Origin: Phormidium tenue FACHB-1052
GTDB taxonomy: Bacteria; Cyanobacteriota; Cyanobacteriia; Phormidesmidales; Phormidesmidaceae
DNA: 64,000 nt
Direction: 5' to 3'
Assembly: GCF_014696675.1 (NCBI RefSeq)
Contig: NZ_JACJQN010000009.1
Coordinates: 62,001 to 126,000, forward strand
The stretch's first letter is position 1, and each line of letters starts with the position of its first letter. This document shows, one piece after another, positions 1 through 64,000 of this stretch. Position numbers and translations under genes: made by a program. The notes under the pieces are model-generated. The model did no database searches. It was not told the origin of the DNA and was given only the letters and a program-made list of their open reading frames with translations.

Positions 1-1
1 C

Positions 2-172
2 TCGACCAAGTACTACGGCGAAATGACTGAGCTGCTGCTCAAGCACCGCGAGTACCCTGGTTCGACCAACGGCAGTGGCCTGTTCCAGGTGCTGGTGGGT
101 CTAAAGATGCGCGCTACTTACGAGCGCCTGATCGCCGCCGATCGCGAAGTGGCAGCTACGGCCCAAGCGTAA
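2..172 (+). CDS. prk: Phosphoribulokinase, C-terminal fragment
   Basis: Only the last 56 codons are in the window; the gene enters from the left and ends with TAA. Phosphoribulokinase makes ribulose-1,5-bisphosphate from ribulose-5-phosphate and ATP in the Calvin cycle. The fragment reads STKYYGEMTELLLKH and then PGSTNGSGLFQVLVGLK, close to the C-terminus of plant and cyanobacterial enzymes as I recall it (plant form PGSNNGTGLFQTIVGLKIRD). The catalytic P-loop and the regulatory cysteines lie outside the window, so activity cannot be judged. A strong intrinsic terminator follows about 90 bases later. Confidence 0.85.
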   Translation, partial: STKYYGEMTELLLKHREYPGSTNGSGLFQVLVGLKMRATYERLIAADREVAATAQA

Positions 173-180
173 AAGGGTTT

Positions 181-221
181 GGGAGTTAGGTCTAAGTAAG
201 CCTTACTTGTACCTAACTCCC
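181..221 (+). terminator. Inverted repeat downstream of prk
   Basis: The 11-base arms gggagttaggt (181-191) and acctaactccc (211-221) are perfect complements. A second stem, aagtaag with cttactt, lies inside them. No T-run follows, so this looks like an RNA 3'-end stabiliser or a partial terminator; the true terminator is the next hairpin. Confidence 0.5.
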
Positions 222-262
222 GAACCTCAAATCTGTCCAATTGAGTTTATCTGGCTTAATCG

Positions 263-298
263 GGAGAGGATATCGATCAAGATGTCCTCTCCTTTTTT
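263..298 (+). terminator. Intrinsic terminator of prk
   Basis: The stem ggagagga (263-270) / tcctctcc (285-292) is followed directly by six T (293-298). This is a classic rho-independent terminator. The start codon of the next gene is only three bases beyond the T-run, so the hairpin would also fill that gene's ribosome-binding region in any read-through transcript. Confidence 0.85.
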
Positions 299-301
299 GC
301 T

Positions 302-706
302 ATGGAACTAACTACCCCGGCGCTGCTTTTCCCCGCGATTTCGCTGCTGCTGCTGGCCTATACCAACCGTTTTTTGGTGCTGGCCCAGCTAATTCGTCAG
401 CTCCACAGCTCTGAGCGCGACTACTTTCAAAGCTTGGTGCAGCGCCAAATCGCTAACTTGCGTCAGCGGATTGCCCTAATTCGCCTGATGCAGGCCCTAG
501 GGGTATCGAGCTTTATTGTCTGCACGCTATCAATGCTGGGGCTGTTTTTAAATCAGCAGCAGCTAGCGGAAGTGCTGTTTGCTCTCAGCCTGCTCTTGCT
601 GGTGGCCTCGCTGCTGACGTCACTTTACGAAATTGCCATTAGCACTCGGGCGATCGAGGTCGAGCTGGCCGACATCGATGCAAAATCTCGCTATCCCAAA
701 AGCTAA
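302..706 (+). CDS. DUF2721 family membrane protein
   Basis: A 134-residue protein of unknown function. The N-terminus (ALLFPAISLLLLAYTNRF) and the charged linker rich in Arg and Gln match the DUF2721 family, which is common in cyanobacteria. Three hydrophobic segments are visible, near residues 5-28, 60-82 and 88-112, so it is an integral membrane protein. The ATG at 302 follows the prk terminator almost directly and has no Shine-Dalgarno sequence; the next in-frame Met is around residue 63, so 302 is the only sensible start. Expression probably depends on read-through of that hairpin or on a start site inside it. Confidence 0.8.
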   Translation: MELTTPALLFPAISLLLLAYTNRFLVLAQLIRQLHSSERDYFQSLVQRQIANLRQRIALIRLMQALGVSSFIVCTLSMLGLFLNQQQLAEVLFALSLLLLVASLLTSLYEIAISTRAIEVELADIDAKSRYPKS

Positions 707-802
707 GCCGATTGGGGCACAGCAGCTTAGACTGTGCTCAACCAGCAGGAAACTACATGATCGTTGAGCAGAGTCGTTCAGTCATTGTCCTGTGGGGAAA
801 AG

Positions 803-1354
803 TTACTGAGAGGTCAAGGTGAGGGTTTGGTTGGGCTCCACCACCACCACCCGTTGGGCAGTTGTATTGCCGATAATGGCCCCGGCTGCGGCTCCGCCGA
901 TGATGCTGCCCACCGAAATGCGCCCGCTGAGAATGCCGCCTACAGCAGCACCGCCCGCTGCCCCAATGCCAGCATCGGTCAGAATGGCACCAGTGCTGGT
1001 TTCTCTGGGGTCTTTAATGTCGCGCAGCAGTTCAGAAACGGCGTTGACGGCGTAGACCTGGTTGCCCACCTCTACCGCTGTGGCGACGTAGCGTACGCCA
1101 CCCTCGGCAGGCTCAAACCGACCGCGCACAAGGGAACCAGCGGGAATGCTGCGCCCGTTGAGGTTGGTGGCGGCTCCCACCCGAAGGGTCTGCTCGACTG
1201 TGGTGTCGGTGTTGAGGTAGAGGGGCTTGCTGTTAGGGGTAACGGCCTGAATGGGCGACGACACAAACAGCTGGGCTTGGGCAACGGGAGCCTGCCCCAG
1301 GGCTATGACCGGCATGACCGCTAGCGCTAGAGCGGCTAAGTGACTGACTTTCAT
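803..1354 (-). CDS. Exported glycine-zipper protein, unknown function
   Basis: 183 residues. A signal peptide with an Ala/Leu-rich core is followed by AQA, which would be cleaved, so the protein is exported. The middle (about residues 40-115) is a compact region rich in beta-branched residues. Residues about 125-165 are a Gly/Ala stretch (AGIGAAGGAAVGGILSG) of the glycine-zipper kind that inserts into or associates with membranes. ATG at 1354 is preferred over GTG at 1357 because a GGAGG motif lies five bases upstream of the ATG. Function unknown; a cell-envelope role is inferred. Confidence 0.65.
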   Translation of the reverse strand: MKVSHLAALALAVMPVIALGQAPVAQAQLFVSSPIQAVTPNSKPLYLNTDTTVEQTLRVGAATNLNGRSIPAGSLVRGRFEPAEGGVRYVATAVEVGNQVYAVNAVSELLRDIKDPRETSTGAILTDAGIGAAGGAAVGGILSGRISVGSIIGGAAAGAIIGNTTAQRVVVVEPNQTLTLTSQ

Positions 1355-1522
1355 CACGACCTCCAGAAAAATGCTTGAGAATGTAGGGATACCCTTGTTG
1401 CGGGTCGGGCTCAGGGGAGAGTGGTAGGGTGACTTAAGCCTGCGATCGCCCTAATACCTCTAGTTCTTAGAGGACGAGCCGCCCCTTAAGATGTTCCTGT
1501 GAGTTCTGAGCCACTGTTACCT

Positions 1523-1711
1523 ATGGAATCTACCGCCGAGTACGCCTGCGCCTTTTGCGGCGAGATCAGCACCACCTTTGTTGATCTCTCCGCTGGGCTT
1601 ACCCAGTCCTACATTGAAGACTGCCAGGTGTGCTGTCGCCCCAATCAGTTCTACGTCACGGTGGATGATGTCTCGCTGGAGATCGAAATTGCCACTGACT
1701 ATGTTGAGTAA
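1523..1711 (+). CDS. Small CPXCG-type cysteine-rich protein
   Basis: About 62 residues. It has two cysteine pairs, CAFCG near the N-terminus and CQVCC in the middle, in a layout that resembles the CPXCG-motif proteins (small predicted zinc-binding proteins found in many bacteria). A GTG start at 1499 would add eight residues; ATG at 1523 fits the usual family N-terminus better (short lead, then EYxCxxCGE). The C-terminus is acidic. No partner is evident from its neighbours. The function of this family is not known to me. Confidence 0.65.
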   Translation: MESTAEYACAFCGEISTTFVDLSAGLTQSYIEDCQVCCRPNQFYVTVDDVSLEIEIATDYVE

Positions 1712-1806
1712 GCGCGATCGCCCCCCTGTTTCAAAGCACTTCTGTGTTAGCTAAACAGTCCATTGCTACCGCTTTTTAAGCTGAAAAAAGTTTCTCTGGC
1801 AAGGGC

Positions 1807-3066
1807 CTAGGGGGCCTCGTTTTTGCTGCCTTGAGTGGTAAGCATCGACTGGCGCGGTCGAGAAATGCCCTTGCTGAGCAACAGCGCTTCGATTTGCTGG
1901 AGCAGTTCAAAATCGGCTGCGGGTAAAGCGGCGCTGGCTTCAGCAGCGGGGTCACCATGCAAAAAATCAAATGCCTCTAGAAACTGCTCTGGGGTAGCGG
2001 CAATGGGGGCCGATAAGTGAGCCGGAACAATGCGCTCGAATTGCCAGGTGGCGACTGTTTTTGCCCAGTCTAAAACGGCTTCTGGGCCTCGGTTAAAGAT
2101 TAAGGTTTTGAGAATCGGCGCTACCTGAAGCTGCCCATTGTTGTGCAGTGCCTCAAAGGATTTGGGCCAGTCAGACCGCCAGCGAAAGGGATAGAAGCCG
2201 AAGTAGTGCTGGCGCGATCGCACCGGAGCCTGCTTTGCCTCCTGCCACATGTCCCCCGTGGTGGCCACATCCAGAGTGCTGGGGCGAAAGTAAAAGGCAA
2301 ACAGGGCAATGCGTTGCCAGCCCTTGCAGCGATTTTCAGGGGTATCGACGATCGCATCGGTAGCCTTGTCTCTAGCGTGAAACAGCAGCGGAAACGGGTC
2401 GATCTGCACGATCGCCGGCGGCTCTGCTGGGATGGCCACGATCGCGTCGGTCAGCAGCAGCGTACGACTGGCCCGGTGGTAGCAGGCCGTCTCGCCGAAT
2501 GGCCCCAGCCCCAGATCGATTGGGGGCAGTAGAGCGTAGTCAACCTGGTCGGCAAAGGGAGCCTGGGAGCTATCAGCGGGGAGAATGTGGGTGCGATCGC
2601 GCGGTAGCCCCAGCCACGGCAGCGGCAAGTTGAGCGGAAAACTCCACTGGTTCGGCGTCACATATACCTGCGCCCGGGGAAACTGGCGGGCAAAGGGGCC
2701 GACAAACACCTTGTGCTCAATGCCCGTCACGGTAGACATGACGATGTAGGCCACCGGGCCGTAGCGCTCTTCTAGCTCGCGCACTAGAGCCACGCACTCC
2801 GGCGTGGGGGCCACTGGGGAATAGACTAGCAGCCCAGCAGGTTCCAGCCGCACCACCGTCATGCGAATCGGCACGACCACGTAGAAAATGCCCTGGAACT
2901 GCTCAAAGGTCCACACTTGGTCTTTGACCACCTCTACCCGCTGGGTCGGTCGCTGGCCGTAGGGGTAAAGGGGCACTAGGGGCCAAAAGGGCCAGGCGCG
3001 ATCGCCCCTACGGGAGGGTTTTGAACCATCGCGGCGAGTAGATGAGACAGAGGTAACAGCTGACAT
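1807..3066 (-). CDS. DUF4336 family protein
   Basis: About 419 residues, starting at ATG 3066 (the reading frame extends to a TTG at 3081). The sequence contains the features I associate with DUF4336: PIRMTVVRL near the start, IVMSTVTGIEHKVFVGPFA, a run of prolines and aromatic residues around WSFPLNLPLPWLG, and IVPAHLSAPI near the C-terminus. DUF4336 is distantly related to metallo-beta-lactamase-fold hydrolases, and the HK and PAH positions could be remnants of metal ligands. The substrate is unknown. It is convergent with the gene at 1523-1711 and divergent from msrB. Confidence 0.75.
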   Translation of the reverse strand: MSAVTSVSSTRRDGSKPSRRGDRAWPFWPLVPLYPYGQRPTQRVEVVKDQVWTFEQFQGIFYVVVPIRMTVVRLEPAGLLVYSPVAPTPECVALVRELEERYGPVAYIVMSTVTGIEHKVFVGPFARQFPRAQVYVTPNQWSFPLNLPLPWLGLPRDRTHILPADSSQAPFADQVDYALLPPIDLGLGPFGETACYHRASRTLLLTDAIVAIPAEPPAIVQIDPFPLLFHARDKATDAIVDTPENRCKGWQRIALFAFYFRPSTLDVATTGDMWQEAKQAPVRSRQHYFGFYPFRWRSDWPKSFEALHNNGQLQVAPILKTLIFNRGPEAVLDWAKTVATWQFERIVPAHLSAPIAATPEQFLEAFDFLHGDPAAEASAALPAADFELLQQIEALLLSKGISRPRQSMLTTQGSKNEAP

Positions 3067-3264
3067 AGGGCTCGACGGCAATCCCTAAAGGGAATCAATC
3101 CTAGTCATAGCCTACTAAAGAAAAGGGATTCAGGGGAATTGCCACTAATTCTCGAAGCGCTATCAGCGTTGCCTAGGAGAGATACGTTAAGTTAAATAAA
3201 ACAAGGTTCTGACCACGGCATGCTTTGCGATCGCCAGTCCTTACCCCCTATCGTTAACCCTGTC

Positions 3265-3780
3265 ATGAAGCGACGCAAGCTATTGGAAGCGGGCACCGCC
3301 ATTGTCGGCGGCACCTGGCTGTTGAACAATTTCACCGCTGAAGTTTTCTCTAATCAACTGGATACTATGGCTACCACCAACGAACAATTTACCGTCAACA
3401 AAACCGATCAAGAATGGCGTGACCAACTCACCCCAGAGCAGTTTCGCGTCCTGCGCCAGCACGGCACCGAGCGGGCAGGTTCTAGCCCTCTAGACAAGGT
3501 CTACGAGCCCGGCACCTACAACTGCTCGGGCTGCGGCACGCCCCTGTTTACCTCCGACACCAAGTTCAACAGCGGCACCGGCTGGCCCAGCTTCTACGCG
3601 CCTATCGAGGGTGCCATTGCCACCACCACCGATCGCTCCTTCTTTATGACGCGGGTTGAAGTGCACTGTGCCAACTGCGGTGGTCACTTGGGCCACGTCT
3701 TCCCCGACGGGCCTGCTCCCACCGGCCAGCGCTACTGCATGAACGGGGTCTCCCTGGAGTTCGTGCCCAAGTCAGCCTAG
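3265..3780 (+). CDS. msrB: Peptide-methionine (R)-S-oxide reductase MsrB
   Basis: MsrB repairs methionine-R-sulfoxide in proteins. The two CxxC zinc-site pairs (CSGCG and CANCGG), the signature GTGWPSF and the catalytic-cysteine motif RYCMNGVSLEF are all present, so the enzyme should be active. From ATG 3265 the protein is 171 residues. It starts MKRRKLLEAG followed by a hydrophobic stretch, which looks like a twin-arginine or other export signal, so a thylakoid-lumen or periplasmic form is likely. A second Met just before ATTNEQF could give a cytosolic form. It is followed by a clear terminator. Confidence 0.93.
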   Translation: MKRRKLLEAGTAIVGGTWLLNNFTAEVFSNQLDTMATTNEQFTVNKTDQEWRDQLTPEQFRVLRQHGTERAGSSPLDKVYEPGTYNCSGCGTPLFTSDTKFNSGTGWPSFYAPIEGAIATTTDRSFFMTRVEVHCANCGGHLGHVFPDGPAPTGQRYCMNGVSLEFVPKSA

Positions 3781-3803
3781 ACCGTCCCTCAGCTCATCTC
3801 TGC

Positions 3804-3830
3804 CCCCGTTGTGAGTCACAACGGGGTTTT
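3804..3830 (+). terminator. Intrinsic terminator of msrB
   Basis: The perfect stem ccccgttgtg (3804-3813) / cacaacgggg (3817-3826) has a 3-base loop and is followed by TTTT and C. Confidence 0.85.
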
Positions 3831-3907
3831 CTGTTGCAAATCTTGCAACCCAGATGGTTGCTCCTGGTAGCTTTTCTAGAATGGGGCAACAGTGATAAGA
3901 GAATGCC

Positions 3908-4348
3908 ATGAAGACACAGACAGGATTATCGCGGTGGGTTGGGCTAGCGGCTAGCTTCGGTCTACTGGTTACCGGTGGGGCCACCATTTCAATGGTCGCC
4001 CAGGCAGAACCAAGCCTGGCTCAACCGGCGGAAGCATCAACCTTGCCAGGGGTGTGGCGACCCGCCAGCGCAGCGGATGAAGCATTAATTTGGCGCTTTG
4101 TGCTGCAAAGCCCCATGGGGGTAGCCGCGCTCAACCAGCTGGCCATTGAAGGCTTTATCAGCCCCCTCTGCGAAAAGACGTTTTACACCCACGCAACCTA
4201 CGAATCGTTTCAAACCCTATTGCAGGTGCAGTGCCCCACGCCAGGCGGCGTCTCTACGGCCCGAGCCTACGACGAAATGCGCATTACCTTTAACCGTTTC
4301 GAAGACACCATTGATACCTTCTCGGTAGAGCGTGTTTATACCGACTGA
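3908..4348 (+). CDS. Exported protein of unknown function
   Basis: 146 residues. The N-terminus is a signal peptide: MKTQTGLSRW, a hydrophobic core around residues 11-30, and an AQA/AEP cleavage region. The mature part is about 110 residues with two cysteines (PLCEKT and QVQCPT) that could form a disulfide in the periplasm or thylakoid lumen. I recognise no family. It stands alone between the msrB terminator and a long non-coding stretch. Confidence 0.6.
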   Translation: MKTQTGLSRWVGLAASFGLLVTGGATISMVAQAEPSLAQPAEASTLPGVWRPASAADEALIWRFVLQSPMGVAALNQLAIEGFISPLCEKTFYTHATYESFQTLLQVQCPTPGGVSTARAYDEMRITFNRFEDTIDTFSVERVYTD

Positions 4349-4410
4349 CCCCTGCAATCTCGTCATTTGAGCAGATGAGTCGGCATGTCGGCTTAAATCA
4401 GCCCTGTCGT

Positions 4411-4486
4411 GCGGTGTGTTGCGCTGTAAGCCTGTGACACACCGCTAAATCTGAACCGATGCGTTAGCGCGCCAGCTTAACGCATC
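4411..4486. other. Two tandem hairpins in a 460-base intergenic stretch
   Basis: The region 4349-4811 has no gene I can support. Within it lie two good hairpins close together: gcggtgtg (4411-4418) with cacaccgc (4438-4445), and gatgcgtta (4458-4466) with taacgcatc (4478-4486). The second extends into the loop (agc/gct). Neither is followed by a convincing T-run. They could be the 3' end of the preceding gene or part of a small RNA. The rest of the stretch (4490-4811) is AT-rich and shows nothing I can name. Confidence 0.4.
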
Positions 4487-4811
4487 CTCATAAAAATTTG
4501 GACATTTCTATGGTTCGCTAGCTTGCTTAATTACTGATGACAATTGCTTCTTTGAGCGACAAAATATTGCCCAGCTTTTTTCCTAAGAAATACATCTAAT
4601 GAAGGAAGCCGCTGCTAACTGAGCGCCATACCATTTATTCATGAATCGTTTTTTTAGTATTAGCGCTAAAAGTCTGTTTTTCTTTCCGCCAGTTCAAAAG
4701 TTACTGAAGAGTGAATAGGGCGATAAATACAGCATTAAATCAGATAAATGCCTGATCAACCACACGTTGTGTGTCCCAGTTATCTGGTCATACTTTATTG
4801 AGTTCAAGGTC

Positions 4812-5480
4812 ATGCTTTTTCAAAATAGAGTTGATGCTGGGCAACGATTGGCCAACCTCTTGCAGCCCTACGCTAATCGGCCCGGTGTAATCGTTATTGC
4901 GCTACCCCGAGGTGGCGTGCCGGTCGCAGCCGAAGTTGCCAATGCCCTTGAGGCTCCTCTGGATGTACTGGTCGTTCGGAAGCTAGGTATACCGGGGTTC
5001 AGGGAGACCGCTATGGGGTCGATCGCCTCGGGCAAGTTCATATATTTCAACCACGATTTAATTCGACGTTTGGCGATTACGTCTGAGGAAATTGATGTCG
5101 TGGTGCAGCACGAACAGGAAGAACTGCGGCGGCGAGAGCAGGCCTATCGCGCCGATCTGGCTCCTCTAGATCTGCGCGATCGCATCGTGATTTTGGTTGA
5201 CGACGGCCTAGCTACCGGGGCGACAATTCAGGTTGCTATTGAAGCCGTTAAGCAGCAGCGTCCTCGGCAATTGATCGTAGCCGTCCCGGTGGCTGACCGC
5301 GAGGTTTGCGATTCGATTGGAACCGTCGTTGACCGCATCATCTGTGCCGAGACTCCCCAACCGTTTTATGCGGTGGGGCTCTGGTATGAGGAATTTGCTC
5401 AAACCTCCGATGACGAAGTGCGATCGCTTCTGCACCAGGCCCAACACCGTTCCCTAGAGACCGCCAGCCAATCCCAATAA
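4812..5480 (+). CDS. Phosphoribosyltransferase-fold protein
   Basis: 222 residues from ATG 4812 (the open frame runs back to a TTG at 4767). The PRPP-binding motif VILVDDGLATGATI is near residues 125-139, with ALPRGGVPVAAEVA near residue 35 and a KLGIPG segment typical of the cyanobacterial phosphoribosyltransferase-like family. Such proteins usually transfer ribose-5-phosphate to a base or act as regulators; the substrate cannot be read from the sequence. A short purine-rich stretch (aaggt) precedes the start. Confidence 0.8.
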   Translation: MLFQNRVDAGQRLANLLQPYANRPGVIVIALPRGGVPVAAEVANALEAPLDVLVVRKLGIPGFRETAMGSIASGKFIYFNHDLIRRLAITSEEIDVVVQHEQEELRRREQAYRADLAPLDLRDRIVILVDDGLATGATIQVAIEAVKQQRPRQLIVAVPVADREVCDSIGTVVDRIICAETPQPFYAVGLWYEEFAQTSDDEVRSLLHQAQHRSLETASQSQ

Positions 5481-5814
5481 TGCCGAGGCGATCGCTCTTT
5501 CTAGGCTGTCCGTTAAAGCCCAAAGCAGCGGAATCTTCGCTAGGCCGCGCTCGGCGTTCACCTGTCGCCCCAACCATAAACGTTGCTGGCCAGCCATTAG
5601 ACTCAACCGCTGGCGGCGATGCCTTGATCGACAAGGGGCGTTTAGGCCAAAAACGTTTCCTTTAGCTCGGTAGAGTTCCATAAAGCTGTCATAATGGCTT
5701 GGCAATTATTAAAATAAGTAACGTGAGGCTGGCCCTCTAAGGCTAATTGTCCGTACCCTCGGCTGCAAAGTTGAGGGGGTTTTGTGCTTCTAATTTTGCC
5801 CTGTCGCGCGTCCT
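5481..5814. other. Intergenic region upstream of mfd
   Basis: 334 bases with no supported gene. A weak inverted repeat, ccctc (5756-5760) / gaggg (5773-5777), followed by TTTT lies close to mfd and may be a weak terminator or leader element. The reading frames here look like chance. Confidence 0.4.
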
Positions 5815-8800
5815 ATGGCCTTTTCTTCCATTACCCGTGCCCTGCAACGCTCTCCTTTAGCTAAAGAACTGCTGGCTAAGCTCGATCAGCAGGGCCAACT
5901 GGTGCTCAACGGCGTGGCTCGATTGCCCAAGGGGCTGGTGTCCTCGGCTCTGGCCCTAGCTCAGCAGCGCCCTCTGCTGGTGATTACTGCCACCCTAGAA
6001 GAAGCCGGACGCTGGGCCACCCAGCTCGAAGCCATGGGCTGGGACACGGTACATTTTTACCCTACCTCCGAAGCCTCCCCCTACGACCCCTTTGACCAGG
6101 AGTCAGAAATGACCTGGGGGCAGCTCCAGGTATTGGCGGATCTGCTGGCACTGCGGGCTGCCGCGGCAGACTCTCCCCCTCGCAAGCTGGCGATCGTGGC
6201 AACAGAACGGGCCTTGCAACCTCACCTGCCGCCGGTTTCTGCCCTAGAACCCTACTGCCTGCGGCTGGAGCTGAAGCAGGAAATTAACTTCAAGGCGCTG
6301 GGTCAGCGATTGGCTACCCTTGGCTATGAGCGCGTCACGGTGGTTGAAACTGAGGGTCAGTGGGCACAGCGGGGTGACATTATTGACGTGTATCCAGTGG
6401 CGTCGGAGCTGCCGGTGCGGCTAGAGCTGTTTGGTGACGAGCTGGAGCGCCTGCGGGAGTTTGACCCGGCCACCCAAAGATCCCTGGACGCCGTTGACCA
6501 CCTGGTGCTCACCCCTACTCAGTATGGCCCGGTAATCATCGAGCAGTTGAGGGCGCAGGGCAAGCTGGAGGGGTTGCTGTCCGAAGCCGCCCAGGAAGGT
6601 TTGGAAAGCGGCATTCTCCCCGAAGGTACCCGTCGCTGGCTGGGGCTGGCGTTCTCACAACCCGCTTCTCTATTGGACTATCTGCCCGAAACCACCTTGA
6701 TGGCGGTGGATGAGGTAGATCAGTGCCAGGCCCACAGCGATCGCTGGCTGGAGCATGTTGAAGACCACTGGAACGAGGTCAGGAGTGGAGAGTTAGGTGT
6801 AGGGAGTGGGGGAGATGAGGAAGATGGGGAAGTCAAAAGTCAAAAGTCAAAATTCAAAACTTTAGAACTTCCTAAAATTCACCGTTCCTTCCTTGATGCC
6901 CTGGGCGATGCCGAGGTATTTCCTCGCATTGATCTATCTGAAATCGCCGAGGCCAACAGTGGCTTAAACCTATCGAGCCGACCAGTGCAGGCGATTCCGC
7001 ACCAGTTTGGCAAGCTGGCGGAGACGATCCGCAAGGAGTGCGATCGCAAGTACACCGTTTGGCTGGCCTCGGCTCAGCCTTCGCGATCGGTATCGCTGCT
7101 GCAAGAGCACGACTGCCCGGCACAATTCATTCCCAACCCCAAAGATTTCAATGCGATCGACAAGCTGCACACCCAGCACGTGCCTGTGGCGGTCAAGTAT
7201 TCGGGATTGGCAGAATTAGAAGGCTTTGTGCTGCCCACCTTCCGCATTGTGGTGGTGACCGACCGCGAGTTTTTTGGTCAGCACACCCTGGCAACCGGCG
7301 GCTACGTGCGCAAGCGGCGGCGAGCCGCCTCCAAACAGGTTGACCCCAACAAGATGAAGCCGGGGGATTTTGTCGTCCACCGCAGCCACGGCATCGGCAA
7401 ATTTATCAAGCTCGAAAGCCTGGTGCTCAATAACGAAACCCGCGACTACCTGGTGATTCAGTACGCCGACGGGCTGCTGCGAGTGGCCGCCGACCAGGTG
7501 GGTTCGCTTTCTCGTTATCGGGCCGCCAGCGGCCAGGCTCCGGTGCTGAACAAAATGACCAGCACCGCCTGGGAGAAAACCAAGGGCCGGGCCAAAAAAG
7601 CGATCCAAAAGGTGGCGGTGGATCTGCTCAGGCTCTACGCCCAGCGGGCCAAGATGGAGGGCTTTTCTTACCCCGCCGACATGCCCTGGCAGCAGGAACT
7701 CGAAGACTCCTTTCCCTACCAGGCCACCCCCGATCAGCTCAAGGCGGTGCAAGATGTCAAGCGCGACATGGAGAGCGATCGCCCCATGGATCGCCTGGTC
7801 TGTGGCGACGTGGGCTTTGGCAAAACCGAAGTTGCCCTGCGCGCCATCTTCAAAGCTGTCACTGCCGGGCAACAGGTGGCCCTGCTAGCTCCCACCACCA
7901 TCCTCACCCAGCAGCACTACCACACGCTGAAGGAGCGCTTTGCCCCCTACCCAATCCAGGTGGGGCTGCTCAACCGCTTCCGTAGCCTGACCGAGAAAAA
8001 AGACATTCTGCAACGGCTCAAGACCGGAGAACTGGATGTGGTGGTCGGCACCCACCAGCTGCTGGGCAAAGGCGTCACCTTCAAAAGCCTCGGCCTGCTA
8101 GTGGTCGATGAAGAACAGCGCTTCGGCGTCAACCAAAAAGAGCGGATCAAATCCCTTAAAACCCAGGTGGATGTGCTCACCCTCAGTGCCACCCCCATTC
8201 CCCGCACCCTTTACATGGCCCTGTCTGGGGTGCGCGAGATGAGCCTGATCACCACGCCGCCGCCATCACGTCGCCCGATCAAAACCCACCTGTCGCCCCA
8301 CGACTCCGAAGCGATTCGCACTGCCATTCGCCAGGAGCTAGACCGGGGTGGTCAGGTGTTTTACGTGGTGCCCAGGGTAGAGGGCATCGAGGAAACCTCC
8401 GCCAAAATTCGCGAGATGGTACCGGCGGCGAGAATCGCGATCGCCCACGGTCAGATGGACGAAGGCGAGCTGGAATCGACCATGCTCACCTTCAGCAACG
8501 GCGACGCCGAAGTGCTGCTTTGCACCACCATCATCGAGTCGGGGCTGGATATCCCTCGCGTCAACACCATTTTGATCGAAGACGCTCACCGCTTCGGCCT
8601 CTCCCAGCTCTATCAGCTGCGGGGAAGAGTGGGGCGGGCAGGCATTCAGGCCCACGCCTGGCTGTTTTACCCCAAAAAATCTCTTACCGATAAAGCCCGC
8701 CAGCGCCTGCGCGCCATCCAAGAATTTACCCAGCTTGGCTCCGGCTACCAACTCGCCATGCGCGACATGGAAATTCGCGGCGTCGGCAACCTGCTGGGGG

Positions 8801-9366
8801 CCGAGCAGTCAGGCCAGATGGATGCGATCGGCTTCGACCTCTACATGGACATGCTCGAAGAAGAAATCGCCGAAATTCGCGGTCAAGACATTCCCAAAGT
8901 GGAAGACACCCAGGTGGATCTCAACGTCACCGCCTTTGTGCCCAACGACTACATCCCCGACCTGGAGCAGAAGATGGGGGCCTACCGCTCTCTGGCGTCG
9001 GCCAACAGTAAGGTCGAGCTAATGCAGATTGCGGCGGATCTGAGCGATCGCTACGGCCCCATCCCCTACGCCACCGAGCAGCTCGTACGCATGCTGCAAC
9101 TCAAGCTGGTGGCCAAGCACGCCGGTTTCTCGCGCATCAAACCCGAGGGCAAGCAGCACGTGGTGATGGAAACCCCAATGGAAGAACCCGCATGGAAGAA
9201 GATCAGCGAGAACCTGCCCAGCCACCTAAAGACGCGCTTTGTTTACAGCGGCGGCAAAGTCGTGGTGCGCGGCCTGGGCGTGCTCAAACCCGAAAAGCAG
9301 CTAGAGAGCCTAACGGAGTGGTTGGGGTATTTGCAGGGGGCGATCGCAGAGCCGTTGGCTAGCTAG
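5815..9366 (+). CDS. mfd: Transcription-repair coupling factor Mfd
   Basis: 1183 residues, the normal length for Mfd. Mfd removes RNA polymerase stalled at DNA lesions and recruits UvrA. Visible in order: a UvrB-like N-terminal module ([13 protein letters not shown] near 185), the RNA-polymerase-interacting domain ([16 protein letters not shown] near 512), helicase motif I (GDVGFGKTE near 665), the DEEQRFG box (near 766), SATPIPRTL, and the TRG region with RGRVGRAG (near 940). An unusual stretch at residues about 322-350 is low-complexity and matches intergenic repeats elsewhere in the window (see the repeat entry). All helicase motifs look intact. Confidence 0.96.
6781..6865 (+). repeat. Intergenic-type low-complexity repeat inside mfd
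   Basis: Within mfd the DNA changes to purine-rich gagtggagagttagg and agggagtgggggagatgagg, then caaaagtcaaaag and aattcaaaac. The same two motif types (G-rich GGGAGTGGGG and TTCAAAATTCAAAA) occur between genes at 25676-25778, 26561-26690, 28747-28770 and 32007-32052. Here they are translated in frame as a Gly/Ser/Lys-rich loop between conserved Mfd segments. Confidence 0.7.
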
Positions 9367-9624
9367 CAAAGAGTTAAAGGAGATCAGGTCAAAGCCATCC
9401 AGCAGAAATTAGGTGCGATCGCATAGCCTCAAAACCGCTGACTTTGTTTATTTCAGCGAGTATTCTGACATTTCGCTCTTGGCTGTGAGCGGCATTTATC
9501 CTCCCGTACAACTCTACCTAGGCTAGAGCCAGCAGGCCTTGAGCCTGCCTAAGCTAAAGGGATTACCAGACCAGTACATGCATCGCTGTTGGGCAATGGC
9601 TGGTTTGCTCAGCCCAAAACGCAA

Positions 9625-10713
9625 ATGCCCAAAGCTTCGCCTCAACTTATAACTAGTGCCTCTTCAGTCACAATTGTGGAACCAGTTCAGTCAGCTCGGG
9701 CTGCTGGGCTGCGCTACGTTTGCGACGATCGCCCCGGTTGGGGACGGCGGCGCAGCGGCAAGGGATTCATCTACTTTGACGAAAAGGGCGATCGCATCTC
9801 TGACCGAGACAAGCTCAAGCGAATCAAGGCCCTGGTGATTCCTCCGGCCTGGGAAACGGTGTGGATCTGCCCCTCTGCTAACGGTCATCTGCTGGCTACC
9901 GGGCGCGATGCCAAAGGTCGCAAGCAGTACCGCTACCATCCCAACTGGCGCACCGTTCGCAACCAGACCAAGTTTGACCGGCTGATTCCCTTTGCCTATG
10001 CCCGCCCCCTGATTCGCGAGGTTACCGATCGCGATCTGCGTCAGCGCGGCCTACCGCGAGAAAAGCTGCTGGCGGTTGTCGTGCGGCTGCTCGATGCCAC
10101 CGTAATTCGGATTGGCAACGACGAGTACCGCGAGCAGAACCAGTCCTTTGGGCTCACCACCCTACAAGAACAGCATGTGGAGGTGGGAACGAGTAAAATT
10201 CGCTTTCACTTTGTGGGCAAAAGCGGGGTAGAGCACGAGATTGAGTTGAGCGATCGCCGCCTGGCCCGAGCGATCAAACTTTGCCAAGATCTCCCCGGTC
10301 AACAGCTGTTTCAGTACCTAGATGATGAAGGGCAACCCCAGGCGATCAATTCCGACGATGTCAACCGCTATCTGCAAACCATTACCGGTGAAGACTTTAC
10401 CTCCAAAGACTTTCGCACCTGGGCCGGTACCGTCTACACGGCTCGGATTCTCAACGAACTTGGGGAGCCCACCTCAAAAACTCAGGCTCAGGCCAACATT
10501 CGTGAGGCCATCAAAGGTGCTGCGCAGCACCTGGGCAACCGGGTTGCCACCTGTCGCAAGTTTTACGTGCACCCCACTGTCACCCAGGCCTACGAAGAGG
10601 GCTGGCTGTTAGACATTTGGCGAGCAGCAGAACAGGCTCCCAGCGATCTGGATTTAACTGCCGAGGAAAAAGCCATAGTTGCGGTGCTGAGCTATACCCA
10701 GCAACAAGAATAA
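9625..10713 (+). CDS. DNA topoisomerase IB
   Basis: 362 residues from ATG 9625 (a TTG at 9589 is possible). Poxvirus-type topoisomerase IB relaxes supercoils through a 3'-phosphotyrosine. All catalytic residues are recognisable: Arg154 (VVRLLDATVIRIGN), Lys199 (FVGKSG), Arg264 (DFRTWAGT) and the Tyr314 nucleophile (CRKFYVHPTV). The bacterial TopIB N-terminal segment (GKGFIYFDEKGDRI, IPPAWE) is also there. The gene is convergent with glgX across a perfect palindrome. Cyanobacterial copies are patchy, so horizontal origin is possible. Confidence 0.93.
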   Translation: MPKASPQLITSASSVTIVEPVQSARAAGLRYVCDDRPGWGRRRSGKGFIYFDEKGDRISDRDKLKRIKALVIPPAWETVWICPSANGHLLATGRDAKGRKQYRYHPNWRTVRNQTKFDRLIPFAYARPLIREVTDRDLRQRGLPREKLLAVVVRLLDATVIRIGNDEYREQNQSFGLTTLQEQHVEVGTSKIRFHFVGKSGVEHEIELSDRRLARAIKLCQDLPGQQLFQYLDDEGQPQAINSDDVNRYLQTITGEDFTSKDFRTWAGTVYTARILNELGEPTSKTQAQANIREAIKGAAQHLGNRVATCRKFYVHPTVTQAYEEGWLLDIWRAAEQAPSDLDLTAEEKAIVAVLSYTQQQE

Positions 10714-10811
10714 ACTGTCAGAGGACGGGATTTAGTTGCCTCTCTTTTAGTTGCCTCTCTTGATGTCGCTAAGCAGACTCATTTTCTAAGCCCCGGCGAG
10801 CAACGATTAGG

Positions 10812-10841
10812 TCTTTCTCCCCTTGATCAAGGGGAGAAAGA
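10812..10841. terminator. Perfect 30-bp palindrome, probable bidirectional terminator
   Basis: tctttctccccttga (10812-10826) is followed directly by its exact complement tcaaggggagaaaga (10827-10841). It lies between the convergent topoisomerase IB and glgX genes, and ATTTTC follows on the plus strand. Upstream, a 17-base tandem duplication (two copies of tagttgcctctctt plus flank) covers about 10731-10762. Confidence 0.65.
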
Positions 10842-10888
10842 GAGATTTTCTAACGTCTTTATGAGTGTAGACGGTGCTCTAAGCGACG

Positions 10889-13018
10889 CTAGATTAACCG
10901 TTGCAAAACCATCAGCGATCGCGCCACTACCGGAATAGTTTCGTCCCCCGTGACGATACGTTTTTCAGTAACAAACCGAGGTTCTGTCGTATCGATGACC
11001 ACCGACCACTCATAGGGTTGAAATAGCTCAGCTAGCCTAAAATCAATTGTTTCGTAGTGGGCATTGAAAAACATCAAAAAGTCGTTGTCGCTGATGCGCT
11101 CTCCCTGCTTGCCGGGACTGGGGATCTTGTCGCCATTGAGAAAGACTGCGATCGATTTGATATAGCCAATTTCCCACTGATCTTGGCTCATCTCAGTGCC
11201 ATCGGGGCCGTGCCAGCTAATATCAGTGACCCCAGAACCGTGAATGGCCTGCCCCTGAAACCACTTGCGCCGACGAAACACCGGGTGCTGCCGCCGAAAG
11301 AAAATCAGCTCTCGGCAAAAATTAATCAGGTCTTCATTGCCTTGGGGCAGGTTCCAGTCAAACCAGGAAACCTCATTGTCCTGGCAGTAGCCATTGTTGT
11401 TGCCCCCCTGGGTGCGGCCAATTTCGTCGCCCCCGAGCAGCATGGGCACCCCCTGCGACAGCATTAGGGTCGTCAAAAAGTTGCGGCGCTGCTGCTCTCG
11501 TAGCTGCAAGACTTCGGGGTCGTCGGTGGGGCCTTCTACCCCACAGTTCCAGGATGAGTTGTTGCTTTCTCCATCCTGACTGTTTTCGCCGTTGGCTTCG
11601 TTGTGTTTGTCGTTGTAGCTCACCAGGTCATTAAGCGTAAAGCCATCGTGGGCGGTGATGAAATTAATGCTGGCATTGGGCTGCCGTCCATTCATCTGAA
11701 AATAGAGGTCAGGGCTACCGGTGAGGCGGTAGGCAAATTCGCCCAGGGTTTCATCCTGGCCGCGCCAAAAGTCGCGCACGGTGTCGCGATAGATGCCGTT
11801 CCACTCAGACCAGTTGACCGGAAAGTTACCCACCTGGTAGCCGCCCATGCCCACATCCCAGGGCTCCGCAATCAGCTTTACCCCGGCCAGCAGCGGGTCT
11901 TGGTGAATCAGGTCAAAAAAGGCCGACAGGCGATCGACGTCATACAATTCTCGGGCCAGGGCCGACGCCAAATCAAACCGGAAGCCATCGATGTGCATTT
12001 CGCCCACCCAATAGCGCAAGCTATCCATAATCAGCTTGAGCACCTGGGGGCTACGCATGTGGAGGGAGTTGCCGCAGCCGGTGAAGTCCATGTAGTAGCG
12101 CGGATCATCTTCCATCAGGCGGTAGTAGCTGGCATTGTCAACGCCGCGCAGCGATAGGGTTGGCCCCATGTGGTTGCCCTCGCCCGTGTGGTTATACACC
12201 ACGTCGAGAATGACTTCGATGCCCGCCTTATGAAGAGCTTTCACCATCTCCTTAAATTCCGTCGCTTGCTCCCCTAAATTGCCGCTGGAGCTATAGCCCG
12301 AAAAGGGAGCAAAAAAGTTGATCGAGTCGTATCCCCAGTAGTTGCGCAACCCCTTATCAACTAAGTGACCAGGGCGGGAGAGATAGTGGTGAATTGGCAT
12401 TAGCTCGACGGCACTAATGCCGAGCCGTTGCAGATGTTCAATGGCGACGGGGTGAGCCATGCCCGCATAGGTGCCCCGCAGCTCTTCAGGAATATCAGGG
12501 TGCTGTTTAGTAAACCCTTTGACATGCACTTCGTAAATGACGGTTTCGTGCCAGGGAGTGCGTAGTAAAGTGTCGTCTTCCCAGTCAAAGGTTTCGTCGA
12601 TAACGACCGACTTGGGCATTAGGGCCGCGCTGTCGAGATCAGAAAAGGAGAGATCTTCGTCGGGGCTTTCCCAGTCGTAGCCAAAGATTTCAGGCCCATT
12701 TCCCACTTCTCCCGAAATCGCTTTGGCGTAGGGATCGATTAACAGTTTGTTGGGATTAAAGCGGTGACCTTCGTGGGGGGCATAGGGGCCATGCACTCGA
12801 TAGCCGTATTCTTGGCCAGGGCCGATGCCAGGTAGGTAGCCGTGCCAGACAAAATTGCTGACCTCTGTGAGGGGAATGCGGGTTTCTTTGCCTTCTTTAT
12901 CAAACAAGCAAAGCTCAACCGCGGTTGCATGCTCAGAAAATAACGCGAAGTTGGTGCCTTTGTGGTCCCAATGGGCACCCAGGGGATAAACGTCACCGGG
13001 CCAAACTGCAACGTACAT
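10889..13018 (-). CDS. glgX: Glycogen debranching enzyme GlgX
   Basis: 709 residues. GlgX hydrolyses alpha-1,6 branches of limit dextrins during glycogen breakdown. An N-terminal CBM48-like domain (YPLGAHWDHKGTNFALFSEHA) is followed by a GH13 barrel with DVVYNHTGEG, the nucleophile region DGFRFDLA (near residue 348), the acid/base AEPWD (near 385) and the third carboxylate ITAHDGFTLNDLVSY (near 456). The length and motif order match the isoamylase/GlgX group. ATG 13018 begins MYVAVWPGD, the usual start. It is transcribed alone. Confidence 0.95.
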   Translation of the reverse strand: MYVAVWPGDVYPLGAHWDHKGTNFALFSEHATAVELCLFDKEGKETRIPLTEVSNFVWHGYLPGIGPGQEYGYRVHGPYAPHEGHRFNPNKLLIDPYAKAISGEVGNGPEIFGYDWESPDEDLSFSDLDSAALMPKSVVIDETFDWEDDTLLRTPWHETVIYEVHVKGFTKQHPDIPEELRGTYAGMAHPVAIEHLQRLGISAVELMPIHHYLSRPGHLVDKGLRNYWGYDSINFFAPFSGYSSSGNLGEQATEFKEMVKALHKAGIEVILDVVYNHTGEGNHMGPTLSLRGVDNASYYRLMEDDPRYYMDFTGCGNSLHMRSPQVLKLIMDSLRYWVGEMHIDGFRFDLASALARELYDVDRLSAFFDLIHQDPLLAGVKLIAEPWDVGMGGYQVGNFPVNWSEWNGIYRDTVRDFWRGQDETLGEFAYRLTGSPDLYFQMNGRQPNASINFITAHDGFTLNDLVSYNDKHNEANGENSQDGESNNSSWNCGVEGPTDDPEVLQLREQQRRNFLTTLMLSQGVPMLLGGDEIGRTQGGNNNGYCQDNEVSWFDWNLPQGNEDLINFCRELIFFRRQHPVFRRRKWFQGQAIHGSGVTDISWHGPDGTEMSQDQWEIGYIKSIAVFLNGDKIPSPGKQGERISDNDFLMFFNAHYETIDFRLAELFQPYEWSVVIDTTEPRFVTEKRIVTGDETIPVVARSLMVLQRLI

Positions 13019-13455
13019 AGAGGTAGAAATTAGGTATAGAGGGGTAAAAGGCGATCGGCTAACCCGGTCTTTCCTAGAGTAGTCAGCTAAAAACCGACAT
13101 CTAGGAAAAACCTGGACAACCGTACTAGCACACTAGGCCGAGTGCAAATCAGGGAATGCCTTGAGACGCGGTTTTAAGCAGAACAAAACAACCCCTCCTC
13201 GCCACTAATTGAGGGAGTCAAGGGCATTTTGGGTCGGCTTTTTAACTGAGTCCGAAGATTATCAGACCTTAGCAAAATCTTTTCGGCTCAGAATCTATCT
13301 AGGGAAAGACCGCAGCCTCGGCGATCGCTACCCACCGCACTATTACAAGGGATCCCTGATATCGATGAAACCATTACTAAAAGGGGGACGGCCAACTCAA
13401 ATCAGCCATCCCCCTCATATGTTTTTTAAATTAACAGGTTGCCCCCAGGTTGTAA
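13019..13455. other. Intergenic region with a bidirectional terminator
   Basis: 437 bases upstream of glgX and downstream of the 13456-13935 gene. Apart from the hairpin at 13383-13414, and presumably the glgX promoter in 13019-13150, I see nothing. A 98-codon plus-strand frame at 13209 runs into the neighbouring gene and lacks coding character. Confidence 0.5.
13383..13414 (-). terminator. Terminator of the 13456-13935 gene
   Basis: gggggacggc (13383-13392) pairs with gccatccccc (13405-13414) with one G-U wobble. Read on the minus strand it is followed by TTTTA. On the plus strand GTTTTTT follows six bases later, so it may act both ways. Confidence 0.75.
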
Positions 13456-13935
13456 TTAGGCGGCTATGTCACTGGTTTTGGAGCGGCGTTTGCCCATGGC
13501 TTTGAAACGTTCGCCTAGCTGGTCGGCTACGCTCTTGAGGCCGGGGGAGTGGCGGGCGGCGGTTTTAACGTAGTCGTAGACCAGCAGGCTACCGGTCATC
13601 GATTCGCTGCCGACGGCGAGCAGGGTGTCGTCGACGGTTTCGGTGAGCTGCTCTAGCAGGCCTAGCACTTCGCTGAGGGCGACGGTGAGCTGGTAGTCGC
13701 GGTTAAGCTCGGCGATATCAAAGTTGCTGGGCACAATGCCGGGATTGTTTTGGGTGGTGGTGACGCTGTTGCGAACAAAGGCGAGGCTTTTGTCGCCCAT
13801 TTTGAAGCGCTTGCGGCGTTCGTCGGGGGTGAGGTTGATGAGGAAGGGCAGATTGTTTTGAATGACGGCGATCGCCCCTTTGATCTCGGCCATGGCCTGG
13901 TCTGAAACGGTGGCACTGATGGTGTCGTACGGCAT
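13456..13935 (-). CDS. Cytosolic protein of unknown function
   Basis: 159 residues, ATG 13935, with AAGGAGA about a dozen bases upstream. It is predicted mostly alpha-helical and polar with no membrane segment. It contains FLINLTPDERRKRFKMGDK, a motif I have seen in uncharacterised bacterial proteins but cannot name. The C-terminus is basic (GKRRSKTS). It has its own terminator. Nothing in the context suggests a role, but a soluble scaffold or structural role is possible. Confidence 0.65.
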   Translation of the reverse strand: MPYDTISATVSDQAMAEIKGAIAVIQNNLPFLINLTPDERRKRFKMGDKSLAFVRNSVTTTQNNPGIVPSNFDIAELNRDYQLTVALSEVLGLLEQLTETVDDTLLAVGSESMTGSLLVYDYVKTAARHSPGLKSVADQLGERFKAMGKRRSKTSDIAA

Positions 13936-14089
13936 ACCCTGATGTCTCCTTATTTAATAGATGCGGGTAATGGTGGTTTGAGCGGGCAGAACGGTTGTAT
14001 GGTTCGCTCGGTCATAGGTGAAACATGCCCTGCGATCGAACGGGGAGATCGAAATGTGGCTCAGAGCTAGGGCAATTCAGCCATTAAGC

Positions 14090-14185
14090 TTAGGGGCAAC
14101 TGGATAAAGCTTGCCTTTGCTTGAAAAGCTGCTTTCGTCGTTCTAGGTGTGTGAGTTCATTGGGAATGTCGAGAGTGACTTGCAT
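14090..14185 (-). pseudogene. Possible truncated antitoxin-like gene start
   Basis: A 31-codon minus-strand frame begins MQVTLDIPNEL and soon ends after a Lys/Arg/Gln-rich helix. This opening is typical of short VapB or UPF0175-type antitoxins, which normally run to 70-90 residues. It may be the 5' remnant of a lost toxin-antitoxin module at the edge of the accessory island. Too short to be sure. Confidence 0.3.
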
Positions 14186-14224
14186 GGCTCAGGGCAATGG
14201 AGACATGATTCAAGGATAGCGGGC

Positions 14225-14323
14225 TTAGTTGAGGGCTTCGGCAAATTCGGTTTTGGAGGATCGCTGGGGAATGGTGCACGCCCCTAAAAGCTGATTGAAC
14301 TGCCAGTAGGCTAGGTTGGCCAT
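14225..14323 (-). other. Short ORF overlapping the end of the STAND gene
   Basis: 32 codons (starts MANLAYWQFNQ, ends TAA) overlapping the 3' end of the STAND gene by 13 bases in another frame. It could be a translationally coupled micro-protein or a fragment of a decayed gene. I recognise no family. The stretch 13936-14310 otherwise holds only this frame and the antitoxin-like remnant. Confidence 0.25.
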
Positions 14324-17300
14324 AGTTTACTGGCTTGAACCGAACAATAAATATCCTTCCAGCCTGCTGATGTCCAGCTTGAAATTCGAATACATTCTCT
14401 CAATATAGCCAAAGATAATTGTGGTTTGGCCTTATCAAATGCAGGAATCCATGAACCCAACTCCTCAAGAAAATCTTCGATAGCCGATGAATGAGTTAAC
14501 GCAGGTCTTCTCGAAAAGGTGCTTAGAGCTTCTGAGAACTTTTGACTAAAAGCGAGTTCTAAAGCCTCTTGCGTAACTTTTTTATTTTGCTTCACTTCGT
14601 TTTGCCAGGAAAATGGGCTTATGTCTAAACCAAGTTTCAGCTCAGTATGTCCATCCACATACTCTTCAAATAAATATTCTTTGTCAGATTCATCCTCGAT
14701 CTGGTCTATAGCACTTCTGACTTCAAAAAACACATCATCCATTTCACCTTCACAGAAGTCAAGTTTCATCATGGTTTTTGCTAACTCAACCAATGCCATT
14801 GACTTATCTATTGGCTTCTCAATGCCTGGAATAATACAATCTCGAATAGTAGATAGAAACAAATACATCTCTTCAATTGGCTCATCATCTATCATTTCAT
14901 TTGTTAATTTGATAAAAGCCATAGCTTTATGATGACAATCTCCAACAAGATCTATTAAAGATTTTGCATTATCAAAATCTTTAATTTTCGCCAATTCTTC
15001 GATCAGTTCAGTTAAAAGTCGATTTCTAAAATCATCGTCCTCAACAGCTTCTATAAGACTTTTAGCATCCTCAACAAATCCGCACTGGGCAAAGACTTTA
15101 ACTAGATCCCATTTATGCTCTCCCGCTTCAGAAATTTTTCTGATTTCGGAAAAAACTTGATTTGCTAATTCTTTATAATTTGCGCGCGTCAGGGAAATTG
15201 CTATTCTTCCCAAGCCCCACATCTTTTTATGCTCTTGAGTAACTGACTGAATAATTTGCATGGACTTGTTAAAGAATAAGTCTGCCTCTGCCAAATAATC
15301 ATTCTCCACTAATGAAGCCGCAATTCTACTAAGAGTTATTGCTAGCTTAGAGCTTTCATTTGAAGTTGCAATACTATTAATCTCAGTCATTAAGTATCTT
15401 GCTTCTGACTCGTGGTTGCATCGAGCCAAAGAAACAGCTAGATCACGTAAAATTGAGAGTTTTATATCGTATATTTCAGTTTGATTAGCAATATCCCTAA
15501 CTTTGTCAAATATTTCATTTGATTCTGGATCAAGCCCAAGTTGCGCTAAAGTTTCTGCTAAGTCACACAAAACTTTTGTCTTCGATGTATCGCCAATGTC
15601 CTCAATCCATGTAAAAGCCTCCTCAATAAAACCTAAGCTTGCTAATGCTTTTGCCCATTTACTACAGACAGAAATAATAGGTTCGTAAAAATCTTCTAAA
15701 TCAGCAATTTCTTGAGCTACACTCACAGCTCCTTCAAGTACAATATTTGCCTCCTCACCGAAACCAGACAACAGCAGACTAGCTGCTAAATCTCCCATGG
15801 CTTCCGACTTAGCCCATCCATCTTGAATATCATGAACGAGGGCAGTTGCTTGTTCTAAAAAGAGCATTTTTGATAGTGCAGAGACGACTTCGGCAAGTGC
15901 CTCATTTCGACCAGAACTATAACGTGCTAGATATGCAAAATTCTCAGCTTCAGCGATAACTGACTGAGCTTTAGTCTCTTCCCCTGCCTTGTAAAGTGCA
16001 ATCGCTAACTCACAAAAATAGCGCGATTTAAGCTCTTCAAGAGTTTTGGCAATTTCATATGCCTCTTCAAGAAGAGAAGAAAGTATGGTATTTCCTTTGT
16101 CTAAGGCATTGATTACTGCTAGAAGACCATGAAACCTTCTAAAAGGTAAAGCACGTAGCCGAGCGTGATTGATAGCTTCATCTACATACCCTAATAAAGC
16201 TAATGCTTCCAATTCTTCATCACTATAGTTTTGTGCTCTATGGTTGATAGCTTGTCGAGCCGCGTAAAGTTGAGTAAGAGTCAAAATTTCTTTTGAAGTC
16301 AAAGGATCATGGAAGTCTTCAATTGCAAAATCCAGATCGAACAGATAAGATGCATCACTTGAAGAAGCGATGAACTTGGCTTGCATCCAATCCTTGGATG
16401 TGAGCAGTAAATTATGAAGCTCCGCCTTCCTATTAGACAGCTTTAAATGATACGCTAAATTCCCAAAGAAATAATTGTCTTTTTGAGAGCATGTATGCCA
16501 ACCATTAGCGCAACAACTAGAATAAGCATCTAAGAATCGAGCATGAAGAGTAGATAAATTAGAAAACTGTTTCCTTACATAATCGTATTGCAGATCATGA
16601 AGAACAAGATGACCAGTTTCACTGCGTCTTGCAAGTGAACGTTCCACTAGTAGATCAGTAATATCTTGAATATCATATTTATCTAGTCCCTCTGGCCTCC
16701 AAAATATCATTAATGTAGTCTCAGGGATTTCTACATTTTCAGGAAAAACAGCAAAATCTAGATAACGTAGTCGAGTATCTGGCTCTAAGACTTCTAAGCT
16801 AACTTGAATTGCCTTAAATAAATCTGGATATGGATAATCAGGGAACTGATACTTAAGCTTATCGAGGTCAGCATTTCTCAATTTTTGTAAAAGGTTATCC
16901 CAACGATTAGGTCGAGCTTTCGCGATCGCTCCGATCATAGATAAAGCCAGCGGTAGATTGGCACACTCTTTTGCTACTTCATAAGACTCAGGAGGTAAAT
17001 TTTCTTTAATATTTCCTGAGCTTATTGCAAGCAAATCCAAAGCTTCATCATCGCTTAAAAGTTTGACCTGGAACTCAATCGCATCAAGGGCTTGAATGAT
17101 GCCATAATCTCTTGTAGTAAATATAATCTTGCTTTGTTTATCTAAGATATTAAATGCAGAGACTTGATGGACTTTCCAGACATCATCTAGAATGAGCAAA
17201 CATTTCTTATTTGCCAGTAGACGGCTTAGATATAACTTTCCCTGCTGGATATCTTGGAAAGCAGGATAAGAATCGCCTAGCATTTTTGCAAAGTCTGATT

Positions 17301-18135
17301 GCCTCAGAGTTAGATTTGGTTCTTGCCCCAAGGAAAACCAAAAAATACCGTCTGAGAATAGAGAATGCACTTCCGAGTCTCGTGCCAAATAATTTGTTAA
17401 TACCGACTTGCCAATTCCACCCATTCCATATATACCAATCTTGCAAGCAGAATGTGTATCCTTTTTTAGAGGAGTTGAATGAGAAAAGAGTACTTCTTTG
17501 AGTTCATCCAGTGCTTCAGGACGAGGAAGGAAATGAGGAGGTAATTTTGGTAGATGGCTTTGAGTGAAAAATATTTTTTCTGGCTTCTGAAAAAATGTTT
17601 CTTTTCTAGATAGATCTTCACTCCCAAAATTAGCTTCTAAAATTTCTCGGATTTTAGTTACTCTTTCGATTTGAAAGCTGGCAATCTCCTTAAGCAGGTT
17701 TCGATAATCTAAAATATCTCTTCCTATCTCAAATTCAAATCTTTCTTGAATAATCTTCTGAATTGTCTTGACAGGGTAGCTCTGATTCTTTTCTTTCAAG
17801 AAAAATATAATTAGGCGATCATATTCAAGAAACTGTTTGTGCTTAATGAACTGCTCTAAAGTATGCTTGACTTTATCAGAGGTGGTGGTGGCAGTAACTT
17901 GAATGCAAATCTTAGCTGCTTTGTCCGCTAAATCAATGCCAGGCTTATTGTTATCATTCTCCGCATAGTTTAAATTTTCTAAATTCCAGCCATAAATCTC
18001 ATTTAGTAAAGGTATTAAAATTGTCTCGGAAGCTTTGTTTAGATCTGTTCGACCCATTGATGCTTCACATTTAATCTCAGTTACAAAGATGGCCATCAAC
18101 TGGGTGATACGCTGTCTGGAAAGCTCAAGATTCAT
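14311..18135 (-). CDS. SMEK-NB-ARC STAND protein, NLR-like defence candidate
   Basis: 1274 residues from ATG 18135. Residues about 1-140 match the SMEK domain as I remember it (DLNKASE, PLLNEIYG, NLENLN, PGIDLAD, ICIQVTAT, YDRLIIFFL). The GIDL and QVT elements hint at a PD-(D/E)xK nuclease-like core. An NB-ARC ATPase follows: Walker A GMGGIGKS (near 245), Walker B LLILDDVW (near 317), sensor IIFTTRD, and NLPLAL (near 397). A winged helix ends with HDLQYDYVRKQF. Residues about 600-1200 are degenerate helical repeats of roughly 35-40 residues (ALxxLAxxLxxxGxxxEA), TPR-like. Such STAND proteins in bacteria sense phage proteins and kill or arrest the cell. The gene is much more AT-rich than its neighbours, which suggests transfer. 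Function here is inferred. Confidence 0.88.
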   Translation of the reverse strand: MNLELSRQRITQLMAIFVTEIKCEASMGRTDLNKASETILIPLLNEIYGWNLENLNYAENDNNKPGIDLADKAAKICIQVTATTTSDKVKHTLEQFIKHKQFLEYDRLIIFFLKEKNQSYPVKTIQKIIQERFEFEIGRDILDYRNLLKEIASFQIERVTKIREILEANFGSEDLSRKETFFQKPEKIFFTQSHLPKLPPHFLPRPEALDELKEVLFSHSTPLKKDTHSACKIGIYGMGGIGKSVLTNYLARDSEVHSLFSDGIFWFSLGQEPNLTLRQSDFAKMLGDSYPAFQDIQQGKLYLSRLLANKKCLLILDDVWKVHQVSAFNILDKQSKIIFTTRDYGIIQALDAIEFQVKLLSDDEALDLLAISSGNIKENLPPESYEVAKECANLPLALSMIGAIAKARPNRWDNLLQKLRNADLDKLKYQFPDYPYPDLFKAIQVSLEVLEPDTRLRYLDFAVFPENVEIPETTLMIFWRPEGLDKYDIQDITDLLVERSLARRSETGHLVLHDLQYDYVRKQFSNLSTLHARFLDAYSSCCANGWHTCSQKDNYFFGNLAYHLKLSNRKAELHNLLLTSKDWMQAKFIASSSDASYLFDLDFAIEDFHDPLTSKEILTLTQLYAARQAINHRAQNYSDEELEALALLGYVDEAINHARLRALPFRRFHGLLAVINALDKGNTILSSLLEEAYEIAKTLEELKSRYFCELAIALYKAGEETKAQSVIAEAENFAYLARYSSGRNEALAEVVSALSKMLFLEQATALVHDIQDGWAKSEAMGDLAASLLLSGFGEEANIVLEGAVSVAQEIADLEDFYEPIISVCSKWAKALASLGFIEEAFTWIEDIGDTSKTKVLCDLAETLAQLGLDPESNEIFDKVRDIANQTEIYDIKLSILRDLAVSLARCNHESEARYLMTEINSIATSNESSKLAITLSRIAASLVENDYLAEADLFFNKSMQIIQSVTQEHKKMWGLGRIAISLTRANYKELANQVFSEIRKISEAGEHKWDLVKVFAQCGFVEDAKSLIEAVEDDDFRNRLLTELIEELAKIKDFDNAKSLIDLVGDCHHKAMAFIKLTNEMIDDEPIEEMYLFLSTIRDCIIPGIEKPIDKSMALVELAKTMMKLDFCEGEMDDVFFEVRSAIDQIEDESDKEYLFEEYVDGHTELKLGLDISPFSWQNEVKQNKKVTQEALELAFSQKFSEALSTFSRRPALTHSSAIEDFLEELGSWIPAFDKAKPQLSLAILRECIRISSWTSAGWKDIYCSVQASKLWPT

Positions 18136-18192
18136 CAGCAGCTGCAACCTAAAAAATGGATTTGAAAAGACTTACTGGTATATCTAATGGCC

Positions 18193-18420
18193 TCAAGGAT
18201 GCTCTTCTTGTATCAGTATGTGCCGATCTGCAATCAGCTCATTCACTAGAGAACCCCCTTCAGGAACATATCCCCGAACTGTTGCCTGAACTCTCGCAAT
18301 GACGCCTAGTACTTGCTGTGCGCTCTCAGCTATTTCAGGGGGTTGACCTACTTCAGTTTCAAAGGCCAAGTTTTTAGAGATAGCAGCACAATGACATATA
18401 CATTCAATCCCTAAGGACAT
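18193..18420 (-). CDS. Small hypothetical protein, antitoxin-tail-like
   Basis: 75 residues. The C-terminal half (ATVRGYVPEGGSLVNELIADR) resembles the tail of short cyanobacterial antitoxins, where a VPEGxSLxDELIAER segment is common, but I cannot assign a family with confidence. The start overlaps the end of the 27-codon remnant at 18411-18494 in another frame. Taken together the two look like a frameshifted or recombined antitoxin gene. It may still be translated. Confidence 0.4.
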   Translation of the reverse strand: MSLGIECICHCAAISKNLAFETEVGQPPEIAESAQQVLGVIARVQATVRGYVPEGGSLVNELIADRHILIQEEHP

Positions 18421-18494
18421 TCAGGAGCAATCAACTCAATTTCGCTGCATGCCCCCACATCGACCGTTTGTTGTAGTGCTTTCAGCATGACCAT
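18411..18494 (-). pseudogene. Truncated antitoxin-like gene
   Basis: 27 codons, MVMLKALQQTVDVGA then EIELIAPE, then a stop. This is the typical opening of a small cyanobacterial antitoxin-like family (KALQQTVxVGxxGxIEL then PELPxGTxVEVIV), which normally continues for 70-90 residues. The continuation is missing in this frame, so I read it as a broken copy. The stretch 18421-18535 has no other gene. Confidence 0.45.
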
Positions 18495-18535
18495 CTTCAG
18501 ATGCCATCATTTTGGAAGTCTATAGTTTAAACGAC

Positions 18536-18760
18536 TCAAGCCGCATAACGGCGAATTTCAACCTCTGCACCGCTGGTAATGGCCTCTTCTGCCCGTTCTA
18601 GCAATTCCCCTGTTACCTCATCACTGAGGTAGTATTCACCGCAGTTTTCACAGACATCAGCAGGCACCCGCTTAAATACGACGATCGCCCCCTCCCGTTC
18701 CAAGGTGACCGTTACCAGCCCCGCTTGAGTTTGTCCTTGCTTGCAAATGACACAGTTCAT
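18536..18760 (-). CDS. YgiT-type zinc-finger antitoxin
   Basis: 74 residues. Two CxxC pairs (CVICK at residues 3-6 and CENCG near 37-40) form an MqsA/YgiT-type zinc finger, followed by a short helical tail (SDEVTGELLERAEEA). Proteins of this type are paired with DUF4258 partners in cyanobacteria and other bacteria and are annotated as type II antitoxins. It has only the zinc-finger part; the HTH DNA-binding domain of full-length MqsA is absent. Its ATG overlaps the stop of the upstream partner (ATGA), so the two are translationally coupled. Confidence 0.85.
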   Translation of the reverse strand: MNCVICKQGQTQAGLVTVTLEREGAIVVFKRVPADVCENCGEYYLSDEVTGELLERAEEAITSGAEVEIRRYAA

Positions 18761-19044
18761 GGTTGCTTCCGAGTTTTAAAGTCAGGTTGCCACAGGTCTA
18801 AATCTGGTTCATAAGCAGTAATGACATAGACAGTCAGGGTTTCGTCATCCCTTGCCGCGACCACATGAATGGGCCGCTGATTCACTACCCCCAGCATAAG
18901 GTAGCTAGGATAAGGGCGATCATCAGGATATTCAGCGATCGCTTCCCCACTAGCAAGCACTGTCTTCACATCGTCTCGGCTGATGCTGCGCTGAAACATC
19001 TGCTTAACAGCATGACCTGAGAAAACAAGCTTTTGATAATCCAC
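18757..19044 (-). CDS. DUF4258 protein, putative toxin of a type II pair
   Basis: 95 residues, GTG start at 19044. The pattern FSGHAVKQMFQRSISRDDV, then PYPSYLMLG, then RPIHVVAARDDETLTVYVITAY, is characteristic of DUF4258, a small RelE/BrnT-related fold. The first conserved His and the RDD segment are kept. It lies directly upstream of and overlaps the zinc-finger partner, in toxin-antitoxin order. Toxicity is inferred from family and arrangement, not shown. Confidence 0.85.
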   Translation of the reverse strand: MDYQKLVFSGHAVKQMFQRSISRDDVKTVLASGEAIAEYPDDRPYPSYLMLGVVNQRPIHVVAARDDETLTVYVITAYEPDLDLWQPDFKTRKQP

Positions 19045-19084
19045 CCTGACCGATAGTCCTGAACTTAATTCATCATTACCGAAA

Positions 19085-19117
19085 AGATCCCTGGATTCTC
19101 GAAGAATCCAGGGATCT
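19085..19117 (-). terminator. Terminator of the 19127-19411 gene
   Basis: A perfect 15-bp stem: agatccctggattct (19085-19099) / agaatccagggatct (19103-19117) with a 3-base loop, followed by TTTTC on the minus strand. A related hairpin (cctggattcttcaagaattcagg) occurs near 46975-46998. Confidence 0.85.
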
Positions 19118-19126
19118 AATTCACCA

Positions 19127-19411
19127 CTAACCTATCTGTCGATATCGCAGCAGCAAGCTAAACACCTCCCCCTGCTCCGGGGTAATCAAAATCCCCGATT
19201 CAGGAATCGTAAACTGGCGGCTCCATTCCAGCCGCTCGGCGTATTGCAACAGATGCAGGTGGTTAATCGCCCCCTGCACCCCCTCCGGCGAACCAATCAC
19301 CAGATGGCGCAATCGCTCGCGCCCCGGCTGAGCATCCGGATTTGCTAGCAGCAGCGGACTGGTCGTCACACCCCTACGGGCCGACGACGCCAAAAATGGC
19401 AAACACAACAT
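19127..19411 (-). CDS. Small conserved cyanobacterial protein, unknown function
   Basis: 94 residues from ATG 19411, with a good ribosome site (GGAGG eight bases upstream). The sequence (MLCLPFLASSARR, GRERLRHLVIGSPEGVQGAI, HLLQYAERLEWS, EVFSLLLRY) is a family that I recall as widespread and multi-copy in cyanobacteria without a function. No membrane segment or metal site is evident. Its own terminator follows. Confidence 0.75.
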   Translation of the reverse strand: MLCLPFLASSARRGVTTSPLLLANPDAQPGRERLRHLVIGSPEGVQGAINHLHLLQYAERLEWSRQFTIPESGILITPEQGEVFSLLLRYRQIG

Positions 19412-19733
19412 GAGGAATTCCTCCAAAACAATGGTGGGTAGGAAATTCCCCAAAAATTTGGCCGCCCCAGACTTTGTGCAGTTCGGGACGGCCTTGGGTA
19501 ATAATCACCTTAGCCTCCGAGACAGCTTGCTCTGTCGACGGGGTTAGCTGCTGGTTGGTGTTGGCGCACCCTCCAGCGGCGCTTGACCAAATTTTCGGGA
19601 AGACAAGCTGCACTCACACAGCCTTAGCTCAGTAGAGTATCCCATTTGGCCCACACAGACAAGTTAAATTTGTTACAGCTTGGGCATTGCGATCGCTAGC
19701 AGCAAATTGCACCTGGGTACAGGTACTCGCGAA

Positions 19734-19863
19734 GATCCCCCCTTGATCCCCCCTTAAAAAGGGGGGTGAAGACACTACCCTAATCTATAGCTCGGCCAAA
19801 AAAGACTTCCCCCTTTTTAAGGGGGTGACGGATAGCACTAAGACCACGAGAAACTGGGGGATC
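19734..19863. mobile_element. MITE-like palindromic element
   Basis: The element begins gatcccccc (19734-19742) and ends gggggatc (19856-19863), its near complement. Inside it are two GC-rich hairpins, ccccccttaaaaagggggg (19748-19766) and cccccttttt followed by aaggggg. It has no coding capacity. Similar CCCCCCTTAAAAAGGGGGG elements are common between cyanobacterial genes. A second, shorter relative is at 60039-60111. The rest of the gene-free stretch 19412-19733 shows no supported gene. Confidence 0.6.
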
Positions 19864-19869
19864 CCCTTA

Positions 19870-20123
19870 CCTAGCTGAGTAGTCTCTAAATCTAGGTGAG
19901 TAGTCTCTGAACCTAGTGCAAGCTCTCTCCGAGCCTAGTCGAGTAGTTTCTAAACCTAGCTGAGTAGTCTCTGAGTTTAGTCGAGCAAGCTCTGAGCTTA
20001 ATGCAAGCACTCTTTGAGCTTAGTCGAGTAGTCTCTGAACCTAGCTGAGTAGTCTCCGAGCTTAGTCGAGCAATCCCAAAGCCTAGTCGAGTAGCCTCTG
20101 GGCCTGGTCAAGTAATATTTGAG
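19870..20123. repeat. Tandem repeat of 21-22 bp, 12 units
   Basis: Twelve head-to-tail copies, consensus cctagtcgagtagtctctgag. Ten units are 21 bases and two are 22. Units differ at several positions (for example ctgag, cgag, gcaag), so the array is old or under drift. It begins next to the MITE-like element and ends 22 bases from the stop codon of the FHA-PBP gene. There are no spacers, so it is not a CRISPR. Part of it is open on the minus strand as a heptapeptide repeat (YSTKLGD type), but stops interrupt other units. Confidence 0.85.
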
Positions 20124-20145
20124 CTTACTGACCAACCAATAGCCG

Positions 20146-22404
20146 CTATTGCACCACCTGACGCATATAGTTGCCCCACACCGCCGCCGCCTGACCGCTG
20201 CTGCCCTGGGTAGAGGTGTTGTCGTCATTGCCCAGCCAGACGCCTGTAGTGAGGTCGCGGCCTGGCACAAAGCCTATAAACCAGAGGTCGCGGTTGTCGT
20301 CGGTGGTGCCGGTTTTGCCCGCTTCTCCCAGGCCCAAAAAGGCGCTGCGACCCGTGCCCCCCTGCACCACGCCCTGCATCAGCCCCGTCAGGGTGCTGGC
20401 AATGCTAGAGTCGATCGCTTGGCGATCGGCGTCTCCGGCCTGGCCAAACTCGTAGATGACGCGGCAGGTGTTAATGTCGTTGGGGTCAGTGCAGTCGCTG
20501 CTGTCAAGCACTCGCAATACGCCATGGGGTCGGTTCCACACGCCGTTGTTGCCCACGGCAGCAAAGGATCCGGTGATTTCCAGCGGGGTGACGACACTTT
20601 CGCCCAGGGTGAGACCCGGCGAGGCCACCAGCTCAGACTCGATGCCCAAGCGCTGGGCGACGTTAATGACGTTCCGCAGCCCTGCCTCCTGGGCAATGCG
20701 CAGCGCCACCACATTCTCAGAACGGGCCATACCGGCATACATATCCAGTGAACCCGAACCCGACCGGCAGCCCGCAAACCGCTGCCCGCTCCAGTTCATT
20801 GGTTCACAGGAGAACGATCGCCCTGGAGAAATGCCCTGTTCTAGGGCTGCCCCGTAGGCAAACAGCTTAAAGGTTGAGCCCGGCTGGCGCAGCGCCTGGG
20901 AGGCCCGATTGAACTGGCTTTGGGCAAAATCCACGCCACCCACCAGGGCGCGAATGGCTCCGGTACTGGTTTCAAGGGTGACCACGGCCCCTTGGGAATA
21001 GGCCAAGGCGGCTCCCTGGGTGGCGATATCCTGGCTGAGAGTTTCTTCTGCCGCCGATTGGAGATCTAGGTCAACGCTGGTTTCCACATAAAAGTTGCCC
21101 TCCCGCGCCAGGGAGGTGCCGAGTACGTTGTCGAGTTCTTCAAAGACATAGCTGTAGAAGTAGGGGGCGCGGGTGCTCTGGAGCTGGCGGGTGGCATCGG
21201 GGCTGATTTCAATGCGCGATCGCCGCGCCCGCCGCGCTTCTTCTTGGCTGACCATGCCCAGGGCCACCATGCGATCGAGGACGCGATCGCGGTAAGACAC
21301 CGCCGCATCGTAGTTTTGCACCGGGTTAAAGGCGTTGGGGCCGGGCAAAATGCCCACCAGCGTCGCTGCCTCCGACAGGGTGAGATCGCTGGCGGGCTTG
21401 TCGAAATAAAATTGAGCGGCATCCTCAAAGCCGTAGAGGTTTTCGCCCAGATAAACGCGGTTGAGGTAGGTGAGCAGCAGATAGTTTTTGCTGTAAAACG
21501 TTTCTAGCTTAAGAGCCGTGATCGCCTCGCGAATTTTGCGTCCCGCCGAATCGTCAGTGCCCGTATACTCGCGGTAGACGCTGCGGGCTAGCTGCTGGGT
21601 AATCGTGCTGCCCCCCTGGCGAATCGACCCATCCTGCACGTTGATCAGCACCGCCCGCGCAATGCCGAGGGGGTCTACCCCCAGGTGCCAATAGAATCGT
21701 GTGTCTTCGGACGCGAGCAGAGCTTGGGGCAGGTAGGGCGAAAAGTCGCCCATGCGGCGCAGTTCTTGGTGGGTCTGGGTGTGCTGCTCGCGCAGGGGCA
21801 CAGCGGCACCACCTTCTTCGCCATAGACGACCACCGGCCCCTGCACCGAGTCGGGCAGAGGCCGCATCGGAATTTTGGGCCACTCCACTCCCACAATCCA
21901 GGCACCTACGGCCAAAGAGAGGCCGGTGAAGCCATAGAGGGTGTAGCGGGCGGTTTTGACGTACCAGGGAGGTGGCTCGCTAAACCGCAGCTTAACGGCA
22001 TCCTCCAGCTCTGGCGGGCCGAGGGTGTAGACATCGCCGTGGTTCATCACCACCTGGGTGAGCCGCTTTTTGCCCCGATAAATGCCGTTGGTGGAGTTGC
22101 GATCCTTCATCACGAAGGGCTGGCTGGGGCGGTTGGTGTCGCGGGTGAGGGTGGCATGCACCTGGCTGACGATGGGACTGGGGGCCACAATGTCGCACTG
22201 GGAAGTGCTGCGCCCCATGATGTAGTGCTCGCCCAGCAGCGGGTAGGTGGTGGGGTTGCCGTTGACGGTAACCTCTAGCTCGGCAGCGCGAGCCCCCGGC
22301 TTGACCGCCAGTTTGCCAAAGTCAACCTTAGCTTGCACGGCCTGAAAGGCCTGAGTAACGGTTTTGAGCAGGGTGCGAGGCGGGGATGGGGGTGAGGGCG
22401 ACAT
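20146..22404 (-). CDS. FHA-domain class A penicillin-binding protein
   Basis: 752 residues from ATG 22404. Order of parts: a cytosolic FHA domain (about 46-150; MGRSTSQCDI, SQVHATL, NSTNGIY) that would bind phosphothreonine, one membrane anchor (about 165-190), a GT51 glycosyltransferase (EDTRFYWHLGVD, GGSTITQQLAR, YLNRVYLGENLYG), and a transpeptidase with SxxK at Ser510 (GSTFK), SEN (ARSENVVAL) and KTGT. It polymerises and crosslinks peptidoglycan. The FHA fusion, known from cyanobacterial PBPs, suggests control by Ser/Thr kinases. A 12-unit repeat array lies just past the stop. Confidence 0.93.
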   Translation of the reverse strand: MSPSPPSPPRTLLKTVTQAFQAVQAKVDFGKLAVKPGARAAELEVTVNGNPTTYPLLGEHYIMGRSTSQCDIVAPSPIVSQVHATLTRDTNRPSQPFVMKDRNSTNGIYRGKKRLTQVVMNHGDVYTLGPPELEDAVKLRFSEPPPWYVKTARYTLYGFTGLSLAVGAWIVGVEWPKIPMRPLPDSVQGPVVVYGEEGGAAVPLREQHTQTHQELRRMGDFSPYLPQALLASEDTRFYWHLGVDPLGIARAVLINVQDGSIRQGGSTITQQLARSVYREYTGTDDSAGRKIREAITALKLETFYSKNYLLLTYLNRVYLGENLYGFEDAAQFYFDKPASDLTLSEAATLVGILPGPNAFNPVQNYDAAVSYRDRVLDRMVALGMVSQEEARRARRSRIEISPDATRQLQSTRAPYFYSYVFEELDNVLGTSLAREGNFYVETSVDLDLQSAAEETLSQDIATQGAALAYSQGAVVTLETSTGAIRALVGGVDFAQSQFNRASQALRQPGSTFKLFAYGAALEQGISPGRSFSCEPMNWSGQRFAGCRSGSGSLDMYAGMARSENVVALRIAQEAGLRNVINVAQRLGIESELVASPGLTLGESVVTPLEITGSFAAVGNNGVWNRPHGVLRVLDSSDCTDPNDINTCRVIYEFGQAGDADRQAIDSSIASTLTGLMQGVVQGGTGRSAFLGLGEAGKTGTTDDNRDLWFIGFVPGRDLTTGVWLGNDDNTSTQGSSGQAAAVWGNYMRQVVQ

Positions 22405-22691
22405 GGCAAGTGGCAATAAGCCCAACCGAAATACTGCCCTATTGTAGTCATAACCTTCGCGATCGCTCTAGCAAATAGACCACTTTTAAGGATGGCCCCC
22501 AAGCCAGAGGATGCTTTTAGCCCAACCAGCCACTATTGTTTCAGGTGCTTGAGAATACAGTCACAATAATCTAGAGGCATGTAGGCACCCCCTTAAACAT
22601 TGCTGTAGCTTGCTAAAAGTGTTGACACGTCGTTCTTGGCAAGCTGATTAAAGTTGGACGACCATATTGGTTTACTCCAGCGACACCCTAG

Positions 22692-23537
22692 TTAGAGTTC
22701 ATAATTTCTTTCACCCGTATATTCACTAGCATAAGCAACTGTTTGTACCATTACGTGCCCGTCCATAACTTGACGCATAGCATCCCAAAGAGATTCAAGC
22801 GAAAGTTCTGCCTCGACTTCTACTTCTACATCGGGGAATGGTGAGATATTCACAATAGTGATTTTGTCAATTTTTATACCTAGAACTTGACGTAGTTCGT
22901 CAACATCGGGCTGGCGTTCAGCTCTGAAGCGATACAGACAGCTAGTCTTTTCCCCAAAGCACGTTGTAAATCTATTCCTAGGTCGCGACAAAAGAATGGG
23001 TGGATGCTCATCAGAATAGCTGAGTAACTGAATAGCATTACAGCCAAAATCAAAGGCTTCATCAATTGATCTTCCCGCACCAAGGGCATCATAAAACCCT
23101 ACAGAAGACTCAAGAGCGGCCTTATCCGCGATTTCTTTTTCCATTCCAATAACGTACGGAATTCTCTTGGCAATTGCAGTTGCTTGAGCTTCTGAATAAC
23201 AGGCGTTTAGAAGAACACACTCCAGATTTTCTCTGAAGAGATTGAATAGACCCTCAAGGGCTTCTGGAGAGATAGTAAGGGCTTCACCTATGGAGTTCTC
23301 TAATGCAAGACCTTCTGGCGATCCATGTCCACTAAAATGTAAGATGTGCGGCTGTTCATCCAGCAACGTACGTCGAAGGTCCTTCAGGCGTAACGCCCAT
23401 GCCGACTTTACAGTGAATTGCTCCCAAAGCTTTGAGCGCCGTAAGCCCTCCTCGATTTCTCGAACTTCTTCATCAAGCCGCAAACGGCTCGTATTCTTTG
23501 GGTTGGCTGAGACGATGAGGATTTTGGTCTTTTTCAT
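22692..23537 (-). CDS. CHAT-domain caspase-like protein
   Basis: 281 residues. The first 190 residues form a CHAT protease domain: KILIVSANP at the start, the catalytic His in HFSGHGS (near 71) and the catalytic Cys in LLNACYS (near 112), then YVIGMEKEI and FYDALGAGRSIDEAF. Both catalytic residues are present. Residues about 195-281 form a separate small alpha/beta-like domain (ITIVNISPFPDVEVEVE) that I cannot assign; an effector-associated adaptor is possible. The ATG overlaps the stop of the SpoIIM-like gene (ATGA), so the two are co-translated. CHAT proteases often act as effectors in bacterial defence or cell-death systems. Confidence 0.85.
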   Translation of the reverse strand: MKKTKILIVSANPKNTSRLRLDEEVREIEEGLRRSKLWEQFTVKSAWALRLKDLRRTLLDEQPHILHFSGHGSPEGLALENSIGEALTISPEALEGLFNLFRENLECVLLNACYSEAQATAIAKRIPYVIGMEKEIADKAALESSVGFYDALGAGRSIDEAFDFGCNAIQLLSYSDEHPPILLSRPRNRFTTCFGEKTSCLYRFRAERQPDVDELRQVLGIKIDKITIVNISPFPDVEVEVEAELSLESLWDAMRQVMDGHVMVQTVAYASEYTGERNYEL

Positions 23538-24547
23538 AGTGCAAAAGATTTTTGCCTTACTATGGGCCGCTGGGTGCGACAGTACTGCACTAGGGCAATG
23601 AAGATTACTGTTCCTACAACGTACTTAAACTCGTTAGGAATCCAGGTTTGAGGGGAGAAAAACCCCTCAATTAGCCCCGCCAGCACCAGCATGGGGATGA
23701 TGCCATAGAGCAGTTGGGCAGCCTGTAGACCATACAATTTCAGTGCATCGATGCGGCGGTAGGGGCCGGGCAGCAGAATGCCTCGGGCCAGCAGCAGCCC
23801 ACCTCCCCCAGCCATAAAAATAGCCGGTAGCTCCAGCGCCCCGTGGGGAAACACAAAGGCCCAGAGGTCGTAGGCCAGGTTGGCCTGGGCCACCAGCACG
23901 CCAACGCAGCCAATCATCAGCCCGTTGAACACCAGCATAAACACTGTAAACACTCCTGGTGGTGTGATCAGGGGTACCTCAGGCATAAACATTGTGACGC
24001 CCCCCACCAGCGCCCGCAGGGAAACCCCAATGTTGTTGATCATGATGCCGCTAGAGGCAACAGGCTCAATGCCCATGATCGAAACCGTCCACAATTCCTG
24101 ACTGGTTTTGACCTCTTCGACAAACTCCTGGCCCAGCACCAGTGTCAAAAAAGCCGGGTCTTGCCAGGCAAACCACCAGCCCACCAGTCCACCGATCGCA
24201 AACATGCCCGTGGCCACGGCAATGTAAGCCCAACTCCGCTGCACTACCGCCGGAAAGCCGTAGCGGCAAAAATCCCAAAGCGCTTGCCATTCTTGTCGGC
24301 GAGAGCCCTGATAAATTTGGCTGTAGCTGCGGCTGGTGAGCCGCTGCAAATCTTTAATGACAGCCTGACCCACGCCGTGCCCCTTGGCCCGAGCCAAATC
24401 TGCCGAAACCGACCGATAGAGACTGGCCATTTGCCGCACCTCGACAGCAGAGAGCGACCTGAGCCCGCTTTTCTCGGCCTGGGTGAGCAGGGTTTCGAGC
24501 TGTCGCCAGCTGGCTTCTCGCCGGGCCATCCAACGCTGAATATTCAT
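23534..24547 (-). CDS. SpoIIM-like (DUF95) membrane protein
   Basis: About 337 residues from ATG 24547. The N-terminus is soluble and helical (WMARREASWRQLETLL, LYRSVSADLARAKG). A multi-span membrane region follows (segments near 110-135, 190-260 and 285-330) with the family signature GLMIGCVG and FPHGALELPAIFMAGGGG. The family is named after sporulation protein SpoIIM; in non-sporulating bacteria it is linked with RDD proteins and MoxR ATPases, as with the RDD gene close by. The next gene (CHAT) overlaps by four bases. It is divergent from the gene at 24643. Confidence 0.88.
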   Translation of the reverse strand: MNIQRWMARREASWRQLETLLTQAEKSGLRSLSAVEVRQMASLYRSVSADLARAKGHGVGQAVIKDLQRLTSRSYSQIYQGSRRQEWQALWDFCRYGFPAVVQRSWAYIAVATGMFAIGGLVGWWFAWQDPAFLTLVLGQEFVEEVKTSQELWTVSIMGIEPVASSGIMINNIGVSLRALVGGVTMFMPEVPLITPPGVFTVFMLVFNGLMIGCVGVLVAQANLAYDLWAFVFPHGALELPAIFMAGGGGLLLARGILLPGPYRRIDALKLYGLQAAQLLYGIIPMLVLAGLIEGFFSPQTWIPNEFKYVVGTVIFIALVQYCRTQRPIVRQKSFAL

Positions 24548-24642
24548 GAAGTAAAGCCAGAAAAACGGGCATTCTACAGAGAAGTGTAGGCTAACCTCGA
24601 AATGAACGCACACCGCTGTAATACCTCTAGGAGACAGAGCCG

Positions 24643-25629
24643 ATGACCTCATCTGCACAGCAGGGCAGCCAGCTCGGCCCCCTCAATCCCGGTGACGTGG
24701 TGAGCGCTGCGCTGCGGCTCTACAAAGACCGATTCAAAACCTTTTGTCAGCTAGCAGCGATGGCTACCCTATGGCTTGTGGCTGGAATTTTCGGCATGGG
24801 TCTGGTCATTGCAATTCTGGCCGGCATCGGTGCTGGGGTTGGCGGTGAGGTAGGAGCTGTGATTGGTGGCTTAGTAGGAGCGCTGGTGGGATTTCTGCCG
24901 CTGCTCTATGGTTTTGCCAAGTACTATGCGCTCTCCGGCGTCATCGGCAGGCTGTCGTTTCGAGAGTTGATTAGCCAGCCCGAAACAGCTTTGGATGCCC
25001 GGCGTCAGGTGGCCCCTCGCTTAGGGCAGTTTTTGTTCCTGGGCTTCTTGCTGCTGCTGGCTTACATAGCCGCCTACTTGGGGGCAGCTATACTGGCGTT
25101 GATTGCCGGAGGTAGCATCGGTTTTTTGACGGCAGGCATTCTATCGGCGCTGATCAACGAAGCGGTCGGCAGTGTAATGGGCATTTTCTTAGGCGGGCTG
25201 ATCGGTCTGGGAATTTTGCTCGTAGCGCTAATTTGGGTGGCCTCGCGGCTGTTTATCGCTGAGGTGGTGTTGGCCATCGAGCCTCAATCCGATGCTGGCG
25301 GCAGCATGAGCCGCAGTTGGGAGCTCACCAAGGACTCAATTGTGCGCATTCAGGTGGTGTTTCTGGCCACGTTTCTAATTCAGCTACCTATTTTGGCTGT
25401 AACTAACTACATCCCCAGCATTTTGCTAGAGCTGGTACCCGCCGATGACACGGTCTATGGCATTGCCGCTGTGCTCAGCCTGGTGCTGAGTCTGGTAGGC
25501 AGCCTGGTGGTGCTGCCCCTATGGCAAGCGGTTAAAGGCGTCCTCTACTACGATTTGCGCAGCCGCCGCGAGGGCCTAGATCTCGCCCTGCGCCACGATG
25601 ACGGACTAGGTCTTGATGAGGGGATGTAA
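24643..25629 (+). CDS. Multi-span membrane protein (DUF975-like)
   Basis: 328 residues with about six hydrophobic segments rich in Gly, Ala and Leu. The opening LNPGDVVSAALRLYKDRFKTF and the late LTKDSIVRIQVVFLATFLIQLP fit the loose family of glycerophosphodiesterase-membrane-domain or DUF975 proteins, whose function is unclear. AGGAGA lies nine bases upstream of the ATG. It is the first gene of a plus-strand cluster with the RDD protein and probably the metallopeptidase, and divergent from the SpoIIM-like gene. Confidence 0.75.
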   Translation: MTSSAQQGSQLGPLNPGDVVSAALRLYKDRFKTFCQLAAMATLWLVAGIFGMGLVIAILAGIGAGVGGEVGAVIGGLVGALVGFLPLLYGFAKYYALSGVIGRLSFRELISQPETALDARRQVAPRLGQFLFLGFLLLLAYIAAYLGAAILALIAGGSIGFLTAGILSALINEAVGSVMGIFLGGLIGLGILLVALIWVASRLFIAEVVLAIEPQSDAGGSMSRSWELTKDSIVRIQVVFLATFLIQLPILAVTNYIPSILLELVPADDTVYGIAAVLSLVLSLVGSLVVLPLWQAVKGVLYYDLRSRREGLDLALRHDDGLGLDEGM

Positions 25630-25675
25630 ACGCGCAGCGGCTTCCCAACGGGTGAGGATGGGGAGTAAATGAATT

Positions 25676-25778
25676 CATGATTCAAAATTGAGAATTCAAA
25701 ACTTTGAACTTTGAACTTTGAACTTTGAATTTACTTTCCTCACCCCCTACTCCCTCACCCCCCAACCCCCACTCCTCC
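25676..25778. repeat. Intergenic TTCAAAA and C-rich low-complexity repeat
   Basis: A run of attcaaaattgagaattc and four copies of aactttg is followed by C-rich caccccctactccctcacc and cccccactcctcc, up to the RDD start codon. It is the same family as the stretch inside mfd. It leaves the RDD gene without a recognisable Shine-Dalgarno site. Confidence 0.7.
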
Positions 25779-26558
25779 ATGCCCCTCTTCAACACCGTCA
25801 CCATTCGCACCCCCGAGAGCATTGAACTAGAGTTTGTGCTGGCTGGGGTGGGCAGTCGGGCGGTGGCGCTCTCCCTCGACTACCTATGTTTAGGCACAGG
25901 ACTGGTGGGGTTGACGGTGGTTTACAGTTTTTTGCTGGTGCGGCTGCTGGAGATAGATACGCTGCTGACGATTCCGAGCGAGACGGTGCAGTTGTGGATC
26001 ACGGCGATCGCCGCCGTCTTGGCCTTTGCCCTCTACATCGGCTACTTTGCGCTGTTTGAAACCTGGTGGTACGGCCAAACCCCCGGCAAGCGCTACGCCA
26101 AAATTCGCGTCATTCGCGACGATGGCCAGCCCGAGCGATTGCCCCAGGCTACCCTGCGATCGCTGCTGCGCCCCATCGACGATATTCTCTTCATCGGCTT
26201 TTTTTGCGTGCTGCTGAGCAAAACCGAGAAGCGGGTCGGCGACTGGCTGGCTGGCACCCTGGTGGTGCAGGCCGACCCCGTGAGCAGTGGCGAAATTCAG
26301 GTGTCTGAGCGATCGCAGGCGATCGGCAAAGATTTGCTGGCCCTCATCGACATCACTCGTCTCTCGCCCGACGACTTTGCCACCGTGCGCGAGTTCCTGC
26401 AGCGGCGGCAGGCCATGAGCCCCAAGGCCAAAATCCTGGTCAGCGACCAGCTCGCTCGCCGCTTTAGAGACCAGCTGGCCATAGAAACTCTGCCCACCGA
26501 AATGACCACCGACACGTTTTTAGAAGCTCTCTATTCTGCTTACCAGCAAGGGAGATAA
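25779..26558 (+). CDS. RDD family membrane protein
   Basis: 259 residues from ATG 25779; upstream codons in this frame are only translated repeat. The RDD domain has the named Arg-Asp-Asp pattern in variant form (SRAVALSLDYL, then RPIDDILFIGFF) and TPGKRYAKIRV. Three to four hydrophobic segments lie between about residues 30 and 160. The C-terminal 100 residues are soluble (TRLSPDDFATVREFLQRR). RDD proteins are thought to be transport-related. It sits near SpoIIM-like and DUF975-like genes, a grouping that recurs in bacteria. Confidence 0.88.
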   Translation: MPLFNTVTIRTPESIELEFVLAGVGSRAVALSLDYLCLGTGLVGLTVVYSFLLVRLLEIDTLLTIPSETVQLWITAIAAVLAFALYIGYFALFETWWYGQTPGKRYAKIRVIRDDGQPERLPQATLRSLLRPIDDILFIGFFCVLLSKTEKRVGDWLAGTLVVQADPVSSGEIQVSERSQAIGKDLLALIDITRLSPDDFATVREFLQRRQAMSPKAKILVSDQLARRFRDQLAIETLPTEMTTDTFLEALYSAYQQGR

Positions 26559-26560
26559 AG

Positions 26561-26690
26561 GGGTGGGAGTGGGGAGTGGGGAGTGGGGAGTCGGGTGTGA
26601 GGCATGGGAAATGTACCCGGCACCCATCCACTTCCTATTCCTAACTCACTCACTCCCTACTCTCCCAATTCTTAGAAGCACCTTAAAGCC
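26561..26690. repeat. GGGAGTGGGGAGT repeat with partial inverted copy
   Basis: Several copies of gtggggagtggggag (26566-26592) are followed about 60 bases later by C/T-rich ctcactcactccctac (roughly their complement), so the transcript could fold into a long imperfect hairpin. It lies between the RDD and metallopeptidase genes. Related to the mfd-internal repeat. Confidence 0.6.
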
Positions 26691-26766
26691 TAGAGAATGC
26701 CTACAGCGTGGCTGCTATCATTCCCAAAATACAGTTCGTCAGTCATCCTTACCCCTGGGCCAGGTC

Positions 26767-27468
26767 ATGTTTTTCGACCCCATCTACATCCTCCTGGTTG
26801 CTATCCCTACGGCCATTCTCACCTTTTGGGCACAGAACAAGGTTCAAGGCACCTATCGCAAGTATTCCCAAGTGCATTCCACCATGGGGATGACCGGTGC
26901 TCAGGTGGCCCAAACCATTTTGGTTAAAAAGGGTGTGCGCGACGTTAAAGTTGAGCCTATTGCGGGCGAACTCACCGATCACTACGACCCCCGAGCTAAG
27001 GCCGTCCGGCTTTCCCAGGGTATCTACGGATCGGGTTCTCTGTCAGCAGCGGCGGTGGCGGCCCACGAGTGCGGCCACGTGCTGCAAGATGTTGAGGGCT
27101 ATAAATTTATGAACCTGCGGGCAGCCCTAGTGCCCGCAGTCAACCTAGGTTCTCGTCTGGGGCCGATGCTGATCTTTGTTGGTCTGTTTTTTAATCTCAG
27201 ACTCTTTGGAGTAGATTATGGCCTTGCCTGGCTGGGAGTGATTTTCTTTGCCGCAGTGCTACTGTTTCACGTAGTTACCCTACCAGTAGAGTTTGATGCG
27301 TCGCGTCGTGCCCTGCGGTTGGTCGATGAGTTGGGCATTCTTCAGGGTGAAGAGAACAAAGGGGCGAGAGCCGTGCTCAGTGCTGCCGCCCTCACCTATG
27401 TAGCCACAGCGTTTACCGCGTTTCTCAATCTGCTGTATTACATCGTTTTGATCAATCGCCGCCGCTAG
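26767..27468 (+). CDS. YugP-like zinc metallopeptidase
   Basis: 233 residues from ATG 26767. The zinc motif HECGH (residues 100-104) is intact. A hydrophobic N-terminal anchor (MFFDPIYILLVAIPTAILTFW) and two further membrane segments (about 125-175) match the neutral zinc metallopeptidase family of Bacillus YugP (Zn_peptidase_2). It is probably a membrane-bound protease; substrates are unknown. LPVEFDASRRAL, conserved in the family, is present. It may be co-transcribed with the RDD gene. Confidence 0.9.
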   Translation: MFFDPIYILLVAIPTAILTFWAQNKVQGTYRKYSQVHSTMGMTGAQVAQTILVKKGVRDVKVEPIAGELTDHYDPRAKAVRLSQGIYGSGSLSAAAVAAHECGHVLQDVEGYKFMNLRAALVPAVNLGSRLGPMLIFVGLFFNLRLFGVDYGLAWLGVIFFAAVLLFHVVTLPVEFDASRRALRLVDELGILQGEENKGARAVLSAAALTYVATAFTAFLNLLYYIVLINRRR

Positions 27469-27822
27469 ACGCGTACTGTTATGGCCGGGCCAATTCTCAC
27501 CTAGAATGCACCCTGGTCATCGATCGCAACGATCCCAGCCGGTTTGAATGGACTTTAATAAAGCGTTGCGTCGAGACAAACAACGTGGCCCAGAGTGAAT
27601 CGTCCTAGGCAGATGGTTTATCCTAGACCAAGCCCGCTTCGATGGCAGGGTCATGCAGCAACCACCCCCAAAGATGGTGCTGTCAGTCTGAACCTCAGGC
27701 GATTGGAGCCTGCTAGCTGTCCTGATTTTGGGCAGCGATTCCGGAACGGATCGCCTTGCGAATCGCCCGTTGGCGTCCTGAGCTAGCGGGTCAACCCTAT
27801 CCTTACCCAAAATCAGGTGCCC
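27469..27822. promoter_or_regulatory. Leader region with inverted repeat upstream of the TIGR01777 gene
   Basis: 354 bases without a gene. The 12-base arms cctgattttggg (27721-27732) and cccaaaatcagg (27806-27817) are perfect complements 73 bases apart. The right arm ends five bases before the ATG at 27823, over the ribosome-binding position, so folding would hide the start. I see nothing else I can support here. Confidence 0.4.
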
Positions 27823-28743
27823 ATGAAAATTGCAATTACTGGAGCCACAGGTTTCGTCGGTAGCCGCCTGGTAGAACGGCTTCAGGCCGATGGCCATACG
27901 GTGGTGGTGCTCACCCGCAGCATCGACCATGGCCGCCGGGTATTCCCTCAAACTGCCTTCCCCAAGGTAGAAGTGGTGGGCTACAGCCCTTTAGAATCAG
28001 GCACCTGGCAGACAGACCTACTCTCGGGCTGTGATGGCGTGGTCAACCTGGCCGGGGCACCGATCTCAGAGCGCTGGAGCGATGAGCATAAGCAGGCCAT
28101 TCTAGACAGTCGCAAGGTCGGCACTGAAAAGCTAGTCGAGGCCCTGGCTAAGGCCGACCCTAAACCCAGGGTGTGGGTAAACGCTTCGGCCATTGGCTAC
28201 TACGGCACCAGCGAAAGCGCCACCTTCGACGAAACCAGCACCCCCATCGAAGATGACTTTCTCTCTCAAGTTTGTCAGGCTTGGGAAGGGGCAGCCCAGT
28301 CAGTTAAAGACCACGGCACCCGCCTGGTGATTCTGCGCTTTGGCATTGTGTTAGGCATGGGCGGGGCGGTGGCCAAAATGCTCACCCCCTTTCGCATGTT
28401 TGCCGGTGGGCCGATCGGTAGCGGTCGCCAGTGGTTTTCGTGGATTCACCGCGACGACCTGGTGAATCTGATCGTGCAGGCGCTCAACAACCCGCAGATG
28501 GAAGGCGTTTACAACGCTACCGCCCCCAACCCCGTGCGCATGGCCGAGTTTTGCAAAACCCTGGGCAAAGTTCTCAATCGCCCGTCTTGGTTGCCGGTGC
28601 CTGACTTTGTGCTCGAAACCATTTTGGGTGACGGAGCCCAGGTGGTGCTAGAAGGGCAGCAGGTCTTACCCAAGCGCACCCAAGCCACCGGGTTTACCTA
28701 CCACTATGCCCAGGTCAAAGACGCCCTGGACGAGATTGTTTAA
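27823..28743 (+). CDS. TIGR01777 family NAD(P)-dependent epimerase
   Basis: 306 residues. N-terminal Rossmann motif GATGFVGSRL (residues 6-15), then VNLAGAPISERWSDEHK, the YYGTS active-site region (SAIGYYGTS), VILRFGIVLG and a C-terminal DUF1731 tail. This matches the TIGR01777 extended-SDR family (SulA/SDR39U1-like) found in all cyanobacteria; the plant homologue is plastid-located. Its substrate is not established. ATG 27823 is preferred over GTG 27817. pdxH follows in the same direction after 35 bases that contain the TTCAAAA repeat. Confidence 0.9.
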   Translation: MKIAITGATGFVGSRLVERLQADGHTVVVLTRSIDHGRRVFPQTAFPKVEVVGYSPLESGTWQTDLLSGCDGVVNLAGAPISERWSDEHKQAILDSRKVGTEKLVEALAKADPKPRVWVNASAIGYYGTSESATFDETSTPIEDDFLSQVCQAWEGAAQSVKDHGTRLVILRFGIVLGMGGAVAKMLTPFRMFAGGPIGSGRQWFSWIHRDDLVNLIVQALNNPQMEGVYNATAPNPVRMAEFCKTLGKVLNRPSWLPVPDFVLETILGDGAQVVLEGQQVLPKRTQATGFTYHYAQVKDALDEIV

Positions 28744-28778
28744 GTTAGAAATTCAAAATTCAAAACCCCAACCACGCC

Positions 28779-29414
28779 ATGGATATTGGTGAACTGCGCC
28801 GTGACTACAGTCAGCGGGGATTAGACCTAGCGGATCTCAACCCCGACCCCTTTGCCCAGTTTGAGCTGTGGTTTCAGCAGGCCCGTGAGGCTGAGTTGTT
28901 AGAGCCCAACGCGCTGGTGCTGTCGACGGTGTCTCCAGCAGGGGCTCCCTATCAGCGCACGGTGCTACTCAAGTATTTCGATCGCGACGGCTTTGTCTTC
29001 TTCACCAACTATGGCAGCCGCAAGGCCCAGCACATGGCTGAGAATGCCCAGGTATCGATGCTGTTCCCGTGGTACTCGTTGGAGCGGCAGTTGGCGATCG
29101 CAGGCACCGCCAGCAAAATTTCGGCGGCAGAGTCGTTGCGCTACTTTTCGTCGCGCCCCCGTGGCAGTCAGTTAGGAGCCTGGGTATCGCAGCAGAGCAG
29201 CATTATCTCCTCGCGGCAGCTGTTAGAGATGCAGTTTGAGAAAATGAAGGAAAAATTTCTCAATCAGGAAGTCCCCCTGCCCATTTTTTGGGGGGGGTAC
29301 CGGGTCAAGCCCACCAGCTTTGAGTTTTGGCAGGGGCGACCCAGCCGCCTCCACGACCGCTTTTTGTATAGCTGGAAGGATAGTGAGTGGGCGATCGCCC
29401 GCCTATCCCCCTAA
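28779..29414 (+). CDS. pdxH: Pyridoxamine 5'-phosphate oxidase
   Basis: 211 residues, full length. It makes pyridoxal 5'-phosphate with FMN and oxygen. Visible motifs: QRTVLLKYFDRDGFVFFTN, GSRKAQHMAENAQVSMLFPW, FSSRPRGSQLGAWVSQQS, and the C-terminal FWQGRPSRLHDRF with PLP-binding Arg and His. The 3' end overlaps the 3' end of the Uma2-like gene on the other strand by four bases. Confidence 0.95.
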   Translation: MDIGELRRDYSQRGLDLADLNPDPFAQFELWFQQAREAELLEPNALVLSTVSPAGAPYQRTVLLKYFDRDGFVFFTNYGSRKAQHMAENAQVSMLFPWYSLERQLAIAGTASKISAAESLRYFSSRPRGSQLGAWVSQQSSIISSRQLLEMQFEKMKEKFLNQEVPLPIFWGGYRVKPTSFEFWQGRPSRLHDRFLYSWKDSEWAIARLSP

Positions 29415-29938
29415 ACCAGCAGGCTAAAATCTACCCGCTCATAGATATCCATCATGGGCAGGCGGGCATCGGTAATTGACAGTTCTACCACAGAGTCGAG
29501 CCCGCTCTGGGTAGTCATGCCCCACAGGTGCTCCTCCGCCCGATAAAACTGCTCTACCCGAGCCTCGGTCTGGTGTACAAACAGGTAGGTTTGCAGATAA
29601 GGGATCGCCCGGCACTGACGAAACATGCCGCTGCGTTGGCCTTTGGCCAGTCTTTGACTATCGGGCAGCGTAGCGGCTTTTGAGTCATAGCCTGGGGTCG
29701 GCTCCGATAGGATTTCAAAGATGACGCAAGGGTTAAGCAGCTTATCGTCCTGACCATCGTGGAGCAGAGGTTCACCAGCTACCACCAACAGGTCGGGGTA
29801 AACCCCCTTACCCTGCTCTGGCAGCCAAACCTGCACCCCACGAGGCAAGACTTCATAGAGGCTTTTGCCACAGGTAACATCCATCAGGCGCATCAGATTG
29901 CGTAAAATGCGCCCCTGATTCACCGAACTGTCACTCAT
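29411..29938 (-). CDS. Uma2 family (DUF820) protein, N-terminally short
   Basis: About 175 residues. The central PDLLVVAGEP, then VIFEILSEPTPGYD, and IPYLQTYLFVHQ are hallmarks of the Uma2 endonuclease fold (PD-(D/E)xK type). Two oddities: the usual N-terminal block (EYLxxE plus YRNGEI) is missing, and an insert of about 17 residues (AATLPDSQRLAKGQRSG) splits the YD and YRSIP parts of the family pattern. The ATG lies inside the end of tldD (8-base overlap), so it is translated by coupling. It may be degenerate; catalytic acids in the first block are gone. Confidence 0.7.
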   Translation of the reverse strand: MSDSSVNQGRILRNLMRLMDVTCGKSLYEVLPRGVQVWLPEQGKGVYPDLLVVAGEPLLHDGQDDKLLNPCVIFEILSEPTPGYDSKAATLPDSQRLAKGQRSGMFRQCRAIPYLQTYLFVHQTEARVEQFYRAEEHLWGMTTQSGLDSVVELSITDARLPMMDIYERVDFSLLV

Positions 29939-31346
29939 ACTCAACTTCGGCCTCGCCCCCGATCACCACATTGCGAATGCGTAGGCTGGGGCCGCCACAG
30001 CCTACGGGTAGCCCGTTCTGCCCACCCTTGCCGCAGCCACCCGACTCATCCCAGTAAAAGTCGTCGCCGATCGCTTCAATATCAGCCAGGGTGCGAAACA
30101 CATTGCCCGACAGGGTGACATCGCGCACTGGCTCCGCCAGTTTGCCGTTGCGAATCATCCAGGCTTCCCCGGCGGTAAAGGTAAACATTTCGCCATTGGT
30201 CATGCCCTCTAGCCAGTTGCGGGCATAGACGCCTTCTTTGATATCGGCAAACAGGTCGTCAACCGGGGTGGTGCCGCGCTCAATCCAGGTATTGGTCATG
30301 CGCACCAGGGGCGAATAGTGATAGTTGAGGCAGCGGGCGTTGCCCGTGGGCTGCTCACCCAGCTTGCCCGCCGTTTCACGGGAGTGCAGCCGCCCCACCA
30401 AAACGCCGTTCTCAATTAGCTGCGTGGTGGTGGCGGGGGTACCCTCGTCATCGTAAAAATAGCTACCTCGGTGGCCTTGGGGTGCAGCGCCATCAAAAAT
30501 TTGCAGGCTGTCGGGGCCAAAGCGTCGGCCCAAACTCATCGACTCCAGCAGGTCGGGGTTCTCGTAGGCCATGTCAGCTTCCGATAGGTGACCAAACGCC
30601 TCGTGGACAAACAGCCCAGTCAGAATAGGATCAATCACCACATCGTAGGCTCCTCCCCGCACGGAGGGTAAGTCTAGAGCCGCAACCGCCCGTTGGGCGG
30701 CTCCCATCACCTGATCATCTAAGGTTTCTAAATCTTCGTAAGCCTTCCGCGAGCCAGTGGTTTCGCGCCCGGTCTGTACGGTGTCGCCGTCGCGGGCGGT
30801 GGCGGCAAAGCGCATTTCCATATCTGACCAGGCCTGATCGATCAAAGTGCCTTCGGAGGTGGCCAGCAGCACCCGCTGGGCCACATCGTTGTAGCGCACA
30901 GAGGTGGTGGCTATCCGATGGTCGATGCTTTGGAGCAGGTCAGCGTAGTGGTTGCAAAGGGCCTTTTTGCGGGCTAAGGAGATTTGGCGTGGGTTGGTGC
31001 CAGTAAGGGGCAATTGGCGAGTGATTTGTACGGGGTCTACGGGTGCCAGTAGGGTTTCGTCATGGCCGACTAGGCGGGCGGCAGCGACGGCGGCTTCTAC
31101 ACAAGGGGCCAAGCTCTCCAGGTCGTTAAAGCTAGCAAAGCCCCAGCCACCTCGGTAGCAGGCCCGCACGTGCCCACCGATCGCGATCGCCTCGCTCAGA
31201 GTTTCTGCCTGCCCACCCCGCAGAAAAATATCGGTGCCCTCCGACTGTTCTAGGCGAATGGCTAGGTAGTCTACGCGGGAACCCCAGCGATCGCACAACT
31301 CCTGTACCCGAGTCTTTGCCTGGTCAATCGCTTCCACCATATCCAT
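29931..31346 (-). CDS. tldD: TldD family metalloprotease
   Basis: 471 residues from ATG 31346 (a further in-frame Met lies two codons later). The metal motif HEAFGHLSEAD is present, with the TldD-specific C-terminal half (GSYFYDDEGTPATTTQLIENGVLVG, GNARCLNYHYSPLVRMTN, FYWDESGGCGKGGQNGLPVGCGGPSLRI). TldD forms a heterodimer with PmbA/TldE and degrades unfolded peptides; the partner is not in the window. The Uma2 gene overlaps its stop. Confidence 0.92.
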   Translation of the reverse strand: MDMVEAIDQAKTRVQELCDRWGSRVDYLAIRLEQSEGTDIFLRGGQAETLSEAIAIGGHVRACYRGGWGFASFNDLESLAPCVEAAVAAARLVGHDETLLAPVDPVQITRQLPLTGTNPRQISLARKKALCNHYADLLQSIDHRIATTSVRYNDVAQRVLLATSEGTLIDQAWSDMEMRFAATARDGDTVQTGRETTGSRKAYEDLETLDDQVMGAAQRAVAALDLPSVRGGAYDVVIDPILTGLFVHEAFGHLSEADMAYENPDLLESMSLGRRFGPDSLQIFDGAAPQGHRGSYFYDDEGTPATTTQLIENGVLVGRLHSRETAGKLGEQPTGNARCLNYHYSPLVRMTNTWIERGTTPVDDLFADIKEGVYARNWLEGMTNGEMFTFTAGEAWMIRNGKLAEPVRDVTLSGNVFRTLADIEAIGDDFYWDESGGCGKGGQNGLPVGCGGPSLRIRNVVIGGEAEVEYE

Positions 31347-31423
31347 GCCCCCAAGCCTTTCCCCAAATGTATCATTCAGAAGACCTTGCCCCCAGGCTAA
31401 AATCACAGGCTAAAATCACAGGT

Positions 31424-32005
31424 ATGACTACAGACTTTGACTACACCTTACCGCCCGCCGTACGGCGGATTTCAGGCTCCTTCCGCGTGGTGGGCTGGAT
31501 CAGCTTTTGGGTTCAGATCGTGCTAGCGGCAATTTCTAGCTTGGTGCTGATGTTTGCCCTGGTCAATCTGGGGGCGCGATCGGGAGGGACAGCAAATCCT
31601 GGCACTGGCGTAGGGCTGCTGTTTGCCGCCCTAGGGTTGGTAGCCGTCTATTTCAGCGCCTTTTGGGCCTTTCGCTACACCCAGCTAGGGCGACGGCTAC
31701 GCAGCCGCGACATCGCCAAGCGCCCCAGCCCCAAAGACGCGCTTCAGGCTCTGCGGCTGGGCACCGTCGTCAGCATGGTCGGTATGTTAATCACCCTGTT
31801 TGGCAGCCAGGCGCTGATTGGCTCACTGCTGGGCAAGGCGCTGTCTCAACCCCAGGGCGGCACCGTGTTTACGCCAGGCAACATCAATCAATACGTTGAA
31901 GCCTTCGATATTTTTGTGGTGCAGGCCAACACCAACACGCTGCTGGCCCACTTTGTATCCCTGGCGGCCACCCTGTGGCTGCTGAGAACCGTAAATCGAG
32001 CTTAG
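31424..32005 (+). CDS. DUF3611 family membrane protein
   Basis: 193 residues from ATG 31424. The opening (DYTLPPAVRRISGSFRVVGWISFWVQIVL) is the signature of DUF3611, which is found in cyanobacteria and plastids. Four hydrophobic segments are visible (about 25-50, 62-82, 105-125 and 165-185). Function unknown. A 15-base direct duplication (caggctaaaatcaca) lies immediately before the start. It is convergent with fabG across a strong hairpin. Confidence 0.85.
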   Translation: MTTDFDYTLPPAVRRISGSFRVVGWISFWVQIVLAAISSLVLMFALVNLGARSGGTANPGTGVGLLFAALGLVAVYFSAFWAFRYTQLGRRLRSRDIAKRPSPKDALQALRLGTVVSMVGMLITLFGSQALIGSLLGKALSQPQGGTVFTPGNINQYVEAFDIFVVQANTNTLLAHFVSLAATLWLLRTVNRA

Positions 32006-32006
32006 G

Positions 32007-32052
32007 TGAGTTTTGAGTTTTGAATTGCTGCCCAAATTCAAAACTCAAAACT
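32007..32052. terminator. 19-bp perfect hairpin between convergent genes
   Basis: gagttttgagttttgaatt (32007-32025) and aattcaaaactcaaaactc (32034-32052) are exact complements around an 8-base loop. It is built from the TTCAAAA repeat family of this genome. It probably ends transcription of both DUF3611 and fabG. Confidence 0.75.
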
Positions 32053-32080
32053 CAAAATTAAGCACTCAAAACTTTTGAAT

Positions 32081-32851
<771 letters not shown>

Positions 32852-32927
32852 TTAGCTCGCAAAACACGGCAAAACATGCCCATTGTTTTTATCACAAAAT
32901 GAGTTCGGTTCGGTTGCCAGGGGAAAA

Positions 32928-33500
32928 TTAATTAACGGCCACGCTAGGATTGTCGCACTGGGCATTTTTAGCAGTTTTAAGGCTTCCCAGCAGGCTAGCC
33001 ACAATGACACACTGTTTAGCATTAGCATTTTCAGCATTGATGCTAATGACAAAAGGAAGAGCATCACTAGTAGGGGCAGTTGTTGTAGTGCTTCTCGCAA
33101 CAGTTGGCATACCGCGATGATCAAAAACCACAGTGTCGAAGGTGGTATCTTGGACGCCGGTAGAACTTACGGAGTAGGTTCTTAGCCTGACGTTACTTGG
33201 GTTGTTATTATTTTCGCCTAAAACTTGAGCATTGCCATTGACAGCCAAAGTGGGCAAAGTGGCGGCATTATTGACTACTACTCGTACTGATAACCGTCGC
33301 TGAATGGCATCTTGCTGAGCATTTTTCAGGGTTTGAAGCAGATCGCTTTTAACCGCACTTACCCGTTGGCGATTAAGAAAGCCTTGCCAACTTGGGGCAG
33401 CGATAGCAGCCAGTACCGCCGCAATAACGATAACGACCAAAACCTCTATCAATGTAAACCCTGCGGCTTGGTTTTTTTTGTGGGAAGTTAAGCGTTTCAT
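32928..33500 (-). CDS. hpsD: Pseudopilin, HpsD-like (GspH/FimT type)
   Basis: 190 residues from ATG 33500. A type IV prepilin leader with cleavage G and FTLIEVLVVIVIAAVLAAIAAPSW is followed by a GspH/FimT-like body and a C-terminal cysteine pair (KQCVIV and AQCDNP). It lies last in the order hpsA-B-C-D, the order known from Nostoc punctiforme, where these pseudopilins are needed for polysaccharide secretion during gliding. The symbol is by position as much as by sequence. Confidence 0.75.
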   Translation of the reverse strand: MKRLTSHKKNQAAGFTLIEVLVVIVIAAVLAAIAAPSWQGFLNRQRVSAVKSDLLQTLKNAQQDAIQRRLSVRVVVNNAATLPTLAVNGNAQVLGENNNNPSNVRLRTYSVSSTGVQDTTFDTVVFDHRGMPTVARSTTTTAPTSDALPFVISINAENANAKQCVIVASLLGSLKTAKNAQCDNPSVAVN

Positions 33501-33559
33501 TTTGAACAACACCTGCAAGGAATTGAATGCTTAGAATACTAGAGCGTAATTGCTCCAGC

Positions 33560-34483
33560 TTATTCACTTTTTTCAATAATGCCGCGAACTTGGACTTCGG
33601 TATTGATGGTTGGCAAGCGGCTAGCTCGACTACTAGGGCCAAACGTTAAGGTTGTGCCAGAACTGGCCTCAACCGTGCTGCCTCTTAGAAAAACATACAA
33701 GCTTTGGTTTAGAGAATCACCAATGTCGCCACCATCTCTAACGCAGGCAAAGAAATTGTTGGAGACATTAGGGCCATTTGCAGGTGATGGCAGTAGTGCT
33801 GTCGGGCAGGTGACGGCTGTAGTTGCGTCGTGATTGTCAATAAAATCAGTTAAAACAACCGCCCTGCCTTGAGTATTGCCAGCTCCTTTTTGCCAATCTT
33901 CAAAGTCATTACCAGGTTTAGATGGATCACTATAGCCCGATGTTGGGGTCAAATTACCGAGATTAGAATAGTTGGTCAACTCGTAGCGAATGATGCGTCC
34001 AGGGCCAGACCAAAAACTGCTGTCTGTATTGTTTCTGTATAGATAAACTACCAAGTTGTAGACGTTGTGCCGTATTTTTAGCGTATTACACTCCTCGGCT
34101 GTAGTACCAGCACAAGTGGCTGGTAGAGCGCCAACATTAATGGGTTGAAGCCGCCAAAAAGCCAATATAGGTGTAGTACCTGGTGGCTCATCTGTTAGTT
34201 GGTTAATTACGTTAGCGGGGGTTGAATATACGTAGACGGCTTCGCGTACATCTCTGCTGATATAGTCTAATGCTCGTCTGACATCTTGCTGGGATTGGGT
34301 GAGTCTCTCTTCTCTAGCATTAGTGCCAAGTAGCTCGACTACTAGGTATAGCAAACTGCCGATGATTACAGAGCCCACTGCGATAGCCACCAGTAGCTCA
34401 ATCAACGTAAATCCACGATGGGCTGTTTTACTCTTTGCCAAGAACCAGCGGGTGAAGGTGATAGAAACGAGATTGGATGACAT
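33560..34483 (-). CDS. hpsC: Pseudopilin, HpsC-like (PilW/PulJ type)
   Basis: 307 residues from ATG 34483. Prepilin signal with GFTLIELLVAIAVGSVIIGSLLYLVVELL. The long body, QSQQDVRRALDYISRDVREAVYVY, is typical of PilW/PulJ-type minor pilins and of HpsC. A cysteine pair (TCAGTTAEECN) is probably a disulfide. Spacing of 59 bases to hpsD and 86 to hpsB supports one operon. Confidence 0.82.
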   Translation of the reverse strand: MSSNLVSITFTRWFLAKSKTAHRGFTLIELLVAIAVGSVIIGSLLYLVVELLGTNAREERLTQSQQDVRRALDYISRDVREAVYVYSTPANVINQLTDEPPGTTPILAFWRLQPINVGALPATCAGTTAEECNTLKIRHNVYNLVVYLYRNNTDSSFWSGPGRIIRYELTNYSNLGNLTPTSGYSDPSKPGNDFEDWQKGAGNTQGRAVVLTDFIDNHDATTAVTCPTALLPSPANGPNVSNNFFACVRDGGDIGDSLNQSLYVFLRGSTVEASSGTTLTFGPSSRASRLPTINTEVQVRGIIEKSE

Positions 34484-34569
34484 GGGAGTACACACCCATA
34501 AAAGAACAAAATGGTTAAGGCTAAAAATAGCTTGTTAAGCCGAGGTAGGAATTAGCAGCGACCCTTGTG

Positions 34570-35292
34570 CTATGGAGCTACCGTACAGATGGTGGGCACA
34601 TTCTTTCTACTTCCAGAAACAACGCCGCTATTGACATAGGTAATAAGATTGCATAGCGACTCTCCTTGGTTGCTGGCGGCGATGGTTGTATAGAGTGTTG
34701 CTAGGGGGCGTTCGTTACGTCTGCCATTGGTGCTAGTCATGACCAAAGATGCTGGGGCAGTAGATAGGTTGCCTGCGCCTGAGGCGTCGCGATCGTAAAC
34801 CCGCACCCCCATGGCAAATGCCACTGGGGTGCCATTTACGACCTCTCCCACAGCCCGAAACCTCTGCACTAAGAAATCGGGCTGACCATTGCCATCAATA
34901 TCCACTGGTTGTGCGTAGGCAAAGTTAGTGGGATCGGTAACTCCCAGGTTGGGGCCGAGGGCCATCGCTACATCTTTGTCGGCTCTGCCAGTGTCAAGGG
35001 GGGGCAAATCAGCAACAGTGTACTCACCGCGCTCGACCAACACGCGAGTGCTATCGATTTGGCTTTGGGCCAGCGCTAGCGCCTGCTCAGCTTTTTGGCT
35101 ATGCACCCGCGTTGCCACTGAAAGAACCAAGGCTGGAGCAATGGCGCTAGAGACTAGCCCCACGACAACAATGGCGACTAAGCACTCAATGAGAGTGAGG
35201 CCCTGTTCCTGTGCTCTAGGATTTACCTTTTGGGGAGGCATAAAACGGGGGCTAAGCCTGAGAATGCATTGCCTGAACTGGTTGACAATCAT
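34570..35292 (-). CDS. hpsB: Pseudopilin, HpsB-like (PilV type)
   Basis: 240 residues. The prepilin leader is long and basic (PPQKVNPRAQEQG) and followed by LTLIECLVAIVVVGLVSSAIAPALVLSV. Note Cys at the sixth position of the mature N-terminus. EQALALAQSQIDSTRVLVERGEY is typical of PilV-type minor pilins and HpsB. It lies 56 bases after hpsA. A C-terminal cysteine pair (SLCNLI and TICTVAP) suggests a disulfide-closed end. Confidence 0.82.
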   Translation of the reverse strand: MIVNQFRQCILRLSPRFMPPQKVNPRAQEQGLTLIECLVAIVVVGLVSSAIAPALVLSVATRVHSQKAEQALALAQSQIDSTRVLVERGEYTVADLPPLDTGRADKDVAMALGPNLGVTDPTNFAYAQPVDIDGNGQPDFLVQRFRAVGEVVNGTPVAFAMGVRVYDRDASGAGNLSTAPASLVMTSTNGRRNERPLATLYTTIAASNQGESLCNLITYVNSGVVSGSRKNVPTICTVAP

Positions 35293-35348
35293 GGCGCGTA
35301 TCCTGGGTGGTGAGATGACTTTGCTGTTCCAAAGAAGCGATGTAGAAC

Positions 35349-38300
35349 CTAGGCAGGGCAGGTGCCTCTGACGGTTGGATCATTGAAGACAAAGGCTCCA
35401 CCGGTTCTAGTAGCACAGCGCAGATTGACGATATAAGGGTCGTCGGAAGCTAGCTCACGAAAGTACTCACTGCGAGGGGTATCGACCGAGACAAAACGCC
35501 GAGCTGCCGCAGCTGGAGGATAGTAGAGCAACCCCGGATCGTAACCCCAGCGCCGAGCCGGTGGGCGGTAATAGCCAAGACCCTCGTCGTTGTTATTAGG
35601 GGGGGCAGCGCCGGGTTCCCAAGCATCGTGCTCAAAGGGGCCAGTAGCTGCTGTAGAAAAGTTGAGCTGGAAGAACGCGCCTGCAATTTGTAGGTTGCGG
35701 TTGGTGTTGCCGACTGACCACACCTCGTTTAGGCGTGGGAAGTTGTGTAACCCACCGTAGGACTGCCGAGGGCGGCTGGGTACAATGCCCGCGATGACGA
35801 CAGCATTGACGTAGTCAGTGGTGCCGTCCTCGACGAGACGAGCATTTTGCCGGCGATCGTCTTCGCTATCGCCTAGCCCAGTCCAATCGCTAGCAGCCAC
35901 CGCTGTGTTGATCGGGTTAGTACCAATAAAAGCGTTGTTGTTGCGGTTGATCCAAACTGGAGAATTTGCTGGAGTGGATGCGCTAACTGGTGGACTTACG
36001 TCTCGTACAACGTTTTGAGCAGCGTTGGGGCGGCTCTGGTTCATATACGAGGTTGTGTTTGACGCAGCTGAACCAGGTCTAGGTTGAATGAAGGCATCTT
36101 CTACAGCACCATCAAGGAAATTGGCAGTCAGGATGTTGAAGGAGTCGGATAAGATTTCTACCGGTCGCCAGGTATCGGTGGTTGGCTGAGAGAACCTAAC
36201 GTCAATGCCGTTGGCATTAGTGGGGTCTTCCACTCGGTTGTTGTAGAAGTTGGCCATAGTCCAATCTATGCCGCCGATTTTCGATTTGAACTCTTCAATG
36301 ATTGTGGCTACTGTACCGCCAGTGCTGTGGAGGTTGAAGTTGCCCAAGACGTAGACGCTGTTGTCGGTAACAAAGGTCATGCCGACATCTCGAGTTAAAA
36401 GTTCGCTCATGTCTGCACCATTTAGCAGCCGGAACCCGTTGGGGCGACGATCTGGGTCGCCATAAAAGTCCACAGGCTTGAGGCTGATTCGAGCACCAGA
36501 TAGCGGTGGGTCTTGCTCAGAACCTGGAGTGGTGATCATCCGGCAGTTAGTGGATATAACATCAGCAACTGTGAGACAGTTGTCAATAGTCTGTCCTGCT
36601 CTTGCCGGTCGCACAATTTCTTCTTCGCGAACAGCGTCTTCGCGATAGGCGTAGACAATACCTTCTGTAAATACATCGCAATCTTGAGTATCAGGATCGC
36701 AGGCAATGTCTGAGAGCCAGGTGTCGGTGCCACCCCTCACCGTTGTGCTGGTGAGCCGTTTTAGATCAATATCGAGCACTCGAATGCCCATTTGCTCTCG
36801 GCCATCAAACATGCCTTTGTCGAGAAAGGCTACTTCCCTGACGTTACCAATGCCACCAATGATGTGGTTTGCTTGGGGGTTGTAGGATGTGGAGGCCAGG
36901 GGCGAGCCAGGCGGAGGAGACTGCCAGTCGGCAATTAACCGAGGGGCCAGGGCTATAGTGCCAGGTTCTACGGGTTGGTATCTACTAGCCCCAACGTTGA
37001 CTCCGGCTGTTCCGGCAGTATCTAAGATATACCCAGTTCTAGTTGGGTTAATGAACTCTTCTGTGAGCGGTTGACCATCTCTTTGGCCGTGGGCGGTTTT
37101 AGGGAAAAGGTAGAAGAGGGAGGGGTACTTGGGCCGTGAGGCACAGATGAGAGCTACGCCAGCTTTTTGGTCGGTTGTACCCCCAGAACCAGCGGCGGCG
37201 TTGAACAATGGGCCAAGCGTTCCAGCTGTATTGTTGGGGTGACAGTTGTCTGGGAACCTAAAGAGATAGCGTTGGTTGCCTCGCTGAACCTCGTAGGCAC
37301 CAAAGGTTGTGGATTCTGGTGACTGTTGAAATCCATAAGTTCTATCACGCTCAACTTGAGTCAGATCGCTAAGCATATCTACATAGCGACTTTGATTGGC
37401 GTTAAAACCAGCTAGAGCAATGAGCTGTTCTTTCGTTGGTCTGACATTTGTGCAATCGTATCGATTAGCGGCGATTAAATTGCACTGAGCAGCTAGGCTA
37501 CCAGCGGCAGGGCCGCCGTTACCACCCCCAAAGGCATCCCAAATGGGCGTGCCGATTTGGTTAAAAATCTGACCCTGATTGCTGATTCCGCCTACCGTGT
37601 TAGCCCAGGTCAAAAGCTTAGTTGTATCTGAAGCAAATTGTAGATTGTAACCCAGCATACCTAGAGTACAGGCCGCGGAGTGCAGGGTAGCTTTATCCGC
37701 TGAACTCAAGTTGGCGTAGGTGACGGCCCCTGTGGTGGCATCTAGGTAGTCATCAAAGATTCTACGCAGGGGGGAAAAGTCGCCCCACATGGCCATGTAG
37801 GGGAAAGGATGCACAACGGCATCTTGCACAGGTGGAAAGAACGGGGCACCGCCTCTGGGGTCGCCAGCGAAGTATGCCAGGTTTCTAAGCGCTTTGCCCA
37901 GATCGCTAGTCTTATCTTGGACTGAAGCTCCAAAACCAGTCTCTGCATAGAACCCAAACTCCCAACCATTGGTACCGGTACCGGTCAAGAAATTGGGGTA
38001 AGGCGCGTTTGTACCCGGAAAATTGCGGAAGTCGCGGCTGTTGCGAATGGTTTGTAGGGTACCAGGGTGGGCCGTCATGGCCATACAGGCAGCTGGATAT
38101 GCTCCACCAGTGGGATGGTCGTAGTGGTAAACCACCATGCTCTGCACAGCCGCCAGGTTGTCGCGCAGGCTGCGCTTTTGGCGGTACTCGTTAGCACCAA
38201 TTTTGCTCCCTACCGATGGAGCCGCATTAGGCGGATATAAACGGTCTTGGAGAGTTGTATCAATAGCGTTAGTGGCTGGGTTGTAGTTCCACCCGCTGGG

Positions 38301-39902
38301 GTTACCCAATTCTAGGCGCTCTCCAACGACGAGGCGCAAACCGTATTCTGTCGCCTGCCGTTCCCAATAGCCATCTAGCCCTTCTACCGGGTCGGTTAGC
38401 TGGTCAAGAGAGTTGTCAATTCTGCTACCTACGGTCAAGCCGTTGAGGGTTAGGTCTAGGGCATTGTTGTTGTCGCTGTAGCGAGGCTTAGGACCCCAGC
38501 GATTGTCTGCTCTAGAAAAGTCATCCACAAAGGGCTTTGGCACCCTTTGGTTAAAAACGCGACGCTCTGTGGTAATTGGGTTGGTATCCCAGGCATTATC
38601 ACGATTCCAAGTTGAGTTGTTGGTGTGTACGTGCCTGTCTAGACCAAAGAGGATGATCGGATTTGTTGCCACATCGCCGGGTACACCCCCGCTTACAGAA
38701 TCATTATCTGTCTCAAGAGTTCGGTTGGCGTTGGGGGCAGCGTTGTCGTTCGTCCAAGTGTGGAAGGTGGTAGTGCGACCGCCGTAGACGTTTCTACCCA
38801 TGTCGCCCTTGACGATTTGGCCCTGAAAGGTACCACTTGGTGTAGTGATTGTGTCAGCTACGGTGATTTCTGACGACTGTCTGCCATAAACACAGGAATT
38901 GTGGGAGCTAATCATGTAGGAGGTAAAGCTGCCACTGCCGTTGCCACCGTTGACAATCAAATTGCCGTCGGTGTGCATAGCCCCGTTGATATTGAATACA
39001 GGGCCCGCAAAAATTTCCATATCGTAGCGGAACCAAGCGGCCCACTTGTTGCCCCGGTTGGCAATACGCGACTGCTGAAGCTCAAAGGACTCTACGGTGC
39101 GGTTGGCGCTGTTTGCGTTAGGCACAAACACGTTGATCTGATAATTCTTTTGCAGGGTGGCTGAATCGCCATTGTTAACTACCTGCCAGCCGGCCTCAGA
39201 TCGAGCGTTTGAGCAGTTGGAGGTGGCCTCAGTGGTAGCCAAAGGGCCGGTACGCGTTACCAGGGCATTGGCTTTTGCCTGGTTGACGGGGGATTGTACG
39301 ACTACTGTATTGCCAGTTCCTGGGCCTTGGTCGTCGGCCAAAATAGAGTAGACAATAGTTTCGCCGTTGGCACTACTGACAAACGACCAGGCATTATCAA
39401 GGACGTTGTCGCGGTTAATGTCTAATCGGGTCTCGTCGGGGAGAGTGAAGGGATCACCAGGTAGGGCCACTACCCCTGTTTCGTAAGGCACTGTCAGCAT
39501 CATGCTGGCCAAAAAATCGCTGGTGGGTAACCCACTCGGCAGGCGAGTATCTTTGTTGAACACAAACTCGATTTTGGCTTTGGCTCGGTCGAGAGCCGGA
39601 GTGGCAGCATTAGCAATCACCTGCTGCTCGCGCTGGGAAATGGCCATATCGCTGCGGGTAAAGGAGCGATAGGTAAGAGCGGTGGCGGTAAGCACCACCA
39701 TAATTACCAACAACACCGTGGTAGGCAACACAAAACCCGACCGGGCTAAGCGGGCCGGTCGGTTAGCCAAAAGCACAAGTTGTAGCAGCCCGGTAACCAA
39801 ACGCTTGATTGCTGCTTGAGGAAGCCGCAAAGCCTTTCGCAGTAGATGACGACTCATGTTTCTAAGACCGATATGCCGAACAACAAAACTGATAACGCGC
39901 AT
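35349..39902 (-). CDS. hpsA: Hormogonium polysaccharide biosynthesis protein HpsA
   Basis: 1517 residues from ATG 39902, or 1502 from ATG 39857, which is closer to the usual family start. Near the N-terminus a basic stretch precedes one hydrophobic segment (SGFVLPTTVLLVIMVVLTATALTYRSF) as in PilX-like HpsA. The rest is a very large extracytoplasmic part rich in Asn, Thr, Gly and Pro, with a repeated motif type (FNINGAMHTDGNLIVNGG, SVYVLGNFNLHSTGG) resembling beta-helix or PilX-type surface proteins. In Nostoc HpsA is needed for hormogonium polysaccharide and gliding. It is first in the hpsABCD operon; the glycosyltransferase genes hpsE-G are not in the window. Confidence 0.88.
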   Translation of the reverse strand: MRVISFVVRHIGLRNMSRHLLRKALRLPQAAIKRLVTGLLQLVLLANRPARLARSGFVLPTTVLLVIMVVLTATALTYRSFTRSDMAISQREQQVIANAATPALDRAKAKIEFVFNKDTRLPSGLPTSDFLASMMLTVPYETGVVALPGDPFTLPDETRLDINRDNVLDNAWSFVSSANGETIVYSILADDQGPGTGNTVVVQSPVNQAKANALVTRTGPLATTEATSNCSNARSEAGWQVVNNGDSATLQKNYQINVFVPNANSANRTVESFELQQSRIANRGNKWAAWFRYDMEIFAGPVFNINGAMHTDGNLIVNGGNGSGSFTSYMISSHNSCVYGRQSSEITVADTITTPSGTFQGQIVKGDMGRNVYGGRTTTFHTWTNDNAAPNANRTLETDNDSVSGGVPGDVATNPIILFGLDRHVHTNNSTWNRDNAWDTNPITTERRVFNQRVPKPFVDDFSRADNRWGPKPRYSDNNNALDLTLNGLTVGSRIDNSLDQLTDPVEGLDGYWERQATEYGLRLVVGERLELGNPSGWNYNPATNAIDTTLQDRLYPPNAAPSVGSKIGANEYRQKRSLRDNLAAVQSMVVYHYDHPTGGAYPAACMAMTAHPGTLQTIRNSRDFRNFPGTNAPYPNFLTGTGTNGWEFGFYAETGFGASVQDKTSDLGKALRNLAYFAGDPRGGAPFFPPVQDAVVHPFPYMAMWGDFSPLRRIFDDYLDATTGAVTYANLSSADKATLHSAACTLGMLGYNLQFASDTTKLLTWANTVGGISNQGQIFNQIGTPIWDAFGGGNGGPAAGSLAAQCNLIAANRYDCTNVRPTKEQLIALAGFNANQSRYVDMLSDLTQVERDRTYGFQQSPESTTFGAYEVQRGNQRYLFRFPDNCHPNNTAGTLGPLFNAAAGSGGTTDQKAGVALICASRPKYPSLFYLFPKTAHGQRDGQPLTEEFINPTRTGYILDTAGTAGVNVGASRYQPVEPGTIALAPRLIADWQSPPPGSPLASTSYNPQANHIIGGIGNVREVAFLDKGMFDGREQMGIRVLDIDLKRLTSTTVRGGTDTWLSDIACDPDTQDCDVFTEGIVYAYREDAVREEEIVRPARAGQTIDNCLTVADVISTNCRMITTPGSEQDPPLSGARISLKPVDFYGDPDRRPNGFRLLNGADMSELLTRDVGMTFVTDNSVYVLGNFNLHSTGGTVATIIEEFKSKIGGIDWTMANFYNNRVEDPTNANGIDVRFSQPTTDTWRPVEILSDSFNILTANFLDGAVEDAFIQPRPGSAASNTTSYMNQSRPNAAQNVVRDVSPPVSASTPANSPVWINRNNNAFIGTNPINTAVAASDWTGLGDSEDDRRQNARLVEDGTTDYVNAVVIAGIVPSRPRQSYGGLHNFPRLNEVWSVGNTNRNLQIAGAFFQLNFSTAATGPFEHDAWEPGAAPPNNNDEGLGYYRPPARRWGYDPGLLYYPPAAAARRFVSVDTPRSEYFRELASDDPYIVNLRCATRTGGAFVFNDPTVRGTCPA

Positions 39903-40730
39903 GGGGTAAGGCTTAGCTTGAAGGCTAAACCTTACAGCAACAAATAGATGAGCCTAAAGCGCGATCAAGTGCCTAGTTAGGGCCGCTACGCCTAGGATGA
40001 AAACGGGGGTGCTCCATGGGCCTTGGGTAATAGCTAGTCAACGTCGAGGGCACTTCTACGGAAGTGACCAGTGTTTACCTACTAAAATACCCAGCTATTG
40101 TAGCCAAGCGATCACGGGTGTAAAGTCGCTGGGACGACTGCGGCGATCGCCTGTGATGTTTTTAACCGTTCTCCAGGTGTGTCGGGGGCTGACAGTAACT
40201 ATGGGGTGTGCACCTCAGGTTTCTATCTTAGTGAGAACTTCATATTGTGTACTGAGTATTTTTTCGATACTTAACCGGATTTTAGTAACTTTTTTATGCG
40301 GGTACTAGCTAAATACTTAGATGGCATTGTCTAGAGCGGCCATCTAAGCTGGGGCTAGTTAAGGGTACAGCCTCCGAGACCGGCGCTGAGGTCGCCGGGT
40401 TCCGGGCGCAGGGTTGGTTCTAGCTTTCAGCCTTTTTTATGTAGCGCAGGACTTTTATAAGTTGACGGCGTCAACCGTGATGGGGCGATCGGGCATGTCT
40501 AGCCCTCACCCCACAGGGCCGGTTTTGGGCTGAGAGTACGGTGATCATCCGAGCAAGGTCGTAAGCACCGTATAGCTAGCGTTTGGCCCTTCGGTAACTA
40601 CACCTGACTTAGGGCGTTTTCCCCTCTGGGGCAGCGGTAGCAGGGTGCCTCAGAATCAAGACAGTGAGCGGTCGGCGGGGAGCTTCCCCAGCGCCTCGCA
40701 CGTTGAACTCGCCCCTATAGGATTTACCCA
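39903..40730. promoter_or_regulatory. 828-base divergent control region, hpsA and ftsH
   Basis: It separates the starts of hpsA (minus) and the FtsH-like gene (plus), so it must hold both promoters; I cannot place them exactly. The central part 40316-40438 folds strongly (separate entry). A small hairpin gttgac/gtcaac lies near 40461-40475. A 103-codon frame at 39997 has no coding character. Confidence 0.5.
40316..40438 (+). ncRNA. Structured RNA candidate ending in a T-run
   Basis: cttagatggc (40316-40325) pairs perfectly with gccatctaag (40339-40348). Next comes ccggcg (40380-40385) with cgccgg (40393-40398). A last stem, ggttgg (about 40412-40417) with tcagcc, leads into TTTTTT (40433-40438). 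This pattern is like a leader, riboswitch or small RNA with an intrinsic terminator. It lies about 290 bases upstream of the FtsH-like gene on the same strand. Class unknown. Confidence 0.4.
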
Positions 40731-42500
40731 ATGAAAACGGAAACTCCCTTGCAGTCGGCCTACAGCACTTTTGTAGAGCAGGTCAATAATGCCCAGGTGC
40801 AGCGGGTGACGATTGGGCGCGATCGCATTGACTATACGCTCAAGCCTGAGTTTGGCCGCCGTCGTTATACGACACAGCCGGTGGGCTCTACAGACGAGGT
40901 GGTGAGCCAGCTTAAACGTCAGGGGGTGCAGGTTGCGATCGCCCCTGAACCTTTACCGCCAGCGAGCATCGCCGGGTTGATCATTTCGTCAGGCCTGCTG
41001 GTCGGAGCCTTAGCCCTGGCCGCAAAATTTAGCAGTGCGGGTGGTGGGGTCGGCACCGCTGTAGGCATGGGCAAGAGCAAAGTCCGTAGTTATAGCAAGA
41101 GCAAGACCGGCGTCACCTTTGCCGATGTGGCTGGAGTAGACGAGGCCAAGCAGGAGCTGCAAGAGGTGGTCGACTTTTTGGCCAATGGCGACAAGTACCG
41201 CAAACTGGGGGCAAAAATTCCCAAAGGGGTGCTGTTGGTGGGGCCTCCGGGCACCGGCAAAACGTTGCTGGCCAAGGCCGTTGCGGGCGAGGCCGGGGTG
41301 CCTTTTCTCAGCATGGCGGGCTCAGAGTTTGTGGAAATGTTTGTAGGAGTGGGTGCTTCACGGGTGCGCGACTTGTTTAATAAAGCCAAGCGCCAGGCCC
41401 CTTGCATTGTGTTTATTGACGAGCTAGATGCTGTCGGTAAAACCCGTGGTGGCAACCCTGTAGGTGGCAACGACGAGCGTGAGCAAACCCTAAATCAACT
41501 GCTCACCGAGATGGATGGCTTTGACGGCAATGACGGTGTGATCGTAATTGCTGCCACCAACCGCCCCGAAACCCTAGACCCGGCCCTGCGCCGTCCAGGC
41601 CGGTTTGACCGTCAAGTGCTAGTCGATCGCCCCGACAAGAGTGGCAGGCTAGAGATTTTGCAAGTGCATGGTCAGGGGGTGGCCCTGGGTGAAGATGTGA
41701 ACCTGACAGAGATTGCGGGTCAAACCGCTGGTTTCGCTGGAGCCGATTTGGCCAACCTGGTCAATGAAGCGGCGCTGATGGCCGCCCGCCACAATCGTCA
41801 GGCGGTGCTGATGACCGATTTTATGGAGGCGATCGAGCGGGTGATCGCCGGGCTAGAGAAGCGGTCTAGGGTGCTCACGCCGATAGAGCGGCAGACGGTC
41901 GCCTACCACGAAGTGGGCCATGCTCTGGTGGGGGCACTGATGCCGGGCGGCAATCGGGTTACCAAAATTTCGATTGTGCCCCGGGGGCTAGGAGTCTTGG
42001 GCTACACCCTGCAAATGCCGGAGAATGACCGCTTTTTGATGCTCGAAGACGAATTGCGGGGGCAGCTCGCCACCCTGCTCGGCGGACGTGCCGCTGAGGA
42101 AATCGTTTTTGGCAAAGTTTCCACGGGCGCTAGCGACGATATTCAAAAAGCAACCGACCTGGCGGAGAAAGCGGTGACCGAGTACGGCATGAGCGCCAGC
42201 CTCGGGCCGGTGGCCTTTGCTAAAGCCTCGGCGCAGTTTTTGGATGGGGGCAGCGACAGGCGGGTGACCAGCCCTGAAGTGGCAACCGAGATCGATCGCC
42301 AGGTAAATCTGCTGCTCAATGGGGCTCGCACCGTGGCGATGGCCATCCTTCAGCTCAATCGGGGGCTGTTGGAGTCGGCCACGAAAACGTTGCTGGAGAC
42401 TGAGGTGCTCGACGGTGAACAGCTTAGGGCAATCTTGGCTCAAGCTCAGGCCCCTGCGGAGCTAGACACCTGGCTGGCGAAGGGACACAGCGTGGTGTAG
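40731..42500 (+). CDS. FtsH-type AAA metalloprotease with a single membrane segment
   Basis: 589 residues. AAA module: Walker A GPPGTGKT (near 172), Walker [16 protein letters not shown] region [18 protein letters not shown]. Protease module: HEVGH (His393, Glu394, His397) and the third ligand in [12 protein letters not shown]. Standard FtsH starts with a membrane segment; here the protein begins directly with the short FtsH extracytoplasmic-type region ([18 protein letters not shown]) and has only one hydrophobic segment (about 79-100). An in-frame stop at 40704 rules out an upstream first segment. The topology of the N-terminus must therefore differ from FtsH1-4. Confidence 0.9.
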
Positions 42501-42572
42501 CAAGGTTCATAGCTGCTAAGGATCACTCATTGATGGGGGCGGCAGGATGATCGTGCCGCCCTTTCCTATAAA

Positions 42573-43769
42573 TCAATCGGGCAGCTTGTACTGGCTGACA
42601 ATGCGCTTGGCAAATTCGGGCACATGGGCGGCCAGCTTTTGCGGATAGTTGCGCTTGACGTAGAGATAGTTGCGGGTGAAGTGGGAATCGATCGAAAAGC
42701 GGGCGTACTCTAGCCCCTTGGGGCCAATGCGCTCGATCACCACACCCATGAGCTTGGCGGCCCACATGGGTAACGTGACGGCCTTGTCGTAGGCGGGAAT
42801 GCTTTGCTGGACGGCAGCTTTGCGATCGCCCACCGACATTACCGGCTGGGTATCGAGCTGATCCATCACGGTGTCGAGCATGGCCTGGCCGCGATCGTTG
42901 CGCACCACGATCCACTGCCAGCCAAAGGGAGCACCCATGTAGCCCACGACTAAATCAGCCAAACCATTCACATAGTCAAAACAGCTCATGCAGGAGGGGG
43001 CAAACACGTCCTTGAGCTGGTTGGTCTTGAGGCCAAAGAAGGGCACTGTTTCAGTGGAGCCGTCCTCATGCTTGAAGTGTACGCGGAAGTCCTGCATGAA
43101 TTCGTAGTGAACCACGGTGTCGGGTGACCGGCTTGTGGTTTCGAGAAACTTTTGTAGCCCAGCGCGGCTGACGTTGTCGACGCAGGGGGTACCCAGCACG
43201 TAGAGCTGCTCTAGCCCCAACTGCTTTTCTACCGCCCGCAAGGCCTGAATTTGGCAGCCGACGCCAATCACCAGCAGACGCTTCATGCCCGATCGCTCCA
43301 CCTGTTCCAAGACGGATAGGTTAGGCGACAGGGTGGGCTTATTGACCCGCGCCGCCAGGATTTCTTCGGGAGTGGTAGCGAGGACGGGCTGGGGCTGGAA
43401 GCGATCGCTCTCCGTATTCTGAACGCACACTACCCCTTCCACTAGCCCTTGGGTCAGCATTTCGATGGCAATGGTGCTGACGATGCCGGTCCACTGCGCC
43501 CCCTCGATGGGCTGCTGCTTGCGGGCAGCCATCATGTCCTGGTGTACGCCAAAGTAAACGTCGTTCTCAGCCTCTAGATCGCGGCTGCGCCCGTGGGTCT
43601 GCTGCTCCAGCGTCGGGAACTGCTGATTGAGAAAGGCACAGGCCTCTTTGACGTAGTGAATGTAGTAGGTATCGCAAAAGCCGCACTCGCTACAGAGTTC
43701 TTTGGCGGGGCGGGTGGCCCCTGGGCGGAGGGCTTTGGCTTTGTTGTGGGGAGGCTGGGCCAGGGTCAT
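42573..43769 (-). CDS. bciB: Ferredoxin-type divinyl (proto)chlorophyllide 8-vinyl reductase
   Basis: 398 residues. The cyanobacterial BciB (slr1923 type) reduces the 8-vinyl group in chlorophyll synthesis using ferredoxin, with FAD and 4Fe-4S clusters. The N-terminal cysteine cluster CSECGFCDTYY, then ENDVYFGVHQDMMAA, VIGVGCQIQALR, LGTPCVDNVSR and CMSCFDYVNGLADLVVGYMG, match the F420-hydrogenase-beta/BciB family. The length is right. Hydroxymethyl-chlorophyll a reductase is a close relative, but in cyanobacteria this branch is the 8-vinyl reductase. Confidence 0.9.
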   Translation of the reverse strand: MTLAQPPHNKAKALRPGATRPAKELCSECGFCDTYYIHYVKEACAFLNQQFPTLEQQTHGRSRDLEAENDVYFGVHQDMMAARKQQPIEGAQWTGIVSTIAIEMLTQGLVEGVVCVQNTESDRFQPQPVLATTPEEILAARVNKPTLSPNLSVLEQVERSGMKRLLVIGVGCQIQALRAVEKQLGLEQLYVLGTPCVDNVSRAGLQKFLETTSRSPDTVVHYEFMQDFRVHFKHEDGSTETVPFFGLKTNQLKDVFAPSCMSCFDYVNGLADLVVGYMGAPFGWQWIVVRNDRGQAMLDTVMDQLDTQPVMSVGDRKAAVQQSIPAYDKAVTLPMWAAKLMGVVIERIGPKGLEYARFSIDSHFTRNYLYVKRNYPQKLAAHVPEFAKRIVSQYKLPD

Positions 43770-44130
43770 AGGGACAGGGGTGGATTGCTCAGTAACGGCT
43801 GTTCTTCACCATACCGCACGGGTTTGGGCCGATTGGCGCGATCGCCCAATTATTACGAAATATAGCGCCGGTCTCACGGCTCAACAAAACATCAAACGCG
43901 CTGGCACCGCAGAGAGAAAAGAGGTGAGACTGCGATCGCCCAAGTTCTCGCTAAAACTTTTGTTTGGCCTAGAAATGGCGCAGTATCTTGAACCCTGTGC
44001 CCCTGTTTGAGCAGCGTCACACTACCCCTTGACTGGCTGGGCAAAATCCCCCCTCTCCGACCGATTGCGGGTTAAATGGAAGTAAGCATAAGCAGACGCT
44101 ATGCCTCCGCTCCCTGGGTTCACCGTTGTG
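43770..44130. promoter_or_regulatory. Divergent intergenic region, bciB and kinase gene
   Basis: 361 bases with the promoters of two divergent genes. Three HIP1 (GCGATCGC) or HIP1-like sites lie in it. I see no hairpin or operator I can defend. Confidence 0.4.
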
Positions 44131-46197
44131 ATGATCTGCTGCCTCAATCCCCACTGCACCCAGCCTAATCACGCTACCCTAGCTGCGGTTTGCCCTACCT
44201 GCGGCAGCCCTTTAGAGCATCGGCTCAGGGGCCGCTACCGTCCCCTGAAGCTAATTGGTCGGGGCGGCTTTGGGCGCACTTACTTCGCCCTTGATGCTGA
44301 TCGCCTCAACACGCGCTGTGTGATCAAGCAGTTTGCACCCCAAACCCAAGGCACCAAGTCATTCCTAAAAGCCGTCCAGCTGTTCGAGCAGGAGGCGGTG
44401 CGGCTGCACGAACTGGGGGAGCACCCTCAAATTCCCACGCTGCTGGCCTACTTTGAGCAAAACAAATACCTCTACCTGGTGCAACAAATGATTCAGGGGC
44501 GCACCCTGTATCAGGAAATTGCGGCCCAAGCGGCCTACAGCGAAGGCAGCCTGCGCCAGCTGCTAGAAGATCTGCTGCCAGTGCTGCGCTTCATCCACGA
44601 GCACGGCGTCATTCACCGAGACATTACCCCGTCAAATATCATTCGCCGCAAAATTGATCAAAAGCCCGTGCTAATCGACTTTGGCGTGGCTAAACAGTTT
44701 AGTGAAGCGATTCGCTACGAGCAAGGTACACGCATTGGCACCGAAGGCTATGCGCCTATCGAACAGCTGCGCAGCGGCCAGGCTTACCCCTCCAGTGACC
44801 TCTATAGCTTGGGAGCCACTTGCCTGCATCTGCTGACTGGCTGCAAGCCAGAAGACCTGTACAGCCCCCAAGAGGGCCGCTGGCTGTGGCAAGAGCACCT
44901 GCAAAAGCAGGGACGCACCATTCATCCTGACCTGGCAGCAGTGCTGAACTACATGACCAAAGACTTGGTCAGCGAACGCTACCAGACCGCCCAAGATGTC
45001 CTAGAGGATGTGCAACGACTGCCCAAAATTGAGGGGGCAGTGCCGGGCTGGGTTTCAAATCAGTCTGGTCAAAGCCTATTCACCGGCATTGATCGCCCCC
45101 CCATCAGCAGACCAGGCCCGTCGGCTGGCCTGGTCATGCCCACCACCTCGCTACCCCCGATGACTGGCCCCTCAGCCCCCCCGGCTGATCCCACCCCCAG
45201 TTCTCAGCCGAGGCCGGTTTCAGGCAAACCGGCCTCTGGCCCACCGCAGCCTGTGAGCCGCCCGCCTGTTAGTAACGGCCCTAGCTCGCAGCCGCCAAGT
45301 TCTGGCCTGGGCTGGCAGCTCATCACTACCTTGAAGGGTCATCAGTCGTGGGTGACTGCCCTTGCGTTTAGCGCCCAACAGCCCGTGCTAGCCAGTGGCA
45401 GCTTAGATGACAGCGTTCGCATTTGGAACTGGCAGACGGGAGACTTGCTTCACACCCTCAAGGGGCACGCCCGAGGCGTTAACGCTGTGGCCATTGATCG
45501 GCGCGGGCAATTGCTGGTTAGCTGTGGCGATGATGCGACTGTAAAAATTTGGCAGATGGGCGATGGCTCGCTGCGCCACACCCTCAAGGGCCATTTGCGA
45601 GATGTGAATGCGATCGCCCTCAGCCACAGCGGCACATTGGTTGCCAGCGCCAGCGAAGACGGCACCCTAAAGCTGTGGAACCTGAGCCAGGGCACTCTGC
45701 TGAAAACCCTGCCAGGTTCGGCGGGCATGCTCAAAACCGTGGCCTTTGCCGCTGCTGACCAACGACTGGTCAGCGGCGGCCTTGACAACACTGTGCGCAT
45801 TTGGGATGTGCAAACCGCTACTACGCTCAAAGTTCTCGTCGGCCACACCAACACCGTCAACCAAGTCGCGATTAGCCCAGACGGTCGCGCGATCGCCAGC
45901 GCCAGCAAAGACCGCACCGTGCGCCTGTGGGATTTAGCTGCGGGTACCCTGCTGCACACGCTCCAGGGTCACACCCAGGAGGTGAATACTGTGGCCTTTT
46001 TTCCCGACGGTCAGCGGCTGGTCAGCGGCAGCAGCGACGGAACCCTGCGGTTTTGGCGCAGCCAAGATGGCACGCTCAAACATACCCTGTCGGCCCACAT
46101 CAATCCTGTGCATCAGGTAGCGGTGCAGGCGGGCGGCAAAGTGTTGGCCAGTGCCAGCACCGATAAGACCATTAAGCTGTGGCTGTGGCAGCGGTAG
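44131..46197 (+). CDS. Ser/Thr protein kinase with WD40 repeats
   Basis: 688 residues from ATG 44131. A short cysteine cluster (CCLNPHC, CPTCG) opens the protein. The kinase follows: glycine loop GRGGFGRTY, VIK lysine (CVIKQF), the catalytic loop HRDITPSN (Asp164) and DFG (IDFGVAK). The usual catalytic-loop Lys of HRDxKPxN is Thr here (residue 166). A Pro/Ser-rich linker (about 300-395) leads to seven WD40 repeats (about 398-688; GHxxxVxxVAF and VRIWD patterns), which form a propeller. Kinase-WD40 fusions are a cyanobacterial speciality. It has no membrane segment. Confidence 0.93.
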   Translation: MICCLNPHCTQPNHATLAAVCPTCGSPLEHRLRGRYRPLKLIGRGGFGRTYFALDADRLNTRCVIKQFAPQTQGTKSFLKAVQLFEQEAVRLHELGEHPQIPTLLAYFEQNKYLYLVQQMIQGRTLYQEIAAQAAYSEGSLRQLLEDLLPVLRFIHEHGVIHRDITPSNIIRRKIDQKPVLIDFGVAKQFSEAIRYEQGTRIGTEGYAPIEQLRSGQAYPSSDLYSLGATCLHLLTGCKPEDLYSPQEGRWLWQEHLQKQGRTIHPDLAAVLNYMTKDLVSERYQTAQDVLEDVQRLPKIEGAVPGWVSNQSGQSLFTGIDRPPISRPGPSAGLVMPTTSLPPMTGPSAPPADPTPSSQPRPVSGKPASGPPQPVSRPPVSNGPSSQPPSSGLGWQLITTLKGHQSWVTALAFSAQQPVLASGSLDDSVRIWNWQTGDLLHTLKGHARGVNAVAIDRRGQLLVSCGDDATVKIWQMGDGSLRHTLKGHLRDVNAIALSHSGTLVASASEDGTLKLWNLSQGTLLKTLPGSAGMLKTVAFAAADQRLVSGGLDNTVRIWDVQTATTLKVLVGHTNTVNQVAISPDGRAIASASKDRTVRLWDLAAGTLLHTLQGHTQEVNTVAFFPDGQRLVSGSSDGTLRFWRSQDGTLKHTLSAHINPVHQVAVQAGGKVLASASTDKTIKLWLWQR

Positions 46198-46221
46198 GAG
46201 GAGGGGTAAGGGGGTAAGGGG

Positions 46222-46692
46222 TTAGATGGGTTTGGAGGTCAGCACTAGACGCAGCTTGGCGTGGATGAGGTTGAGCTGAGCCATACCCAGGTCGACGTCG
46301 CCTTCGACGACGACACCAGTGTCGAGGAGGCGATCGAGCAGCTCTAAAATGGTTGGGTTCTGGTTTTTTTGGCCGGGGTAATAGTTGCCCTCTTTGGGCA
46401 GCAGGGTGCCTATTTCCCCCAGGTCAATGTTGAGGTCAGCCGGGTCAACATCAAAAATTTCGCACATCGAAACGACCTGCTCTTCTAGCTTGCGCAGGCT
46501 GTCGGCGGCTCGTTCGAGGTCATTGTCGTCCAGGTCGCCCGACTCCATGCGGCGAATGACCTGAGCTTCCATCAGCTGCCGCACCAGCTCAATGACGGTG
46601 AGCAACAGCGGCGCTAGGCCCGCATCGGTTTTGGCGGGGGGCTGTAGCGCTAGCGTGGTCGACAGGTCTGGCTCGGCATTTTCGGAAGTCAT
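46222..46692 (-). CDS. gvpK: Gas vesicle protein GvpK
   Basis: 156 residues from ATG 46692. Core LVELVRQLMEAQVIRRM-like sequence (LIELVRQLMEAQVIRRMESG), then LERAADSLRKLEEQV and DLNIDLGEIGTLLP, are the GvpK signature. GvpK is an accessory protein needed for vesicle assembly. It is last in the gvpA-C-N-J-(X)-K series. It is convergent with the kinase gene, separated by a short G-rich repeat. Confidence 0.93.
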   Translation of the reverse strand: MTSENAEPDLSTTLALQPPAKTDAGLAPLLLTVIELVRQLMEAQVIRRMESGDLDDNDLERAADSLRKLEEQVVSMCEIFDVDPADLNIDLGEIGTLLPKEGNYYPGQKNQNPTILELLDRLLDTGVVVEGDVDLGMAQLNLIHAKLRLVLTSKPI

Positions 46693-46744
46693 AGCCACAG
46701 TCTAGTGCATCCCAAGGCAGGCGATTCTGCCTCTATAGCCCTGG

Positions 46745-46939
46745 CTATGGCCGATTTCGCCACTGCTGTTGCAGCCACTGGCGACGGGCTTCTTCTGCTT
46801 GAGTTCGATGGTGCTGGTAGTCCACGCGCTGGATATCGACTGGGCGCTGGCGATCGCCCTGGCTGCGGCTAGAGGCCGAGCGAAAGCTGGGAATTGTACG
46901 GCTAGTGGCAATTTGCCGCAGGGTGCGAATCATCAGCAT
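46745..46939 (-). CDS. Small basic protein in the gas-vesicle operon (gvpX position)
   Basis: 64 residues, rich in Arg and Gln (RRQWLQQQWRNRP at the end), with third-position usage like its neighbours. It fills the 339-base gap between gvpJ and gvpK. In Microcystis a gene called gvpX has this place in the cluster (recalled, not checked). No motif or strong ribosome site is visible. A competing frame on the same strand is less convincing. Confidence 0.45.
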   Translation of the reverse strand: MLMIRTLRQIATSRTIPSFRSASSRSQGDRQRPVDIQRVDYQHHRTQAEEARRQWLQQQWRNRP

Positions 46940-47031
46940 GGTGGTTCTTTGGGGTGTTGGGTTGCATGGGAAATTCCTGGATTCTTCAAGAATTCAGGGG
47001 TTTGTTCATAGCAAATCGACCGGGTTTTGGC

Positions 47032-47382
47032 CTAGCTCACGGGTTCGGCAGAGCGAAGGGCCTTGAGTTCGGCTTCTAGAGTTTCTAAACGGCTCTGAAG
47101 CTGTTGATTGGCTTCCAAAAGCTCGTTGGTGCGACTGCTGAGGTAGGGATCACTTTCCCACCAGTTAATGCCAATTTCGCGAGCTTTATCGACCGAGGAG
47201 ATAATTAGGCGAATGCGAATGCTCAGTAGCTCGGTAGAACCCACAGAGACCGAGATATCTCCGGCAATCACGATGCCTTTGTCGAGCACTCGCTCAATCA
47301 CGTCTACCAGGGAAGACCCCTGGGTGGCGGTAGCCATGCTGCGACCGGGTTGGGGGCGGGTCGCGGGGGTGGAGGGGGTCAC
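47032..47382 (-). CDS. gvpJ: Gas vesicle protein GvpJ
   Basis: 116 residues from GTG 47382, which has GAAGGT nine bases upstream; ATG 47337 would give 101 residues but has no ribosome site. The GvpA-like core is clear (SLVDVIERVLDKGIVIAGDISVSVGSTELLSIRIRLIISSVDKA), followed by a helical tail (ELLEANQQLQSRLETLEAELKAL). GvpJ is a minor shell or nucleation protein. It lies 12 bases after gvpN. Confidence 0.93.
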   Translation of the reverse strand: MTPSTPATRPQPGRSMATATQGSSLVDVIERVLDKGIVIAGDISVSVGSTELLSIRIRLIISSVDKAREIGINWWESDPYLSSRTNELLEANQQLQSRLETLEAELKALRSAEPVS

Positions 47383-47394
47383 GACGGATTACCT

Positions 47395-48759
47395 TCAGTT
47401 AGAACTCAGCTGGTAGCCCTGGAGCTGCCCATCAGTTTCCTGTTTTTCTATTAAGCCCTGATCGAGCATTGACTTGACCGCATTAACAGCCTGAAATCGG
47501 TTTAAGTCTAGAGCTGCCTCAATATTAACGAGAGATGCAGTACCGGTCGCGTCGAGATAGTCAAAAATGCGGGTTTCGATATCATCGGGGCTGACCTGCA
47601 CTCGGGCTATCTCTTCTGGCAAAGCCTCGGCCTCAGCGGGCGTTTCCACTACGGTTTCACCCTGAGGCTCAGGGATGACAGCCTCAGGGAGTGTTTCACC
47701 CTGAAGGTCTTGGGGTCCGATTACAGGCTGATCTTCGACTGCAACATCGTCTATGTCAGACTCAACCAGCGCCTCAAGGGGCTGGAGGGGAGCATCATCC
47801 TCTTCTTCGCCATGGAACCGGGCGGTAGGGTGGGCCTCAGGCTTGAGGCTAAGATCGTTGACCAGCGCGGCCTGGGACACCACAAAGCGGTTAAACAAGT
47901 TCCACAGGTGGCGGGTGGCGTCGGGGGCGGGCTCTTTGGAGCGGGCCAGCAGAATGTCGCTACACACGTCACGGAAGTCAGCGTTTTCGGCCAGGGGCAA
48001 AATGTCGTGGTCGTGGCAGATGGTAGCAATCATCAGACTGGGGCGCAGACTGGAGACCATGTCTGGGGCAACCGCCGACTGAAAGGCTTTGACCAATTGC
48101 ACAATTTGCAGCGCCGCTGAGCTGTCGATGCCAACCTTTTGCACCAAAATTTGCTGCTGAGCCAGTTCGTCAGGCTCGGGCATATTGATGGTGATTAGGC
48201 GATCTTGCAGCGCATCTTGGGTGCCGTGGACGCCGCAGTATTCTTCAGGGTTGGAGGTGAGAATGGCGCGGAAGTGAGGGCTAACGCGAATGTACTCGGC
48301 TCGGTTGTTGCTGGGGGGCAGCACCAGAAGTTTTTCTTCGAGGGCCGATAGCAGCACGTTATTCACTTCGGGGCGGGAGCGGTTGAACTCGTCGTACACC
48401 ATGGTGAAGCCTTCGCGGCAGGCCAGGGTGAGGCGTGAGTCAGTCCAGTTGTGGCGTAGCTCGTCTTCCACTTTCACCACGCTGTGGATGTAGTTATCGA
48501 CCACTTTTTTGCGGGTGTAGCCCGACTGGTTGCCGATCAGGTCTGAGGTTTTAAACTCATCATCGCCAAACAGCAGCATGATGGGGCGGGCCAGCAGGTC
48601 GGCCAGGTGCAGGGCCAGAGTGGTCTTGCCGGTACCAGCCGGGCCTTTGAGGTGGATTGAGTACCCCGATTGCAGGTACCGCAGGGCTCTGATGCTGGTG
48701 CGCTCTAGGGTGGGGGTGGAGACAAAGTTGCGGGGGCGGGCTTGGAGAACGGTGTTCAC
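47395..48759 (-). CDS. gvpN: Gas vesicle AAA ATPase GvpN with C-terminal winged-helix extension
   Basis: 454 residues, GTG start overlapping the gvpC stop (GTGA). A MoxR-type AAA domain: Walker [10 protein letters not shown] (near 40-48), Walker B MVYDEFNR (near 118), [15 protein letters not shown] and DRL. GvpN drives vesicle growth. Residues about 1-310 are standard. The rest is unusual: an acidic Pro/Glu linker and a final 60-residue domain ([31 protein letters not shown]) that looks like a winged helix. The same domain ends GvpC, next door. Confidence 0.92.
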
Positions 48760-49982
48760 AGAACGGCTTCCTCTTGGACGAGATAGGTACGGTCTTGCTT
48801 GACGATGAGATCTTTTTGGATAAGCGATCGCAGCGCGTCTACGGCCTGAAATCGGTTGATGCCCAGCTCGGTTTCAATTTCGCTGAGGCGGGCACCCTGA
48901 GCCAAATGCAGGTAGTTGTAAACCACCTCTTCAAGGGAAGGGGATTCGGGGGCGGGGGGCGATTCCACAGCCACCGCTGCCGGGGCGGGGGCGATGACGG
49001 GGGTAACTGGGGCAGCAACCGCACGGGTCGGAGCGGTCTTGGCCACGGTCGAGCGGGACGGAGCAACTTTAGCTGCCGGAGCAACTTTGGCTGCCGGAGC
49101 GGCCTTAACAAGCGCGGCTTTGGCTACCACAGGTTGTGGCGCGGCCTGAGGGGCCGCTTTGACTGGCGCTGTGGCCCGAGCGGGCACCGAGGTAACGGCA
49201 GGTCGGGTCGCCACTGGGCGAGGGGCTGGAGCCGTCTGAGCGACGGTAGCACCACCCCAGACCACGTGGGAGAGCTGGGCGCGCTGGGCCTGGAGCTGCT
49301 GCCGAAAGTCGGCCAGTTCGGCGAACATGGCATCGACGGAATCGGTAAGGGCGGCGCGATCGCTCTGGCGCTGCTCCTGGTTGACCACTGCTGCCTGCTG
49401 GCGCACAGCGGTCAGGTCTTTGAGGGTAGCCTGCACCTGCACCTGCAACTCTTCGACGTAGGCCGTGAGCTGGGGCCACAGTTCGGCCCGCACTATGGCC
49501 TGATCTTGGCGATAGCCCGCCAACTCCACGGCGGTTTGAGATTGAATGGCAACCACCTGCTGCTGAATTTGGCGCAGCTCTTGGGCAATCTCTAGGCGCA
49601 GCTCGCTGACGGTGGCTTGCAGCACTTGGCAGTCGTACTCTAGCTGCTGGCGCACTTCGGCGGCGCTGATTTCGCGATCGGTCTGGTAGTTGGCGAGCAG
49701 CAGTTCGGTATCGACCTGGAGCTGCTGAATATAGTCTTGGCGGGCCTGCTGCCGGGGCAAAATCTGGGCGGCGCGATCGGCGGTCGTTTGAGCTAGCCAT
49801 AGGGTGGTGTTAGCACGCAAGTCGGCCATCAGTTGGTCGAGGTCTTGACGCAACCGCACAGCGTGGGTTAACCGGTCAGCCTGCCAGCGCTCTAGGTCAG
49901 CAGAGACTTGATCCCGCCGGTTAACCACCTCGCTCTGGCGCAGCTGTCGGGCGGCTTGCCACTGGTCATAAAGTGCTGTCAC
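48756..49982 (-). CDS. gvpC: GvpC-type gas vesicle protein with C-terminal winged helix
   Basis: 408 residues from GTG 49982 (AAGGGGAG upstream); known GvpC proteins are about half as long. Residues about 1-230 are long amphipathic helices in degenerate repeats near the GvpC length of 33 ([49 protein letters not shown]). This would bind outside the GvpA ribs and stiffen them. Residues about 245-345 are an Ala/Pro/Val linker of [10 protein letters not shown] type. The end is a winged-helix-like domain ([31 protein letters not shown]) also present in GvpN. It lies between gvpA and gvpN. Confidence 0.85.
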
Positions 49983-50203
49983 AGAACTGCTCTCCCCTTA
50001 GTGAAAATGAAATAGGGTGAATTTACGGAGAATATTTGAGGACGGCAAGGAGAGAAAATGGCGCGGAGAGAAGGACGTTGCCAGACCCTAAAACTTAGTT
50101 GTGTTTAAGTGTCTTAGTGCAATAACAAAGCGCTGTTCTGAGGCTTGCCGACGGCAAAGTCGCTGCTAATAGATGCTATTTCAAGCATTAGATTTTCTAA
50201 TTT

Positions 50204-50248
50204 ATGGGGCAGCTAAAAATTGGCTAATCCAGTATTTTGCTGCCCCAT
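50204..50248 (-). terminator. gvpA-gvpC intergenic hairpin (attenuator)
   Basis: atggggcagc (50204-50213) pairs perfectly with gctgccccat (50239-50248) around an AT-rich 25-base loop. It lies just after gvpA. There is no T-run on the minus strand, so it probably lets part of the transcripts run into gvpC and protects the 3' end of abundant gvpA mRNA. The remainder of 49983-50272 shows nothing I can name. Confidence 0.6.
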
Positions 50249-50272
50249 TAGGTATCAAGAGCGATGGCGCTC

Positions 50273-50491
50273 TTAGGCAGCGGGTACAGCAGCTTGAGCG
50301 GTCAGACCAACAGCTTCGGCGTACTTCAGGTAGGTGTCAACAGACGCGATAACAACACGGGCTTCGATAGCCAGCAGCTCAATCCCTACCAGAGAAACAC
50401 GAACCCAAGCATCAATTACGATGCCTTTGTCCAAAATGCGGTCAACAACTTCAGCCAAGCTAGAGGAAGAGTTTACTTTTTCAACAGCCAT
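50273..50491 (-). CDS. gvpA: Major gas vesicle protein GvpA
   Basis: 72 residues. GvpA is the rib-forming shell protein and is extremely conserved: [37 protein letters not shown] and [18 protein letters not shown] are all present. The length matches the usual 70-72 residues. AGGGA lies about ten bases upstream of the ATG. It is first in the cluster, with a hairpin after it. Only one gvpA copy is in the window. Confidence 0.98.
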
Positions 50492-50750
50492 GGTTTTGAA
50501 TCCCTAAACAATTAGTGTGTTCAATTAAATTGCAAGGATAATTCCGTTAAATACACCTAGCTGCTAACTGCAAAGAAGCGGTAGAAGCAGACTCAGTGCG
50601 TAGGGCTTATTCCTTGCACATTTGTAGTCTGCCCATCTGCTTAGAACAGCTCACAACTTTAGAAAAATCAGTTCACTTATTGTTACCTGTAGGGCCCCAG
50701 ACTCCAGGGTTTGAAGGCCAGATTGCCTTTGGGCAGCCAATCTTAGCCGG

Positions 50751-51266
50751 ATGTCTGATAATAAAAGGCGCAACGCTAGGGTAGACAACAGCATGATGAA
50801 TGACTCAACTCTGGAAGTGCTGCTGCAAAGCCTAAAGCAGGAGGATGAGTATCAGCGTGAGCTGGCCACCGCCGCTCTGTGGCAGCGCTGGTTTTGCCAA
50901 AAGGGAGAGTTGGGCAATCAGCAACTGCAAGCCGCTCAGGCGTTAGTGGACAGCGGTCGGCTAGATGCGGCGGAGCAGCGGCTCTCAATGCTAGTGGAGG
51001 AACTGCCAGACTTTGCCGAGGCTTGGAATCGGCGGGCAGTGCTCTATTACGTTCAGCATCGGTATCGAGAGGCGATGGCCGACTGCGAGCAGGTGATTGA
51101 GCTAGTGCCCTACCATTTTGGCGCGCTGCACGGGCTAGGTCTGTGCCATGCGGCTCTGGGGCAGTATGCGGCGGCGATTCAGGCATTTCGGCGGGCGTTG
51201 GTGGTGCAGCCCTACGCGCTGGTCAACCAGCGACTGATTTTAGAATGTACAGCGCAGTTGAGCTAA
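50751..51266 (+). CDS. Tetratricopeptide-repeat protein
   Basis: 171 residues from ATG 50751; ATG 50793 (MMNDSTLEVL) is about as likely. A helical N-terminus (LEVLLQSLKQEDEYQRELATAALWQRWF) resembles sequences in other cyanobacterial TPR proteins. Three to four TPR units follow (ALVDSGRLDAAEQRLSML, AWNRRAVLYYVQHRYREAM, ALHGLGLCHAALGQYAAAI). It is soluble and probably a binding scaffold. Divergent from gvpA; the next gene follows after ten bases. Confidence 0.8.
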   Translation: MSDNKRRNARVDNSMMNDSTLEVLLQSLKQEDEYQRELATAALWQRWFCQKGELGNQQLQAAQALVDSGRLDAAEQRLSMLVEELPDFAEAWNRRAVLYYVQHRYREAMADCEQVIELVPYHFGALHGLGLCHAALGQYAAAIQAFRRALVVQPYALVNQRLILECTAQLS

Positions 51267-51276
51267 AGACAATCTG

Positions 51277-52626
51277 ATGCCAGAGAATGCCTCGACGATT
51301 TTGACCCGGCTGTGGGAGGGTAAGGTGCGTTTTGTGCGGGTGGTATGGTGCGATAACGGCAACGTCATTCGCGGCAAGGCCATTCATATGGATGCACTGA
51401 CGCGGCAACTGGAAGAGGGAGAAGCGATCACCGTGGGGCTATCGGCGGCGCAGCAGGCGATTCCGGTGGTGGCCGATGCCGTGGCCCCTGGCAGCGGGCT
51501 GGGGCCGGTGGGGGAGGTCTGGCTGGTGCCCGACTGGGAAACCTTGCAGATGCTGCCCTACGCGCCTGGCCAGGCGCGGGTGATGGGGGAGATGGTGAGG
51601 GATGGCCAGCCCTGGCCCTGGTGTGCGCGGCAGTTTCTCAAGCGCATGGTGCAGCGAGCCGCTGACCAGGGAGTAACGATCAAAGCGGCCTTTGAGCCGG
51701 AGTTTTACTTGCTCAGACGGGGCGACAGCGGTATTCTCCCCGCCGACAATCTGCCCTTTGCCGCTACGCTGGCGATGGATCTGCATCGGGAAGTGGTGAT
51801 GGCGATCGCAGATGCCCTCAGCGCCCAGGGCATCGCCGTAGAGCAGTACTACCCCGAGTCGGGGCCGGGGCAGCAGGAAATTTCGGTGCGCTATACCGAT
51901 GCCCTCGCCGCTGCCGATCAGCATGTGGTCTATCGCGAGACGGTGAAGGCGATCGCCCACCAGCACGGTCTAATTGCGTCCTTTGTACCCAAGCTGTTTG
52001 AGGGCTACGCAGGCAGCGGGTGTCACCTGCACTTGAGCCTATGGCAGGGAGAGCAAAATCTCATGCCCGATGGGGCTGGTGGACTCTCCGAGACTGCTCG
52101 ATCCTTTACGGCTGGGCTGCTGCATCACTTGCCTGCCCTGATGGCGATCACCACCCCTAGCCCCAACTCCTACCGGCGACTGCGACCCCACAGCTGGAGC
52201 GGGGCCTACGCGGCCTGGGGGATGGACAACCGGGAGGCGGCGCTGCGGGTGCCGAGCAATTTTTCGTCACCCAGCCCGACCCATATTGAGCTGAAGACGG
52301 TGGATGGGGCGGCAAACCCGTATTTGGCGCTGGGGGGAGCGATCGCCGCTGGTCTCGACGGCATTGCCCGGGGCTATGCGCTGCCGGAGCCGGTGCAGCA
52401 AGACCCAGGCAGTTTGTCGGGGGAGGAGAGATGCGATCGCGGCATCGCCCTGCTGCCCCAGTCTCTAGCAGAGTCCCTCGCTGCCCTGGAACAAAGTTCT
52501 TTACTATTGGACGCTCTGGGCGCACCGCTAGCTCAAACCTACCTGGCGGTGCGGCGGGAAGAGCTAACCGCTATGGCGGGCATGACCCTAGAGGCCGAGG
52601 TTAGTTTACTGTTAGATCGCTATTGA
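51277..52626 (+). CDS. Glutamine synthetase family protein (GlnA-like ligase)
   Basis: 449 residues. GS-fold signatures: AFEPEFYLLRR (metal-binding Glu), the GSGCHLHLSLW metal/ATP motif, NSYRRLRPHSWSG and NREAALRVPS. The N-terminal beta-grasp domain is shorter than in GlnA and the sequence lacks the adenylylated Tyr loop of GSI-beta. This places it with gamma-glutamyl amide or polyamine ligases rather than the main ammonia-assimilating enzyme; the substrate is unknown. It may be co-transcribed with the TPR gene ten bases upstream. Confidence 0.88.
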   Translation: MPENASTILTRLWEGKVRFVRVVWCDNGNVIRGKAIHMDALTRQLEEGEAITVGLSAAQQAIPVVADAVAPGSGLGPVGEVWLVPDWETLQMLPYAPGQARVMGEMVRDGQPWPWCARQFLKRMVQRAADQGVTIKAAFEPEFYLLRRGDSGILPADNLPFAATLAMDLHREVVMAIADALSAQGIAVEQYYPESGPGQQEISVRYTDALAAADQHVVYRETVKAIAHQHGLIASFVPKLFEGYAGSGCHLHLSLWQGEQNLMPDGAGGLSETARSFTAGLLHHLPALMAITTPSPNSYRRLRPHSWSGAYAAWGMDNREAALRVPSNFSSPSPTHIELKTVDGAANPYLALGGAIAAGLDGIARGYALPEPVQQDPGSLSGEERCDRGIALLPQSLAESLAALEQSSLLLDALGAPLAQTYLAVRREELTAMAGMTLEAEVSLLLDRY

Positions 52627-52676
52627 GCCGCACATCCTAAGCAATGGACACCGCTGTCCAGAACCCAAGGGATAGC

Positions 52677-54482
52677 CTACTCAACAGTTAGTTCATGGAT
52701 GTTCCAGAGCGCGCCGCCGAGAGCCGTATACTTCACCCCCTGCACTCGGTTGCGCACAGCGGTGAGCGACAGGTTGTTGATCAAGTACATAAACGGCAGA
52801 TATTCCTGGGTGAGCTTTTGGGTTTCTTTGTACAACTCAAAGCGTTCACCTTCGTCGATTACCTGGGCGGCCTGGATGTAGAGATCGGCAATGCGGCGCT
52901 CCCAGTCGGCGGCCTGCCAGCCATCCAGGGGGTCTTGGCCAGGGCCAGCATTCTGATTAAACGCGTGGAGGGCACCGTCAAGCAGCCACACATTGGCACC
53001 GCCGTTGGGTTCTATGCCGCCCGTGAGGCCTAGAACCAGAGCCTCCCACTCCAGGCTGTCGGTGAGGCGATCGACCAGCGAGTTAAAGGCCAGGGGCTGA
53101 AAATCGACCTGAATGCCCAGCTTGGCCAGGTCATTCTTCACCTGCGACCCGATCGATTCGCGAATTTTGTTGCCGGAGTTGGTGATCAGCGTAAAACGCA
53201 CCCGGTTGCCCTCGGCATCCAGCAATTGGTTGGCGGCATTGTATTGAAACCCATCGGCCAGCAACAGCTGTTTTGCTTTTTCAAGGTCGTAGTCGTAGGT
53301 GCGAATGCCCATCTCAGGCGGGGCAAAGAAGGGGCTGGGCACCGAAATCGGCGAGGTCTGGGGTTGACCGAGGCCCTGGAAAATGTTGTTCACCATGGTC
53401 TGGCGATCGATCGCGTAGGAGACCGCCTGGCGAAACGCTACGCTGTTGAACCAGGCCGACTTAACCGGATTGACCAGAGGCTTGCCGTTGCGGCTGGCGC
53501 GGTTGAGGTTAAAAGCAAAAAAGTTGGTGCCCAGGCCAGGGCCACCGTTGTAGATGGTGAAATCGCCGCGCGCTTCTTCGCGCTTGAGCAGCGAGAAAAA
53601 GTCGGGCGACACGCTCTCTAGGTCTAACCCGCCCGAGCGAAACTGGAAGAAAGCCGTATCGGTAGAGCCGACAATTTGCCAGACAATTTGCTCAATGTAG
53701 GGCTGCTGGTCGCCCTGGTCGCCTTTTCTCCAGTAGTAGGGGTTGCGCTCAAAGACCAGTCGCTCCCCGGAAATATATTGGGCTAACTGGTAGGGGCCAT
53801 TGCCCACAATTTTGCCGGGGGCCGTGTCGGTGCCCCAGGTCGAAAGAAACAGGGGGTTGCCCTGGCCATCGGTGCCCTCTACCGTAGACCGTAAAATGTG
53901 GGCGGGGATAATTTCCAAAGACGTGTTTTGCAGCATGGGAGCAAAGGGTTCGGGCAGCGTAAACTGCACCCGGCGGTCATCTACCTTGCTGACTTGAGGA
54001 AAGCGCCCTGCGGTGCCAATGCGAAACCCGTCGCGGCTGTTGGTCGGAATGGCTGGATTGAACAGCACATCGTAGGTAAAGACCACGTCGTCTACGGTCA
54101 GGGGTTCGCCATCAGACCAGCGCAGCCCATCGCGCAGGGTAAATACTAAGATGGTGCCGTCGTCGGAGATCTCCCAGCTTTCGGCCAGGGCGGGTACGGT
54201 TTCGCCGCTAATACCGTCGGTGGTGGTCAGCCCCTCAAAGGTCAACCCAAAAATGTTGGGCGACTCCTGACTGAGAATGGGGTTGAAGGTTTTTGGATCG
54301 CTCAGAGCGCTCATTACCAGGCGGGGCACATCGGCGCTGGCTTGGGCAAACCGAGTCGGGTCGCAACCGGCACTGGCTAGGCCAACTAAAATCACCAGCA
54401 TCAGGGCCACCAGTCGCCTAGCCTGGCTACGCCAGGTGTCACGACTGAGCCAGCCTGGGATTGTACGCGATGCCGTTGTCAT
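52677..54482 (-). CDS. Peptide ABC transporter substrate-binding lipoprotein
   Basis: 601 residues with a perfect ribosome site (TTAGGAGGTC). The signal ends in a lipobox LASAGC (Cys40), so it is a membrane-anchored lipoprotein. SBP_bac_5 (DppA/OppA) features: FNPILSQESPNIFGLTFEGLTT, PALAESWEISDDGTILVFTLRDGLRWSDGEPLTVDDVVFTYD-like, and FRQAVSYAIDRQTMVNNIF. It binds oligopeptides or similar solutes. Permease and ATPase genes are not adjacent. It interrupts the two halves of the gas-vesicle locus. Confidence 0.93.
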   Translation of the reverse strand: MTTASRTIPGWLSRDTWRSQARRLVALMLVILVGLASAGCDPTRFAQASADVPRLVMSALSDPKTFNPILSQESPNIFGLTFEGLTTTDGISGETVPALAESWEISDDGTILVFTLRDGLRWSDGEPLTVDDVVFTYDVLFNPAIPTNSRDGFRIGTAGRFPQVSKVDDRRVQFTLPEPFAPMLQNTSLEIIPAHILRSTVEGTDGQGNPLFLSTWGTDTAPGKIVGNGPYQLAQYISGERLVFERNPYYWRKGDQGDQQPYIEQIVWQIVGSTDTAFFQFRSGGLDLESVSPDFFSLLKREEARGDFTIYNGGPGLGTNFFAFNLNRASRNGKPLVNPVKSAWFNSVAFRQAVSYAIDRQTMVNNIFQGLGQPQTSPISVPSPFFAPPEMGIRTYDYDLEKAKQLLLADGFQYNAANQLLDAEGNRVRFTLITNSGNKIRESIGSQVKNDLAKLGIQVDFQPLAFNSLVDRLTDSLEWEALVLGLTGGIEPNGGANVWLLDGALHAFNQNAGPGQDPLDGWQAADWERRIADLYIQAAQVIDEGERFELYKETQKLTQEYLPFMYLINNLSLTAVRNRVQGVKYTALGGALWNIHELTVE

Positions 54483-54709
54483 GGTTGTGACCTCCTAACC
54501 CGCCAAGACAATGCCTCACACACTATAGCGAGTTACCCCTAGAGATTTTCATTCGCTGTTGTTTGAATTGCGATCGCCCTAATCGCAGCCTTTCCCCAAT
54601 CGTTGGACGGTAGGAGCGATCGCTCCACTGCCCCAGCCGCTCTTGCCACCCTGTCGAAGACACTCAGGGTTTAGGGCACCCTAGGGGCATCCCCCAAGAG
54701 ACCTGTCCT

Positions 54710-55444
54710 ATGGCTGATCGCTACTATCTCTACGGTATTTTCCCGGCCCCTGGCCCCGCCGAGCTACCCCTGATGGGCTTAGACGAGCAGGTGGTACAGG
54801 CTCAACAGCTAGGCGACTTTACCTTTCTCTATTCCCTAGCTTGCCAGAAGCGCTACCTATCGAGCCGCAAGAACCTGCTGGGCCACGAAAAGGTGCTAGA
54901 AGCCGCCATGGAGCAGGGCCACCGCACGCTGCTGCCGCTTCAGTTTGGTCTGATTGTCGAAAGCTGGAACCAGGTGCAGGAAGATTTGGTGACTCCCTAC
55001 GCGGAAGACCTCACCCAACTGTTTGGGCGGCTCAACGGCTGCCGCGAGGTGAGTATTAAAGTGCAGTGGGAACCTTCCACCGAGTTGGAGATGATGATGG
55101 CCGAAAATGCCGACCTGCGGGCTCAGCGCGACCAGCTAGAGGGCACCCAGTTGGGCATGGAGCAGGTGATTTTCATCGGTCAGCAGATTGAATCGGCCCT
55201 AGAGGAGCGCAAGCAGGGAATTGTTGATCAGTTTCGCCAAGCGCTATCCCCGCTGGCAAAGGACGTGCTCGAAAACGCACCCCAAACCGATGTCATGATC
55301 TACAACGCTGCTTTCTTGATTCCTTGGGAGAGTGAGGCCGAGTTTAGCCAGGCGGTGGATGCCATAGACAGCACCTTTGGCGATCGCCTGCGCATTCGCT
55401 ATAACAACTTCACCGCTCCCTATAATTTCGCCCAGCTCAACTAG
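54710..55444 (+). CDS. gvpF: Gas vesicle protein GvpF/GvpL
   Basis: 244 residues. The opening YYLYGIFPAP, then GHEKVLEAAMEQGHRTLLPLQFGLIV, the charged helix (VSIKVQWE, AENADLRAQRDQLEGT) and YNAAFLIPWESEAEFSQAVDAIDSTFGDRL-type end match GvpF/GvpL, which bind GvpA and help start assembly. GvpF and GvpL are homologous, so the exact letter is not certain. It lies about 4.2 kb from gvpA on the opposite strand, followed by a strong hairpin and gvpG. Confidence 0.92.
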   Translation: MADRYYLYGIFPAPGPAELPLMGLDEQVVQAQQLGDFTFLYSLACQKRYLSSRKNLLGHEKVLEAAMEQGHRTLLPLQFGLIVESWNQVQEDLVTPYAEDLTQLFGRLNGCREVSIKVQWEPSTELEMMMAENADLRAQRDQLEGTQLGMEQVIFIGQQIESALEERKQGIVDQFRQALSPLAKDVLENAPQTDVMIYNAAFLIPWESEAEFSQAVDAIDSTFGDRLRIRYNNFTAPYNFAQLN

Positions 55445-55445
55445 G

Positions 55446-55493
55446 GGTTTAAGGTTTGGGTGCGAGGTGATCCTCGCACCCAAACCTTAAACC
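55446..55493 (+). terminator. 22-bp perfect hairpin between gvpF and gvpG
   Basis: Arms 55446-55467 and 55472-55493 (starting ggtttaaggtttgggtgcga) are exact complements around the loop tgat. There is no T-run, so it may be an mRNA-stability element or attenuator between gvpF and gvpG; it starts one base after the gvpF stop. Confidence 0.7.
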
Positions 55494-55517
55494 TTGCACC
55501 TTAATATTCCTCTTTCT

Positions 55518-55763
55518 ATGCTGTTTAAACTTCTCTTTGCCCCGGTGCTCGGCCCCATCGAGGGCATTAGCTGGGTTGCCAACAAACTGCTAGAGCAGGC
55601 CGATGTGCCCACCAACGATCTTGAAAGTCTGCAAAAGCAGCTGCTCGCCCTCCAACTCGCCTTTGACATGGGTGAGGTAGCTGAGGCAGATTTCGAAATT
55701 CAGGAAGAAGAAATTCTCCTCGCCATTCAAGCCATTGAGGATGAGGAAGACGAAGATGAGTGA
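55518..55763 (+). CDS. gvpG: Gas vesicle protein GvpG
   Basis: 81 residues from ATG 55518 (the frame extends eight codons further up through the end of the hairpin region). The GvpG signature is clear (LFAPVLGPIEGISWVANKLLEQ, LQKQLLALQLAFDMGEV, EEEILLAIQAIE). It ends in a strongly acidic tail (EDEEDEDE). GvpG helps assembly together with GvpF. It follows gvpF in the usual order. gvpV and gvpW are not in the window. Confidence 0.92.
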   Translation: MLFKLLFAPVLGPIEGISWVANKLLEQADVPTNDLESLQKQLLALQLAFDMGEVAEADFEIQEEEILLAIQAIEDEEDEDE

Positions 55764-55770
55764 CTCAAAA

Positions 55771-55842
55771 CTGGGGTGCTAGGATTCGAACCTAGGAATG
55801 CCGGGACCAAAACCCGGTGCCTTACCACTTGGCGACACCCCA
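55771..55842 (-). tRNA. trnQ: tRNA-Gln (UUG)
   Basis: 72 bases on the minus strand with a complete cloverleaf: acceptor TGGGGTG/CACCCCA plus discriminator G, D-arm GCC/GGC, anticodon stem CCGGG/CCCGG with loop TTTTGGT (anticodon TTG), and T-arm CTAGG/CCTAG with TTCGAAT. No CCA is encoded. Confidence 0.97.
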
Positions 55843-55969
55843 TTGCTTTCGCTTTGATAATATAGCAGGTTGCGTAGCGCTACTGTCAACATTACCTGGA
55901 AATTTAGATTGAGCCCGCTTCTATAGACTCGTTTTCACAACTAACTAACCCTCAGCGCCGTATAGCAGC

Positions 55970-56073
55970 AGTCCTTTCGAAGCGCGAAAATTCGTAGAGC
56001 AGGCAACTCGCCTAGACAGCAAGGTGCCCGTCCTGCCGGGATAAAGCAGGTCGGAGACTGTTTCGAAAGGGCT
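55970..56073. ncRNA. Structured RNA candidate of about 104 bases
   Basis: agtcctttcgaa (55970-55981) pairs with ttcgaaagggct (56062-56073), 11 Watson-Crick pairs plus one G-U. Inside are at least two more stems: aggc/gcct in the 56001-56012 region and cctgc/gcagg in the 56032-56050 region. It lies in the 314-base gap between tRNA-Gln and argJ, both on the minus strand. The multi-branched fold with a long closing stem suggests a non-coding RNA or leader; I recognise no known class. The strand is undetermined. Confidence 0.5.
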
Positions 56074-56156
56074 CGATGCCATGGCCTTTGGAGGCCCCTA
56101 TGATGGCTCAGTCAGGGTCAAAAGGGGTGCTCAAAACCGGCAGCCATACCGCTGGG

Positions 56157-57398
56157 CTAGGTCGTGTATTCGGCGTTGATCTTGACGTAGTCGTAGCTCA
56201 GATCGCAGCCCCAGGCCTGGCCGCTGCCGGGGCCATCGCCAATGCTGACCCCAATGGCAACGGTGTCGGTCTTCAAATAGTCGCCCTGGGTGGCCGCCGT
56301 CAGGTAGGCGCTGGCGGCGGGGCGATCGAAGCCCAGGGGTTGGCCGTGCTCCATCAGCAAAAAGTCGCCTAGCTGGATTCGCAGGTCGCTCTGGTCAAAG
56401 GTGACACCGGCTCGGCCAGCGGCGGCGGCAATGCGGCCCCAGTTGGGGTCGTGGCCAAAGATGGCCGCCTTGACTAGGGATGACCCGGCAATGGTCTTGG
56501 CCACCTGACCGGCGGCAGCGGCGGTAACGGCCCCGGTGACGGTGACTTCGATCAGACAGGTGGCCCCTTCGCCGTCGCGGGCGACGCACTTGGCCAGGTA
56601 TTGGCAGACGGCGGTGAGCATGGCTTCGAGCTGGTCGGCCTCAGCCCCTTCGTCGGTGATGGCGGGGGTGCGCGACTCGCCATTGGCTAGGGCGATTAGG
56701 GTGTCGTTGGTGCTGCTGTCGCCGTCTACGGTGATCTGGTTAAAGCTGCGATCGGCGGCGCGGCGCAGCATATCTTGCCACAGGGTAGGCGACACGGTGG
56801 CATCGCAGGTGACAAAGGCCAGCATGGTGGCCATGTTGGGGTGAATCATGCCCGAACCCTTGGCGATGCCGCCGATACGCACGGGGCGATCGCCAATCGT
56901 AGTTTCCATAGCCACCGACTTGGGCACCAGATCGGTAGTGATGATCGCTCCAGCGGCAGCATCGGAGCCTTCGGACGACAGACTTTCAACCAGCTTGGGA
57001 ATGCCTGCCTTCAGCTGTTCCATTTTGATCCGCTGGCCGATTACCCCGGTAGAAGCGATCAGCACGGCCTCGGGGGGCAGGTTGAGAGCCGAGCCGAGGG
57101 AGGCGGCGCTTTCGACCGTATCGACCCAGCCCTGGTTGCCGGTGCAGGCGTTGGCCTGACCGGCGTTGATCAGAATGGCGCGGGCGCTGGGGCGAGCTTC
57201 GAGGCGCTGGCGGCAGTAGTCAACGCAGGCGGCGCGCACGTGGCTAGTGGTGAAGACCCCCGCTGCGATCGCCTCACAGTCCGAGTAAATTAAAGCCAAA
57301 TCAGGCGCACCAGAGGGTTTGAGCCCTGCGGTAATCCCTGCGGCCTGGAATCCTTTGGGTGCCGTAATGCCCCCCTCAATCACCCGCCAGTCTGCCAT
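56157..57398 (-). CDS. argJ: Bifunctional ornithine acetyltransferase/N-acetylglutamate synthase
   Basis: 413 residues. ArgJ moves the acetyl group from N-acetylornithine to glutamate in arginine synthesis. The self-cleavage and nucleophile motif is present ([15 protein letters not shown]; the Thr after MA becomes the N-terminal nucleophile of the beta chain). [13 protein letters not shown]-type ([14 protein letters not shown]) and DGDSSTNDT are also typical. The C-terminus is [10 protein letters not shown], as in cyanobacterial ArgJ. It is monocistronic. Confidence 0.95.
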
Positions 57399-57642
57399 GC
57401 TGTTGTTACCCCATAGGTCTGCCGGGGATTATACCAAGCTTCACGGGTAAGGAATCTGCAACTGCCTGGAGGAGCGGGCAACAATACCTCTAACCCGTTC
57501 GTTAGTCGCTTTCTCACCATTCACGTTGGGTTGCTATAGGCCAATTAACAATCTGACTGACAGGCGGGATTAAGGGTTGGAGTGGGTGGTTAGATTTGCC
57601 GTGAGCCTAGTGCAGGTTTGGCGTTGTTTTTGCTAATTGGTC

Positions 57643-58113
57643 ATGAAAATCCGTTTCTTTTTACTGAGTTTGGCTTTGGTGATGGTGGGCTGCGCGTGGC
57701 AGAGCACTGCCGCAGATGAGCCGTCTTCTGCCAGTATCGAGTCTACCCAAGCTCAATGCCAACGGTTTAACACTTCCCTAACTCGTTTTAACGAGCGTTT
57801 CACGTCATCAGAACATGATCGCAGCAATAGTCAGCCGGAGCTGGTGGAAAGTCTGGTTGCAGTTTTGAATAGTGAAATTCAACAGTTAGAGGAGCAGAGC
57901 TTCGCAGATACTACTCTCCAGGGGCTTTATCAGCAGACGCTGGGTAGCATTATGGTCACTCGTGACTTTATGGTTGACTATCTGGAGGCGACTGAGCGAG
58001 GCGATCAGGCGGCAGCGGATGCGGCTCTTGGCAGTTCGCAAGGGATGGCTTACGACGAAATCCATGGACTATATGGATGGGTTGAGCCATTTGCTCAATA
58101 TTGCGGATACTAG
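57643..58113 (+). CDS. Small lipoprotein of unknown function
   Basis: 156 residues from ATG 57643. The signal ends in a lipobox MVGC (Cys17), so it is membrane-anchored through lipid. The mature part is helical and polar (RFNTSLTRFNERF, LVAVLNSEIQQLEEQ, FMVDYLEATERGDQAAAD). Two Cys remain in the mature part (QCQRF, QYCGY), possibly a disulfide. I recognise no family. A second lipoprotein-like reading frame overlaps its end. Confidence 0.65.
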   Translation: MKIRFFLLSLALVMVGCAWQSTAADEPSSASIESTQAQCQRFNTSLTRFNERFTSSEHDRSNSQPELVESLVAVLNSEIQQLEEQSFADTTLQGLYQQTLGSIMVTRDFMVDYLEATERGDQAAADAALGSSQGMAYDEIHGLYGWVEPFAQYCGY

Positions 58114-58199
58114 ACAGAATCAAAAAACGCATCACTGCCTTTCTGCTCGTTGCAATGATTGTGGTGGTGTCTGGTTGTAGGGAAGCAGCAGCGCAATAA
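58101..58199 (+). CDS. Possible 32-residue lipoprotein (entericidin-like)
   Basis: A short frame with a TTG start: a basic N-terminus (RIKKR), a hydrophobic core (ITAFLLVAMIVVV), and lipobox VSGC, then REAAAQ and a stop. It has the plan of tiny bacterial lipoproteins. It overlaps the end of the lipoprotein gene before it by 13 bases in another frame. No ribosome site is obvious, so it may be a fragment. Confidence 0.35.
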   Translation: MRILDRIKKRITAFLLVAMIVVVSGCREAAAQ

Positions 58200-58228
58200 G
58201 CGCTAACCGTTGGATCGCCCTACGCAAA

Positions 58229-58621
58229 TCAGGATAACGAATGTATCAGAAACGCAAATTCATCGACGACCTGGCCACCGATCAGGTGCTCTTGAATAAT
58301 GCGCTCGATTACCGCTGGAGTGGCGCTGTGGTACCAGACGCCGTCGGGATAGACAAGCAAGATAGGGCCTTTGTGGCAAACCCGCAGGCAGTTGGCCTTG
58401 GTGCGAAAGACTGAGGTTGGCCGCTCGGCGGTGGGTCGATCTAGCCCCAGTTCCTTTAAACGGTTTTTGAGATAGTCCCAGGCGACAATGCTCTCGGCTT
58501 TGTCGCAGCACTTGGGTTTGGTCTGGTCGGCACAGATCAACACGTGGTGCTGAATGGTGTTGAGCGCCAGGGCTTCTACACAGGCGGCCAGAGAATCACA
58601 GGCATCGGGAGCATTACTCAT
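58229..58621 (-). CDS. Thioredoxin-like 2Fe-2S ferredoxin
   Basis: 130 residues from ATG 58621. The pattern [15 protein letters not shown], then [24 protein letters not shown], is the thioredoxin-like 2Fe-2S ferredoxin family with four conserved Cys (ICADQ, KCC, NCLRVC). It carries electrons; a partner is unknown. Its start overlaps the stop of minE by eight bases, so it is the last gene of the min operon. Function in division is not implied. Confidence 0.88.
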
Positions 58622-59093
58622 CACTGGGGGCAGCAGGTTTGGTGGGATCGGTGAACGGTGGGGGTTCGGTGGATGCTGCGGGATTGGGGGACGCTGTGGG
58701 TTCCACAGCCTTGTCGGGTTCAGTTTCAGAGGAGGCAACGCTGGTAGTAGCTTCAGCCGCAGGCGCTGGTTCGGCAGCAGATTCAGGCGCAGTGGCAGGG
58801 GGAACAATCGCTTCGACTGGGGGCATCTCAGGGCGCACCCGGCGAATGGGCAGGTTGGCAATCAGTGCCGTCATCCGCTGGTCACTTTCGAGGGTGAATT
58901 CTAAATGCTCTTGGTCGAGTTCGACGTAGCGAGAAACGACTTCGAGAATCTCTTTGCGCATTTTTTCGACCATCTCGGGTGTGAGGTCGGCGCGATCGTG
59001 GGCCAGCACAAATTGTAGCCTCTGCTTGACCTCGGCTCTGGGGGTCAGATTACGGCTGCGGTTAAACAGCTTATCGAGAAGTTCGCTTAGCAT
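58614..59093 (-). CDS. minE: MinE, cell division topological specificity factor
   Basis: 159 residues from ATG 59093; usual MinE is 85-100. Residues about 1-85 are Min[31 protein letters not shown]-type ([20 protein letters not shown]), [16 protein letters not shown]-type ([16 protein letters not shown]). It sets the division site by releasing MinD from the membrane. The last 65 residues are a Pro/Ala/Thr/Glu-rich tail that is probably disordered. It follows minD by about 50 bases. Confidence 0.93.
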
Positions 59094-59146
59094 CGGCACT
59101 GGCGGCTAGGTAGAAAAAACATCAAACACCATGGCAATAACTGGCC

Positions 59147-59944
59147 CTAGCCCCGAAAGAAGCGGCGCAGGCGGCTGAACAAGTCGTCGTGGGTAGCGTT
59201 GAGGTCGATCAAGGGCACCTCTTCACCCAGTAGGCGGCGAGCCACGTTGTTAAAGGCGACTCCAGCCAGGGAGAGCTGCTTGTCGAGCACCAGGGGCTCG
59301 CCCCGGTTAGAGGAGACAATCACTCGCTCGTCGTCGGGCACCACGCCCAACAGGGGCACGGCGAGAATATCGAGCACGTCGCGCACCGACATCATCTGGT
59401 CTTCTTGCACCATCTTGGGCTTGATGCGGTTGATCAGCAGCTTGGTGAACTTGACATCGTTGGCTTCAAGCAGGCCGATGACACGATCGGCGTCGCGCAC
59501 GGCAGAAATTTCGGGGGTGGTGACGACGATCGCCTCTTTGGCCGGGGCGATCGCATTCTGAAACCCCATCTCAATGCCCGCTGGACAGTCGATCAAAATA
59601 AAGTCATGGCTGGGGGCCAGACCCGCCACCAGCTGCTTCATCTGGTCGGGGGTGATGGCCTCTTTGTTGCGGTTTTGGGCCGCCGCCAGCAAACCCAGGG
59701 TGGGCTGGCGCTTGTCTTTGACCAGGGCTTTTTCGACTGTGCAGTCGCCCGCCAGCACGTCGAGGGCGGTGTAGACGATGCGATTCTCTAAGCCCAGCAG
59801 CAGGTCAAGGTTGCGCAGGCCAAAGTCGGCATCGACGACGGCGACCCGCTGGTTACGCTGGGCCAGGGCCATGCCCAGGTTGGCGGTGCAGGTGCTCTTG
59901 CCAACGCCCCCTTTGCCCGAGGTCATTACGATAATGCGAGTCAT
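59147..59944 (-). CDS. minD: Septum-site ATPase MinD
   Basis: 265 residues from ATG 59944. Deviant Walker A GKGGVGKST, VDADFGLRNLDLLLG, and IDCPAGIE are present. The C-terminal amphipathic helix (LFSRLRRFFRG) binds the membrane. MinD recruits MinC and is displaced by MinE. The order minC-minD-minE on the minus strand is normal; the minC-minD gap of about 200 bases holds a MITE-like element. Confidence 0.97.
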   Translation of the reverse strand: MTRIIVMTSGKGGVGKSTCTANLGMALAQRNQRVAVVDADFGLRNLDLLLGLENRIVYTALDVLAGDCTVEKALVKDKRQPTLGLLAAAQNRNKEAITPDQMKQLVAGLAPSHDFILIDCPAGIEMGFQNAIAPAKEAIVVTTPEISAVRDADRVIGLLEANDVKFTKLLINRIKPKMVQEDQMMSVRDVLDILAVPLLGVVPDDERVIVSSNRGEPLVLDKQLSLAGVAFNNVARRLLGEEVPLIDLNATHDDLFSRLRRFFRG

Positions 59945-60038
59945 GGACGAACCCAACTTTCCTTAAAGAACCAACTACCCGACGAAAACAACCGTTAATA
60001 ATACGCTATGGGTGCAGGCTGAGAACTGCGAATTTAGA

Positions 60039-60111
60039 GGATCCCCCCTGCCCCCTAAAAAAGGGGGGTATGTGAGGTTGTGGCTACAGAAAGATTTGGG
60101 GGGAGCGATCC
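60039..60111. mobile_element. MITE-like element between minC and minD
   Basis: It begins ggatcccccc and ends gcgatcc with a central hairpin, ccccctaaaaaagggggg (about 60051-60068). It is the same type as 19734-19863 but shorter. Located inside the min operon, it may weaken or end transcription from minC. Confidence 0.5.
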
Positions 60112-60145
60112 TGAAGTTTCTCACGACACTACGACGCTCTAGAGC

Positions 60146-61105
60146 CTAGACCTTAAAGGCATCGGTGAGCTGTGCGCCCTGCTCTAGGGTGGCGTTGAAG
60201 TGCTGCTGGGCAAAAGCCTGGGCCTGGGCAATGCGAATGCCGTTATCGCCCACGTAGGCCACCTCGGGTAAGTAGTCTCCGGTGGGGCCATCGGGGGCAC
60301 GGGCTACCAGATCGGCTAGACGCAGCTGAGTAGGGTGCATTTGCAGGGCCATGATGCAGCGGCTGCGATCGCCCCCTGACCCTGCATGAGCCGTCCCGCG
60401 CAACCGCCCCCACACCAAAATGTCGCCCTCCGCTACTAGCGAGCTGCCGGGGTTGACATCCCCCATCACCACAATCGTGCCGGGATGGCGAATCTCGACC
60501 CCGCCCCGCAGGGTGGTTTGCAGATACAGCGGTTCAGCTAGGGGCTTGCCGGGGGCTGGTGGCGACTGCACCAGGGTATCTTCTGCTTCAAGCTGATCTA
60601 CGGAGTAGCCTGCGGCCACGGCGGCCATGGCGGTCTGACGGCGGCTGGTGGCAACCCGCTTGAGGGTAAGCTGGGCGGCGGTGAGAATTTCTTCTAACGC
60701 CTGGAGCTGACGGGCATCGAGCAGGCGATCGCGGGCAGCCAGGTGCACCACCGTATTGGGCTGCCAAAAGGGTTCACCGCCATTCAGCCGCTGCTTAAAG
60801 TGCTGCAGAAGCTCGCCCCACGACAGGGCACCCCCTTCAGCCTCAACCTGGGGACCGTTGGGCATGAGCAGCACCAGGCGATCGCCGTCGTTGCGCAGCC
60901 GCAGCTGGGTGCGAGGGTCGATCGGGGGCACAGGTGTAGGGGGCGCAGAGTCCGCCGCATCTGGGGTCTCTGGAGTCTCAAGGGAGCCCATATTAGAGGC
61001 CGCCGGGATATTGGAATCGGCCTGGGCCGAGGCTTCGACCGGAGCCGTATCTGGGGCGGCGGCGGCCTCGGTTGTGGCTAGGGAAGCAGAGTCGTCAGGA
61101 ACCAT
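60146..61105 (-). CDS. minC: Septum-site inhibitor MinC
   Basis: 319 residues. The N-terminal about 65 residues are an Ala/Pro/Asp-rich disordered region not present in E. coli MinC. A MinC N-domain follows (about 65-150), and the C-terminal beta-helix domain is clear (LYLQTTLRGGVEIRHPGTIVVMGDVNPGSSLVAEGDILVWGRLRGTAHAG, seen as shorter blocks). The C-domain binds MinD and FtsZ. It is first of the min operon, with a long upstream region. Confidence 0.95.
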   Translation of the reverse strand: MVPDDSASLATTEAAAAPDTAPVEASAQADSNIPAASNMGSLETPETPDAADSAPPTPVPPIDPRTQLRLRNDGDRLVLLMPNGPQVEAEGGALSWGELLQHFKQRLNGGEPFWQPNTVVHLAARDRLLDARQLQALEEILTAAQLTLKRVATSRRQTAMAAVAAGYSVDQLEAEDTLVQSPPAPGKPLAEPLYLQTTLRGGVEIRHPGTIVVMGDVNPGSSLVAEGDILVWGRLRGTAHAGSGGDRSRCIMALQMHPTQLRLADLVARAPDGPTGDYLPEVAYVGDNGIRIAQAQAFAQQHFNATLEQGAQLTDAFKV

Positions 61106-61204
61106 AGGGGTTTGAGGAGGTTGAAGACACCGGCTTAGGCCCGGTGCTGCCTATGGTAGATCACGGTGGTAGGGATGGCGGGTCGGTTAAGGTCGGTTTT
61201 CCCC

Positions 61205-61235
61205 TTGCGGTTTGCCCCGGGCTGTTGGTTATAGT
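61205..61235 (+). promoter_or_regulatory. Probable promoter of the 6S RNA
   Basis: -10 box TATAGT (61230-61235) with a possible -35 TTGCGG (61205-61210) 19 bases upstream. The expected start point is about 61241-61242, where the closing stem of the RNA begins. Confidence 0.5.
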
Positions 61236-61240
61236 AGAGG

Positions 61241-61428
61241 AGGTCTCACTACGGCGTTGGTGACTACCAACAATGTTTGTCGATCTATGTTTGTTCCGAA
61301 CGGGAGCCAAGTTGCACCGGCGGCAGTAAACCGAGCTTGTACTCGGAAACTTTAAGCCAAATGCCACGGCACCCCCCTGGTTTTCCCAGGTCGGAAACTG
61401 AGGTAAGACGGCGTTGCGGTGAGGCCTT
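61241..61428 (+). ncRNA. ssrS: Probable 6S RNA
   Basis: About 187 bases in a 464-base gap with no reading frame of note. The closing stem GGTCTCAC (61242-61249) / GTGAGGCC (61419-61426) pairs with one wobble. A hairpin CCTGGTTTTCCCAGG lies in the 3' half, as in 6S RNA, and an AACTTTAAGCC stretch lies where E. coli 6S has a similar AAGCCTTAAAAC. Length and double-hairpin plan fit 6S RNA, which mimics an open promoter and binds RNA polymerase. A good -10 box precedes it and a terminator follows. I am not sure of the identity; another stable RNA is possible. Confidence 0.6.
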
Positions 61429-61441
61429 CAAGATTTTTGGT

Positions 61442-61470
61442 ATTCCCCTGCCTCTCGTAGGTGGGGGAAT
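61442..61470 (+). terminator. Terminator of the 6S-like RNA
   Basis: attcccctgcct (61442-61453) and aggtgggggaat (61459-61470) form a 12-bp stem with two G-U pairs around ctcgt, followed by TGCTTTT. Confidence 0.8.
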
Positions 61471-61569
61471 TGCTTTTGAAATGTGATTTAGCTTACTTGA
61501 GCGCTAGTATTGACAGCATAGCTAGCCTCAAACCCGAATGCTGCGATCGCTTGGCAAGTCAGTTTTAAG

Positions 61570-62856
61570 GTGGCTTGGTGGTTTCTTGTAGGGCCTGCAC
61601 CGTTGAATTCGGTTGATTTTCCCGCCAGTGTAATTCGTTTAGAGAACGGGCTGACCCTGATCCACCAGGAGATTGCGGCTACGCCCGTGGTAGTGGCCGA
61701 TGTGTGGGTGAAAGCCGGGGCCAGTACCGAACCGGCGGAGTGGGCGGGCATGGCCCACTTTTTAGAGCACATGATTTTTAAGGGCACCGATCAGCTGCCG
61801 CCAGGGGTGTTTGACTACGCGATCGAAACCCAGGGGGGCATGACCAACGCGGCCACCAGCCACGACTACGCCCACTTTTACATCACCATCGCCGCCGACA
61901 TGCTGACGCATACGCTGCCCTATCTGGCCGATCTGCTGCTGCACGCGGCGATCCCCGCCGATGAGTTTGGCCGTGAGCGGCAGGTCGTGCTCGAAGAAAT
62001 TCGTCAGGCCCAGGATGACCCCGACTGGCTGGGCTACCAGGCGATGTCGGAGCTGGTCTATCAAGACCATCCCTACGGTCGGCCAGTGCTGGGTACGGCA
62101 GAAATTTTGCAGCAGCGATCGCCTGAAGAGATGCGCTGCTTTCACCAGGCCCACTACCAGCCCAACAACATGACGGTGGTGATTGCGGGTGGCATTCCCT
62201 TGGAGCCCACGGTAGCTATGGTAAAGCATGCCTTTCGCGGCTTTGCCGCGCCGCCACCCTGCCCAGCTGCGGCGATCGCGCCCATCCCCTGCCTGCCGGG
62301 GGTGCGCCGCGAAACCCTTCACCTGCCGCGCCTTGAGCAGTCGCGCCTGTGCATCGCCTGGCTGGCCCCCGGCATCGCTCAGCTCGAAACCGCCTACGGC
62401 TTAGACCTGCTGGCGGCCATTCTGGCGGAAGGGCGATCGTCTCGCCTGGTGCGCGAGCTGCGGGAAGACCGCCAGCTGGTGCAGGACATTAGCGCCGGAT
62501 TTTCCCTCCAGCGCGATTGCAGTCTGTTTACCATTCAGGCCTGGCTTGACGGTAAGGATGTGGACCGGGTAGAGGCAATTGTGTGCGATCGCATTAGCGA
62601 ACTGGCGGCTAAACCCATTACCGATGCCGAACTGGCCCGCGCCAAACGCCTGCTCTGCAACGACTACGCCTTTTCGACCGAAGCGCCGGGGCAGCTGGCA
62701 GGTCTCTACGGCTACTACGGCACCATTGCCCACGCCGATCGCTGCCTGAGCTACGTTCCCACCCTGAAGCGCTACACCAGCGACCAACTGCAATCGCTCG
62801 CCGCTCAGTACCTCACGCCCTTGCGCTACGTGTCCACTATTCTGCGTCCAGCCTGA
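61570..62856 (+). CDS. M16 family zinc peptidase, active-type
   Basis: 428 residues from GTG 61570. The inverted zinc motif HFLEH (His63, Glu66, His67) and a downstream VVLEEIRQ (the third ligand Glu) make this a catalytically complete M16 subunit. DHPYGRPVLGTAEIL and YGYYGTIAHADRC are typical of the family of paired cyanobacterial processing-peptidase-like genes. The next gene is a homologue without the zinc site. The N-terminal extent is uncertain. Confidence 0.9.
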   Translation: MAWWFLVGPAPLNSVDFPASVIRLENGLTLIHQEIAATPVVVADVWVKAGASTEPAEWAGMAHFLEHMIFKGTDQLPPGVFDYAIETQGGMTNAATSHDYAHFYITIAADMLTHTLPYLADLLLHAAIPADEFGRERQVVLEEIRQAQDDPDWLGYQAMSELVYQDHPYGRPVLGTAEILQQRSPEEMRCFHQAHYQPNNMTVVIAGGIPLEPTVAMVKHAFRGFAAPPPCPAAAIAPIPCLPGVRRETLHLPRLEQSRLCIAWLAPGIAQLETAYGLDLLAAILAEGRSSRLVRELREDRQLVQDISAGFSLQRDCSLFTIQAWLDGKDVDRVEAIVCDRISELAAKPITDAELARAKRLLCNDYAFSTEAPGQLAGLYGYYGTIAHADRCLSYVPTLKRYTSDQLQSLAAQYLTPLRYVSTILRPA

Positions 62857-62965
62857 TGCCGCCTGGGCAGACTATAGTTAGACTGGCCAGCGCCGCGATC
62901 GCCCAGGCCGTCGGTCCAGATCGCTTCAAAATCGTTCACTGTTCTTTTCATTAACCTCTTGCCCT

Positions 62966-64000
62966 GTGACAGCTTCTCTTCTTCAAGCGCCGCGCCTGCA
63001 CCGCACCGTTTTAGACAACGGCCTAACAGTGATTGTTCTCGAAAACCCCGTCGCTGATATTGTCTCCGCTCGGCTGTTTATTCGGGCTGGGAGTGCCTTT
63101 GAGGCTCCCCACCAGGCGGGGCTAGTGAGCTTTTTGATGGGGCTGCTGACCAAGGGCACTGAGACGCTCTCTTCGATGGCGATCGCCGAAACCGTCGAGT
63201 CGGTGGGGGCCAGCCTGGGCACTGATGCCGCCGCCGACTACAGCGTCATCAGCCTCAAAACCGTCTCCGCCGACTTTCCCGAAATCTTTGCCCTGGCCGC
63301 CACCCTGCTGCGGCAGCCCAGCTTTCCCCTCGACGAAATCGACCTGGAGCGGCGACTCACCCTCCAGCAAATTCGCTCCATGCAGGAGCAGCCCTTCACC
63401 ATTGCCTTCAACCGCCTCCGCCAGGACATGTACGGCGAGCACCCCTACGCCCTGCCCGGCATTGGCACCGAGGCCTCGGTTGCGGCCATTACCCAGCAGG
63501 CCCTGAGCGACTTTCATCGCCAGCACATGCGCCCCGACAACGTTGTGGTTACGATTGTGGGCCGCATTAGCCCCGAAGCCGCCCTGGCCCAGGTCGAGAA
63601 GGCCCTGGGAGATTGGCAGGCTCCGGCGATACCAGCTCCGGCCTTGACCCTGCCCTCGGTGACTCCCGCCGCTACCTGCTCAATGGTGGCCCAGGACACC
63701 AACCAGGCGATTGTCATGGTGGGCTACCCAGCAGCCCCGGTAAAGCACCCCGCCTACGCTGCCCTCAAGCTGATCAACACCTACCTAGGCAACGGTCTCT
63801 CTAGCCGCCTATTTGTCGAACTGCGCGAAAAACGGGGCCTAGCCTACGACGTGTCGGCCTTTTACCCCACCCGGCTGGGGCTGTCGCAGTTTGTCGCCTA
63901 CATTGGCACCGCCCCAGAGAATGCCGCTACGGCCCTAGAGGGGCTGCGCTTTGAGGTAGAACGGCTGCAAGAGACGGTGCTCTCCGACGACGAGCTTCAG
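62966..64000 (+). CDS. M16 peptidase homologue without zinc motif (partial)
   Basis: Starts at GTG 62966 and runs off the window (345 codons seen). NGLTVIVLEN, FIRAGSAFEAP and GLSSRLFVELREKRGLAYDVSAF show the M16 fold, but where HxxEH belongs the sequence is HQAGLVSFLMGLLTKGT, so no zinc can be bound. Such inactive partners pair with the active one in M16B peptidases. It lies 109 bases after the active gene in the same direction. Confidence 0.88.
   Translation, partial: MTASLLQAPRLHRTVLDNGLTVIVLENPVADIVSARLFIRAGSAFEAPHQAGLVSFLMGLLTKGTETLSSMAIAETVESVGASLGTDAAADYSVISLKTVSADFPEIFALAATLLRQPSFPLDEIDLERRLTLQQIRSMQEQPFTIAFNRLRQDMYGEHPYALPGIGTEASVAAITQQALSDFHRQHMRPDNVVVTIVGRISPEAALAQVEKALGDWQAPAIPAPALTLPSVTPAATCSMVAQDTNQAIVMVGYPAAPVKHPAYAALKLINTYLGNGLSSRLFVELREKRGLAYDVSAFYPTRLGLSQFVAYIGTAPENAATALEGLRFEVERLQETVLSDDELQ

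Follow-up and report, generated by a model that had tools for sequence, protein, structure and literature searches.

The window analysed here, a stretch of 64,000 nucleotides from Phormidium tenue FACHB-1052, contains a gas-vesicle locus in which gvpA, gvpC, gvpN, gvpJ and gvpK follow one another on the minus strand, with gvpF and gvpG lying on the plus strand about 4-5 kb from gvpA. The features are as follows.

46222..46698, minus strand: gvpK with a GvpA-like C-terminal part (PF05121, 108.8 bits; PF00741, 50.7 bits)
47032..47382, minus strand: gvpJ (PF00741, 54.4 bits; best NCBIfam match halo_gas_GvpJ, below cut-off)
47395..48759, minus strand: gvpN, 454 amino acids, comprising AAA+ core, acidic linker and predicted winged-helix tail (TIGR02640, 363.2 bits, cut-off 266.8)
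47398..47589, minus strand: GvpN predicted winged-helix tail, residues 391-454 (profile E 2e-17; AlphaFold2 pLDDT 88.9)
47590..47883, minus strand: GvpN acidic linker, residues 293-390 (net charge -23, counted over the 100 residues 293-392)
47884..48759, minus strand: GvpN AAA+ core, residues 1-292 (TIGR02640 match at residues 12-273)
48756..48759, minus strand: GTGA, 4 bases shared by the stop of gvpC and the start of gvpN (read from the sequence)
48756..49982, minus strand: gene at the gvpC position, an open reading frame of 408 amino acids, comprising helical body, Ala/Pro linker and predicted C-terminal winged-helix tail
48759..48935, minus strand: GvpC predicted winged-helix tail, residues 350-408 (profile E 2e-25; AlphaFold2 pLDDT 91.2)
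48936..49253, minus strand: GvpC linker, residues 244-349, Ala/Pro rich (net charge +9 over its 106 residues)
49254..49982, minus strand: GvpC helical body, residues 1-243, with a VVWG motif at its end
50273..50491, minus strand: gvpA (PRK09371, 137.6 bits, cut-off 100)
54710..55444, plus strand: gvpF (NF052351, 363.1 bits, cut-off 350)
55494..55763, plus strand: gvpG (PF05120, 72.3 bits)

The closest relatives of this locus are of the Nodosilinea type, one of them (L031) being 98% identical over the GvpN core. The gas-vesicle genes are dispersed, the gvpF-gvpG pair (54710-55763) standing on the opposite strand away from the main set, and elsewhere in the same genome contig C1 carries, at 756355 and 794946, homologues of the ArsA-type ATPase of Nostoc gvp clusters and of GvpL/GvpF. 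In GvpK the GvpA-like (PF00741) part lies C-terminal to the GvpK domain.

The GvpN of the window passes the TIGR02640 cut-off. Its neighbour, lying between gvpA and gvpN, is named gvpC by position and kinship only, because the protein itself matches neither model of the 33-residue GvpC repeat (PF01304, TIGR02641). A PF01304 search of its own genome gave no match, nor did a search of its 14 control genomes. Five tailed relatives of the same layout were also scanned: L138 and L162 pass TIGR02641, L061 passes PF01304, and L076 and L091 pass neither.

The first-pass annotation had aligned the C-terminal ends of GvpN and GvpC by eye and likened them to a winged helix, and both observations are borne out, with the two open reading frames lying at the positions it gave. 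BLASTP aligns GvpN residues 394-441 with GvpC residues 350-397 (20 of 48 positions identical, E=1e-8), and a profile of 54 GvpC tails matches one of 66 GvpN tails over 62 columns with a probability of 99.9 (E=1.6e-31); of the 14 GvpN tails whose locus has a tail-less GvpC, the latter profile includes 11 and omits three. AlphaFold2 models obtained from the tail alignments have the same order of three helices and two strands (H-H-H-E-E) and match solved winged helices. In the GvpN tail the helices span positions 9-23, 28-35 and 39-52 and the strands 55-60 and 63-69; in the GvpC tail the helices span 9-20, 25-32 and 36-48 and the strands 52-55 and 58-61. The two models, each of an isolated tail, were likened through their common PDB matches and have the same predicted fold. 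Chain B of 5j6x, the Z-alpha domain of PKZ, superimposes at 1.8 Å over 65 residues of the GvpN tail (Z 12.1, 23% identity) and at 1.6 Å over 59 residues of the GvpC tail (Z 10.3, 19% identity). Foldseek E-values are modest, at best 1.9e-4 for the GvpN tail and 2.5e-3 for the GvpC tail. At E<=0.01 the Pfam TrmB family matches 43 of the 54 GvpC and 49 of the 66 GvpN tails; the tails of the window itself fall under the Pfam cut-offs, with 22.8 bits for TrmB (cut-off 25.6) and 21.8 bits for MarR_2 (cut-off 27). The linkers, too, are as first described, acidic in GvpN and rich in Ala and Pro in GvpC. By sequence and prediction, then, the C-terminal domains of GvpN and GvpC are shown to be paralogous winged helices set behind linkers.

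The GvpC-tail profile was searched against 386 cyanobacterial genomes, an even draw from a larger group with at most 15 candidate places scored per genome. It gave 45 matches at E<=1e-6 in 25 genomes, all 45 lying inside gvpN or gvpC open reading frames, and it recovers the GvpN tail of its own genome. Since in these genomes and at this threshold it matches gvpN and gvpC only, the kinship of the two tails goes beyond generic winged-helix resemblance. One genome with a GvpN tail (G022, at L119) is missed by the profile at this threshold. Tails occur in nine family codes of the sample, and the tail, as judged by these matches, is a widespread domain of gas-vesicle genes and no quirk of the window. 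A third tail-bearing gene was sought and discarded as an idea: none was seen in the gvp regions with a threshold of E 0.01, or in the 386 genomes at E<=1e-6 among the at most 15 places scored in each. With the GvpC tail of the window as query, a phage collection gave no match at E<=1e-3 and a plasmid collection, at the same threshold, gave one, the gvpN of Nostoc sphaeroides; in 24 of the 25 plasmid records with a GvpN match, that match stops at or before query residue 274. Nor did the gvp regions, which are short, yield a clear candidate for a gene whose presence tracks the tails.

The distribution of the tails was scored over two sets of loci. The first derives from the 386 genomes, that of the window included, in which 58 GvpN proteins exceed the cut-off, in 56 genomes. 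The other 57 proteins correspond to 56 regions (one region with two GvpN counting once), some of them clipped by contig ends, and the window brings the rows to 57: 19 with both tails, 8 with the GvpN tail only, 27 with neither, none with the GvpC tail only, and 3 with a tail-less GvpN and no scored GvpC. The second set comprises 80 named loci chosen by similarity to the GvpN of the window, tail included, a choice which favours tails: 52 have both, 8 neither, 6 the GvpN tail only and 6 the GvpC tail only, while 7 have a tailed GvpN without a scored GvpC and 1 (L043) has a broken GvpN tail. The sets share some genomes (for example L051/L137, L050/L155 and L087/L124). L001-L030 were left out, longer stretches of the same places being used instead. 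Tail-less GvpC-like reading frames of up to 100 amino acids went unscored, as did the GvpN of L043; by hand, L066 was scored as having a tailed GvpC despite a broken frame and L161 as having a tail-less one. Lax rescans revealed no full-length tail in the tail-less GvpN (best 8.9 bits, partial) or GvpC proteins (best 1.7 bits).

Both genes are tailed in 71 of the 126 loci scored for both, bearing in mind that one of the two sets favours tails. Where GvpC has a tail GvpN has one in 71 of 77 loci, and where GvpC is tail-less GvpN has one in 14 of 49, being itself tail-less in the other 35. The expectation that the two tails always occur together therefore fails: 14 loci have the GvpN tail only and 6 the GvpC tail only, although some of these are near-copies or sisters. 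The six loci in which a tailed GvpC accompanies a GvpN that ends without a tail are L061, L063, L068, L077, L081 and L082. Such single-tail loci contradict strict pairing, but not a shared partner or self-association.

On a tree of GvpN cores, made by a quick method, with some long branches and its root not inferred, the GvpC tail changes state 4 times and the GvpN tail 15 times. In a starred clade of 41 rows GvpC is tail-less in all 40 rows scored and GvpN has a tail in 13 and none in 27; nine further loci with a tail-less GvpC fall outside that clade. The GvpC of the starred clade is mostly of the classical 33-residue-repeat kind, ending at or near FRQDLFxSIFG. Searched with a loose pattern, a motif ahead of the linker turns up in 71 of the 77 tailed GvpC, and in 47 of the 52 tail-less ones as well; the end of classical GvpC, FRQDLFxSIFG, seems to correspond to it. 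The short form thus resembles a long form truncated at this motif, the direction of change being inferred. The gene order and GvpN core found here are also those of classical cyanobacterial loci, but classical GvpC stops at or just past the motif whereas that of the window continues into linker and tail. The first-pass statement that classical GvpC and GvpN have no such tail holds for classical GvpC, and for the Halobacterium GvpN and GvpC and Octadecabacter GvpN examined; it does not hold for GvpN of the classical clade, which is tailed in some loci and tail-less in most. In one Planktothrix-like locus (L163, 9489-11849) there are two gvpC copies, both ending in the linker, and GvpN retains its tail; behind one of the two copies no tail remnant was seen in three frames.

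A domain duplication had been put forward as the simplest origin of the pair. When the 108 tails of 54 loci are placed in a tree (52 columns), a single GvpN-tail clade is not rejected (p-AU 0.62), and the tree held to one such clade scores 6 log units above the free tree. The free tree has 6 label changes, and the single clade appears in none of 200 bootstrap trees; resolution is poor. A single duplication followed by losses is compatible with these data and is kept as the simpler reading, though the question is weakly answered by them. Concerted evolution was considered and dropped: a quick tree joined Nodosilinea-type GvpN and GvpC tails on a starred branch, but the careful tree did not reject one GvpN-tail clade.

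The GvpN tail might bind the GvpC tail directly, mimicking and breaking GvpC/GvpC contacts at rib insertion. Fold and kept residues are alike in both tails, the two tend to be absent together, as counted above, and tails of the same genome are slightly more alike than cross pairs (similarity 0.434 and 0.421, permutation p 0.011, kinship uncontrolled). The haloarchaeal GvpN, moreover, binds the C-terminal domain of GvpC and pulls GvpC down as a monomer. Against such homotypic pairing stand the 14 and 6 single-tail loci, and the co-occurrence itself rests on few lineage events; a test on independent pairs, of which there were 5 and 2, was not significant and had no power. GvpN tails diverge similarly in both settings: at a core identity of 0.75-0.80 their identity is 0.41 (342 pairs) with a tailed GvpC and 0.43 (39 pairs) without, a comparison that covers surviving tails only and has, on the tail-less side, 67 pairs from 14 loci in all. 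In the 41 of 54 loci that have both control genes, GvpJ and GvpK, no co-divergence of the GvpN tail with the GvpC tail is seen beyond that of the GvpN core (partial r 0.020, p 0.35). In the same 41 loci the GvpN tail does co-diverge with GvpJ and GvpK beyond its core (partial r 0.220 and 0.214, p 0.001 each) and the GvpC tail hardly or not at all (0.10 with GvpK, -0.05 with GvpJ). On balance we consider direct tail-to-tail binding rather unlikely. The wider proposal of the first-pass annotation, that a shared domain lets GvpN and GvpC meet or bind a common partner, is favoured by the usual co-occurrence and weakened by the single-tail loci, the similar divergence of GvpN tails and the absent co-divergence.

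Two further lines were explored. Opposite linker charges might act as glue; in 48 of the 49 loci with both linkers (one was dropped, its GvpN linker being shorter than 15 residues), that of GvpN is acidic in 46 and that of GvpC positive in 34 and negative in 12. The charges are uncorrelated (-0.07) and most tail-less GvpN are also acidic there; as a general device the idea was rejected. The GvpN of Phormidium sp. FACHB-1136 (L044, 8138-10423) has a linker of 390 residues, with a net charge of -101, before its tail. Residue coupling between the tails was likewise set aside, column pairs being inflated by kinship (mean z 2.3). The matching at position 37 (Phe with Phe in 26 and Val with Val in 7 of 54 loci) is a signal of this kinship type and was not used.

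Residues were counted over both tails of 54 dereplicated loci. The third helix opens with Arg, at position 36, in all 54 GvpC tails and in 53 of the GvpN tails; position 40 is Val or Ile in 54 and 48, position 41 Asp, Glu or Asn in 54 and 45, and position 44 Arg or Lys in 52 and 47, respectively. Position 37 is mostly Phe or Val, with Ser or Thr in 10 of the 54 GvpN tails. Among the GvpC tails R36, D56, R57 and Y59 never vary, and Arg 44 hardly does. The retention of the same residues in both copies speaks for one shared kind of partner. In an alignment made by eye, the Val/Ile of position 40 and the acidic or amide residue of position 41 occupy the places of DNA-contacting residues in winged-helix DNA readers. 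In the Z-alpha domain a conserved Asn and a conserved Tyr contact Z-DNA; by eye, their positions would be filled in most tails by Val/Ile and Arg/Lys. The mean net charge is near zero (+0.1 for GvpN tails, +0.2 for GvpC tails) and this, together with the acidic or amide residue of the third helix, would argue, though not conclusively, against ordinary DNA binding.

We favour the reading, at a probability of about 0.45, that the tails are protein-docking modules which would direct GvpN and GvpC to a single place on the growing shell. The tails would be modules for docking to protein rather than DNA readers and, using the same third-helix residues, would recognise one type of site, on the shell or close to it. 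Docking would bring the AAA+ ATPase GvpN to the place where GvpC binds, and the two would compete for that site, or hand it over, during the addition of GvpA. The site might be another tail or a third Gvp protein; the lack of strict pairing, seen in the single-tail loci and in the absence of excess co-divergence, is the reason for preferring a shared docking site. Counted against docking are the occurrence of each tail without the other, the absent co-divergence of the two, the Ser or Thr at position 37 in 10 GvpN tails and the conserved Arg residues 36, 44 and 57 of the GvpC tails, these last being compatible with nucleic-acid binding.

That the tails are old leftovers with hardly any function today, persisting by inertia and disappearing at random, seems to us distinctly improbable. 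The 15 state changes of the GvpN tail and its lower mean identity (41% among GvpN tails, 59% among GvpC tails) are what such leftovers might display, but the four invariant residues of the GvpC tail, its mere 4 state changes and the spread of tails over nine family codes all oppose it. Very unlikely, finally, is nucleic-acid binding, by which the tails would hold vesicles or mRNA or regulate gvp expression: the nearest solved folds include many DNA-binding winged helices, among them Z-alpha domains, ROK, MarR and ArsR-type regulators and the AspA centromere protein, the best Pfam matches are TrmB and MarR, and GvpC tails conserve arginines 36 and 57 without exception and 44 almost so, but charge and position 41 tell against it, and a coat protein and an assembly ATPase would be improbable DNA readers.

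How assembly factors, GvpN included, drive gas-vesicle elongation is described as an open question (PMC11445434). A domain present on both motor and coat, together with natural lineages missing either copy or the two of them, offers a direct experimental handle on the site of action of GvpN. There may also be a reason here for the existence of long and short GvpC, the short classical form having neither linker nor tail, and engineered vesicles could be anchored through a tailed GvpC.

Among known systems, the fold of the tails is shared by the PKZ Z-alpha domain (5j6x), MecR2 (4ija) and the MarR and ROK regulators, at the low identities to 5j6x given above; a fold common to tails and winged-helix proteins says nothing on function. 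The GvpC of Halobacterium salinarum is, according to Jost and Pfeifer 2022 (PMC9372576), a protein of helical repeats followed by an acidic stretch and a small C-terminal domain, to which GvpN binds. That domain holds a zinc-finger motif (PMC9501494). The GvpC tail of the window has no Cys, and Halobacterium GvpC does not match the tail profile, its GvpN being tail-less; as a zinc finger without a profile match, the haloarchaeal domain is therefore a different small domain at the same place. Yet another C-terminal domain, predicted to be helical, follows the linker in the GvpC of five loci (L156, 9141-10193; L157; L159, 7496-8617; L160; L161) and is confined to these among the regions searched; in L156 and L159 it has no Pfam match at E<=0.1. 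On the GvpN tree L156 and L157 form one group and L159-L161 another, both lying outside most of the other loci. That the GvpC helices are followed by different small domains in different lineages hints at a shared task. A bolder version of the docking reading, which we hold to be doubtful, is that the GvpN tail is a copy of a GvpC docking domain and would displace GvpC at the growth zone, the AAA+ motor opening the coat for ribs, with other lineages using unrelated GvpC domains at the same place.

The abstracts searched, which mostly lie outside subscription journals, make no mention of a winged-helix domain on gas-vesicle proteins. The closest precedent comes from Planktothrix, for which the accessible text of Pancrace et al. 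2017 (PMC5259702) reports that GvpC40 has, at its C-terminal end, 78% similarity with 60 residues of Geitlerinema GvpC, that a 28-residue stretch, 64% identical, is common to GvpC40 and GvpN, and that planktic strains have a shorter GvpC. Our Planktothrix-like loci, tailed in L162 and L164 and ending in the linker in L163, fit this account, their genus being inferred from the GvpC forms. As far as that text goes, the stretch was given no domain, fold, linker or function, and neither a duplication nor a distribution across the phylum was described for it. The similarity of GvpN and GvpC was therefore known in part before, and its fold and distribution add to that account.
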